Positions 1 to 43,121 of a DNA stretch of 43,121 bases are shown in pieces. The notes beneath the pieces were generated by a model, which did not search any database, was not told where the DNA came from, and saw nothing but the letters and a program-made list of their open reading frames with translations. The position numbers and the translations under genes are program-made. Numbering within the stretch: position 1 is the first letter of the stretch; every line of letters begins with the position of its first letter. This stretch comes from Nitrosotalea sp. (GTDB lineage: Archaea > Thermoproteota > Nitrososphaeria > Nitrososphaerales > Nitrosopumilaceae), in contig JAJPEA010000002.1 of the NCBI GenBank assembly GCA_023252335.1, forward strand, positions 1-43,121, given 5' to 3'.

Positions 1-2
1 GC

Positions 3-50
3 AAAAAAAAAGGCGACAAGAAATCTAATGACAAGCCAAAGAAAGAATAA
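3..50 (+). CDS. 3' end of a truncated CDS with a Lys/Glu/Pro-rich C-terminal tail (...KKKGDKKSNDKPKKE*)
   Basis: Reading frame 3 is open from the window edge to TAA at 48-50. The same frame continues after the stop with the same composition to TAG at 216-218. Confidence 0.5.
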   Translation, partial: KKKGDKKSNDKPKKE

Positions 51-218
51 AAGAAAGTAGAGGAAAAGAAGACTGAAGAAAAACCAAAACTAGATGAAAA
101 GAAATCTGAGGAGAAACCAAAGAAAGAAGAAAAGAAACCAGAAGAGAAACCAAAAAAGGCTGAAGAAAAACCAAAACAGGAAGAAAAGAAACCAGAAAAA
201 AAGCCAAAGAAAGAGTAG
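51..218 (+). repeat. In-frame K/E/P-rich degenerate repeat continuing after the TAA (KKVEEKKTEEKPKLDEKKSEEKPKKEEKKPEEKPKKAEEKPKQEEKKPEKKPKKE*)
   Basis: Hand translation of frame 3. Repeated EEKPK/EEKKPE units. No ATG/GTG/TTG start in this frame. Confidence 0.7.
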
Positions 219-270
219 GCTCTAAATTTTAATTTACTATATTTGTATTAGATTATTTTTTGTCTGAATT

Positions 271-1224
271 TTATTCTATTTGATCTAAATTAAGATCAAT
301 TCTCACACTTGCATCAGGTTCGTCCCAATCAAGTACATTGTCTTTTGGTATGAACCCAAGTGGGTCATACTTGTCAAAGCGTGTCTCCCCTTCAATTGAA
401 GTAAGCAGGACAACTTTGGAGTTTTCTCCTGCTGTGACTGACATGCTTACTCTAGTACTGTCATCTCCAAAAATTCCGCTTATTGTATTTACCATTGAAT
501 TCAAAACTCCTACTGGGACTTTGTTTCCGCCTACTACATACATTAGTGCACTTTTGATGTTATTTGGAGATGCGTCTTCGTATAGCATCTTGATAGAGTC
601 TCTAAGTGAGGTCTCTACGTCTGAAATATCCTTGCTAGTTGAAAGTATGCTTGTTTCAAGTGGTAATGATGAATTCTTTAGGGTGGATATTACGTGTAGC
701 AAGGCAGAATTTGTGATTTTATTGCATGCGTCTGGGGTAAGATCTGGGTTGCTCTCAAGTAATGCATCGTTGTCTATTATTACTGTACAATCTGAATTTG
801 TCTTTAGTCTCTTCAAAGAAACTCCTGAAAAGAATATCCTGTCTTTTTCAAACTTGAATGGCATGATTCCAAATGAGAGTGTACTCTTTCCTGCTTCTTT
901 GCTAATCTGAGATACTACAGGTGCAAGTGCAGCGCCTGATTTTCCTGCTAGGTTGGCAATGACCATTATTGTTGAATATCTACTAATTTTTTCTTCAATA
1001 GAACCTCTTGCACCAAATGATACGCCTCTTATGAGGTATGCAGACGGATTCAAAATAGGACTGGTATTAATCAAAATCTTTGAGGCGTCATGATTGAGAT
1101 CTCTTGCATCGTGGCTTATCAAAAGGCAATCATAGCCTAGTTTCTCCTTGATGTTGACAGCAAGCTTGCATCCTGCGCCACCTAGGCCTATGATTAAAAC
1201 TGGATCTTTCATCTGAAACTCCAT
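271..1224 (-). CDS. Divergent FtsZ-like (tubulin superfamily) protein
   Basis: N-terminal GLGGAGCKLAVNI resembles FtsZ GVGGGGGNAVN. LAGKSGAALAPVVSQISKEAGKSTLSFGIMPFKFE aligns with FtsZ GGGTGTGAAPVVAEIAK..TVGVVTRPFxFE, but the G-box is degenerate. Confidence 0.8.
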   Translation of the reverse strand: MEFQMKDPVLIIGLGGAGCKLAVNIKEKLGYDCLLISHDARDLNHDASKILINTSPILNPSAYLIRGVSFGARGSIEEKISRYSTIMVIANLAGKSGAALAPVVSQISKEAGKSTLSFGIMPFKFEKDRIFFSGVSLKRLKTNSDCTVIIDNDALLESNPDLTPDACNKITNSALLHVISTLKNSSLPLETSILSTSKDISDVETSLRDSIKMLYEDASPNNIKSALMYVVGGNKVPVGVLNSMVNTISGIFGDDSTRVSMSVTAGENSKVVLLTSIEGETRFDKYDPLGFIPKDNVLDWDEPDASVRIDLNLDQIE

Positions 1225-1297
1225 GACTCCCTTTTGCTTACAAAATTGATTAAAAAACTTTGTTGCTAGTTTTGATCTAAGCTCGGATCTAAAATAT

Positions 1298-2566
1298 TTA
1301 GCTCACTATGGTGCCATACAGACCATTTGGTGCTGCACCATCTATCTTGACGATGGCCTTTTTTCCTAGTTTGACCTTGTCATCTGTAACTATCTGCTTG
1401 TATGCAAAATTTCTTCCCTTTGTTATTCCGTCTGATATCTCATCGAACAAGACCTCTCCCTTCCAACCTATCCACTCTTCATTTCTTTGCTGAGAGATCT
1501 TTTTTGTCATATCAAAGACTAGCTTACTTCTGCGCTTGACCTCTGTAACATCAATCTGATCCATTTGGGCAGCCTTGGTGCCAGATCTTGGGCTATACCT
1601 TGAGAGGTTTACAATATCTGGCCTTGTCTCATCTATCAAGTCAATTGTTTTAGCAAAGTCTTCCTCTGTCTCTGTAGGAAAACCTACTATGATGTCAGTA
1701 GCAATGGTAAATCTATCAAATTTCTCTCTAAATGCAGAATTTACATCGTAGAATATCTTTGAGGTATGAAGCCTTTTCATATCTTTTAGGACTTTGTCGC
1801 TACCGCTTTGGACTGGAATGTGGAGAAACTTGAAGACTCGGTCGTTTGCAAAACTCTCCAAGAGATTGCTCTTGATGCGTGGAAGATACATGGGATTCAT
1901 CATTCCCACACGTATCATGAAATCATGTTCTATACTTGAGACACTTTGTACAAGTTCGGGTAGGTTTGAACCAATATCAAAACCATAACACCCATTATCA
2001 GTTGAGGTAAGCCACACCTCTACACAACCGTCTTTAATTTCATGTCGTACTTGTCTTACAATGTCTCCCACTCTATAGCTCTGCAAATCGCCTTTGGCTA
2101 TCTTTGTCTGACAAAATGTACACTCGCTCATACAACCGCTTGCTATCTCTATAATTCCAACTGCTGGATTGAGTCTAACCTTTGGAAGCCCCACCTTGCT
2201 GACATCGGTATCTGCAAGCTCTACCTTTCTTATTCCATTTAATGCAGAACTTATCACATCCAATGTCTTCCCAAGTGAATTTGGCCCAAGCAAACTTGCT
2301 TTTGGACTAAACTTTTCTACTGTTGACTGTTCTGCTTTGGGAAGGCAGCCTGCTACAACAAGTGGATTTGATTTTAGTTTTTTTATCCTATGTACCATCT
2401 TGTGTGCAGTAACATCTTTTACAGAACAAGTAACTATCACACTAAGATCAGAATCATTCTCATTTTCTGCAAGGCTATGTCCTCCATTTACAATTAGACC
2501 TGATATCATTTCTGAATCTGCAAAACTTGCAGAGCAACCATATGCCTCTACCCAGATCTTTGCCAT
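1298..2566 (-). CDS. MiaB-family tRNA methylthiotransferase, archaeal/e-MtaB (CDKAL1) type (ms2t6A37)
   Basis: Radical SAM motif GCMSECTFCQTKIAKG, N-terminal YGCSASFADSEMI, VAGCLP, C-terminal TRAM-like region. Confidence 0.93.
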   Translation of the reverse strand: MAKIWVEAYGCSASFADSEMISGLIVNGGHSLAENENDSDLSVIVTCSVKDVTAHKMVHRIKKLKSNPLVVAGCLPKAEQSTVEKFSPKASLLGPNSLGKTLDVISSALNGIRKVELADTDVSKVGLPKVRLNPAVGIIEIASGCMSECTFCQTKIAKGDLQSYRVGDIVRQVRHEIKDGCVEVWLTSTDNGCYGFDIGSNLPELVQSVSSIEHDFMIRVGMMNPMYLPRIKSNLLESFANDRVFKFLHIPVQSGSDKVLKDMKRLHTSKIFYDVNSAFREKFDRFTIATDIIVGFPTETEEDFAKTIDLIDETRPDIVNLSRYSPRSGTKAAQMDQIDVTEVKRRSKLVFDMTKKISQQRNEEWIGWKGEVLFDEISDGITKGRNFAYKQIVTDDKVKLGKKAIVKIDGAAPNGLYGTIVS

Positions 2567-2569
2567 TGT

Positions 2570-3970
2570 TTATCCAAGTAGTGCCTTTACTTCTTTTTCA
2601 GTCAACAATCCTTTTGCAATTACAAGTTGTCTGATTGTTTTTCCTGTCTTGAGAGATTCCTTGAATAAATCTGCCGAGACTTGGTATCCAATTTTTGGAG
2701 TAAGAAGTGTTACTATGACTGGACTATTTTCTATGTATTGGCTAAGCTTTGTCTTGTTTGCAGTCAAGCCGTCGATTAAGTTCCTTGAAAATATTGGAAC
2801 AAAATTTCTTAGCATATCCATGGAATCAAGAACTGATTTTAGCATTACAGGAAGCATGACATTGAGCTCAAATTGGCCTGCCTGTGCTGCAAGTGCCACA
2901 GTGGAATCCTTTCCAATTATGTCAAAACATACCATGTTCATACATTCAGCAAGTGATGGGTTTACCTTGCCTGGCATGATTGAAGATCCTGCATGAACTG
3001 CGGGAATGCCAATCTCTGATAGACCTGCAACAGGTCCTGATGCCATCAACCTGATGTCGTTTGATATTCTTCCAAGTTCTAATGCAAGATTTCTCAGAGT
3101 GGATGAAACTCTTGCAACTGCAAATCTACTTTCAAGTCCGAATTGCATGTCTTGTTCTGGTTTGAGTGAAAGTTTTGATATCTTGCCAAGCTCTGATATT
3201 ACAAGTGTTCTGTATCCCTTTGGAGTGTTTGCGCCAGAGCCTACTGCTGTTCCTCCTAGTGCAATGTGCTCAAGATCTTTTTTTGATTCAAAGATTGCAT
3301 CACGTGCCTTTGCAATTGCTGTAGCATATGCTGCAAATTCACTTCCAAGAGTTACTGGTAGTGCATCCATCAAGTGTGTCCTTCCAATTTTTTGATAACT
3401 TGAAAATTCTTTTGCCTTTTTAGTTAATGTCTTTACTAGTTCATCAATTGCGGGTATTACTTGGTTTACGTTAAATAAAATTGCAACATGCATTGCAGTT
3501 GGAAATGTATCATTACTTGACTGTGACATGTTCACATGGTCGTTTGGGTGTATGACTTCATAATTTCCTTTTTGCTTTCCAATTATCTCAAGTGCGATAT
3601 TTGCTATTACCTCATTTGTATTCATGTTAAATGCAGTTCCTGCACCAGAATTGATTGCCTCTACAACAAACTGATCAAGATGTTTTCCTGACAAGACTTG
3701 ATCACATGCCTTGATTATTGCATTCCCTCTTTTGGCATCAAGTGCCTTTACTTTCATATTTGCAACTGCTGCTGATCTTTTGATCATAACAAATGCCATG
3801 ATAAGATATGGATGGGATCTCTGTCCGCTTACATGATATTGTTTTATTGCTCTTGCTGTAAATGCGCCATAGTATGCTTCTGCTGGAATCTCTACTTTGC
3901 CCAAAGAATCAGAATCGGTTCTAAACTTCACGCCAAAACTAAAATTAATTTTCCTAATATGCATTCGCAT
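2570..3970 (-). CDS. fumC: Class II fumarase / aspartase family lyase (probably fumarate hydratase)
   Basis: Signature GSSIMPGKVNPSLAE, MSQSSNDTFPTAMH, GRTHLMDALPVTLG. True start is probably downstream of the first Met. Confidence 0.85.
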   Translation of the reverse strand: MRMHIRKINFSFGVKFRTDSDSLGKVEIPAEAYYGAFTARAIKQYHVSGQRSHPYLIMAFVMIKRSAAVANMKVKALDAKRGNAIIKACDQVLSGKHLDQFVVEAINSGAGTAFNMNTNEVIANIALEIIGKQKGNYEVIHPNDHVNMSQSSNDTFPTAMHVAILFNVNQVIPAIDELVKTLTKKAKEFSSYQKIGRTHLMDALPVTLGSEFAAYATAIAKARDAIFESKKDLEHIALGGTAVGSGANTPKGYRTLVISELGKISKLSLKPEQDMQFGLESRFAVARVSSTLRNLALELGRISNDIRLMASGPVAGLSEIGIPAVHAGSSIMPGKVNPSLAECMNMVCFDIIGKDSTVALAAQAGQFELNVMLPVMLKSVLDSMDMLRNFVPIFSRNLIDGLTANKTKLSQYIENSPVIVTLLTPKIGYQVSADLFKESLKTGKTIRQLVIAKGLLTEKEVKALLG

Positions 3971-4012
3971 TTTTAGAATTTGGGATGGTCTGAAATCACA
4001 AGATCCTGCGAA

Positions 4013-4024
4013 TTTCTTAAGAAA
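4013..4024. promoter_or_regulatory. Perfect 12-bp palindrome TTTCTTAAGAAA upstream of the nirK TATA box
   Basis: Direct reading; self-complementary; about 15 bp upstream of a TATA-like sequence. Confidence 0.4.
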
Positions 4025-4038
4025 ATACCCAATAAGTT

Positions 4039-4048
4039 AATATATTTA
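4039..4048 (+). promoter_or_regulatory. Putative archaeal TATA box for nirK
   Basis: AATATATTTA about 20-30 nt before the ATG at 4068. Confidence 0.5.
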
Positions 4049-4067
4049 GATTTGAACATCCGAAACG

Positions 4068-5405
4068 ATGAACAGACGATACAGTATGATGTCTATTGCC
4101 GCAGTAGTGGCAGTAGCAGGATTATTGTTCGCAAGCACATATTCACAGACTCAGATGACTGCATCAAGTCAGAGTGTTCCTAGTGCACCAGCACAGGCCT
4201 CGATTAAATCAGTCGATGATATGGGTGGTATCCAGTTACAAATGCCAAGTGCATTTGCACAGATACCAGCAGATCAAATTGATAATTTGACTGCACAAGG
4301 ACGTCATGTAGTAGATGTAAAGTTGGTAGCACAAAGCACTACTTTGCCTATTATGGGCGGCGGAAAATATTACGCATTGACCTTTAACGGCCAAGTCCCA
4401 GGACCAACTGTAAGAGTTACACAAGGCGATATCGTCAGAGTAACACTAACAGTACCATCGAATGAATCAACACCACACTCCTTAGATATGCACGCAGGAC
4501 AACTAAGTGCAACAAACTTTGGAGCTGTTAAGGTTGGTCAATCAAATACTTATGCATTCATAGCTGAGACTCCTGGTGCATTCAAGTACCACTGTGAAGG
4601 AGTTAATCTTGCATCAATGGACCAACACGTGTTGTCCGGCATGTACGGAGTAACAATCGTTGATCCATTGAATGGTTATAATCCATTGATAGTAGACAAG
4701 ACAGCTACCCAAGGTGGTAAAGTCATAGTCGTACATCATAGATATGAAGCTGCAGCAAAAGAATTTGTCTTACAGTACAATCAATTGTACTTGAACGCAG
4801 ATGGCAGCTATGACCAGACCGCAATGTTCCTTCATAACACAACACAAACTGTTGTAAACGGAATGGCATTTGGCTACACTCCAAACTCAGATATCAACAA
4901 GCTGGTAAAGGGTGATCCAACAAAGAATGTCTTCCCAGTGCAACCTTGGAATGATCCATCACTAAAACAATATCAAGGACATCCATTATTTGTCGACCTT
5001 GGCACACACTACAGAATGTTTGTAGTCAATCAAGGAAACATGCCAGTATTCTTCCACATTGTGGGAGGACAACTTGCTCGTGTTACACAAGGAAACCATG
5101 TTGAAGCTCAAGGAACTCAGACTTGGTTGATCGGTGGCTCACAGGATGCAATCATTGATGTTGTATTTGACAGTCCAGGTGCATATGTTGCAGTCAATCA
5201 CGACTATGCAGCAATCTTTACAGGTGCGGCCACAGTATTTGTCGCAGGTGACCCATTCAAATTGGGATACGGCCCAGGCGATATGCCAAACCCATCTGAC
5301 GCAGTACCACCAGTAGGTGTAGACTCTATTCCACAAAAGGAAGTAGTTCACTGTCTATGTACTGACGCACAAGCAGCTGCAATTGCGCAATCAATCAGCG
5401 GGTAA
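4068..5405 (+). CDS. nirK: Copper-containing nitrite reductase / multicopper oxidase (AOA NirK type), exported
   Basis: Signal-like N-terminus; cupredoxin motifs TPHSLDMHAG, YHCEGVNLASMDQHVLSGMYG and FFHIVGGQ correspond to type 1 and type 2 Cu ligands of NirK. Confidence 0.88.
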   Translation: MNRRYSMMSIAAVVAVAGLLFASTYSQTQMTASSQSVPSAPAQASIKSVDDMGGIQLQMPSAFAQIPADQIDNLTAQGRHVVDVKLVAQSTTLPIMGGGKYYALTFNGQVPGPTVRVTQGDIVRVTLTVPSNESTPHSLDMHAGQLSATNFGAVKVGQSNTYAFIAETPGAFKYHCEGVNLASMDQHVLSGMYGVTIVDPLNGYNPLIVDKTATQGGKVIVVHHRYEAAAKEFVLQYNQLYLNADGSYDQTAMFLHNTTQTVVNGMAFGYTPNSDINKLVKGDPTKNVFPVQPWNDPSLKQYQGHPLFVDLGTHYRMFVVNQGNMPVFFHIVGGQLARVTQGNHVEAQGTQTWLIGGSQDAIIDVVFDSPGAYVAVNHDYAAIFTGAATVFVAGDPFKLGYGPGDMPNPSDAVPPVGVDSIPQKEVVHCLCTDAQAAAIAQSISG

Positions 5406-5554
5406 AACCCCCAAATCTTTCTCTTTTTGTTTTTAATTTTATTGCCCTTGTTATTTTATATTCATCATGTTTCTAGATCATTTTTTGATATAATCTGATG
5501 ATGAAAAAAATTATCTTGGCAATGATTATATTCTGTTACTGATGGCCCTCTTTC

Positions 5555-6487
5555 ATGTCGATGAATCAATCTGTCTTGATCTGTGATCAAGTGGCACCAA
5601 TTCTAAATGACATACTACAAAAAAATGGGTTAAAAATAACATATGAACCAGAGATTACACCAGACCAAATCAAAGAAAAAATTTCTAATTTTGATATAGT
5701 TATAGTAAGAAGCAGAACAAAGATCACAAAAGAAATGATTGACCGTGCTACTCAATGCAAAATAATTGCACGTGTGGGAGTAGGTCTTGATAATATTGAT
5801 ACTGATGCAGCCAAGGCAAAGGGAATACGGGTCATCAATGCCGTAGAAGGTGCAATGAATGCAGTTGCAGAACTTGTTTTAGGATTGATGCTTTCAATGG
5901 CAAGAGAAATACCTCGTGCAGACAGGGAGATACGAAATGGCAAGTGGCTCAAAAAAGAACTCATGGGAAGTGAGCTTTCTGGAAAATATCTTGGCATAGT
6001 TGGTTTAGGAAACATTGGAAAAAGACTTGCAAAACTTGCAAGGGGTTTGAACATGAATATTATTGGATTTGACGTGATGCCAATTGCAGATGATTTTGCA
6101 CGTGATGTTGGGTTGATAAAAGCAGACATTGACACTCTACTTTCTAGTGCTGATTATGTCTCATTCCATGTACCACTAACTGAGAATACTCATCACTTGG
6201 TAAATGCCAAAAGAATAGCTACCATGAAAAAGACGGCATACATCATAAACACATCAAGGGGCGAAATAATTGATGAAGATGCATTGTATGATGCACTCAA
6301 GGAAGGGAGGATTGCAGGTGCTGCACTTGATGTCTTTGAAAAAGAACCAGCAGTTGGAAATAAACTGACCTTGCTTCCAAATATTGTATGTACGCCACAC
6401 ATTGGTGCTCAAACAAAAGAAGCACAGACACTTGCTGCAAATGTCATAGGAGAAAAAATAATCATGATTCTTCGTGGCGTTATCTGA
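5555..6487 (+). CDS. serA: D-2-hydroxyacid dehydrogenase, probably D-3-phosphoglycerate dehydrogenase (short form, no ACT domain)
   Basis: GLGNIGKRLAKLARG Rossmann motif, INTSRGEIIDEDAL, LDVFEKEPA, TPHIGAQT. Confidence 0.88.
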   Translation: MSMNQSVLICDQVAPILNDILQKNGLKITYEPEITPDQIKEKISNFDIVIVRSRTKITKEMIDRATQCKIIARVGVGLDNIDTDAAKAKGIRVINAVEGAMNAVAELVLGLMLSMAREIPRADREIRNGKWLKKELMGSELSGKYLGIVGLGNIGKRLAKLARGLNMNIIGFDVMPIADDFARDVGLIKADIDTLLSSADYVSFHVPLTENTHHLVNAKRIATMKKTAYIINTSRGEIIDEDALYDALKEGRIAGAALDVFEKEPAVGNKLTLLPNIVCTPHIGAQTKEAQTLAANVIGEKIIMILRGVI

Positions 6488-6508
6488 TTAAACCAAAAAT
6501 AACTAAAC

Positions 6509-7138
6509 CTAGACTTGGATTATTCCCTTTTCAAGCAGATATTCTATTGACATGCCAAACTCATTGTCTGAGATTGAATCATCTGACCACCACTTGATAC
6601 TAGTTTTGAACCATTGTGGAATGTACACTTGACTTGTGGAGTTGTTATAGTTTGGAACATTGAGTATGTTGTTGTTTATCAATTCTCGAATTATTCCTGC
6701 ATACACCTTATCGGTAGGAGATCCTTGCTCTAATGTTTTTACAAGTGATTTAAACTCTACAGGTATGGCAATTTTACCTGTATCTATTAGATCAAAAGAA
6801 ACGCTGGCAGTAGAGTTGGCATATTCTGCATCAATGCGATAGGTTCCAGGATTAAATGTTGTCTTGTAAAATGGAAATGGCGAAGTAATTGTCTTGTTTA
6901 GTTTGTCCATTGGCAAGGTAATCGGTGCGCTTGTCTTGTTTGAGCTATCTGTGATGTGTATGGTTATACTGTTGCTGACTAGTTCTGGGACTTGGAAGTT
7001 GATTGAAAGATAGTCTCCATATTCGTAAACATGTTTACTTGTCGATATCTCAAGGGATGGAGTTGCAAAACCATACTGTGTACCAAGTGCAAATACTCCA
7101 ATCATGGCAAGTATCAAAACATGTCTTGACCATTTCAT
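6509..7138 (-). CDS. Secreted protein with a C-terminal thaumarchaeal WW-type motif (IPQWFKTSIKWWSDDSISDNEFGMSIEYLLEKGII)
   Basis: N-terminal signal peptide; C-terminal IPxWxKxxxxWWxxxxIxDxxFxxxIxYLxxxGII motif recognised from many AOA exported proteins. Confidence 0.7.
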   Translation of the reverse strand: MKWSRHVLILAMIGVFALGTQYGFATPSLEISTSKHVYEYGDYLSINFQVPELVSNSITIHITDSSNKTSAPITLPMDKLNKTITSPFPFYKTTFNPGTYRIDAEYANSTASVSFDLIDTGKIAIPVEFKSLVKTLEQGSPTDKVYAGIIRELINNNILNVPNYNNSTSQVYIPQWFKTSIKWWSDDSISDNEFGMSIEYLLEKGIIQV

Positions 7139-7246
7139 AAAAACTAGGAAAAATTAATTTCATAAATAGGCTTCCTTGATATTTGATTTATTTTGCAAGC
7201 AAAATCCTGCCTAATTTTCTAACAGAATATAAAGGGTAAATCTGTA

Positions 7247-7714
7247 GTGCCGAGTATGCCTAGTCAACAGGACCAAATCTGGATCAAGATGTGGAAAGAA
7301 AATTCTCCAGAGCTTAGGGCCAAGGCCATACAATGGAGAAAAGAAAATGCTCTAACACGTGTAGATAGACCAAGCAGGATCCAAAGGGCACGAAGACTAG
7401 GATACAAGGCAAAACAAGGAATTGTTGTAGTAAGAATGCGTGTAGGTAAGGGTAACATGCGCAAGAAAAGACCAGTTGCAGGAAGAAGACCAAAACATTT
7501 GGGTGTACTTCGAATCAAGCCTGCTCTTAGCATGCAAAGAGTTGCAGAACGTAGAGTGTTGGAGAGATTTCCAAACATGGATCTTCTTGGCTCATATTAT
7601 GTTCATCAAGATGGTTTGTATCTCTGGTATGAAGTAATACTTGCAGATGTTTCACATCCAAGAATAATAAAAGACAAAGAAATTCGCGGCAAACTAACCA
7701 GTCTGAAAAATTGA
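7247..7714 (+). CDS. rpl15e: 50S ribosomal protein L15e
   Basis: RPSRIQRARRLGYKAKQGIVVVRMRVGKG...RPVAGRRPKHLGV is characteristic. Start may be the second Met. Confidence 0.95.
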   Translation: MPSMPSQQDQIWIKMWKENSPELRAKAIQWRKENALTRVDRPSRIQRARRLGYKAKQGIVVVRMRVGKGNMRKKRPVAGRRPKHLGVLRIKPALSMQRVAERRVLERFPNMDLLGSYYVHQDGLYLWYEVILADVSHPRIIKDKEIRGKLTSLKN

Positions 7715-8208
7715 AATCGCAAATTTTCTTGTCCTGTATAATTTTACTAGGTATGCTGACAGTTCCAGCTTTTGCACAAATCTCAGCCCCTAAAGGCCTT
7801 GACCATCCGGGCATAAAATGGGATTGGCCAATAAAGGCGGAAAATTACACATTTGATGTTACTACGGTATCAAACTATGACCTCAAGAATGTGACATTTA
7901 ACAAAATGAACAAGGAACTTGTATTTCTTGGTAACAGTTCATTTCATGGAAGCATTGCTGAAATTACAATCCCAACCAATCTGATAGGTGGAAATCTTAC
8001 AGTAACACAAGATGGAAAACCGCTTTCTGCCATCATAATCCCTGGAACTGACAGTTCTACGATAATGTTGAAATTCAATCAGACTGGTATAACCAACACA
8101 AGTGTAATTGGAACTACGTACCTTCCAGAATTTTCAAATGTTGCTTTGCTTGTAATGATATTGTCAATTACAATGGTTTTGTTAATGCCAAGGCTTGGAA
8201 AATTCTAA
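7711..8208 (+). CDS. Exported PEFG-CTERM-like protein (PEFS variant)
   Basis: TTG start overlapping the L15e stop; signal peptide; C-terminal YLPEFSNVALLVMILSITMVLLMPRLGKF (PEF + TM + basic tail). Confidence 0.65.
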   Translation: MKSQIFLSCIILLGMLTVPAFAQISAPKGLDHPGIKWDWPIKAENYTFDVTTVSNYDLKNVTFNKMNKELVFLGNSSFHGSIAEITIPTNLIGGNLTVTQDGKPLSAIIIPGTDSSTIMLKFNQTGITNTSVIGTTYLPEFSNVALLVMILSITMVLLMPRLGKF

Positions 8209-8894
8209 AATCCATTGTTATAATCTTCCCACATGTTTGCTCTTGCTGTAAGCTTGTTCATCTGATAAAATATTCCTCCCACAATTCCTGCTTGGTAAAA
8301 CGCGTATAGGTAAACTTGAGAGTGCGTTGGGTCTGAATGGGTAAATGTGAGCGCAAGCATGGAAAAAAAGATGTATGTTCCAACAAATGTGAATATTTTG
8401 CTAAATATTCCATCCATTCCAACTATTCTTTTTGTTGCTGCTGCCATTATCGTTATGCTTGATATTATCAAAAATGTCAATCCCCCGTTTTCCTGAATGA
8501 ACTCTGTTGCCCATGGAATCAGTCCATCTGTAAAAATTGACTTGTGTGATGGCTGTGCGCCTCCATGCAGTGCAAAAGAGACTGAAGTAAAAATTGCTCC
8601 CATCATGAACAAAAACAAGAATCCCTTGAAGAAAGCACGTTTTAGTGGACTATGAGATTCTGAAGGTTGCATTACCCTGTCGGTCATTTTTAGACCATAT
8701 AGAAAACCAATCCCAAAGGATGGTGCAAACATCAAATCAATAACCAAAGGACTCTGTCTTATCATCTTGTCAATATCTGGTCCAAATATGAGATATGAGA
8801 CTAGTGCGAACACCGCCGCCGCTACAAATACTGCGATATCTATTGAACTTCTATTCTTTTTAAGATCTAATAGATCTGTTCCCCATTCATCCAA
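8205..8894 (-). CDS. Multi-spanning membrane protein of unknown function
   Basis: Several hydrophobic segments; stop overlaps the convergent upstream gene. Confidence 0.7.
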   Translation of the reverse strand: MDEWGTDLLDLKKNRSSIDIAVFVAAAVFALVSYLIFGPDIDKMIRQSPLVIDLMFAPSFGIGFLYGLKMTDRVMQPSESHSPLKRAFFKGFLFLFMMGAIFTSVSFALHGGAQPSHKSIFTDGLIPWATEFIQENGGLTFLIISSITIMAAATKRIVGMDGIFSKIFTFVGTYIFFSMLALTFTHSDPTHSQVYLYAFYQAGIVGGIFYQMNKLTARANMWEDYNNGF

Positions 8895-8999
8895 TTTGAT
8901 ATTTCTATAAAATTATGAATTAAAGAAGGAAATCCAAAGGATTTTGCCTTTCTTATCAACTCATTTTGCCTTTTATTTGGGACTAGATTATCATGTATT

Positions 9000-9212
9000 G
9001 TGAGAGTAGGAATTACAATCCTGTCTATTGGTATTCTAGTTTGTGCATTTGGAATAATTTTCTATCTTCAAGGAAATTCCATAGTTGGCCCTACTTCATC
9101 GTTCATGTATTCAAATCCGAAATGGATTGTAAACGGTCAATGGATTGCCGTTAGTGGTGCGTTGATCTTTGCCGCAGGTCTTGGAATCAGCTTACGACGC
9201 CCAAGGTCATAG
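9000..9212 (+). CDS. Small two-TM membrane protein
   Basis: GTG start; two hydrophobic helices; convergent overlap with the next gene. Confidence 0.5.
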   Translation: MRVGITILSIGILVCAFGIIFYLQGNSIVGPTSSFMYSNPKWIVNGQWIAVSGALIFAAGLGISLRRPRS

Positions 9213-9432
9213 TGGATCTGACCTTGGCTAATTGACGAATCTTTTTTGTAATCAGATTGTCCATCTGAGATTCAGAATCGGTTTCAGCTTCTACCACAAT
9301 GTCGTAATCTCCGTATACGACTCTTGCATCCTTTACCTTGTCTATCTTTTTCAATTTTCCAACAATCTCGTTTTCGGCACCAAGCTCGCAACCGATCAAA
9401 ACGTATGCCTTTTCCATACCATACCAAATCAC
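9187..9432 (-). CDS. Stand-alone Lrp/AsnC ligand-binding (RAM) domain protein
   Basis: MEKAYVLIGCELGAENEIVGKLKKIDKVKDARVVYGDYDIVVEAE matches the RAM fold; no HTH. Confidence 0.85.
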   Translation of the reverse strand: MIWYGMEKAYVLIGCELGAENEIVGKLKKIDKVKDARVVYGDYDIVVEAETDSESQMDNLITKKIRQLAKVRSTMTLGVVS

Positions 9433-9562
9433 GACACAAGCTTAAATCCTTATTCTATAAATTTAGCACAATCATTCCTACATTTTGTCCTGTTTTAACT
9501 CAAATTTTTCATGCTGTCTATTGGCCATGGAATTAAATGTCGGTCTTTTAAAATGTCATTTC

Positions 9563-9826
9563 ATGGGATTGTTTGGAAGATCAAAGCCCAAAGATGATAC
9601 CATTGAACAAATGAGAGTATTGCTTGATAACTTTCAGTTTGCTGACTTGCAGACTTTTTGTACCGAAATACTTGGAACTAGACCTGCAATTGACCAAGAA
9701 CACCTTTCAAGTATAGAGATACTTGATTTTGTATGGGATCAATATCACAAGGGAAAAATACAATTTTCTCAGATAAAGGAATTTGCACTAAAACATGAGA
9801 TAGTTGCAGAAAACTTTTTTGAATAA
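9563..9826 (+). CDS. Small soluble conserved protein of unknown function
   Basis: MGLFGRSKPKDDTIEQMRVLL...; internal Met is a more plausible start than 9485. Confidence 0.6.
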   Translation: MGLFGRSKPKDDTIEQMRVLLDNFQFADLQTFCTEILGTRPAIDQEHLSSIEILDFVWDQYHKGKIQFSQIKEFALKHEIVAENFFE

Positions 9827-9830
9827 ATTT

Positions 9831-11321
9831 TTAAATTTGTATATCTAGTGTATTGAGAATATTTGTTGTTAGATCATAGACTCGTATTAGATGATTATTG
9901 GTATCTGCAATGTACAGCTTGTTTTGGTATATTTTTACATCGCTTGGTTCGTATAGTCCTAGCGTGTCACAACTTGGATCATTTAATCTACATGTTGTGC
10001 TCATACCTTGCTTTCCAATTAATGTCACAACTGAATCGCTATCTTCTTCAATCATTCTAATTGAAGAATTGTAAGTATCTGCTACAAATATTTTGTTTGC
10101 AGTTGCACACAATCCTAATGGGTGTTGGAATAGTGCCTCACTGGTTTTGCCGCCTTTGTAACCAAATGCAAACAATCCGTGACCTACAATAGTTCTGACA
10201 TATTCTGTCTTGAGATCTATTTCTCGCACAGATGATGTCTCACTGTCTGCAAAGTATACTATGTCATCATGAATGAAAACTCCACTTGGTTGTGCAAGCT
10301 GTGCTTGTGTCCTGTTTCCATCAACGATGTCTTCTTGACCATTTCCTGCAAAAGGTCTTGTTATCTCTGTATTGATATCATATGTCCATATCTGATGATT
10401 TCCTGCCATTGCAATAAAGATCAAGTTATCTTTTACTGCAACATCCCAAGGGGATGAAATTGCAATATCTTTTCCTTTGCCACCAGGTGATCTCCATGGT
10501 CCTTGCTTGCCTGTTCCAACAAGTGTGATCACTTGATTATTTTCCAAGTCTATCTTTCGTAATGCGTGATTTTCAGTGTCTGCAACAAAAATAAAATCAT
10601 CTTTCCATGAAACTCCTTGGGGCCTGAAAAATGCTGCATCTGAAAATTTACCGTCTACTAGACCTATCTTACCGCTGCCAATGGTATGTAATATTTTACC
10701 TGAAAGATCAGTGACAATGACTCGATTGTGGTTCGAGTCTGATATGGCAATCCTATCTTTTGATATTGATATCTTGCCTGGAAAAGACAATGTTGTGTTG
10801 CTCTTCTTGATAGTCTTTGCAATCTTGATTGGTTCTCTTGCCAGTGTGTGAGATTTTTCATGCTTTTCCAAAAGAACATCAATTGTGTCCTCTATCATCT
10901 CCTTTTGCCCCTCACCCGACTGTCTGTACACTAGAGTCCCATTGGGATCAATTATGGCAATAGTAGGCCAACCACTGATTCCAAACTTGTTCCAGACTGT
11001 CATTTTCTGGTCTACTAGTACGGGATGTGATATCTCATACCTTGCTACTGCCTGCTCGACATTTTTCATGTCTTGCTCGTTGAAGAACTTTGCAGAATGT
11101 ACTCCTATGAATATCACTGGCATGTCTTTGTATTTTTCTTCAAGTTCTGCAAGTATGGGTAGTGTATGCATGCAATTTATGCAGCAATAAGTCCAAAAGT
11201 CTAATACTATAACATGGCCTTTGAGTTTTTCAAGCGAAAGCGGTTCTTTTGTATTGACCCAATCAAACCCTGAGGGAAACTCTGGTGCTTTGGTAACTTT
11301 GGAAAATATGTTATCAAACAT
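9831..11321 (-). CDS. Thioredoxin-like domain fused to NHL-repeat beta-propeller (NHLRC2-like)
   Basis: DFWTYCCINCMHTLPILAELEEKY plus repeated ADTENHALRKIDL / ADTYNSSIRMIE / ADTNNHLIRVYDL NHL units. Confidence 0.9.
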   Translation of the reverse strand: MFDNIFSKVTKAPEFPSGFDWVNTKEPLSLEKLKGHVIVLDFWTYCCINCMHTLPILAELEEKYKDMPVIFIGVHSAKFFNEQDMKNVEQAVARYEISHPVLVDQKMTVWNKFGISGWPTIAIIDPNGTLVYRQSGEGQKEMIEDTIDVLLEKHEKSHTLAREPIKIAKTIKKSNTTLSFPGKISISKDRIAISDSNHNRVIVTDLSGKILHTIGSGKIGLVDGKFSDAAFFRPQGVSWKDDFIFVADTENHALRKIDLENNQVITLVGTGKQGPWRSPGGKGKDIAISSPWDVAVKDNLIFIAMAGNHQIWTYDINTEITRPFAGNGQEDIVDGNRTQAQLAQPSGVFIHDDIVYFADSETSSVREIDLKTEYVRTIVGHGLFAFGYKGGKTSEALFQHPLGLCATANKIFVADTYNSSIRMIEEDSDSVVTLIGKQGMSTTCRLNDPSCDTLGLYEPSDVKIYQNKLYIADTNNHLIRVYDLTTNILNTLDIQI

Positions 11322-11420
11322 GATATCAATTTGAGATTTTGATTATTTAACATCTTTTCGGTAGTATGGTTATATCTTGATACGACAGTCTTATTAGTTA
11401 GCCGCATCTCCTCGTTAACG

Positions 11421-11708
11421 TTGGATCTTTTTAAAAAGAAATTCAAATGTGAACAATGTAATACCAAGTTTACAGTTTATGAGGATCTGATAAAACATGC
11501 TCGTCACGAACATAATCATGACATTGTCAAATGTGTTACATGTGGGAAAGAGTTCATCCACGAGGCAGATAGACTTCATCATTCAAGAGAAGAACACCAA
11601 AAGAAAATGGAGGGACGCATTCACAAAAGCGAACACAAACATGACAATTCTCCTTCTACACAGGACGAAGTTGATGAGCATACAAAAAATTTTGGCGACA
11701 AGCTATAA
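11421..11708 (+). CDS. Small C2H2-type zinc-finger protein
   Basis: CEQCNTKFTVYEDLIKHARHEH and CVTCGKEFIHEADRLHHSREEH. Confidence 0.8.
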   Translation: MDLFKKKFKCEQCNTKFTVYEDLIKHARHEHNHDIVKCVTCGKEFIHEADRLHHSREEHQKKMEGRIHKSEHKHDNSPSTQDEVDEHTKNFGDKL

Positions 11709-11781
11709 TTTTACCTGTAAACACTGATTTCTGTAACAGTTTGGCAATTTGTTGTATGCCAATTTGAATTCTCTGAGTAAT

Positions 11782-12846
11782 TTATCTGGAATTTGCTTTA
11801 TTCTTGTATGCTTTTACAAATATTATTACTGCTCCCATGATTGCAGCAGCTATGGCTGACAATCCAATTATGATGTTGTTCCACATGGGATCGTCTTGAG
11901 GAGATTGAACTGTGTAATTGCTCTGTGTAGTATTGATTGAAGAATTTGGTTGAACATGCAATGAAATATTGTCTTGTACCTTGATCGTGTTGGTATTATT
12001 GGTATTTGGCTGGACCTCTAATTTTGATACATTTTGACTAGTATTTTTCTGTGTAGTGTTTGCAGTACCAGCTGTAGAGTTTTGCTCTATTGATAATTTG
12101 TAATCAGGACCTGATATGCCCATCTGATGCGGGAGTTTTCCTATTACTGCAAGTGCTTGTCTTATCTGCTCATCAGTCCAGTTCCGTGCCTTGAGTTCTG
12201 TATAAAACTGGGCCTGGCTAATCGTTCCATTTTGATATTCTTTTAAAATGGTATTACCATTGTCTGCAACTGGAACCTCAGATGAGGATGTACCAGATGT
12301 AACTAGGAATGGGATTGTGTCTGTAGTATAATTTTGCTCAGAATCACTCTCAAGTACCCATCCAAGCTTGATTTGATACACACCTGAGGGTTCATCTTTT
12401 GTATCACAGAGAGTGGAAAATCTCTCCAATGTTTTCCCATTTGATGTTACATCGCACACAGAATTTTCAAAACCGTTGAAAAAGATGGGCTTGGAATTGT
12501 TTGTACTAGGCAACGAAAATGTAATGACTCTGTCAGCAAAATCATGATTTACTGCATCATCATATGTGTAGATTGGAAAACAGTCCTCTCCTCCGCAATG
12601 ACTTGTCAAAGTAGTACCAAATGGTTGTGAGAACGGGAGGTAAATGTAAAGATCAGGATATGGGTAACTTGCTTTTGATATGTCTGGAATGTGTGATACC
12701 GTTATAGTTATCTTGGTTCCGGGGGGTCCAGAGTGGGGAGATATCATGACATCTGGGCTACCAAGTGTGCCAAGATCTGTGGCCCATACTGCATTGCATA
12801 ATGGTATGACCCCTAGTCCTATCAATAGTAATAATGTGCTTTTCAA
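11782..12846 (-). CDS. Secreted/membrane-anchored protein with C-terminal TM helix
   Basis: N-terminal signal, Thr/Asn-rich linker, C-terminal hydrophobic segment IIIGLSAIAAAIMGAVIIFVKAYKNK. Confidence 0.65.
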   Translation of the reverse strand: MKSTLLLLIGLGVIPLCNAVWATDLGTLGSPDVMISPHSGPPGTKITITVSHIPDISKASYPYPDLYIYLPFSQPFGTTLTSHCGGEDCFPIYTYDDAVNHDFADRVITFSLPSTNNSKPIFFNGFENSVCDVTSNGKTLERFSTLCDTKDEPSGVYQIKLGWVLESDSEQNYTTDTIPFLVTSGTSSSEVPVADNGNTILKEYQNGTISQAQFYTELKARNWTDEQIRQALAVIGKLPHQMGISGPDYKLSIEQNSTAGTANTTQKNTSQNVSKLEVQPNTNNTNTIKVQDNISLHVQPNSSINTTQSNYTVQSPQDDPMWNNIIIGLSAIAAAIMGAVIIFVKAYKNKANSR

Positions 12847-13022
12847 TTATGCAAAACGCTCCAATCTATAACTAATAAGACTTGAGTTGAATTTGTTAGT
12901 AATATCTGGTGTAGTATCTACTAGATGATTGTTCTATGAAATGTATTTTTAAATTTTGCAAAACAAATGCTAATCAACAACCTTTTTTTTGGGAAATTGT
13001 CAGCTGTTTTCTTGTATCGAAA

Positions 13023-14222
13023 TTAAAATCCAGCAGCTATTGGGTCTGATGGTTTGATTATCTCGCGTAATAGTATGGTTGCATATGATCCTCTTGAAAG
13101 CGTAAACTCCACATATGGTTCATTTATTGTAAAGTCTTTGCATGATACGGTGGCTTGTCTGAATCCTCCTTCGGTGCTTGCCTCTTGCATCTCTTTTATG
13201 AAAAATTCTTTTGGAGTTATCTGTTGTTCTTCAAGTATTTGAGATATGAAATTGTCAAATCTATTCTTTTTCGAGTATGAATAGCCTACTAGAGGAACAG
13301 TTAATCTTTGTTCTGGATCATTTTGATATCTTCCAAGATTGTCATCTCTGTCAAAACATACGTCGCCTTGTTGCGGTTGCATCATGTCTTCTCCAAATTC
13401 ATATGCTTTTGATATTGTTTGGTTGTACATAAATGACTGGAATGCTTCGACAAAAAATCTACGCAATTGTATTGGTAATGCACGAAGTGCCTTGAGTGCA
13501 TCTCCATGGTTTATCATTTCGCCTAGCACAACTCTTTCAATGTCCATTTGTGGAGGAACTTGGTCAAAGACCTTGGCATAATTTGACTTGTCCTTGAGCA
13601 TTTCACGTATCTTGTTGTTGTGGGCCAAATCATGCTCTGAAGTAAATGAAATCAAGGTCTCTACTGCCTGCTCGAAATTTTTTTGTAAAATTGCTTTTCC
13701 TATTAGATGAGATACTGGTCTTCTGCTTCCAAATCTTTGGTATCCGAAAAAATTTAGAATCTTGTTATGGTCTGTAAACTGGGAAACTTTGGAAAAATCT
13801 GCACCCTCTATTTTTATTTTGAAATTGTTTCCTATCATGTCTTTTTTTGTAAGGGGCTTTAGAACAAGACCAATTTTTTCAAGCGTATACCTATTTGTAA
13901 TCAAGGTGTCAGTAGATCTTCCTGTTGTCATGTCGCATACATATTGCTCAGTTGTAGCATTTGCATCTTTGAGGCCAAGAGCCTTGAGTCTTAGGCCATA
14001 TTTTGTAAAAATATCTGATAGTGCGTGGTTTGTGTCTATGCCTTGTTTTTTTAACTTGTACACCGTATAACTTCCTGAAGAGGAAATCTTGTCAAGTGTC
14101 TTGTCTCGTAATATTTCAGAGACAAAAAATTGTTCTGGAGATGACTTGATCTTGCCTCCAGTACCCTCTGTCTTTGTACAATAAGTAGAAATTCCAATCA
14201 GTTTGTCTAGGTTGGGAACCAC
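13023..14222 (-). CDS. truD: tRNA pseudouridine synthase D
   Basis: SPEQFFVSEI, GLKDANATTEQYVC, NFFGYQRFGSRRPVSHLIGK, FVEAFQSFMYN. Confidence 0.93.
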   Translation of the reverse strand: MVPNLDKLIGISTYCTKTEGTGGKIKSSPEQFFVSEILRDKTLDKISSSGSYTVYKLKKQGIDTNHALSDIFTKYGLRLKALGLKDANATTEQYVCDMTTGRSTDTLITNRYTLEKIGLVLKPLTKKDMIGNNFKIKIEGADFSKVSQFTDHNKILNFFGYQRFGSRRPVSHLIGKAILQKNFEQAVETLISFTSEHDLAHNNKIREMLKDKSNYAKVFDQVPPQMDIERVVLGEMINHGDALKALRALPIQLRRFFVEAFQSFMYNQTISKAYEFGEDMMQPQQGDVCFDRDDNLGRYQNDPEQRLTVPLVGYSYSKKNRFDNFISQILEEQQITPKEFFIKEMQEASTEGGFRQATVSCKDFTINEPYVEFTLSRGSYATILLREIIKPSDPIAAGF

Positions 14223-14225
14223 TTC

Positions 14226-15773
14226 TTACTCTAGTGTTACACTGATGTATTTTGATACTGTGATGTCTTGATATCTTGCACTTAGCAAGACCTGATATGT
14301 TCCTGGTGTGGCAAAGTTGTCTGCTGATATTCTTACCTTGACAGTTTGCGGTGTATCAACTGTAACTCGAGTCTGTTGTAGTGTAACTGCGATGGTTTGA
14401 GGTCCTGCAGTACTTGATGTGATAATTGATACTGGCGCACTGAGCTGCTCTTGTGGATTGATGTTGAACAAAACTGTTGCATTTTGTCCATGATGTATTG
14501 TGATTGAAGAATCAGATGTAGTTACATTAATTGGGAGTGGAACGCTAGAATCCAAAACTCCGATATTGTCTTCAACCCATTCTGAGAACCATACTTTATT
14601 GTGGTTTACTGTAAAGTCCAACACTTGGGCCACTCCACAGTCTGACAAGGTTCCACAATCTGACCAGTTGGGATTCTTGGATGGAACTTCATACTCTACA
14701 AGGGACTGGGCTGATGGATCGTATACTGCCAAACTGTTTGCAACCTGTTCGTTGAACCACAATCTTCCATTGTCATCAAAGTGAGCCCAATATGGTCTTG
14801 ATATTGGTGTCTTGATGAGTCCTGATGCATTACCGTATGAAGATATTGGTGGGGGAGACGTTATGTGCTTGGTGAATTTTTTACTTGCAGGATCAAAATC
14901 AAAAAAGTAACTACTTGCAGTATCCATTATCCATAACTTTCCTGAAGAGTCAACTGTTATTCCATTTGGTGCTTGGATGTCTTGAGGAAGAGGATATTGG
15001 GTAGAGTTGCCTGTTTTTTGGTCATAGCTTACAAGACTTCCTCCCTGTTGGTATATCCAAATTGTATACCATATTTTTCCTGAAGAATCTGTGACCATTG
15101 AACTTGTAAAGTTGTCATTGCCAGGAGATGCAATGCTGGTAATGCCCAAGTCTGGACCGACGTGATCTGTAGAAAATACTCCAATCTTTCTTCCGGTAAA
15201 GTCATTGATGTAAGCATTTTTACCATCTATTAGTAACATCTGTGGGAAAGAACCATCTGGCAAATTACTCTTGGGGAATGCAAATCTCTGATAGCTCTTG
15301 TCTATTGGATTGAATTTCCAGATCAAACTGTGTTGCGAGTCTGTAATCCAAATGTTACCATCTTGTGCAGAAGCAAGTCCCCACATCATGGATTTTTCTC
15401 CGCTTTGCCACTGTGGATTGGTAAATTCTTGAAATGATTTTGACGATGGATCAAACTTGCCTATGTTTCCTGTGTTTGATTCTGTAAACCAAACATTACC
15501 TGACTGGTCTACCATGACTGCAAGCGGTTGGGTACATGCTGTTGGTACTTTGAACTCTGTTATGTACTTGTTTGATTTTGCTGGACCTGTTTGACAAAAT
15601 GTCGGTCTATCCTTGTCCTTGTAATTGTCTTGGGGTGTTCCAGTGATTGTCTTGTCTGTAGCCGTGGCCTGGCTTGCGACCCTACCACCTCCTAGAAATG
15701 CTACACTTACTGTGGAAACGATGAAAATTGCCATAAATGATAGTGCAAGAAGCTTTTTGGTATTCTTGTTCAT
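14226..15773 (-). CDS. Exported virginiamycin B lyase-like beta-propeller protein
   Basis: Repeated motifs GNVWFTESNTGNIGKFDP, GNIWITDSQHSLIWKF, GKLWIMDTASSYFFDFDP, GRLWFNEQVANSLAVYDP. Confidence 0.8.
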   Translation of the reverse strand: MNKNTKKLLALSFMAIFIVSTVSVAFLGGGRVASQATATDKTITGTPQDNYKDKDRPTFCQTGPAKSNKYITEFKVPTACTQPLAVMVDQSGNVWFTESNTGNIGKFDPSSKSFQEFTNPQWQSGEKSMMWGLASAQDGNIWITDSQHSLIWKFNPIDKSYQRFAFPKSNLPDGSFPQMLLIDGKNAYINDFTGRKIGVFSTDHVGPDLGITSIASPGNDNFTSSMVTDSSGKIWYTIWIYQQGGSLVSYDQKTGNSTQYPLPQDIQAPNGITVDSSGKLWIMDTASSYFFDFDPASKKFTKHITSPPPISSYGNASGLIKTPISRPYWAHFDDNGRLWFNEQVANSLAVYDPSAQSLVEYEVPSKNPNWSDCGTLSDCGVAQVLDFTVNHNKVWFSEWVEDNIGVLDSSVPLPINVTTSDSSITIHHGQNATVLFNINPQEQLSAPVSIITSSTAGPQTIAVTLQQTRVTVDTPQTVKVRISADNFATPGTYQVLLSARYQDITVSKYISVTLE

Positions 15774-15841
15774 AAAATCTTGGCTGTTTTTACCTTGTTA
15801 TATCTTATACGTAAAATTTTGTGAATGGGGGTTCTTGGAAG

Positions 15842-16387
15842 TTATTTTCTCTTGATTGATAAGGTCTTTTGAACTTCATTTACGCTGCTTAGGAATTTTT
15901 GTTTGGCTTCATATTCGTCTGTTACCTTGATTGTTATCTCTGATGCTGCAAACATTACATCTTTGACAAGTATTGGTGGGGATAGTCCTAAAAGCTCACT
16001 TAGTATTGTCAATATGTTGTTAAAAACTGCATTATTTTTATAGTGAAAGACAGTGTTACCATCTGCAATCTTTGGGTTTGGCTCTAGGGGGATGACAAGC
16101 TCATGTGAAGTAAATTCTGTTATAAATAATGCAATATCCTCTTTTACTTTTGTACTGAGATCTTCTTTTTGTGCAACTAGCTTTTCTTTTGCCTTTTCCA
16201 AATCTACTGAAGCATCATAATAATCCTGACCTATCATCTTTGCAAACGTGGATTCAGTTGGACTCTTCAGTGGGATCTCATGAATTCTAAAATTCACTGT
16301 TGCAAGCTCATCCTCTGTATCTTTTAGTTGTGATCTATTTTCTCTGATGCGTGATGCAACCTGCTCTAGGAAGGCAAAGTCAGACAT
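15842..16387 (-). CDS. Coiled-coil protein of unknown function, coupled to the tubulin-like gene
   Basis: Heptad-like N-terminal half; start lies 2 nt after the tubulin-like gene end. Confidence 0.7.
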   Translation of the reverse strand: MSDFAFLEQVASRIRENRSQLKDTEDELATVNFRIHEIPLKSPTESTFAKMIGQDYYDASVDLEKAKEKLVAQKEDLSTKVKEDIALFITEFTSHELVIPLEPNPKIADGNTVFHYKNNAVFNNILTILSELLGLSPPILVKDVMFAASEITIKVTDEYEAKQKFLSSVNEVQKTLSIKRK

Positions 16388-16389
16388 TT

Positions 16390-17778
16390 CTAGCTAAACT
16401 CATGGACTACATCCATAAGACTTGCTTTGAATTCTTCTGTAGTCAATCCCCACTTGCCATATTCATCTTTGAATGCGTCCCATGAAGCTTCTGCTTCACT
16501 TGCAATCTCCAAGATCTTTGCCCCTATTGCCTTTGTGTTTACAAGTATGGTGACATTTGCTTGTTCGGTTTCTAGTATTGGAATCTTGATGAAAATCATT
16601 CTTGATTCCTCTATGTGGAATCTATCCTTTATGATGTTCTTTAGAGCATCTCTTTCTTTTGCTTCAAAGTCTCCTTTTACTTTTACCAATACACAGCAGG
16701 AATCCTTGGGTCCTCCCTTGTCTCTTATGTCGTTTTCATCAATATCAAACAAAACTGCATCCTCTTTCTTGTTGATGTGCTCTACAATTCCCTCCATTGT
16801 ATTGTGTTTGGTACTTGCCATCAAATCAGAATTCCACTGCCTCTCTTCTGGAATCACTGGAATTACCCACGTAATTGCAAATCTTGGTCTCTTTGTTGCA
16901 AGCCACGTTCTATAGTTTGACATGTCCCATTCTGTCTCCCTTGCAAAAGATGCAGTAAACATGGAAATTGCATTTGCTGCAATCAAGTTCATTCCTCTGT
17001 AATCCTTCCAGCCTACTTCGTGTTCTTTTGGAAGATCATCTATGATTGAGGACATTTTGTCTAGTCTCTTTTCATGTTTCTGTGCAAGTTCTCTTAGTCT
17101 TTTATTTGAAAATAAGATTGAACAGTCACTATATTTTATCTGGTGTTCAAGATTCATGACGATATTGATTGCAGATGCTTCTAGAATTACTGGGTCCCAT
17201 CCAAATTCTGGTAATAGGCCAAATGATGCAATTGTAGCATGTTCCTTTGTGTCCTTTTTGATGTATTGCATAAAGGCACTTGCAAATGAAGCCCCTGTAC
17301 CACCACCCATTGCAAATGGAATTGTAAAACCTCTTACTGGTTCTGGAGAAAGACTTGCAAGTTGTTTTTGCATGTCATACTTTGTGCTTACTTCTTTGAT
17401 GAATCTAGTACGGCCCTCTGCCCAGTTTCTAGCTGCACCGCCTGCACCAGAAATTACATGCTTGTCTCTTAAAGCAAACAGGTCTGGGTATGACTGTAAA
17501 ATCAAATTGGCAGCTCGTGGGTCTAGATCAATTAAGAGTGCTCTTGGAATAAGCGGAATCTCACTTCCACCATATGCATTTGGAAATCGTAAAATTGTAC
17601 TTCCGTATCTTTTGAGTATGCGGGACTCGTCTTTTTCACCCTTTAATGTTGGCTTTAATGGATCTGCTCCGACATCAATCAATAGTCTTCGATATGATTC
17701 TGCACCAAGACCAATCCCACAGTGACCAAAACATGTCATTATAACTGGCGCTGGTGGTAATGGAGCAAATTTTGACAA
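16390..17778 (-). CDS. Tubulin-superfamily GTPase (tubulin/artubulin-like)
   Basis: TTG start. FGHCGIGLGAESYRRL resembles tubulin QCGNQIGxxFWE; IPRALLIDLDPRAANLI resembles VPRAVxVDLEPxxxDxV; SGAGGAARNWAEGR resembles SGAGNNWAKGH; FAMGGGTGASFAS matches the tubulin G-box. Confidence 0.87.
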   Translation of the reverse strand: MSKFAPLPPAPVIMTCFGHCGIGLGAESYRRLLIDVGADPLKPTLKGEKDESRILKRYGSTILRFPNAYGGSEIPLIPRALLIDLDPRAANLILQSYPDLFALRDKHVISGAGGAARNWAEGRTRFIKEVSTKYDMQKQLASLSPEPVRGFTIPFAMGGGTGASFASAFMQYIKKDTKEHATIASFGLLPEFGWDPVILEASAINIVMNLEHQIKYSDCSILFSNKRLRELAQKHEKRLDKMSSIIDDLPKEHEVGWKDYRGMNLIAANAISMFTASFARETEWDMSNYRTWLATKRPRFAITWVIPVIPEERQWNSDLMASTKHNTMEGIVEHINKKEDAVLFDIDENDIRDKGGPKDSCCVLVKVKGDFEAKERDALKNIIKDRFHIEESRMIFIKIPILETEQANVTILVNTKAIGAKILEIASEAEASWDAFKDEYGKWGLTTEEFKASLMDVVHEFS

Positions 17779-17935
17779 GTCTAATCACTAATTGAAACTA
17801 GAACTTGTCTCTTTAATGGTATTGTCCAAGATTGTACAGTCCATGCTTGATAGTTGTAGACATGATGTTGCTTTTGTTCCAATTTTAATCCTGGAAATTA
17901 GATTATTCTTTTTGAATTTAAGATTTAAGAATGAT

Positions 17936-18232
17936 TTATCCTTCTTCTGTCAGAGCTTGTTTGAGCACACGAAATTCTTCTATTGATATTTGTCCTTCTG
18001 CAAGTCTAATTCGGAGAAGTTCGATGGATGTATCTTTTTTGGGTGGAGTTGTGACTTGGGGTTGCTCTACTGTATTATTGGATGACTCTAGCAAATCATG
18101 GATGTATCTATAATCTGACATGACAATTGGCTCATCATTTTTTACAGTCTCCATTATCTCTCGTAGTCTTTTTGGATTTCCTTTACCTGCTGCAAGCAAA
18201 CCCTTGATTGTTTTTAACATATCTTCTGACAT
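17936..18232 (-). CDS. Small SHOCT-like protein
   Basis: C-terminal ELLRIRLAEGQISIEEFRVLKQAL (SHOCT-like). N-terminal module also occurs in the 28067-28834 protein. Confidence 0.7.
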   Translation of the reverse strand: MSEDMLKTIKGLLAAGKGNPKRLREIMETVKNDEPIVMSDYRYIHDLLESSNNTVEQPQVTTPPKKDTSIELLRIRLAEGQISIEEFRVLKQALTEEG

Positions 18233-18233
18233 T

Positions 18234-19043
18234 TTATTTCACTATTGTCTTGAATCTGGGATCCCCTTTTATCTTATCGAATGACGAGTCTTTGATGGCC
18301 CAGCTTTTTATGGTTTTGCCATAATGCGATATTGCCTGTGCAAGAAGAACAAGGGCATCATCGTTTTGTCCTATCTGGGCTTTACTTCTTGCCTTTGCAT
18401 AAATTATTGTACCGTTTTTTGGAAACTCTTTTAGTATTTTATCAAAGATTATGATTGCCTCATCATGTCTGCCAAGCTCTGACAGTTCTGTTGCCTTGTA
18501 AAATATTGCCTCATTGTTTTCTGGTTCTTTTTCCAAAATTTTATCAAAGTATGACAATGCATCTTCATGTTTTTTTTGTTTGCCAAGCACCAATCCTTTA
18601 TAGTGCATTGCTTGCATGTTTTCTGGTTCTTTGTCAAGTACCTTGTTTAAACAATTTATGGCATCATCATACTTTTCAAGTCTGATTGATGTAATTCCTT
18701 TGTTATACAATGCTGGTAGATATTCTGGTTCATTTGATAATGCCCTGTCATAATATGTAACTGCTTTTTCAAATTGCTGCAACTCTGCAAAATGATTTCC
18801 TAGATTGTTTAATGCGTCAACATGATTGGAATCATATTCGATTATTTTCTCAAAGCATGATATGGCATCTTTGTTTTTCTTTAGCTTCAGAAGAGACATT
18901 CCTTTGTTATATAATGCGTCTACGTTTTTTGGGTCTTGTTTTAGTGCCTTGTCAAAAAATGATATGGCATCTTTGTGTTTTTCAATCTTGGCATAACTTA
19001 TTCCTTCTAAAACTGTTCTTTCCGTTTGATTTTTTTCACTCAT
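18234..19043 (-). CDS. TPR-repeat protein
   Basis: About seven 34-aa repeats, e.g. DALYNKGMSLLKLKKNKDAISCFEKIIEYDSNHV. Confidence 0.92.
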   Translation of the reverse strand: MSEKNQTERTVLEGISYAKIEKHKDAISFFDKALKQDPKNVDALYNKGMSLLKLKKNKDAISCFEKIIEYDSNHVDALNNLGNHFAELQQFEKAVTYYDRALSNEPEYLPALYNKGITSIRLEKYDDAINCLNKVLDKEPENMQAMHYKGLVLGKQKKHEDALSYFDKILEKEPENNEAIFYKATELSELGRHDEAIIIFDKILKEFPKNGTIIYAKARSKAQIGQNDDALVLLAQAISHYGKTIKSWAIKDSSFDKIKGDPRFKTIVK

Positions 19044-19158
19044 TTTTATACACTAGAAAATATACGCAATGTCTTGTTTAATGTTTTTTGATGGAGTCAT
19101 GCAAGATTGACAATTCTATGACTTTTAAACAAAATAAATTCTTCTCATGACTGTGAGG

Positions 19159-20439
19159 TCAACTGCTTGTTTCTTGCCTTGTTTCTGGAAATGCCTTTTT
19201 GATGTATCTTGAAAGAATTGGGTACTGGAGTATTAGCGATGATAACACCACTCCGAATGTGATTGTTTTTAGTATCTCCTTGAACTCGCTTTCAGGAAGG
19301 GTTGCCACCAGTGCTACTGAGAGTGCCCCTCTCATACCTCCAATCATGACAACATGTCTCCATGGGCCTATCGTCTTTTCTTTTGTAAATCTGTGAGTTA
19401 CTGCAAGTATTGGATATGTAGATGCAGCCCTTGCTGCCAATACAATGATGACTGCAAGTGCAATTAGAGGAATATTTTGACCTATTCGAACAATGTCCAT
19501 GTTCAATCCAAGGTACAAAAATGCAACAGAGTTTGCAAAAAATGCTATCATTTCCCAAAAGTTAGTTGCGTACGCTCTTACTTTTTCACTTATGATGTGG
19601 GGTTTTCTCATGATTATGCCAAACCATAATCCTGCTGCAGCTGCTGCAACAAGTCCTGATAGACCAAGTGAATTTGCAATTACAACTGCACCAAAAAGAA
19701 CTGCTACCGAAAGTGCTGTCTCAGAAAGTGGTTCTTCTAGCAATTTATGTAAAAACTGTGAACCTACTGCAAGACCTATCCCTATGCTGATGCCTCCAAA
19801 AAATACTAGTGCAAAATGTCCAATAGTTTCTAAAATATTAACATTGATTCCTGTTGGAACACCTGGAGAAAGTAATGATCCCTGTGTAACTGATACTGCA
19901 ATGATTGAAGAAAATATGATTGCACCAGCTGCATCATTAAAACTAGCTTCTGATTCCATCAATGTTGCAAGTTGGCCTGGAACTTTCATTCGCTTGAAAA
20001 CTTCAATTACTATTGCAGCATCGGTGGGTGCAATTAGTGCAGCAAAAGCAAAAGCAACAATTGTTGGTAGCCCTGCAAGATATGAGAGTAATAGTCCTCC
20101 AACTATGGTGGCAACTCCAACTCCCACTGTGGATAATAACAGGGATGATATTCTGATTGTCTTAAACTGTTCCCGATCTATTCTCATCATTGCTTCAAAA
20201 ATTAGAGGCGGAATGACAAAGTAGAGAATAAGTTTTGGATCTACCTTGAATCCTGAAATATTTGGAATTCCATGACCTGTAAAATCTATGATTGATATTG
20301 AAATTCCAATTGCAACTAGAATCATGGTATAAGGGATCTTTACCTTGGTTGCAATCAGAGAAGCAAGAAATATTGTAGCAAGAAATACTGGGATAACAAA
20401 TTCACTTGATAGGAGGTGGCCCAAACTTAGATCTGCCAT
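19159..20439 (-). CDS. Sodium/proton antiporter, CPA1/NhaP type
   Basis: About 12 TM helices, LIAPTDAAIVIEVFKRM, ESEASFNDAAGAI, GGMRGALSVALVATLP. Confidence 0.92.
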   Translation of the reverse strand: MADLSLGHLLSSEFVIPVFLATIFLASLIATKVKIPYTMILVAIGISISIIDFTGHGIPNISGFKVDPKLILYFVIPPLIFEAMMRIDREQFKTIRISSLLLSTVGVGVATIVGGLLLSYLAGLPTIVAFAFAALIAPTDAAIVIEVFKRMKVPGQLATLMESEASFNDAAGAIIFSSIIAVSVTQGSLLSPGVPTGINVNILETIGHFALVFFGGISIGIGLAVGSQFLHKLLEEPLSETALSVAVLFGAVVIANSLGLSGLVAAAAAGLWFGIIMRKPHIISEKVRAYATNFWEMIAFFANSVAFLYLGLNMDIVRIGQNIPLIALAVIIVLAARAASTYPILAVTHRFTKEKTIGPWRHVVMIGGMRGALSVALVATLPESEFKEILKTITFGVVLSSLILQYPILSRYIKKAFPETRQETSS

Positions 20440-20497
20440 CCTTAGACTTTTGATGTCAAATTATAAAAGTGGTTGCTAAATCTGGGATGATTTGTGA

Positions 20498-20740
20498 TTA
20501 TTTTCGTCGATCCATCATTTTTTGTCTGTTTCTTCTCAGAATGCGAAACCCCAAAAATATTCCAAGTGATATGTTTACCATTCCAAGTGCAGTCAGAATA
20601 AAGTTTGGATTGGTAAACACGACTAGCCCCATGAATATGCCCCAAAACCCTGCGATGAAAAACATGACTGTTATGATTGTTAATCTACGATTGGAGGGGG
20701 TAGTCATTATCGATTTTGATTTTATGACACTATTAAACAT
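20498..20740 (-). CDS. Small two-TM membrane protein
   Basis: Hydrophobic helices with basic C-terminus. Confidence 0.55.
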   Translation of the reverse strand: MFNSVIKSKSIMTTPSNRRLTIITVMFFIAGFWGIFMGLVVFTNPNFILTALGMVNISLGIFLGFRILRRNRQKMMDRRK

Positions 20741-20783
20741 TAAGAGAATTACATTCTAAATTACAACAATGTAGAAAATCTGT

Positions 20784-23270
20784 CTAGGGAAATTCTTTTC
20801 TTACACTATGAACAAATCTTGCATGAATTCTTATCCTTTCCAAAGTTTGTGCAAGCTTCATCTCAGTTCCAGGAACATGATGTCTTGCAAAAAAGTTTCT
20901 TACCTCTTTCTCTTTTTCAAAATCAGATTCAATTGAAACACTACCAATTATTCTGTTAAGAAGTGGATTTCCTATGCCAAATCTTGATACGATTCCTTTC
21001 CAATTTTGTTTTATCCATGGCAAGACTAGTTCTTTGCCTTGTGGGTTTGTAATCATTCTTGCAATTGGTTGAAATAGGTTTTGTGTTCTGACTTCTTTTG
21101 AGAGTGTAAACAAGAGTGTCTTTGATAATAATTTTCTGTCCTGAAAGTTTGCAAGAGAACTAAGCAGTCTGACCATTTCTTCTTGTGTTGGTGCCTTGCG
21201 ATATAGACTGAGCATTTTTTGATATGTGGACGAGTCTCCTGTCCAAGCTATTATTGAATATACAGGACTGCGAAGATCTGGATGTAGTTTTCCAGTTTTT
21301 AACAAATTACCAAACCTTGCTTTTGCCTCTGTAATTATGTCTTGATCTTCTAGTCTTCCAAGTGAGCTGATTACCTGTGAACGTAAGAGTGCGCTTGTTG
21401 ACTTTTCTCCATTGACTGGGTCCCATCCAAGTTTTGCAAATATCTTGTTAAAGAAATCATGATTGAATTCTTTTATCTCGTCCCAAAACTTTTCTTTTGA
21501 TAGCAATATGTAGAAAAAGTTCAGGCTAGATATGATATCTGTCAATACAACATAATCATCTTCGTCTTCATAATGTCTAACAAAGTCAAGATAGTCTCTA
21601 AATGATATCTGATTTGATACGCAAAGTGCAAAGAGATCATGATGGATGCTCCAACGGTCTACATTTGATATTGTTTTTGCTTCAACTTGAGTTGCTAGTG
21701 AATCAAGGGCATCTTTGTCATATTTTACTCGATAAAATCCCTTTTGGCCGTCATTTACCTTGAACCAGTCTTCCTTGTAAGGGATGGTAATTGGTCCTTT
21801 CATCAGTTTGGTAGTTACCTTGTCTCCAGTTCTCACGGAGAGCGGAATAATCCAGTTTCCTTGTTTTGTTTTACCATTATTTTCCAAAAGGAATCTACTC
21901 TGAGATAATTTCAATTTCGAGTCTTTTATTTGGGCTTCAATCACTGGATATCCTACTTGTCTTACCCATGTGTTCATCATTTGTCGCACTGGTTGTCTTG
22001 ATATTGATCCAAGCGAGTTCCAAAGATCTTCAGTTGTTGCATTTGCATATTCATGTTTTTTCAGATAACTGTGTAATCCTTTTCTAAAATTGTCATCTCC
22101 GATAAAGTTCTCTAGCATCATGAGTACACATCCGCCCTTGTTGTAACTAATCTCATCAAATATCTGTCGCACGTCTGCAGGACTTTTTACTGGTACATCA
22201 ATTGGATGCGATGATTTTAGAGAATCAAGACTTAGACCTCCCGACATTTCTGAAATGAGAAACTGATCCCAGAAATCCCACTCGGGGTATAGTGCGTCAA
22301 CTGCTTTTGTTGCCATGAATGTAGCAAAACTCTCATTGAGCCATAGATCATTCCACCATTTCATGGTGACCAAATTGCCAAACCACTGGTGTGCTATCTC
22401 ATGTGCAATTACTTCGGCAATGTGTTGTTTTGTTTCAGTAGATGATGTTTTTGGATCATAAAGAAGAATGGTCTCTCTGAATGTGATTGCACCCCAGTTT
22501 TCCATTGCACCTGACGCAAAGTCAGGTATTGCAATCATGTCAAGTTTGGGTAATGGATATGCAATCTTGAAATATTTTTCAAAGTATGACAAGAATTGTT
22601 TTGTAAACTCTAGAGAAAGTTTTCCTTGGTGCTTCTTTCCTTGTGTGGTTATTACTCTGATCAAAGTCTTGCCAGACTTGGTTGAGATGTGTTCAAATTC
22701 TCCAACTGCAAGATAGAGCAAATACGTGGACATGATTGGAGTAGTATCAAACTTGTACAGGATTTTTTGATCTACTGTTTTCTTTGATATTATTGGCATG
22801 TTTGAGATTGCGGTGTGGGTCTTGTCAACTAAAAGTGAGACATCAAATGTTGCTTTGGCTTCTGGTTCATCCCAACATGGAAATGCTCTTCGTGCATCGG
22901 CTGCCTCAAACTGAGTGGTTGCAAGGTGTTTTTCTCTTCCTTTGTACTTGTATTTGCTTCTGTAAAATCCGACAAGCTTGTCATTTAATTGTCCTATGAA
23001 ATCAATTGAAAGAACTGCCTTGCCAGATATTTTTTGAGAAAATGTGAGTGTGAGTTCTTCTGTCTTTTCATCAAGTCTTGGCTTTGGTTTGATCTCTATT
23101 CCATTCCAAGATATCTTACACTGTTTTATTTCAAGTTCTGCTGCATGTAGTACAATTTTGTTTGTAGGTCTTGATATCTTGATTGATATTTCCTCTTTTC
23201 CTCTGAATGTAAATTTCTTAAAATCTGGTTCGAACTCTAATTCATAATTTATTGGAAAGACGTCTTTCAC
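20784..23270 (-). CDS. M1 family zinc aminopeptidase (tricorn interacting factor F2/F3 type)
   Basis: GAMENWGAITFRE and HEIAHQWFGNLVTMKWWNDLWLNESFA. Confidence 0.95.
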   Translation of the reverse strand: MKDVFPINYELEFEPDFKKFTFRGKEEISIKISRPTNKIVLHAAELEIKQCKISWNGIEIKPKPRLDEKTEELTLTFSQKISGKAVLSIDFIGQLNDKLVGFYRSKYKYKGREKHLATTQFEAADARRAFPCWDEPEAKATFDVSLLVDKTHTAISNMPIISKKTVDQKILYKFDTTPIMSTYLLYLAVGEFEHISTKSGKTLIRVITTQGKKHQGKLSLEFTKQFLSYFEKYFKIAYPLPKLDMIAIPDFASGAMENWGAITFRETILLYDPKTSSTETKQHIAEVIAHEIAHQWFGNLVTMKWWNDLWLNESFATFMATKAVDALYPEWDFWDQFLISEMSGGLSLDSLKSSHPIDVPVKSPADVRQIFDEISYNKGGCVLMMLENFIGDDNFRKGLHSYLKKHEYANATTEDLWNSLGSISRQPVRQMMNTWVRQVGYPVIEAQIKDSKLKLSQSRFLLENNGKTKQGNWIIPLSVRTGDKVTTKLMKGPITIPYKEDWFKVNDGQKGFYRVKYDKDALDSLATQVEAKTISNVDRWSIHHDLFALCVSNQISFRDYLDFVRHYEDEDDYVVLTDIISSLNFFYILLSKEKFWDEIKEFNHDFFNKIFAKLGWDPVNGEKSTSALLRSQVISSLGRLEDQDIITEAKARFGNLLKTGKLHPDLRSPVYSIIAWTGDSSTYQKMLSLYRKAPTQEEMVRLLSSLANFQDRKLLSKTLLFTLSKEVRTQNLFQPIARMITNPQGKELVLPWIKQNWKGIVSRFGIGNPLLNRIIGSVSIESDFEKEKEVRNFFARHHVPGTEMKLAQTLERIRIHARFVHSVRKEFP

Positions 23271-23305
23271 AAGATTTTTGTTCTAATATACACGTAATAT
23301 ACTTT

Positions 23306-23803
23306 CTAATGTAAAACGTGGACTAGCCAGTGTATGAAGTGTACTCCAAAGAATACTATTGCAACTGCTTTTACGGTCTTACCTGTTGTCATTGCAATAG
23401 AATATTTTACAATGTTGTACTTTTTGGTTCCAGCCACTATTGATACAACATCTCCAAGTATGGGTATCCATGGGGAAAAGAAAATTACTGTAAACCAACC
23501 ATATTTTGTCATTATGTTGATACTTTTTTGTTCCTGTTTTTTTTCTGGAGTTTTTCTGAGTTTCTTTAACAGTCTTCCATTGTATCCGATATAGTATGCA
23601 ATATAGCCACCAATTGTAGAGCCAACCACTAGTACCAAAAATACATCAAGTATGTTTGTACCGCTCAACAATAAAGCTGAAATGGTAATCTCTGTTGGAA
23701 TTGGAATGAAACTTGAAAACATTCCATTAAAAAAAAGTCCCAATAAACCGTATTTCATGAATATTGCATTATTAAACAGTGCATGTGTAACCTCACCTAA
23801 CAT
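23306..23803 (-). CDS. DedA/VTT-like membrane protein
   Basis: Membrane protein with FIPIPTEITISALLLSG, GSTIGGYIAYYIGYNGR, FSPWIPILGDVVSIVAG. Confidence 0.7.
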   Translation of the reverse strand: MLGEVTHALFNNAIFMKYGLLGLFFNGMFSSFIPIPTEITISALLLSGTNILDVFLVLVVGSTIGGYIAYYIGYNGRLLKKLRKTPEKKQEQKSINIMTKYGWFTVIFFSPWIPILGDVVSIVAGTKKYNIVKYSIAMTTGKTVKAVAIVFFGVHFIHWLVHVLH

Positions 23804-23818
23804 TGCCTGAGCTTCATT

Positions 23819-24052
23819 CTAGCTCATTTTAAATGAATTGCCATATTTTACATCATGATCATAAATTGCATTACCTATTTTTTTGAGAAGTTTTGTTTTG
23901 GATTTTTGTGCTTTCTTGTCATGACTGTAATCTTTTTTCTCTATGAGATCATGGAGGTGTTCAAGCTCTGCTCTTGATAACGCATTAATTCCTCTTGTAA
24001 ATACAATGTCTAAAAGTTGGAGTCTTTCAAGGTCGTCGTTATTGTCTTGCAT
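23819..24052 (-). CDS. Small conserved hypothetical protein
   Basis: MQDNNDDLERLQLLDIVFTRGINALSRAELEHLHDL...; internal Met preferred over 24097. Confidence 0.55.
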   Translation of the reverse strand: MQDNNDDLERLQLLDIVFTRGINALSRAELEHLHDLIEKKDYSHDKKAQKSKTKLLKKIGNAIYDHDVKYGNSFKMS

Positions 24053-24100
24053 AATTGTTGTATCTCTATCTTTAATATTTGTCTTACATAAAGACAAAAT

Positions 24101-24313
24101 ATGTTCTACAGAGTATCTGTATCATTTCACAAGGATTATGTAAAAATAACAAATGATATCATCGAAGTTGGTATAATGGAAAAACCTGTAAAAGGCAAGG
24201 CAAATACCGCAATAATAAAACAGATTGCAAAACATCTTGGCATATCAAAATCTAAGATACGAATAGTTGCAGGAGAAAAATCACAAGACAAGATAATTGA
24301 AGTGTTACAATAA
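24101..24313 (+). CDS. DUF167 / UPF0235 family protein
   Basis: EKPVKGKANTAIIKQIAKHLGISKSKIRIVAGEKSQDKIIEV. Confidence 0.88.
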   Translation: MFYRVSVSFHKDYVKITNDIIEVGIMEKPVKGKANTAIIKQIAKHLGISKSKIRIVAGEKSQDKIIEVLQ

Positions 24314-24354
24314 TTTAACAAACCCTAAAAAACAAGTTAAATCCAGTTTATCTT

Positions 24355-24753
24355 GTGAAGACATCTGCAATTTTGATAATCTTTGTCATTGCGATTGTAT
24401 CAACTATGATACATCCTGGATATTCTCAGCTTACCAAATCTAGCGCCACACTTGAAAATGGCATTTGGTATACTAGCGTTGGAAAACAAGTACAGGTTAC
24501 AACCGATGTTACAAACGGACAAGACAAGTCACAGCCATTTGCATATCTTGTGCAGATTGAAAACCAAGATGGAGTCGTGTGTTCTTTATCATGGATAACT
24601 GGTACACTTGATGCAGGTCAGTCTCTTAGTCCCTCCCAATCATGGATCCCTACTACGCCTGGAACATATACTGCTCAGATCTTTGTGTGGGAAAGCGTGG
24701 GAAACCCTGATGCACTATCTCCTCCGCTTGCAATGAAAATTGTTGTATCCTAG
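24355..24753 (+). CDS. Exported hypothetical protein
   Basis: GTG start, signal peptide, beta-rich Ig-like sequence. Confidence 0.6.
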   Translation: MKTSAILIIFVIAIVSTMIHPGYSQLTKSSATLENGIWYTSVGKQVQVTTDVTNGQDKSQPFAYLVQIENQDGVVCSLSWITGTLDAGQSLSPSQSWIPTTPGTYTAQIFVWESVGNPDALSPPLAMKIVVS

Positions 24754-24794
24754 ATTAGCATAAGTTATAATTTAGAAATTTACAATCTAATGCT

Positions 24795-25130
24795 ATGGAT
24801 GCTAGGCGAAGGATTCCGGTTTATCTTATGATTGGAGTGGCGTTTGCCTTTACACTTTACTTTTTTGTCTCTCCCTTTGTCTCTCCATCAGATCAAGGTG
24901 GTCAGGTGCCTGCCATTAACCAAAGCCCTGATTCTGTCTCAACACTGGGAGGTGATATTGATACATGTGTAACAACTCCTACTTCAGATTGTGATCAAGA
25001 AATGTTACAGATAAAAAATTATTGTACTAGTAACAGGGGTCAAAACATTCCTATCTGCTCTGATGTTAGGGTACAGGAATATATTGACAGCAGAGGACTA
25101 GAGCGTCCTGTCATAAACACCGGAAGTTAA
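24795..25130 (+). CDS. Single-TM hypothetical protein with a Cys-containing extracytoplasmic part
   Basis: N-terminal TM and four Cys in the C-terminal half. Confidence 0.55.
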   Translation: MDARRRIPVYLMIGVAFAFTLYFFVSPFVSPSDQGGQVPAINQSPDSVSTLGGDIDTCVTTPTSDCDQEMLQIKNYCTSNRGQNIPICSDVRVQEYIDSRGLERPVINTGS

Positions 25131-25134
25131 TTTA

Positions 25135-25545
25135 CTATTTCTGAGCTTCTTGCATGAATCTTTCCATGTTTTGTTTTACCAGGGGAATTATCTTTTTTGT
25201 TATGATCTGATGAAAGTCGTCTGCATCAGGATCAAATGATAACAACAATACATGGGCAAGTCTTCGATTTTCATCAGCGATTGGGATTGTTGCCCTGATT
25301 ATTTTTGTATAGTGTGAACTTGCATAAGAAATTCTTCCAAGTAGGTATTCCCATCTGAGTCTGGTATATTGTCTTGTGGCTGCAGTTATTGCATACTGGG
25401 CCCTCTCTTCTGGTTTCATTACTGGGGTGAGGCCTGCTCTCTCGGATGCACCCTCTAGTGTTCCGTCTCCATCTGCAATTCCTGCAAATCTTATCTTCTT
25501 ATCTAGCGCCACTACACTTTTGCAGAAATCCTCGAAAAATGCCAT
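25135..25545 (-). CDS. Conserved thaumarchaeal protein of unknown function
   Basis: Intact ORF with soluble alpha/beta composition. Confidence 0.6.
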   Translation of the reverse strand: MAFFEDFCKSVVALDKKIRFAGIADGDGTLEGASERAGLTPVMKPEERAQYAITAATRQYTRLRWEYLLGRISYASSHYTKIIRATIPIADENRRLAHVLLLSFDPDADDFHQIITKKIIPLVKQNMERFMQEAQK

Positions 25546-25595
25546 TCATTATGGTGTATCAGTTATGCTATATTTGCTTTCTGGGAAATTTCTCT

Positions 25596-25808
25596 TCACA
25601 TATTGTCTTGTTTTATGCTAGCAGGCCTTGCCTTTTGAAAGATAAAGTTACACAGCAGCATAAATCCAATCCATATTCCAATCATAAGAATAGGCGTATA
25701 GGGTCCTATGCATTGACTGCAGATGAACTTGTTTACAAGAAACACAATGGCGCCTCCAACAAGAGCACCTGTTGCATAATCTAGTAGCCTCCACAAGAAA
25801 TATTTCAT
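25596..25808 (-). CDS. Small two-TM protein with CSQC motif
   Basis: Two hydrophobic helices flanking FICSQCIGPYTP. Confidence 0.55.
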   Translation of the reverse strand: MKYFLWRLLDYATGALVGGAIVFLVNKFICSQCIGPYTPILMIGIWIGFMLLCNFIFQKARPASIKQDNM

Positions 25809-25857
25809 TTATTCTATGTTTGGATGGCCAAAATATAAGATTGATTTTACTTGTAGG

Positions 25858-26247
25858 CTAGGAAAAATGTCTCTTGATATTGTCTACTTCGATCTTTATC
25901 CATTCACAAAAGATCTCCCAAACAGCGTCTGGTGTAGAGTCATACTGGAAGAAAGTAAACATGACTGCAGTGGAGTTGTTAGGTAAAGAAATCACTCTCA
26001 TGTATGCTGGTGTCATACTATCCTCAGTAGATCCTGCATAGATGTCAATCAAACCTGCCTTTTGATTTGCATCTACTCTGATGAATACATCTCCAATTGG
26101 TGTTAGAGCCATGTATTTACCATCAACTAATGTTAGTTTCTTGACAAACTTTGTAGCCCATTTTGGAATGTTTTCAATATTTGATAAAAACCCAAATACT
26201 TTGTCTATTGGTGCGCATACTACACAAGTCTCAGTTATGGAATTCAT
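25858..26247 (-). CDS. SRPBCC (START/polyketide cyclase-like) protein
   Basis: VCAPIDKVFGFLSNIENIPKWATKFVKKL is typical of the SRPBCC N-terminus. Confidence 0.75.
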   Translation of the reverse strand: MNSITETCVVCAPIDKVFGFLSNIENIPKWATKFVKKLTLVDGKYMALTPIGDVFIRVDANQKAGLIDIYAGSTEDSMTPAYMRVISLPNNSTAVMFTFFQYDSTPDAVWEIFCEWIKIEVDNIKRHFS

Positions 26248-26340
26248 TGTCTTGTCTCAAAATATCTATTAATTAAATGGTATTCTAGTAACAAACAAAA
26301 GAATGACTCATAAATCCATGGCTTGATTTATTGCAATATC

Positions 26341-26814
26341 ATGTCTCTAAAACCAAAGAGTGCAGAAGAATCAAGAGCAGAAATGACAGTTCGAATGTTT
26401 CCATCTGATGCAAATCCTGCAGGAAATGTATTTGGTGGTGAAATACTAAGACAGATTGATTTGATAGCAGGTCTTGTAGCGCAGAGACACTGCAAGAAAA
26501 ATGCAGTCACTGCATCAATTGATAGGGTCAATTTTTTAAAACCAGTTCTAGTTGGAAATGCACTAATACTAAATGCTCGATTAAACTATGTATCTCACTC
26601 TTCAATGGAAATTGAAATTAAAGTAGAAGCAGAAGATCTATTTACTGGAATTAAAACTCTAACCAATACCGCATATGTTACTTCTGTTGCATTAGATCAA
26701 ACTGGCAAGCCAACTGATGTACCCCCGCTCTTGATTGTCACAGAAGATGACAAGAAGAGGTTTGCAGAGGGAGAACAAAGAATGTTACAGAGAAAAAGAG
26801 AACGAAAACACTAA
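26341..26814 (+). CDS. Acyl-CoA thioesterase, hotdog fold
   Basis: MFPSDANPAGNVFGGEILRQIDLIAGLVAQRH, ASIDRVNFLKPV; ATG at 26341 preferred. Confidence 0.88.
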   Translation: MSLKPKSAEESRAEMTVRMFPSDANPAGNVFGGEILRQIDLIAGLVAQRHCKKNAVTASIDRVNFLKPVLVGNALILNARLNYVSHSSMEIEIKVEAEDLFTGIKTLTNTAYVTSVALDQTGKPTDVPPLLIVTEDDKKRFAEGEQRMLQRKRERKH

Positions 26815-26864
26815 TCGCAATTAATATTTTTGAATAAAACCAATTGATGTATCCCTGTAATAGC

Positions 26865-27503
26865 TTAATGTTTTTCATGATCTTCTATGGTGTATAATGC
26901 AGCACTTTTTGCAGCCATTTCTGCAATTTTTTTATTCTGTGAACTTCCTATTATTATCACATCATTTTGTTCAGGGGCTAGTTTTTCCATGATGAGTAAA
27001 TGTATTTTTTGATCATTTCGCATTAAATCCTCCCCAGTACCTGGTAAAACTAGCCTTTCATTTTTACAGATGAGTGTAGTTGCTCCAACTGCACCTGCCT
27101 TGATTGCAGCATCACGTTGTTCAATTCCGCTTTTTATGTTGTAAGCCATGTTCTTTAGAAGTACTGCATGATTGAATTTTCCCAAGGCTATTGAACACTT
27201 GGCAATGTCAGTCTCTCTTGGAATTATGACATGCAATTTAGAATACAGTGAATCTCCTTTATTTGTAAGCCACATGCCTGCATTGGAATTTTCAACAAGG
27301 CCATGCATCTTTAGATGCTTTACCAGAGTCTTAATGGAGCCTTCTCCAAGTTCGAGTTCTTGCATCATAACAGTTCGACTTATTTTTTTATTCTGTGACA
27401 TCATCTGCATTGTCTTAAAGACATGAACTAGATCAAAACTAAGCATTCTACTTGGAGCATGTCTTTGCGCTACCTTGGAAAGGAGATGTATTACTTGATG
27501 CAT
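26865..27503 (-). CDS. Winged-helix regulatory protein with C-terminal DUF4443-like domain
   Basis: N-terminal HTH (RTVMMQELELGEGSIKTLVKHLKMHGLV); domain name from memory. Confidence 0.6.
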   Translation of the reverse strand: MHQVIHLLSKVAQRHAPSRMLSFDLVHVFKTMQMMSQNKKISRTVMMQELELGEGSIKTLVKHLKMHGLVENSNAGMWLTNKGDSLYSKLHVIIPRETDIAKCSIALGKFNHAVLLKNMAYNIKSGIEQRDAAIKAGAVGATTLICKNERLVLPGTGEDLMRNDQKIHLLIMEKLAPEQNDVIIIGSSQNKKIAEMAAKSAALYTIEDHEKH

Positions 27504-27607
27504 CTTGATTGTATAATCTGTTGTTCCATTATTAGATTTTAATATGATATCAAGTCGGATAAACCATCCAATTGTTTAAATAATCAATATCATGACACGA
27601 AAATAGA

Positions 27608-27835
27608 ATGGTTAACACATCACAAGTCTCAAAGACAAAACATGCAGTTCCACTCATTGCCGCAGTAGTTCTGTTTGCAATATTTGGAATGGGATATTTT
27701 GTAGTGGGCTTTGACCAAGGACAGATCTTTAGCATATTTGAAGGACAATCTGCATATGCACAGATGAATGGTGTTGGATATATGCACGAGTACACTCATG
27801 ACATGAGACACGCATCTGGTTTTCCATGCCACTAG
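27608..27835 (+). CDS. cbtB: CbtB-like small membrane protein (putative cobalt transporter subunit)
   Basis: One TM helix and His-rich C-terminus MHEYTHDMRHASGFPCH, characteristic of the CbtB family. Confidence 0.72.
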   Translation: MVNTSQVSKTKHAVPLIAAVVLFAIFGMGYFVVGFDQGQIFSIFEGQSAYAQMNGVGYMHEYTHDMRHASGFPCH

Positions 27836-28066
27836 CAGTTTTTTAATGAAATTTTTTATTTTTCTGTTATTTTAATTCTAATTTTTACTCAAATCTGCCA
27901 AGTTTTCTAGATTGACATTACGTGTAGCTTATTCAAAATGACAAACGGACATAAGGCATGGCATCACATATGAAATACATTCAACTAAAAGGGGACTTGG
28001 ATCTTCCATTGGTGGTCCGAACGACCCCTTTAATTTAAAGAAAATGAACTGTCTTTGTATTTTACA

Positions 28067-28834
28067 CTAGGGAAAGCAATCAAACGTACCTGGTGGTGGA
28101 TTTTTTATCCTATTCTGAAAGTCTTCAGCCGCATATTTCTGGTCCACCGAATATGGGATGAATCCAAAGATTGGTGCACTAACAGAAGTTGTTATGGTTG
28201 CCTTGGATGGATCAAATGTGGCATTTTCTTGTCCGATTCTGGTCACGGCATCCTTGTTTATGGCAAATATTCCATCTAATGTAGCAGCTGATTTTGGTGA
28301 CAGTGTGGAACCGCCAACTGTAGCTTTTTCTATAACATCTGAATTGTAAAATGCATCTATCTCATACTTGGTAAATGTAGCTGGAAAATATGATGGATTA
28401 CATGCATCAGTTTGTATGCTAAGTTCAGTATCTGAAATTGCTACCTGTTGACCGTGATGAGGGCGAAATTGTAAACTGTCTACTGCATATACGTCTAGCC
28501 CAATGTATGCAACAATTATGATTGCTGCAATGATGCCTATTGAGGCATATTTTTTAGTGGACATTTTCTTTACAGGCTTGGTCTCTGTCTGTATAGACTC
28601 AGGACTTGGAACCGTATTGTCTGGTATACTTTCTGGTTTAGAATCTATATTGTTATCACTTGAAACTTGATTGGTTTGAGGTTGATTTTCTATCAAATTT
28701 TCTATGTATTGATGATCTTCAAAGGAAACAGGTTCACCATTTTTGACTCTAGTCAGAATATTTTGTAATCTTTCAGTGTCTCCTTTCTGGGATTTTATCA
28801 ACTCCTCAATTTTAGCGGCAAGATCTTCTGACAT
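28067..28834 (-). CDS. Single-TM protein with an N-terminal module shared with the 17936-18232 protein
   Basis: MSEDLAAKIEELIKSQKGDTERLQNILTRVKNGEPVSFEDHQYIENLIE, then TM and extracytoplasmic domain. Confidence 0.7.
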   Translation of the reverse strand: MSEDLAAKIEELIKSQKGDTERLQNILTRVKNGEPVSFEDHQYIENLIENQPQTNQVSSDNNIDSKPESIPDNTVPSPESIQTETKPVKKMSTKKYASIGIIAAIIIVAYIGLDVYAVDSLQFRPHHGQQVAISDTELSIQTDACNPSYFPATFTKYEIDAFYNSDVIEKATVGGSTLSPKSAATLDGIFAINKDAVTRIGQENATFDPSKATITTSVSAPIFGFIPYSVDQKYAAEDFQNRIKNPPPGTFDCFP

Positions 28835-28983
28835 TCATTCAAAAGTGGTTTGTTCTTAATTTAAAGCAAGTGGATGTGCAACTAATCTGTAAAAATGACT
28901 GATAAAAGATTCTAAGAGATGTTCACCTGTGATTGTAGAGATAAAAATTAAACTTGCTCCAAAATGGGCATTGACTGGAAATG

Positions 28984-29280
28984 TTAGTATCTTATTTTGA
29001 TCTCTTGAGCAATCTCTAGGAATTTTTGTATTTCATGGTGAAATTTAATTCCTTTTTCTGTAATGACAAAATTACGACTTTTATTGTCTGTTCTTGATTC
29101 CATCAGTCCAAAGTCTATTAGCTTTTGGCATTTTTCCATTGCTGTATAGTGTGATAGATTTGCTCTTCGTGCAATTGAGGATATTATGATACCCTGCATG
29201 CCACACTCCATTGTAATTTGCAATATCTCTGAAACTACTCCGATCTCAGATCTGTACTGTTGTTTCATGCTTAGCGCCAT
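28984..29280 (-). CDS. Winged-helix transcriptional regulator (stand-alone archaeal HTH)
   Basis: IARRANLSHYTAMEKCQKLIDFGLMESRTDNKSRNFVITEKGIKFHHEI. Confidence 0.8.
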   Translation of the reverse strand: MALSMKQQYRSEIGVVSEILQITMECGMQGIIISSIARRANLSHYTAMEKCQKLIDFGLMESRTDNKSRNFVITEKGIKFHHEIQKFLEIAQEIKIRY

Positions 29281-29344
29281 TTTAGATTGTCACTCCGATT
29301 GGTATTACAAAACTTGTTTTCATGTACTATGTATTGAAACAAGG

Positions 29345-29355
29345 TCTATATAATC
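29345..29355 (+). promoter_or_regulatory. Putative TATA box of the marR-like gene
   Basis: TCTATATAATC directly upstream of the palindrome and start codon. Confidence 0.5.
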
Positions 29356-29380
29356 ATTAGGAATCTAATGATTAGGAATC
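29352..29380. promoter_or_regulatory. Candidate MarR operator: AATCATTA-N6-TAATGATT with overlapping direct repeat ATTAGGAATC x2
   Basis: Perfect 8-bp inverted repeat 29352-29359 / 29366-29373; direct repeats at 29356-29365 and 29371-29380. Confidence 0.55.
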
Positions 29381-29382
29381 AA

Positions 29383-29859
29383 ATGAAAAAGTTCGATTAT
29401 GAAAATAGCATAGGGTTTATTGTATATTCAGCATCCAAGATGATGCAGAAAGCATTTGATCTGGAGTTACGAAATAAAACCGGAATAAACTTGGCCCAGT
29501 CTAAAGTCATATTTACATTGTACATGCAATCTGGTCCAACCCAACGAGAGATCGCTGATATGATTGGAGTTGAAACTCCTACGCTTGTACCAATAATTGA
29601 TAAATTAGAGGAAGATGGGTATGTGAAAAGAAAACCAGATGCCACAGACAGGAGAATAAAGCGAATTTACGCCACGGCAAAAACTGATTCACTGTGGGAC
29701 TTGATGGTGGAATGTATTACACAGATCAGAAAGATCTCAACAAAAGATCTCTCAGAACAAGAGATAAAGTCTGCATTTGACACTGTGAAAAAAATAACTG
29801 AAAACTTGACTATTTATCTTGCTGACCGGTCGCTAGACCTCAAAAAAACAAAAGATTGA
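29383..29859 (+). CDS. MarR family transcriptional regulator
   Basis: LNLAQ..FTLYMQSGPTQREIADMIGVETPTLVPIIDKLEEDGYVKRKPDATDRRIKRIY. Start could be 29368 (track) or 29383 (MKKFDYENSIG). Confidence 0.9.
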   Translation: MKKFDYENSIGFIVYSASKMMQKAFDLELRNKTGINLAQSKVIFTLYMQSGPTQREIADMIGVETPTLVPIIDKLEEDGYVKRKPDATDRRIKRIYATAKTDSLWDLMVECITQIRKISTKDLSEQEIKSAFDTVKKITENLTIYLADRSLDLKKTKD

Positions 29860-29958
29860 AAACAAGTATGCCCCAAGTCTGACCAGTCTTCCCATATCTA
29901 CAGAGTCAAAGAGAGCATCTAACTAATTCATATTTACTAGTGGCACTAGTATAGTATC

Positions 29959-30132
29959 ATGGCAATGCTGAAAACAATTGGACGAGTTTTGGTGCTAATA
30001 GTAAGTGGAATTGCCATAGTGGTTGTTGGAGGATTCATGATGGGGGCAGTTGCCAAGTTGTATCTACCAGGGCGCAAAAAGGACAGACAAGAACCGCCTG
30101 AAAAATTTTATGAACGCAAAAAAACAGATTAA
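29959..30132 (+). CDS. 57-aa small single-TM protein (not in the ORF track)
   Basis: MAMLKTIGRVLVLIVSGIAIVVVGGFMMGAVAKLYLPGRKKDRQEPPEKFYERKKTD*, hand translated. Confidence 0.6.
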   Translation: MAMLKTIGRVLVLIVSGIAIVVVGGFMMGAVAKLYLPGRKKDRQEPPEKFYERKKTD

Positions 30133-30160
30133 TATTAAAGCAAGAAATTTTTCAATATTG

Positions 30161-30814
30161 ATGACTCAAACAAATACTGATTCACAGATAGCAAAGTTAC
30201 AATCAATCAAATATTTTACTCCTGCCAGATCTATTTCTGATGCAAATTCACTCTTGCCAAAAGTAGCAGAGATTGTGGAAAAATATGTCAAGGCATTGAC
30301 GCCATGGAAGAAAGACAATGATACGCTACAACATGCATCTGATTCACTTTGGGATCTAGCTAGAATGGAAGCAATGAGATCAGATCATACAAATACTTGG
30401 GACTTGGCGTGGAACTCTGCATGGAAATCTGCAAGTCAGTCTGCTCGTGATAACTATGGATGGTATGGAAGTGAATTTATTTCAGGAGAGACTGCAAGAG
30501 ATGCGGCACGAGATGCTGCAAAATATGCTGCAAGATATGATGTATGTGAATCAGTCAAGGAAAAATTTGGCGGCAATAATCCGTTTGAGCATGTGATAGA
30601 ATTGTACTCGATGGGTCTAAAACCAACATACTTTAGAAAAGTGGATGAGCAAGAAAAATTTGTTGTAGATTTTCCATTACATGTAGATGGCAAAAACATT
30701 CTAGGTTGTTATTTGCATGGAGATAAGGAAATATTGTTTACACATAATTGGATTGATTTTTGTACAAATTTGAAATCCACAAACAATCCTGAATCTAAAC
30801 GATCATTTGCATAA
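30161..30814 (+). CDS. Hypothetical protein with Ala/Trp/Asp-rich helical repeats
   Basis: TWDLAWNSAWKSASQSARD and TARDAARDAAKYAARY repeats; internal ATG at 30161 preferred. Confidence 0.65.
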   Translation: MTQTNTDSQIAKLQSIKYFTPARSISDANSLLPKVAEIVEKYVKALTPWKKDNDTLQHASDSLWDLARMEAMRSDHTNTWDLAWNSAWKSASQSARDNYGWYGSEFISGETARDAARDAAKYAARYDVCESVKEKFGGNNPFEHVIELYSMGLKPTYFRKVDEQEKFVVDFPLHVDGKNILGCYLHGDKEILFTHNWIDFCTNLKSTNNPESKRSFA

Positions 30815-30855
30815 AGATACGCATCTTTTAAGTATCAGAATTTTTATAAAATATC

Positions 30856-30969
30856 ATGTGCGAAATGATTGATGAAATTGAAATCGAACATCTTAGAATG
30901 GCACTAGCTAGAGCAAGAAAAGAGATGCAAGAACCTGTACAAGAAAAACCACTTGTTGCAGTAGCCTAA
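30856..30969 (+). CDS. 37-aa micro-ORF (MCEMIDEIEIEHLRMALARARKEMQEPVQEKPLVAVA*)
   Basis: Hand translation; amphipathic helical composition; stop overlaps the convergent gene end. Confidence 0.4.
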   Translation: MCEMIDEIEIEHLRMALARARKEMQEPVQEKPLVAVA

Positions 30970-31307
30970 TAATTCCACTCGTCAGAAATGTCGTTCCAAA
31001 GTGAACGATATGGCTTGGCATCTTTTGAAATCTCTTCTTTTATTCTATGTTCTATTGAAAAATACATGTTTTCAAGTGCATCTACGCCACCGTCTACAAA
31101 CAATTCCTGACCTATCTCCTTTATCCTGTCCTCCTTGGAAGAATAATCTATAGCATTTGGATTTTGAATACAATATGTTATGAGATCGTACAATTCTTCT
31201 TCAAGGTATGCATCCAATGATATCTGAATTATATTTACAGTATAAAAGTTCTTGATTATTTTTATGGTTAGTGGTTTTTGACTGGGTGATCTTTTACCTG
31301 ACACCAA
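30966..31307 (-). CDS. Small acidic conserved hypothetical protein
   Basis: Intact ORF with helical, acidic composition; start may be internal. Confidence 0.6.
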   Translation of the reverse strand: MVSGKRSPSQKPLTIKIIKNFYTVNIIQISLDAYLEEELYDLITYCIQNPNAIDYSSKEDRIKEIGQELFVDGGVDALENMYFSIEHRIKEEISKDAKPYRSLWNDISDEWNY

Positions 31308-31332
31308 ATCAAGGTTTAAAAATTAGTCTATT

Positions 31333-33582
31333 ATGTACCCAAAATTCCAAAGGTATAACAAGACATACCTACAAAGTATATTCATAGTCCAAAACTCTGT
31401 TCAATTAAAAATACTGGAAGCGTACACCCGTGATGTAGGTAGAGGTGTTACACGCATTGATTATGAATCCATGGATGCTCTTGGGGCATCAACTGGAGAC
31501 ATTCTAGAAATTACAGGCAAGCGAAGATCTGTAGCACGATGTCTTCCACTATATCCATCTGATGAGGGGAAAGGGATTATTCGAGTGGACGGACTTGGAA
31601 GGAATAACACCGGTGTAGGAATTGGTGATACTGTTACTGTGCGAAAGATAAAGACTGTGCCTGCAGAAAAAGTCATAGTTGCCCCTCTTGATTCGATACC
31701 TCCAATTGATGAAAGATATCTTACTGATTCTCTAGAAAATATTCCACTTGTAAAAGGTGATAATATCATGGTTCCATACTTTGGTGGCAGACTGACATTC
31801 CAAGTAGTTGGGATAACTCCTGCATCTGATGCAGTGCTTGTAACTCCAAAGACTGAATTTCATATCGCTGAAAAAGGTGAGAGCTTGCGTGGAGTACCGC
31901 AGGTATCATACGAAGATATTGGAGGAATGTCTGATGAGATAAAAAAAGTCAGAGAAATGATAGAGCTACCAATGAGACATCCAGAAATATTTGAAAAATT
32001 GGGAGTTGAAGCTCCAAAAGGTGTATTGTTGTATGGTGTACCTGGAACTGGAAAAACATTACTTGCAAAAGCAGTTGCAAATGAAACCAATGCTCACTTT
32101 ATCAGTATATCTGGTCCTGAAATAATGAGCAAATTTTACGGAGAAAGTGAAGCTAGACTACGTGAAATATTCAAAGAGGCAAAAGAAAAAGCACCATCAA
32201 TTATCTTTGTGGATGAAATTGATTCAATTGCGCCAAAACGAGAAGAGGTCACAGGAGAGGTAGAAAGAAGAGTTGTTTCACAAATGTTGTCATTAATGGA
32301 TGGTCTTGAAGGTAGAGGCAAAGTAATTGTCATTGCTGCAACAAATAGACCAAATGCACTGGATCCAGCCCTTAGAAGACCTGGTAGATTTGACAGAGAA
32401 ATTGAGATCAAAGTTCCTGACAAAAAGGGACGGCTGGAAATTTTACTAATCCACACTAGAAACATGCCTCTTAACGAAGATATCAATTTGGAAAAAATTG
32501 CAGGCACTAGCCATGGGTATGTGGGAGCTGATTTAGAATATCTTTGCAAGGAAGCCGCAATGAAATGTCTTCGAAGATTATTGCCTGAAATTAATTTGTC
32601 TGATGAAAAAATTCCTCCGGAAACTTTGGATAAACTAATTGTAAACTCTGAGGATTATCAATTTGCATTCCGCGATGTTACTCCTGCGGGAATGCGTGAA
32701 GTGTACATTGAAACGCCTGATATAAAATGGACCGAAATTGGAGGTCTTGAAAATGTAAAGCGCGAACTCCAAGAGGCAGTAGAATGGCCAATGAAATATC
32801 CTAATCTTTACTCTCAGCTTGGATATAGAATGCCACGCGGCATTTTGTTACATGGTCCTAGTGGAACAGGCAAAACACTGCTTGCAAAAGCAGTTGCAAC
32901 AGAGAGTGAAGCAAACTTCATTTCAGTCAAGGGTCCAGAATTACTATCCAAGTGGATTGGTGAATCAGAACGAGGAATCAGGGAGATATTTCGAAGGGCA
33001 AGACAATCATCACCATGTGTAATATTTTTCGATGAGATTGATTCTATTGCACCAATTAGGGGAATGGGCGAGAGTGCAACTACAGAAAAAGTTGTCAGTC
33101 AATTATTAACAGAAATGGATGGAATCACATCACTTAATGGTGTAGTGGTAATTGCTGCAACAAATAGGGCAGACATGATTGATTCTGCACTGCTTAGACC
33201 TGGTAGATTTGACAAAATTATTCTAGTTCCAATTCCAGACAAGGAGGGAAGATTGAAGATATTGGAAATAAGCTCGGCAGATATTCCAATTGAAAAAGAT
33301 ATGGGTACACCAAATGGACTAAATCCAGACTATGTTGACTTGGCAAAGATTGCAGAGATGACTGATGGCATGAGTGGTGCAGATGTTGCAGCAATTGCAA
33401 ATACTGCTGCATCCATTGTATTGCACAACTTTGTTGAAAAGTATCCTGATCCAAAAGATGCTGAAAAACAAGTAGATGCTGCAAAAGTAAAGATGCGAGA
33501 CTTTGAGGAAGCAGTAAAGAAAGTCAAGATCCAAAAAGAACTAAAGATTGGACAAAAAGTAACGGTATCACACTTTAGATAA
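31333..33582 (+). CDS. cdc48: CDC48/VCP-type AAA+ ATPase with two AAA domains
   Basis: [75 protein letters not shown]. Start probably downstream of 31333. Confidence 0.95.
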
Positions 33583-33917
33583 TTTTCTTTTTATCTTGTT
33601 TGTTCTGTAGGGGCGGTTATTTTCCATTTTCATGCATTCCAAATAATTTATACTTATTATCGTATTGCCTGTTTGGTTTTATCACACAAGAAAATATTTC
33701 AGATGTTGTGTTGGGTATGTCAACCATAGAATATGAATTGAAATATATTTTTATGACTCTTACATTGGAAACTCATGTATTAGAAATTCAAGTGAGTCTC
33801 ATAGATGTAGTTTAAAATTATTATGTTGTATTAAGGAACTAGGGAGGACATGAATACTATATTGTCTTTATGATTCGTATACAACATTCCTTTATTTGAC
33901 GCAATGCAAGTAACACC

Positions 33918-36032
33918 GTGAAAAATCTAGGTCGTCTCAAAATACAAGGACGTGCCTTATTTGTTGCAATAATACTTACTTCTTCTGTTGCAATCATGTC
34001 ATTACCAAATGCAACTGTATTTGCAGATTCAGGTTGTCTACTCAACTCTGCTGACAATAAGATAAAGCATGTTATCTATATTCAATTTGACAACTTGCAT
34101 CTTACTCGAGATAATCCAAATGTTCCATCCGACTTGGAGCAGATGCCACATCTTCTAAATTTTGTTAAAGATAATGGTATAATGTCAGGTAATGAACACA
34201 CACCATTAATTTCTCATACTGCTGATGATATTATTACATCTGAAACTGGTGTCTATGGAGACCGACATGGACAACCAGTTGCAAATAGTTTTGGTTACTT
34301 TACTCCAACTGGAGACAAGTTTGAAAGCTCTTTTACTTATTGGACAGACCCAGTAGCAACATCAATTGATACATCTTACAACCTGCTTAATGCTACTGGA
34401 CAAAATGCCCCGGCACCATGGGTGTCATATACAAGAGCAGGTTGTAACTTTGGTGCGGTTGCCTTGGCAGATATGGAAATTGAAAACACTAGAAGCGACA
34501 TAAATACAGTTTTTGGTTCAAGTTCTCTACAGGCAAATGAGTCGCATACACATTCTACTCAAGCGGTCGCTGATTTTGAAGGAATTGCTATCCACTGTGC
34601 AAGTGGATCTAATCTTTGTTCTTCCGCAAATGGTGGTCAACCAGATGTTCTTCCACAAGAAAAAGGTGGTTATTCTGGATATAACGCACTCTTTGGCCAC
34701 AAATATGTTGCACCACAAATTACTGCAAGCTTGCCAATGACAGACCTTAATGGACAAACTATAAACGGTTCAAATGGAATCCCAGGTTTCCCAGGATTTG
34801 ACGGCATGTCTGCCGCAGTCTCACTATCTTATGTTGCATCAATGCAAGAACATGGCATTCCAGTTACCTATGCTTACATCTCAGATGCACATGACAAACA
34901 TCCAAGTGGTCCTGCATATGGTCCAGGTCAAGCAGGTTATGTGGCTGCACTTGCAGCATATGACAGCGCATTTGATACATTTTTCAACCGATTAAACAGT
35001 GATGGCATAAACCAAAGCAATACACTATTTGTCTTTACAGCAGATGAGGGAGACCACTTTGTTGGAGGCCCACCTAGTCCTGCAAACTGTGATGGCATTA
35101 CAATACCATGTACATATGCTAAGATTGGTGAGATTGATACCAACTTGACGGGTCTCCTTGCAGGGCAAGGTGTTACAACACCATTTGATATCCATTTTGA
35201 TGATGCACCAACAGTTTACATCAAAGGAAATCCCACTCCAACCAATTCAACAGTTCGAGCATTTGAGCAAGCCGCTGGTAAACTAGCAGCAGTTAATCCC
35301 ATTACAAACAACACTGACAAGCTTACCATATACATGGCTGACCCCGTTGAGGAAAAACTACTTCACATGGTTACTGCAGATCCACTCCGCACCCCTACTT
35401 TTACACTATTTGGCGATCCAGATTACTACTTTCAAACATTTGGTACTACTGTAGAGGCACCAGGCTTTGCATGGAATCACGGTGATGTCCAGCCTGAAAT
35501 TACAACAACTTGGCTTGGCATGGTCGGACCAGGAGTACAACATAAAGGAATGGACAACAAGACTTGGTCGGATCACACAGATATTCGTCCAACCATGATG
35601 ATGTTACTTGGTTTAAAGGATGATTATAGTCATGATGGTAGAGTGCTTGTAGAAGATATGCAAGACAGTGCTCTTCCAGATGCAGTTAAAGTCCACAAAG
35701 ATACATTCGAAAATCTCGCCCAAATCTACAAACAGATCAATGCACCAGTGGGCATGCTCTCCTTGTGTACTCTAAAGATATCTACTCAAGCACTAAACAG
35801 TGCCAGTTCTGGAGATGCAACTTATACTAGTCTAGAAAACCAGCTTGGCTCTATCTCAAGTCAACGAGATACAGTCAAGAATCAGATAATCAATATCTTG
35901 GAAGGTGCAGAATTTAATGGCGATACCATGAATCCACACCAAGCAGACACCTTGATTGGTCAGGCTCATGATCTACTTGGGAAAGTAAATGACAAATGTA
36001 ATCTCAACAAATACGGAAATAACAATAGCTGA
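33918..36032 (+). CDS. Large secreted alkaline-phosphatase-superfamily-like protein
   Basis: GTG start; signal peptide; HVIYIQFDN, HTPLISHTADDIITSETG, FVFTADEGDHF, WSDHTDIRPTMMMLLGLKDDYSHDGRVL. Confidence 0.75.
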   Translation: MKNLGRLKIQGRALFVAIILTSSVAIMSLPNATVFADSGCLLNSADNKIKHVIYIQFDNLHLTRDNPNVPSDLEQMPHLLNFVKDNGIMSGNEHTPLISHTADDIITSETGVYGDRHGQPVANSFGYFTPTGDKFESSFTYWTDPVATSIDTSYNLLNATGQNAPAPWVSYTRAGCNFGAVALADMEIENTRSDINTVFGSSSLQANESHTHSTQAVADFEGIAIHCASGSNLCSSANGGQPDVLPQEKGGYSGYNALFGHKYVAPQITASLPMTDLNGQTINGSNGIPGFPGFDGMSAAVSLSYVASMQEHGIPVTYAYISDAHDKHPSGPAYGPGQAGYVAALAAYDSAFDTFFNRLNSDGINQSNTLFVFTADEGDHFVGGPPSPANCDGITIPCTYAKIGEIDTNLTGLLAGQGVTTPFDIHFDDAPTVYIKGNPTPTNSTVRAFEQAAGKLAAVNPITNNTDKLTIYMADPVEEKLLHMVTADPLRTPTFTLFGDPDYYFQTFGTTVEAPGFAWNHGDVQPEITTTWLGMVGPGVQHKGMDNKTWSDHTDIRPTMMMLLGLKDDYSHDGRVLVEDMQDSALPDAVKVHKDTFENLAQIYKQINAPVGMLSLCTLKISTQALNSASSGDATYTSLENQLGSISSQRDTVKNQIINILEGAEFNGDTMNPHQADTLIGQAHDLLGKVNDKCNLNKYGNNNS

Positions 36033-36089
36033 CAAAATAATGAAAAGTAATGAAGGGAACGATTAGTTTGTTCGAACCAGACAGAAATC

Positions 36090-36117
36090 ATCTAAAATAC
36101 ATTTCACTATTTTAGAT
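36090..36117. promoter_or_regulatory. Perfect 10-bp inverted repeat ATCTAAAATA-N8-TATTTTAGAT
   Basis: Direct reading; ends 6 nt before the ATG of the response regulator. Confidence 0.5.
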
Positions 36118-36123
36118 AAATAT

Positions 36124-36672
36124 ATGGTAGATTTTTTACGGTCACATGAGACTAAAGATAATGCTACAGTTACGGCCATAGTAATTGACGATGACAAGGA
36201 TACAGTATCAGTTCTCTCTGACTTTTTACAGATAAAAGGTATCACAGTAATTGGAGAAGGGTATGATGGTTTGGAAGCAATTGAAATCTACAAGACACTT
36301 AGGCCAGATGTAGTATTTTTGGATGTCATGATGAAAGAGTATGATGGAATTTATACACTAGAAAAAATAAGGGCGATTGAACCTGATGCCATTGTGATAT
36401 TGATAACAGCAGATTTGCAAAGTGATACTAGGAATAGATTGCTTGAGCTTAACGCATCTGCCATAATCTACAAACCTTATGATATCAATGAGGTAATGTG
36501 TGCAACAAACGAACTGGTTCTTAAACTAAAACAGAAATTATTGGAGGATCTCGTATCCAAAAAATCTCGACTGCGAATGCTAAATACAATACTCAAAAAG
36601 CGTTTGCAGAATTCGGAAATGGATGTAATTCGTCGTGCGCAATATTTTGAAGAAAAAGAAAAATTGATCTGA
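36124..36672 (+). CDS. Response regulator receiver (CheY-like) protein
   Basis: AIVIDDDKDTVSVLSDFLQIKG, DVVFLDVMMKEYDGIYTLEKIR, VILITA, IIYKPYDINEV. Confidence 0.92.
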   Translation: MVDFLRSHETKDNATVTAIVIDDDKDTVSVLSDFLQIKGITVIGEGYDGLEAIEIYKTLRPDVVFLDVMMKEYDGIYTLEKIRAIEPDAIVILITADLQSDTRNRLLELNASAIIYKPYDINEVMCATNELVLKLKQKLLEDLVSKKSRLRMLNTILKKRLQNSEMDVIRRAQYFEEKEKLI

Positions 36673-36719
36673 TTGTGGTTGGCATAGAACATTTTTACAA
36701 ACTGTTTTTATAGTACATT

Positions 36720-37868
36720 TTGTTATTTCGAACAATGAGATATAGTATTCTTGATATTATCCAGTCTCAAAATGTGAGAGTTATTCTAATTTTAGGTGTT
36801 TTTGTAGGATTGGCAGGATTTGTATATCTTACACCGTTTGTTTATGCTGATAAAAATAACCTGGATGTGTCTTCTGGCCTTTCTACACAAATACATGTTG
36901 GAAAATCAGAAATTGGAGCAAATTCTTCTTCGGATACAAACGCATCATCTAATACAGGTTCTAGCATGTCCACTGAAATTAATTCTAATACTAACGCATC
37001 TGTTACTCTAAGATCACAAGACGAATCTCATGAAAACAGTCATGCTGCATCAAATGAATCTGAGTCACATGGGCATTACAAGAACGGGTATGAAAAAATT
37101 TCTGCAAATTCTGATGATGAATTTACAGTCCAATCCGAAAGACATCTCTACAAGCCTGGTGATAATGTAACCCTAAGTGGTTCGCTTTATTCAGACTTGA
37201 TTTCTTCTATTGGGAATGTCACTGCCGTATCAATCCAAGTTGCGGACAAAGATGGAAATGTAATTTATTCTGGCACGGGACAAATTAATACAAATGGAGA
37301 ATATAATGCAGAATTTATGTTACCAATTGATGCTAAAAATGGAGCATATACTGTTGATGTAAACGCTGATGTTAGTGCAGATGTACTTAATGCTTTATCA
37401 TTAAAGGCAAAAAATAGTCTGTCAAGTTCAACAAAAATTGTTGTTGCAAATTACAATGCAATGAAAGTAAACGCTGAAGGCAAGGACTTTGATGTAGATA
37501 TAGCAAGTAACTCTACAACTGTAAATAATCTTAATTTTGATGAACAAAACAAGAAACTATCATTTACAGTTCAAGGTGATGCTGGAACAAAGGGTGTAAC
37601 TCAAATAACTATACCAAAATCTTTGCTCAGTGGTGACCTGACTGTAATGATTGATGGTCAGGCCATGGCACAATCTGATGTTGTAGAGACTGCTAATACT
37701 GATACTGATACAACACTTGAGCTTAATTATCATCACAGTACTCACCAGATAGATATTGTTGGAACAAACGCAGTACCAGAGTTTAACTCTCTTGCATCTC
37801 TAGTGCTTGTACTCTCGGTGCTTTCTGTAATTGTATTGTCTCAAACCAGACGACTTGGAATACGCTAA
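36720..37868 (+). CDS. Exported PEFG-CTERM-like protein (PEFN variant)
   Basis: Signal peptide; Ser/Asn-rich region; C-terminal VPEFNSLASLVLVLSVLSVIVLSQTRRLGIR. Confidence 0.75.
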   Translation: MLFRTMRYSILDIIQSQNVRVILILGVFVGLAGFVYLTPFVYADKNNLDVSSGLSTQIHVGKSEIGANSSSDTNASSNTGSSMSTEINSNTNASVTLRSQDESHENSHAASNESESHGHYKNGYEKISANSDDEFTVQSERHLYKPGDNVTLSGSLYSDLISSIGNVTAVSIQVADKDGNVIYSGTGQINTNGEYNAEFMLPIDAKNGAYTVDVNADVSADVLNALSLKAKNSLSSSTKIVVANYNAMKVNAEGKDFDVDIASNSTTVNNLNFDEQNKKLSFTVQGDAGTKGVTQITIPKSLLSGDLTVMIDGQAMAQSDVVETANTDTDTTLELNYHHSTHQIDIVGTNAVPEFNSLASLVLVLSVLSVIVLSQTRRLGIR

Positions 37869-37878
37869 AAAATTATAA

Positions 37879-38370
37879 TCAAACATTAAATTTTCTGGAA
37901 ACTATCAAGACTCCTATTATTGATATGGCAACAATCATGCCAGCCAGAGTACCAAATTCTGGAATAGGTACGTAATTAGAAAAATCAGGTGCAATCTGTG
38001 CAAATTTTTCAGGATTTTGCTCTTTAGCTAAATTCAATCCCTGTAGTAAATACGAGGGCATCTTTTCTACCGAGTCTGGATCTACGTTATTGTCTTTGAG
38101 ACAGTGATATGCCTGGCCTAGGTGATTTAACATAGTACTACTGTAGCTTGTTTTCAAGATGGTTGCAGCAATATCCTCTGGTCTTTCACCAAACCAATAT
38201 CTGTTTTCTTGGTAAATGAAATATGAATAGCCTGATTTTTCAATTGCCAGATCTTTTGTGTTACAAAAATATGCACCATTTGTTGTATTAAAATCTGCAA
38301 AGGCATTTTCCGCTAAAATCATGGGCAAAATTATCAAAACTGTTATTGACAAAATACCTATAATTTTCAT
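37879..38370 (-). CDS. Exported PEFG-CTERM protein
   Basis: Signal peptide and C-terminal IPEFGTLAGMIVAISIIGVLIVSRKFNV. Confidence 0.8.
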   Translation of the reverse strand: MKIIGILSITVLIILPMILAENAFADFNTTNGAYFCNTKDLAIEKSGYSYFIYQENRYWFGERPEDIAATILKTSYSSTMLNHLGQAYHCLKDNNVDPDSVEKMPSYLLQGLNLAKEQNPEKFAQIAPDFSNYVPIPEFGTLAGMIVAISIIGVLIVSRKFNV

Positions 38371-38573
38371 AAATTATGAATACAAAACTAGGAGATTAAC
38401 CTTTCAATGGAATCATACTATTGGCAACAATAGCCTCATACTTGCAAAATTCGAAATCATACGTTCTGCTATTCAAATAGGGACATCATTACGTGATATT
38501 GCCTCAGGAGTGCTGATGATCAAAAACTCAAGGATGTATTGTATCTGTGCTAAATGATATGATGTGATTTTTT

Positions 38574-39539
38574 CTAATCTTCAGTAGGATCAGACTTTGT
38601 TTTTTTGTCTGGAACCTGAATGTCTAAGAGTTCTCGTAATCCTTTGTATCTATTTCGTATGGTTACTTCAGTTACGCCAGCTGCTATTGCAATTACTTTC
38701 TGTGTTGTACTGTCTCCGTGTATTGCACATGACAGGTATAGTGCGGCTGCAGCAAGACCCATGGGATCTTTTCCTGCCGAAATCTCTTTTTCATTTGCCC
38801 GCTCCAAGATCTTCAATGCTTCTCGTTTTACTTTCTCACTAAGGCCTGATTCACTTGCAATTCTTGACATACATTTTATCGGATCAAGCACTGGCATTGT
38901 CATATCAAGTTCTTGTAATAATAATCTGTAACATCTTGAAACATCTTTCTTTTTTACGTTAATTCTTTTTGCAACCTCGTTTAATGTTCTTGGAGTTCCA
39001 GTCTCTCTGCATGATAAATACAATGCAGCTGCAATTAATCCTGGAATTGACCTGCCCTTTGCAAGTCCTTTTTCTAATGCTTTTCTGTAAATGTATGCAG
39101 TTTTTTCTACCACTGCATCTGATAATGCAAGTTTGTCTTTTAATCTGCTAAGTTCACTGAATGCTTGTCTGCAATTTCTTTCAGTTGCTTCATGAACCTG
39201 ACTTCGACTATCCCATGTTCTAAGACGAGTGATTGTATTTTTCATTGATGCTGACAAGGGTTTTCCAGTAGAGTCTTTGTTTGCCTGTCCAATCACTGTT
39301 GCAAGTCCCATATCGTGCATTGCAAGAGATGTTGGAACACCAGTTCTTGCTCTATCTTCGAACTGTTCTTTTGAAAATGATTGTCTCTCAGGACCCAAAT
39401 CGTTTACTATCTCATTAATTACTAAACCACATCCTCCACAAAATCGCTCACCTGTAGTACCATCTGTTAACATCTTGGCTTTTCCACACCTAGCGCATTT
39501 TGCGCCCATCTCTGATCTTTGTACTGTCATGAATAACAC
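38574..39539 (-). CDS. tfb: Transcription initiation factor IIB (TFB)
   Basis: Zinc ribbon CARCGKAKMLTDGTTGERFCGGCG and two cyclin-like repeats. Confidence 0.95.
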   Translation of the reverse strand: MLFMTVQRSEMGAKCARCGKAKMLTDGTTGERFCGGCGLVINEIVNDLGPERQSFSKEQFEDRARTGVPTSLAMHDMGLATVIGQANKDSTGKPLSASMKNTITRLRTWDSRSQVHEATERNCRQAFSELSRLKDKLALSDAVVEKTAYIYRKALEKGLAKGRSIPGLIAAALYLSCRETGTPRTLNEVAKRINVKKKDVSRCYRLLLQELDMTMPVLDPIKCMSRIASESGLSEKVKREALKILERANEKEISAGKDPMGLAAAALYLSCAIHGDSTTQKVIAIAAGVTEVTIRNRYKGLRELLDIQVPDKKTKSDPTED

Positions 39540-39622
39540 ACCTGTCCAGCTTTTATCAAATAATAACCCAGCTATTTACTCACATCAGTGAAAATTTGCC
39601 CATTTCTTGTAATCTGGACTGG

Positions 39623-40210
39623 TTAGGCGTAGAGGAATTCTGATGGTACTAGCCACGTTTCTTGATAGTCTAAATTTTTGTCAACTAGAAGCATTCCAAG
39701 TTTGTATTTTTTTGCCATATCTACGATGATATCAGAAAGTGTGCCTTTTTCTAGAATGTATGGTAATTCTTGAATGTCTGTAGCCACTAACACTCTGGTA
39801 CTTGGCATCTCTTTTTTTACATTAAAGATATCTTTCTGAACTTCTAGTATGGATTGTCGTGTGATTTCAGGATGAATCAAGACTGTGATGGTTCTCTTTT
39901 CTTTTCTTGCCACTAGATCAAATCTGTATTGAGGATCAAAATCAGTGTGGGCTGCATCATGTTTTACATACCACTGCATGTCCTTGAGATAATCTGATAC
40001 AATATCTTGAATCATGCCAATCTCCAACAAGTCTCTTGCAAATTCTGCCTTTTTGTGCGCTCGTAGTAATGACTTGAAATACTTGTCAACAAGCTGCTTG
40101 GAGTACTTTGACATTTTCTCCTTCATGAAAATTGAATTGAGAAGCAACTTGTTCTCTTGATATGTGCTAAATGGATCTGGCTCCCTGTCTTCCATGCTGA
40201 CTTGACACAT
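39623..40210 (-). CDS. Conserved hypothetical protein
   Basis: Intact ORF; helical N-terminus followed by an alpha/beta domain (YRFDLVARKEKRTITVLIHPE). Confidence 0.65.
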   Translation of the reverse strand: MCQVSMEDREPDPFSTYQENKLLLNSIFMKEKMSKYSKQLVDKYFKSLLRAHKKAEFARDLLEIGMIQDIVSDYLKDMQWYVKHDAAHTDFDPQYRFDLVARKEKRTITVLIHPEITRQSILEVQKDIFNVKKEMPSTRVLVATDIQELPYILEKGTLSDIIVDMAKKYKLGMLLVDKNLDYQETWLVPSEFLYA

Positions 40211-40305
40211 GTCTGGTAATTAATCGCTCGCCATAACCGAATTACCATAAAACCATAAGATGTACTAGTGGAATCAGAGATAAGGTATTAATCATAAAAG
40301 ACCAA

Positions 40306-41028
40306 ATGACTAGTGTGGATTTTGTCCAAAAGGGTGAGCCTGATGTATCCAAACCACTCTTGATTGCAGCCATGCAAGATATGGGAGATGTTGGAAGCAT
40401 CGTAATTGACTTTATCAATTCAAATCTTAACACGTCAGTATTTCGTGAAGTCCAGCCATCGTATCCTGCATATGTCATTGATAATGGCGGATATATCGAC
40501 ATTCCAGAAGAAAAATGGGATTATAGGTATGCTAAAGATATCATTGTATTTGGAGGAGGTTCTGGACAGCCATCTTCTACAGAAGAGCTAAACGTGTTGT
40601 GTCAAGATGTAATTGATGTTGCAAAAAAATATTCTGTACGTTTCATCTATACACTTGGCGGGTTTCATACAAAAAATCCAATTGAGGGTGAACCAAAAAC
40701 ATTTGTCACTACAACATCAAAAGATCTTACAGAACAAGTGAGAAAACTTGGAATCTTGACTACACCAGAGGCTTCTATCATTACTGGATTTAATGGGCTT
40801 ATACTTGGGTTTGCAAAGATGAATGGTATTCAAGGGATTGGGTTGTATGCAGAATTAAACCAGCCCAAGTTACCACAGTATAGATCTTCTAAGAGCATAA
40901 TAAAGACACTTGAAAAGATGACTTATCGCAAGTTTGGTGATACTTCAGAGTTTGATTCTATGGCAAAAGATGTCGAGTCTCACAGTCATAAAAAACGCTT
41001 TGACCCTGATCAAAGCTACTCTATCTGA
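40306..41028 (+). CDS. PAC2 (proteasome assembly chaperone) family protein
   Basis: LLIAAMQDMGDVGSIVIDFI, FGGGSGQPSS, FIYTLGGFHTKN, EASIITGFNGLILGFAKMNGIQGIGLYAELN. Confidence 0.85.
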   Translation: MTSVDFVQKGEPDVSKPLLIAAMQDMGDVGSIVIDFINSNLNTSVFREVQPSYPAYVIDNGGYIDIPEEKWDYRYAKDIIVFGGGSGQPSSTEELNVLCQDVIDVAKKYSVRFIYTLGGFHTKNPIEGEPKTFVTTTSKDLTEQVRKLGILTTPEASIITGFNGLILGFAKMNGIQGIGLYAELNQPKLPQYRSSKSIIKTLEKMTYRKFGDTSEFDSMAKDVESHSHKKRFDPDQSYSI

Positions 41029-41068
41029 TTTAATAAAATAAAAGAAATTTTTTCACGCTTGCTGTCTT

Positions 41069-41566
41069 TTACAGACGAATTGGTCCAAGTCTTGTAACTG
41101 CAACTATGGCTACAATTGCAACTGCTAAAACTACTGCAGCTACTGGACCAAACTCTGGCACTACTGTTGTTCCAACGATTGAAACATTTTCAGATAATGG
41201 AGTGATTGGTATTGATACAATTGTGTCTCCTGACTCGTTAGTTGTTGTATAGTTTGTTACTATTTGACCGTCTACAAATACTCCAATGAATCCATTAATC
41301 AGTCCAGTTGGAAGTTTTAGAACCAGATGACTGTCTGTGTCAGCCTTGCCTACAAGAACAAAACTAACAGATTTGTCTTTTACACTAACTGATGAGCTAA
41401 CAATATCTTTCACAGATGAGTATGGCACATCAAATGTTGTTGCACCATCTCCTGCATCTTTTCCAACGCCTGCAATGGTCTTGTTGAACTCTACTTGAGC
41501 AAAGGATGATGTTGCCATTGGAGCAAGTAAAATTACGATTGCTGCAAAAATTACTATCTTGAGCAT
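41069..41566 (-). CDS. Exported PEFG-CTERM protein
   Basis: Signal peptide and C-terminal VPEFGPVAAVVLAVAIVAIVAVTRLGPIRL. Confidence 0.82.
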   Translation of the reverse strand: MLKIVIFAAIVILLAPMATSSFAQVEFNKTIAGVGKDAGDGATTFDVPYSSVKDIVSSSVSVKDKSVSFVLVGKADTDSHLVLKLPTGLINGFIGVFVDGQIVTNYTTTNESGDTIVSIPITPLSENVSIVGTTVVPEFGPVAAVVLAVAIVAIVAVTRLGPIRL

Positions 41567-41614
41567 GATTCAAGTTCATTATCTTGGCTAGTTAACGGGT
41601 TTGGCTAATTATTT

Positions 41615-42919
41615 TTACGAAATCGCGAATTTCTTTGAAGCTTCAAGCAGGTTTTTGACATCTGTCTTCGAGTGTACATATGATATGGCTCCTAGTTTTC
41701 CTGGGAGGAAGAATATCCCATTTCTTGCAATCAACTCAAAATGATATCGCTTGAGTGTTTCTGTATCACATTTGGCCGCTTCTTCTGCATTTGTGACTTG
41801 GGTTACTCCATTTGCAAGAAAATGTGGCATAAAAAGAGAGCCCATACCAGTGACTATAGCTTTATCTTGAAATGTTTTTGACAATCCATTTCGTACCTCT
41901 TCTCCCAGTCTTCCAATTTTTTTATACACTGGGCCCGAGTTTTTCTTTAAAAATTTCAACATTGTTCTTCCAGATGTCATTGTCATTGGATTTGCAGAAA
42001 ATGTTCCGCCTCCTATGTATGACCGGTCAAATCGCTTGTTTGTATTGGTGTCTGTAATTTTCATGACTTCGTCTTTTCCACAAATGACCCCTATTGGAAA
42101 TCCTCCGCCGACAATTTTTCCTAATGTTACAATGTCCGGATCAAGTCCCATGGTACCATAAAGACATCCAAACCTAAATCTAAATCCTGTAACAATTTCA
42201 TCTAAAATGTATAGTGCGTTTATACGGTGGATGAACTCCTGTATGCCTATCAAGTACTCTTTTGTTGCAGGGATACATCCAGCACCACCAAGCACTGGCT
42301 CTATTATTACACCCGCAAGATCATTTTTTACAGACTCTAAAATTGAAATAGATTTTTCTAAATTGTTGTACGGGATTGAAACAATATGTGTCTCATCTGT
42401 GAGTCCTGCACTCTCTGACTGATCAAATGGATAATTGACTGATTTTAACAAGTCAGTGGTATATCCATGCCAGCCTCCATCGATTTTTGCAATTATTTTT
42501 TTTCCAGTCTTTGCTCTTGCAATTCTAGTTGCATACATGGTAGCCTCTGTACCTGTAGAAACATAACGAATTTTTTCTGCAACTGGGACTGCTCCATGTA
42601 TTACCTCCGAAAACTCGATGGTGTTTTCATTTACAGTTCCATGCATCCAGCAATTGTTTACTTGTTTTTTGACTTTGGCTGCAACTTTTGGAGTCGCATG
42701 TCCTAGAATCAAACTCCAATGGCCCATCCAGTAATCTGTATACTTGTTGCCATCAACATCTATGAGATACTTGCCTCTTGCAGATTTTGTAACAAATGGA
42801 TATGGCTCAAAAAATCGTATGTTATGTGATACTCCATTTATGTGGAGTTTTTTTGATCGCTCAAATAATTTGGCAGATTTTTTTGTATGTTTTTTGTAAG
42901 TATCTAAAGCCGAAGACAA
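41615..42919 (-). CDS. Class III aminotransferase, glutamate-1-semialdehyde aminomutase-like
   Basis: [45 protein letters not shown] with PLP lysine; [11 protein letters not shown]. Confidence 0.88.
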
Positions 42920-43121
42920 TGATGATGATCATTGATTTGTTTAATATTAGTGATCGGAAAAAACTTGTAAAAAAAGCAAGATTTGTGCATGGTTTATATT
43001 ATTTCTCTTTGATCCCATTTTTGCATACGTAACAGCAAGGCGGCGCTTGTGATGATGTTTGGTAGTATACCAGTTTGTGATTCACAGGCCTCCAGTTACG
43101 CATACAACATGTGGGTTTGAT

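Follow-up and report, generated by a model that had tools for sequence, protein, structure and literature searches.

Artubulin of Nitrososphaerota and a coiled-coil protein gene as its constant neighbour

Artubulin was described in Nitrosarchaeum in 2012 (Yutin and Koonin, PMC3349469) and in Nitrosotenuis, with Nitrosotenuis uzonensis, in 2013 (PMC3835317), and since 2012 its possible kinship with the ancestor of eukaryotic tubulin has been under discussion. A cell-division link between artubulin and an ESCRT-III (Snf7/CdvB-type) protein was proposed in the 2012 report from the adjacency of the two genes in Nitrosarchaeum (PMC3349469), whereas such proximity was reported to be lacking in Nitrosotenuis uzonensis (PMC3835317). 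No functional test of artubulin was found in the open-access literature searched. The closest systems outside the family are the Asgard tubulins AtubA/AtubB and OdinTubulin, and the BtubA/BtubB operon of Prosthecobacter, in which a gene for a TPR protein (bacterial kinesin light chain) lies near the tubulin-family genes. Here, we describe an artubulin locus that has no Snf7 neighbour and compare it with the other loci of the family, in which a small coiled-coil protein gene is the constant partner.

The window locus and the artubulin family

The window, by which we mean the whole 43,121-nt stretch of DNA analysed, contains four co-directional genes on the minus strand: a TPR protein gene (18234-19043; 269 aa; Pfam TPR_2, 1.2e-39), a gene for a SHOCT-like small protein (17936-18232; 98 aa), a tubulin-like gene (16390-17778; 462 aa, TTG start; Pfam Tubulin, 5e-16, 60 bits against a cut-off of 33) and a gene for a coiled-coil plus alpha/beta protein (15842-16387; 181 aa), hereafter CC. 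According to an ORF check of the window, they are separated by 1, 157 and 2 nt in this order. The arrangement, coordinates and spacings given by an earlier sequence-only reading were thus exact on re-check, and the Pfam matches confirmed its TPR and tubulin-like GTPase assignments. Its SHOCT-like label held in part: there is a match (E 0.0046, residues 70-94 only), but at 17.1 bits it is below the Pfam cut-off of 27. CC matched no family in Pfam or NCBIfam. All four ORFs are kept open in relatives, indicating that they are real genes and not chance ORFs.

The tubulin-like gene encodes artubulin, an archaeal protein related to eukaryotic tubulins. Among the PDB matches listed, the best were tubulins of Asgard archaea and of eukaryotes (E down to 8.9e-17), and the protein is closer to tubulins than to FtsZ, its profile-profile match to two FtsZ sequences being very weak. 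Over about 460 aa it is 75-77% identical to Nitrosarchaeum sp. proteins and 79% identical to a Ca. Nitrosotenuis chungbukensis protein, where the comparison was made with proteins of these genera and not with the exact published accessions. The window protein therefore belongs to the same family as the known artubulins, with which it also shares tubulin-like best matches and a coexisting divergent FtsZ. A 95% identical artubulin in Ca. Nitrosotalea devanaterra places the window genome near Nitrosotalea. Of the solved structures, the Asgard tubulins match best (E about 1e-16) and have the GGGTG signature in common with artubulin; the PDB entry 7evb, titled 'tubulin-like protein' and presumably OdinTubulin, matched at E 5e-12. 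However, artubulin aligns with the Asgard proteins over the first ~240 residues only, its T7 motif appears different, and it is usually single per genome, unlike the A/B pair of AtubA/AtubB.

In the same genome there is a separate FtsZ. A divergent thaumarchaeal FtsZ (271-1224, minus strand, 317 aa) is the second tubulin-superfamily gene of the window; it has ANLAGKSG instead of the GGGTG signature of artubulin, and a neighbourhood of its own. Genome G000 has two tubulin-superfamily genes, and each of the 16 genomes tested has two or more. The divergent FtsZ adjoins an apparent MtaB-like methylthiotransferase gene and a fumarase-type gene (271-3970, minus strand), and the same types of neighbour occur beside FtsZ in f2 genomes (L203-L206), with a similar methylthiotransferase alongside in f3 (L207).

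When the window artubulin was used as the query, 23 of the 398 sampled Nitrososphaerota genomes had artubulin, all of them Nitrosopumilaceae and representing six genera. Distant artubulins were missed by this search and were found only by a pattern search, after which one of them served as a query. These are 52-58% identical and occur in lineages mostly titled Nitrososphaerota, Nitrososphaeria or Thaumarchaeota, so that the family spans at least six genera of Nitrosopumilaceae and more distant Nitrososphaerota.

CC beside artubulin

In all the 23 artubulin genomes of the phylum sample, CC lies directly 3' of artubulin. Among the mapped loci (n = 23, the window and 22 others), CC was directly downstream in 22, and the remaining locus (L031) also has CC, its apparent lack being an ORF-calling artefact. 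Scanning of further loci, those from the collection of named genomes included, gave CC next to artubulin in 75 of the 75 whose contig continues; the three artubulin ORFs that lack it (L077, L082 and L083) are all near contig ends. Spacing between the two genes stayed within -4 to +18 nt at almost all loci, and the few larger overlaps are artefacts of choosing the start of the longest ORF. Despite repeated rearrangement of the surroundings, the two genes stay linked at artubulin identities from 52% to 98%. Within the 398-genome sample, moreover, a full-length CC with a strong match is present in the 23 artubulin genomes and in no others, and in the sampled Nitrosopumilaceae without artubulin, CC is absent or a pseudogene. 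The distances in the artubulin and CC trees correlated (Mantel r 0.982, 0 of 999 permutations), a correlation that vertical descent of linked genes would produce as well.

Matches of the CC profile to CC fragments flagged two genomes from which artubulin has been lost. In G303, which belongs to the same genus as the window genome, artubulin and most of the SHOCT-like gene and CC are deleted and TPR is intact; at the scar, the SHOCT-like gene ends after ~19 codons and joins CC from about codon 140. In G386, a g4 genome, artubulin is gone, CC is a frame-broken pseudogene remnant, and the Snf7 gene (84% identity) and the MscS-like gene are intact. The sole tubulin-superfamily gene left in each genome is the divergent FtsZ. 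We take these as two independent losses of the artubulin-CC pair, in which TPR and Snf7, respectively, were spared, although the loss of CC in G303 could be a side effect of one deletion hitting both the SHOCT-like gene and CC. Adjacency, conserved order, co-inheritance and two joint losses make artubulin and CC a well-supported two-gene unit, and we consider it likely that the pair is an operon in which CC is the dedicated partner.

The structure model of CC (pLDDT 91.4, from a 22-sequence alignment) has helices at residues 4-37, 41-51 and 59-92 and, after them, an alpha/beta domain. A search of this fold against PDB and viral models gave no match at E < 0.001. Weak helical-bundle matches, tubulin cofactor A (E 1.1) among them, carry no meaning. 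CC-like genes also occur without artubulin (L136-L139, L141, L142 and L144): those of f2 are full-length and lie beside a radical-SAM-like gene, and those of f3 comprise the C-terminal half only, two of the three being beside an apparent NEP1 gene. An archaellum-like cluster is also near the f2 genes. The tubulin-superfamily genes read in the f2 and f3 genomes were of FtsZ type and did not match the artubulin profile. From these relatives it follows that the CC family also exists apart from artubulin, and the CC domain is therefore older than the pairing with artubulin or is used beyond it.

Variable neighbours and alternative explanations

The genes around the artubulin-CC pair differ between lineages. 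In Nitrosotenuis, an Nre-family gene lies upstream and an exosortase-like gene downstream, and the corresponding neighbours in Nitrosarchaeum are Snf7 and an MscS-like gene. In the distant group, the flanking genes include apparent ribosomal-protein genes; a ~312-aa gene follows CC in L114, L120 and L112, near apparent ribosomal-protein, Ndk and IF2 genes, and its L114 copy has no Pfam match. A Nitrosotenuis-like artubulin-CC locus was also found in an assembly titled Gammaproteobacteria bacterium BBSC-SA02 (L080), which is apparently mixed, as it also contains a bacterial-type FtsZ (L145).

The sequence-only reading had proposed that the four genes of the window form one structural module of a polymerising GTPase packaged with scaffolds, and had named neighbourhood conservation across Nitrososphaerota as a check. 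The pairing of artubulin with the coiled-coil gene was indeed conserved across the phylum; TPR and SHOCT proved to be local flankers. In the mapped loci, TPR adjoins artubulin only in g1 and g5, where all four genes are co-directional and syntenic, and the SHOCT-like gene is beside artubulin only in these and in L079. As neighbours of artubulin, the two genes are confined to the Nitrosotalea-type genus and the lineages closest to it, and neither lies beside artubulin in Nitrosotenuis, Nitrosarchaeum, g7, g10 or the distant group. An upstream Na+/H+ antiporter gene and an aminopeptidase-like gene are equally restricted and about as syntenic. The presence of a TPR protein in the Prosthecobacter tubulin operons (PMC3349469) would favour the module, and artubulin has such a neighbour likewise, in Nitrosotalea only; however, the locus has a single tubulin gene where Prosthecobacter has two, TPR is linked just locally and does not stay with artubulin, and it is the coiled-coil gene that remains constant. 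A Btub-like role for TPR was rejected for its local linkage and its persistence after artubulin loss. Given, in addition, the intact TPR of G303 and the 157-nt gap with its conserved leader that sets the pairs apart, a four-gene module is very improbable, and TPR and SHOCT are a separate neighbouring pair outside the artubulin-CC unit. The tubulin of the combination is not new, being the artubulin already described (PMC3349469, PMC3835317). The N-terminal domain of the SHOCT-like protein recurs in many unrelated proteins of varied length, in 51 of 121 Nitrosopumilaceae genomes; in the window itself, the N-terminal ~55 aa of the protein encoded at 28067-28834 (minus strand) resemble it.

Partnership of artubulin with the ESCRT-III protein in cell division agrees with the Snf7 gene (Pfam 9.4e-10) found directly upstream in all the five mapped artubulin-bearing g4 genomes, but no Snf7 gene is adjacent in the mapped loci of other genera, the window included, the proximity was reported lacking in Nitrosotenuis uzonensis, as cited above, and Snf7 of G386 remains intact despite the loss of artubulin and the decay of CC. 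We therefore regard this partnership as unlikely, and the Snf7 adjacency is a lineage feature of g4 that does not define artubulin. Somewhat less likely still is that CC is an independent housekeeping protein linked stably to artubulin by chance: the relatives in f2 and f3, with their radical-SAM-like and apparent NEP1 neighbours, would agree with such a role, but not the linkage that outlasts the rearrangements, nor the absence or decay of CC in sampled Nitrosopumilaceae wherever artubulin is absent. A further reading is a TubZ-like DNA-segregation system in which CC would be the DNA adaptor. Such systems pair a tubulin-family GTPase with a small partner protein in a two-gene unit, of which the artubulin-CC arrangement is reminiscent. 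The CC model and the searches contained no helix-turn-helix apart from a single weak HTH_19 match in one of 22 members, and in single-contig genomes the two genes are chromosomal, which leaves this reading the least probable.

Leader, T7 region and proposed mechanism

The leader between the SHOCT-like gene and artubulin (17779-17935, minus strand, 157 nt) contains a conserved element, ATGTCTAYAACNATCAAG, at 17846-17863 (minus strand). Nitrosotalea-type genomes and g5 have the element upstream of artubulin, and it is recognisable in some Nitrosotenuis; exact matches were found in four genomes, a single copy in each, and every copy lies upstream of artubulin. The element opens a 16-codon ORF (MSTTIKHGLYNLGQYH). 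Relatives mostly preserve the start and stop of this ORF as well as its length, its codon-position signal is weak (2.11, 2.42, 2.79), and the element may act as DNA or RNA rather than be coding. An SD-like GTGAT precedes the TTG start of artubulin, and in the distant group a TATA-like CGTATAAAAAAG is located about 30 nt upstream of the artubulin start. The conserved leader element and the TATA-like sequence would both fit a transcription start at artubulin and not at TPR, and judged from these sequences the leader likely carries artubulin's own promoter.

The tubulin GTP signature (GGGTG[ST]G-like) is kept, as MGGGTGAS in the window artubulin and as GGGTG[ASG] across all the sequences aligned. 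The T7 motif is NxDxxE in alpha-tubulin and NxDxxD in FtsZ. The stretch RETEWDMSN[YF]RTWL is invariant in 20 artubulin sequences, down to about 53% identity, and by manual alignment we take the alpha-tubulin T7 loop NVDLTEFQTNL to be its counterpart. The invariant E283-W-D285-M-S-N288 would then put asparagine at the T7 catalytic position; this placement is manual because phmmer and hhalign alignments to tubulins and FtsZ end before T7, and the artubulin structure model (pLDDT 40, 16 closely related sequences) was too poor to check it. E254 is catalytic in alpha-tubulin, and K254 of beta-tubulin is non-catalytic (PMC13394414). Artubulin thus appears to carry asparagine where alpha-tubulin has the T7 catalytic glutamate, and with this residue apparently invariant, self-stimulated GTP hydrolysis may be slow. 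It is a doubtful further step, about as improbable as the chance linkage of CC discussed above, that artubulin has lost the T7 acid and that CC is an obligate partner completing or gating the GTPase; if true, this archaeal cytoskeleton would have two components and would differ from FtsZ, CetZ and microtubules alike.

For the two-gene operon with a dedicated partner, we propose that artubulin and CC are co-transcribed from a promoter just upstream of artubulin, and that artubulin would bind GTP and most likely assemble into protofilaments with slow intrinsic hydrolysis in the polymer. The long helical hairpin and compact alpha/beta head of CC would most likely bind artubulin, and CC may control filament assembly or attach the filaments to another cell structure.

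A discussion of CC was not found in the artubulin papers of the open-access literature searched; an earlier mention elsewhere is possible, and the entry '12, conserved hypothetical protein' in the legend to Figure 2B of the 2012 report (PMC3349469) could be CC. As far as we found in that literature, the constant partner CC, the scars of joint loss and the T7 feature had not been described. The results argue against relying on the Snf7 adjacency, which has guided thinking on the role of artubulin, and the constant partner, the wider family and the two genomes with natural losses give direct, testable handles on artubulin.

Follow-up and report, generated by a model that had tools for sequence, protein, structure and literature searches.

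The window, meaning the whole 43,121-nucleotide stretch of DNA analysed here (Nitrosotalea sp., assembly GCA_023252335.1, contig JAJPEA010000002.1), carries a gene for a tubulin-like protein followed by a gene for a predicted coiled-coil partner, as well as a second, degenerate member of the tubulin superfamily:

16390–17778, minus strand: artubulin, 462 aa, TTG start, assigned from Pfam Tubulin, PDB profile matches and an AlphaFold2 model
17704–17727, minus strand: T1 loop GHCGIGLG, residues 18–25, pairing with tubulin GQAGVQIG/GQCGNQIG
17413–17448, minus strand: T3 loop GAGGAARNWAEG, residues 111–122, mostly invariant, pairing with beta-tubulin GQSGAGNNWAKG
17293–17307, minus strand: T4 tubulin/FtsZ signature GGGTG, residues 158–162
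16900–16941, minus strand: T7 loop and helix H8 RETEWDMSNYRTWL, residues 280–293, in which D285 is kept and N288 replaces the catalytic acid
15842–16387, minus strand: partner, 181 aa, a coiled-coil orphan family, 2 bp after artubulin
271–1224, minus strand: degenerate thaumarchaeal FtsZ-like protein, 317 aa, the second PF00091 match of the genome

The reading frame at 16390–17778 lies exactly where the original prediction had placed a tubulin-superfamily GTPase, and Pfam Tubulin (PF00091) matches residues 14–232 of its product with an E-value of 5e-16 (60 bits, cut-off 33). The tubulin-like motifs quoted in that prediction are real, being near-invariant across 35 homologues of four families: PRALL.DLDPR (78–88), G111.GGAARNWAEG (111–122), GGTG (159–162) and RETEWDMSN.RTW (280–292) stand out in their alignment, and in the T1 loop G18, H19, G21, G23 and G25 are invariant. 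Among 72 distinct artubulins, the T4 signature reads GGGTG in 69 and AGGTG in one, and is absent from two fragments. The dN/dS ratio of the gene is 0.03–0.05; the gene is under strong purifying selection, and its motifs are not a product of chance.

The protein belongs to a kind that has already been described. Public databases hold 35 loci encoding it at 84–98% identity, of which those with a genus name all belong to Candidatus Nitrosotalea, N. devanaterra and N. bavarica among them, and homologues from other genera are 74–80% identical to it. Artubulins of genus g10 (75–77% identity) have Snf7 directly upstream, and in locus L132, whose neighbours were assigned by eye from sequence, the genes run helicase, MFS, TBP, artubulin, Snf7, CMP/dCMP deaminase, DNA polymerase, TIM and AsnC. 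The same order is given for the Nitrosoarchaeum artubulin locus in the legend to Fig. 2B of Yutin and Koonin (PMC3349469), and this gene order is the basis on which we equate g10 with Nitrosoarchaeum. Because the window protein is 76% identical over its full length to the L132 homologue, sequence and gene order identify it as an orthologue of the published Nitrosoarchaeum and Nitrosotenuis artubulins. The artubulins of Nitrosoarchaeum limnia, N. koreensis and Nitrosotenuis uzonensis share its length and motifs (PMC3349469, PMC3835317). Of the two names first offered, artubulin is therefore the right one, and a distinct sister family is not needed. The original prediction gave artubulins as reported from Nitrosoarchaeum and from Caldiarchaeum; the former holds, while for the latter the main texts of the two papers name Nitrosoarchaeum and Nitrosotenuis instead, and in that of PMC3349469 Caldiarchaeum is cited for ubiquitin and crenactin.

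Of the order's 306 genomes, 76 have artubulin, a count that leaves out one weak chance match, and these fall into four families (57 genomes in f1, 15 in f4, 3 in f69 and 1 in f5, the last with two copies), which widens the range given in the main texts of the earlier reports; within the window's own family, 57 of 186 genomes carry it. In f4 and f69, identity stands at 53–60% for artubulin and at only 24–33% for the partner. Together with this wider range, the family-wide T7 substitution and the constant partner described below are what the present analysis adds.

We compared the protein with both branches of its superfamily. A PDB sequence search placed Asgard tubulins at the top (9e-17), followed by alpha-, beta- and gamma-tubulins, and the profile of 35 homologues returned Heimdall AtubB (5e-22), AtubA (2e-17) and gamma-tubulin (2e-14). 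When scored in one test at a fixed database size, the artubulin HMM gave 83 bits to AtubB, 67 to AtubA, 57 to gamma-, 47 to beta- and 45 to alpha-tubulin, against 19 for the best CetZ-like protein, at most 9 for CetZ, at most 5 for archaeal FtsZ and 0.9 for the FtsZ-like protein of the window. In a maximum-likelihood tree, artubulins and tubulins split from FtsZ and CetZ with support of 100/100, and the artubulins grouped in a single clade, whose branch of 2.15 lies outside the five tubulins included (93/91); the sampling leaves aside BtubA/B, OdinTubulin and others, two of its rows, both Asgard, are incomplete, and the tree carries a long-branch warning (Treekit). Among its reference rows, the checks against PDB alignments covered alpha-tubulin and CetZ, and gamma-tubulin over residues 2–216 only.

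That the gene might instead encode an FtsZ, CetZ or FtsZ-like protein, with convergent short motifs lending it a tubulin-like appearance, gains something from the length of the artubulin branch and from the fact that motif likeness alone can mislead. The gap in profile scores, the fully supported split in the tree and a full-length tubulin fold with two C-terminal helices refute such membership, and we regard this reading as scarcely credible. The profile, tree and AlphaFold checks thus returned a tubulin fold and a placement outside FtsZ/CetZ, and the expectation that the protein would be closer to tubulin than to FtsZ was borne out. Artubulin has affinity with the tubulins; we make no claim about ancestry, and its position relative to them is called unresolved in PMC13394414. 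The Asgard tubulins AtubA and AtubB (PDB 9f6t, 24rt; PMC13394414), which build microtubules, are its best profile matches among solved structures; they are not orthologous, since the artubulins form a clade of their own. Outside the Asgard archaea, artubulins are candidates for the nearest kin of tubulin. Viral tubulins were rejected as closer relatives of artubulin, giving far weaker matches and a TM-score of about 0.4. Long PF00091 frames in three genomes of other classes (G315, G347, G496) have an artubulin-like length but proved to be FtsZ-like proteins. Loci L129, L130 and L131, from other classes of the phylum, encode FtsZ-like proteins of 417–463 aa with an extended C-terminus, and in the tree those of L129 and L130 form a lineage distinct from artubulin, FtsZ and CetZ (100/99).

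An AlphaFold2 model of artubulin, built on the 35-row alignment, reached a mean pLDDT of 72.6 and a pTM of 0.77, and is only moderately confident. Foldseek matched its whole chain to alpha/beta-tubulin (E about 1e-18, TM 0.66–0.72, 16–21% identity), with BtubB and AtubA also among the matches, and the C-terminus consists of two long, tubulin-like helices. The model thus shares with eukaryotic alpha-, beta- and gamma-tubulin a predicted whole-chain fold, the GTP-pocket motifs and the C-terminal helices, and differs from them in some 17 extra residues between H6 and H7, an insertion peculiar to artubulins and built around an invariant SI.D.LP core, in a divergent M-loop region and in an Asn at the place of alpha-Glu254. 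Conservation is distributed unevenly over the model: the two faces that meet in longitudinal contact are its most conserved parts, with invariant shares of 80% in T2/H2, 60% in T3 and 65% in T7/H8, whereas the M-loop region is lowest, at 8–13% together with the C-terminal sheet. This pattern of conserved longitudinal faces and a poorly conserved M-loop region would favour protofilaments over microtubule-like sheets, for which the M-loop region lends no support to lateral contacts.

Aligned to human tubulins, the pocket keeps GHCGIGLG (T1), DLDP (T2), GAGGAARNW (T3) and GGGTG (T4), along with the T6 Asn and the Tyr and Asn of H7, so the predicted GTP-binding motifs T1–T6 are intact. In both tubulin and FtsZ, an acid at the T7 position drives GTP hydrolysis. 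Here, alpha-tubulin LNVDLTEF pairs with artubulin TEWDMSNY, which puts D285 at the position of alpha-Asp251 and FtsZ-Asp209, and N288 at the catalytic position of alpha-Glu254 and FtsZ-Asp212. This sharpens the earlier remark that the T7 catalytic acid was not obviously conserved. Of the 72 distinct artubulins, 71 have the T7 motif (the exception is a fragment); the catalytic position holds Asn in 70 of these and Ser in the remaining one, so that Asn there is a trait of the whole family. We found no description of it in the main texts of the artubulin papers (PMC3349469, PMC3835317). It makes for a clear biochemical prediction, namely that N288 would slow GTP hydrolysis, which the original prediction had suggested may differ from the usual.

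A PF00091 search of the window genome found no second tubulin with both GGGTG and T7. Its other match, the FtsZ-like protein, belongs to the same superfamily as artubulin but reads AGKSGAA where GGGTG would stand and lacks a recognisable T7 loop; it resembles in this the thaumarchaeal FtsZ Nmar_1262, which reads AGKAGSA and did not polymerise in yeast (PMC3684127). Of the tubulin-superfamily proteins found in this genome, artubulin alone has an intact GTP signature. The catalytic T7 acid is absent from every subunit type found here, whereas bona fide microtubule-forming tubulin has it in at least one.

The most constant feature of artubulin loci is the gene downstream, of which, as of the FtsZ-like protein, the original prediction made no mention. 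Within the family, the genomes with the partner are the 57 that have artubulin and one more with a relic, and order-wide the partner accompanies artubulin in 76 of 76 genomes, drawn from four families. Whenever the two genes share a contig, the partner follows artubulin directly, usually on the same strand and at 2–18 bp; the assemblies of G119 and G163, both fragmented, have them on separate contigs. In a survey of genes within 9 kb at 21 representative loci, which cover ten groups of genus or family rank, this pair alone recurred in all ten groups, the next best neighbour recurring in three. In one Nitrosotalea genome (G158), artubulin has been lost and the partner is a 40-aa relic with two stops (L140:7868–7987), while the flanking TPR gene is still there; this is a co-loss of the two genes. 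Two further genomes (G551, G021) contain broken partner copies and no artubulin match. Constant adjacency, co-occurrence in 76 of 76 genomes and co-loss in G158 are strong evidence from comparative sequence that artubulin and its partner are functionally linked, a linkage that we did not find in the main texts of the artubulin literature, although an earlier mention in the supplementary figures is possible. Upstream of artubulin, the window encodes a weakly SHOCT-like 98-aa protein (17936–18232, minus strand) and a TPR protein (18234–19043, minus strand), both of which recur in a single sister genus only.

AlphaFold2 modelled the partner at a pLDDT of 92.1 as a helical hairpin (residues 4–51 and 60–92) followed by a small alpha/beta domain. 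Neither Pfam (nothing over cut-off) nor a search of PDB folds (nothing below E 0.1) returned a relative, and homology to Snf7, prefoldin or tubulin cofactors was rejected on these grounds, the PDB sequence matches being generic coiled coils. The partner profile also detected full-length homologues in five genomes of family f2 (L168–L172; hhalign probability 99.9) and, in about 23 genomes of f3 (including L173–L180, L184 and L185), proteins reduced to the C-terminal domain, which have lost the hairpin and whose genes have conserved neighbours of Nep1-, Rpp21- and S19e-like type (names assigned by eye). No artubulin was found in f2 or f3, in searches that included positive controls. Artubulin therefore implies the partner, whereas the partner does not imply artubulin: these families have either lost artubulin or retain a partner domain with an older function, and a partner that persists without artubulin has, or had, another role. 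Since the f3 proteins lack the hairpin as well as artubulin, the hairpin is a candidate for the artubulin-facing part, an idea weakened by f2, which keeps the hairpin without artubulin.

On balance we favour a GTP-dependent artubulin filament, with slow or altered hydrolysis, that is organised by the partner. We infer that artubulin, as a GTP-binding protein of tubulin fold, would most likely stack head to tail into protofilaments, and that these would probably hydrolyse GTP slowly, or by way of another residue or the partner, because an Asn takes the place of the catalytic acid. The partner would most likely be dedicated to artubulin and attach to the filament so as to regulate, cross-link or anchor it, and alongside division by Cdv/ESCRT-III the pair would form an accessory module of the cytoskeleton. 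The catalytic Asn, the divergent M-loop region, the moderate confidence of the model and the loss of polymerisation in thaumarchaeal FtsZ (PMC3684127) are what one would expect if artubulin were a GTP-locked, non-polymerising switch or scaffold with the partner as its effector. A monomeric switch would not need the two longitudinal faces, including T7/H8, which are the parts most strongly conserved, and we consider such a switch quite unlikely.

The proposal of Yutin and Koonin, drawn from gene adjacency in Nitrosoarchaeum, has artubulin acting with ESCRT-III (Snf7/CdvB) in cell division. Snf7 does lie directly upstream in g10, the genus that matches their published locus (PMC3349469, Fig. 2B legend), and nearly all genomes of the family encode Cdv proteins. 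In Nitrosotalea, by contrast, no Snf7 lies next door: the sole Snf7 match of the window genome is on contig C131 and artubulin on C101. No Snf7 cluster recurs beside artubulin among the 21 representative loci of the ten groups, and the main text of the Nitrosotenuis paper likewise reports no Snf7 neighbour (PMC3835317). Adjacency to Snf7 is limited to one genus and is no requirement of artubulin, which leaves the 2012 model of ESCRT coupling without its main support elsewhere; most genomes of the family, moreover, divide without artubulin. We consider this coupling unlikely.

Returning to the partner-organised filament, we see an even chance that the two genes form an obligate two-component cytoskeletal system, ancestral in this order, whose members are ammonia-oxidising archaea and related lineages; in such a system a T7-Asn tubulin-like GTPase would be controlled or completed as a filament by a dedicated hairpin orphan of no known fold. 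The main texts of the artubulin literature do not report a function 14 years after the protein was described, and its constant neighbour points to a two-part filament system that is as yet unstudied. As the partner occurs in every artubulin genome, it is a specific protein to co-express with artubulin, and Nitrosotalea devanaterra, for which a complete chromosome sequence exists, encodes both. One genome (G474) carries two artubulin–partner pairs on separate contigs (L128, L148), whose artubulins are 77% and 79% identical to the window protein.
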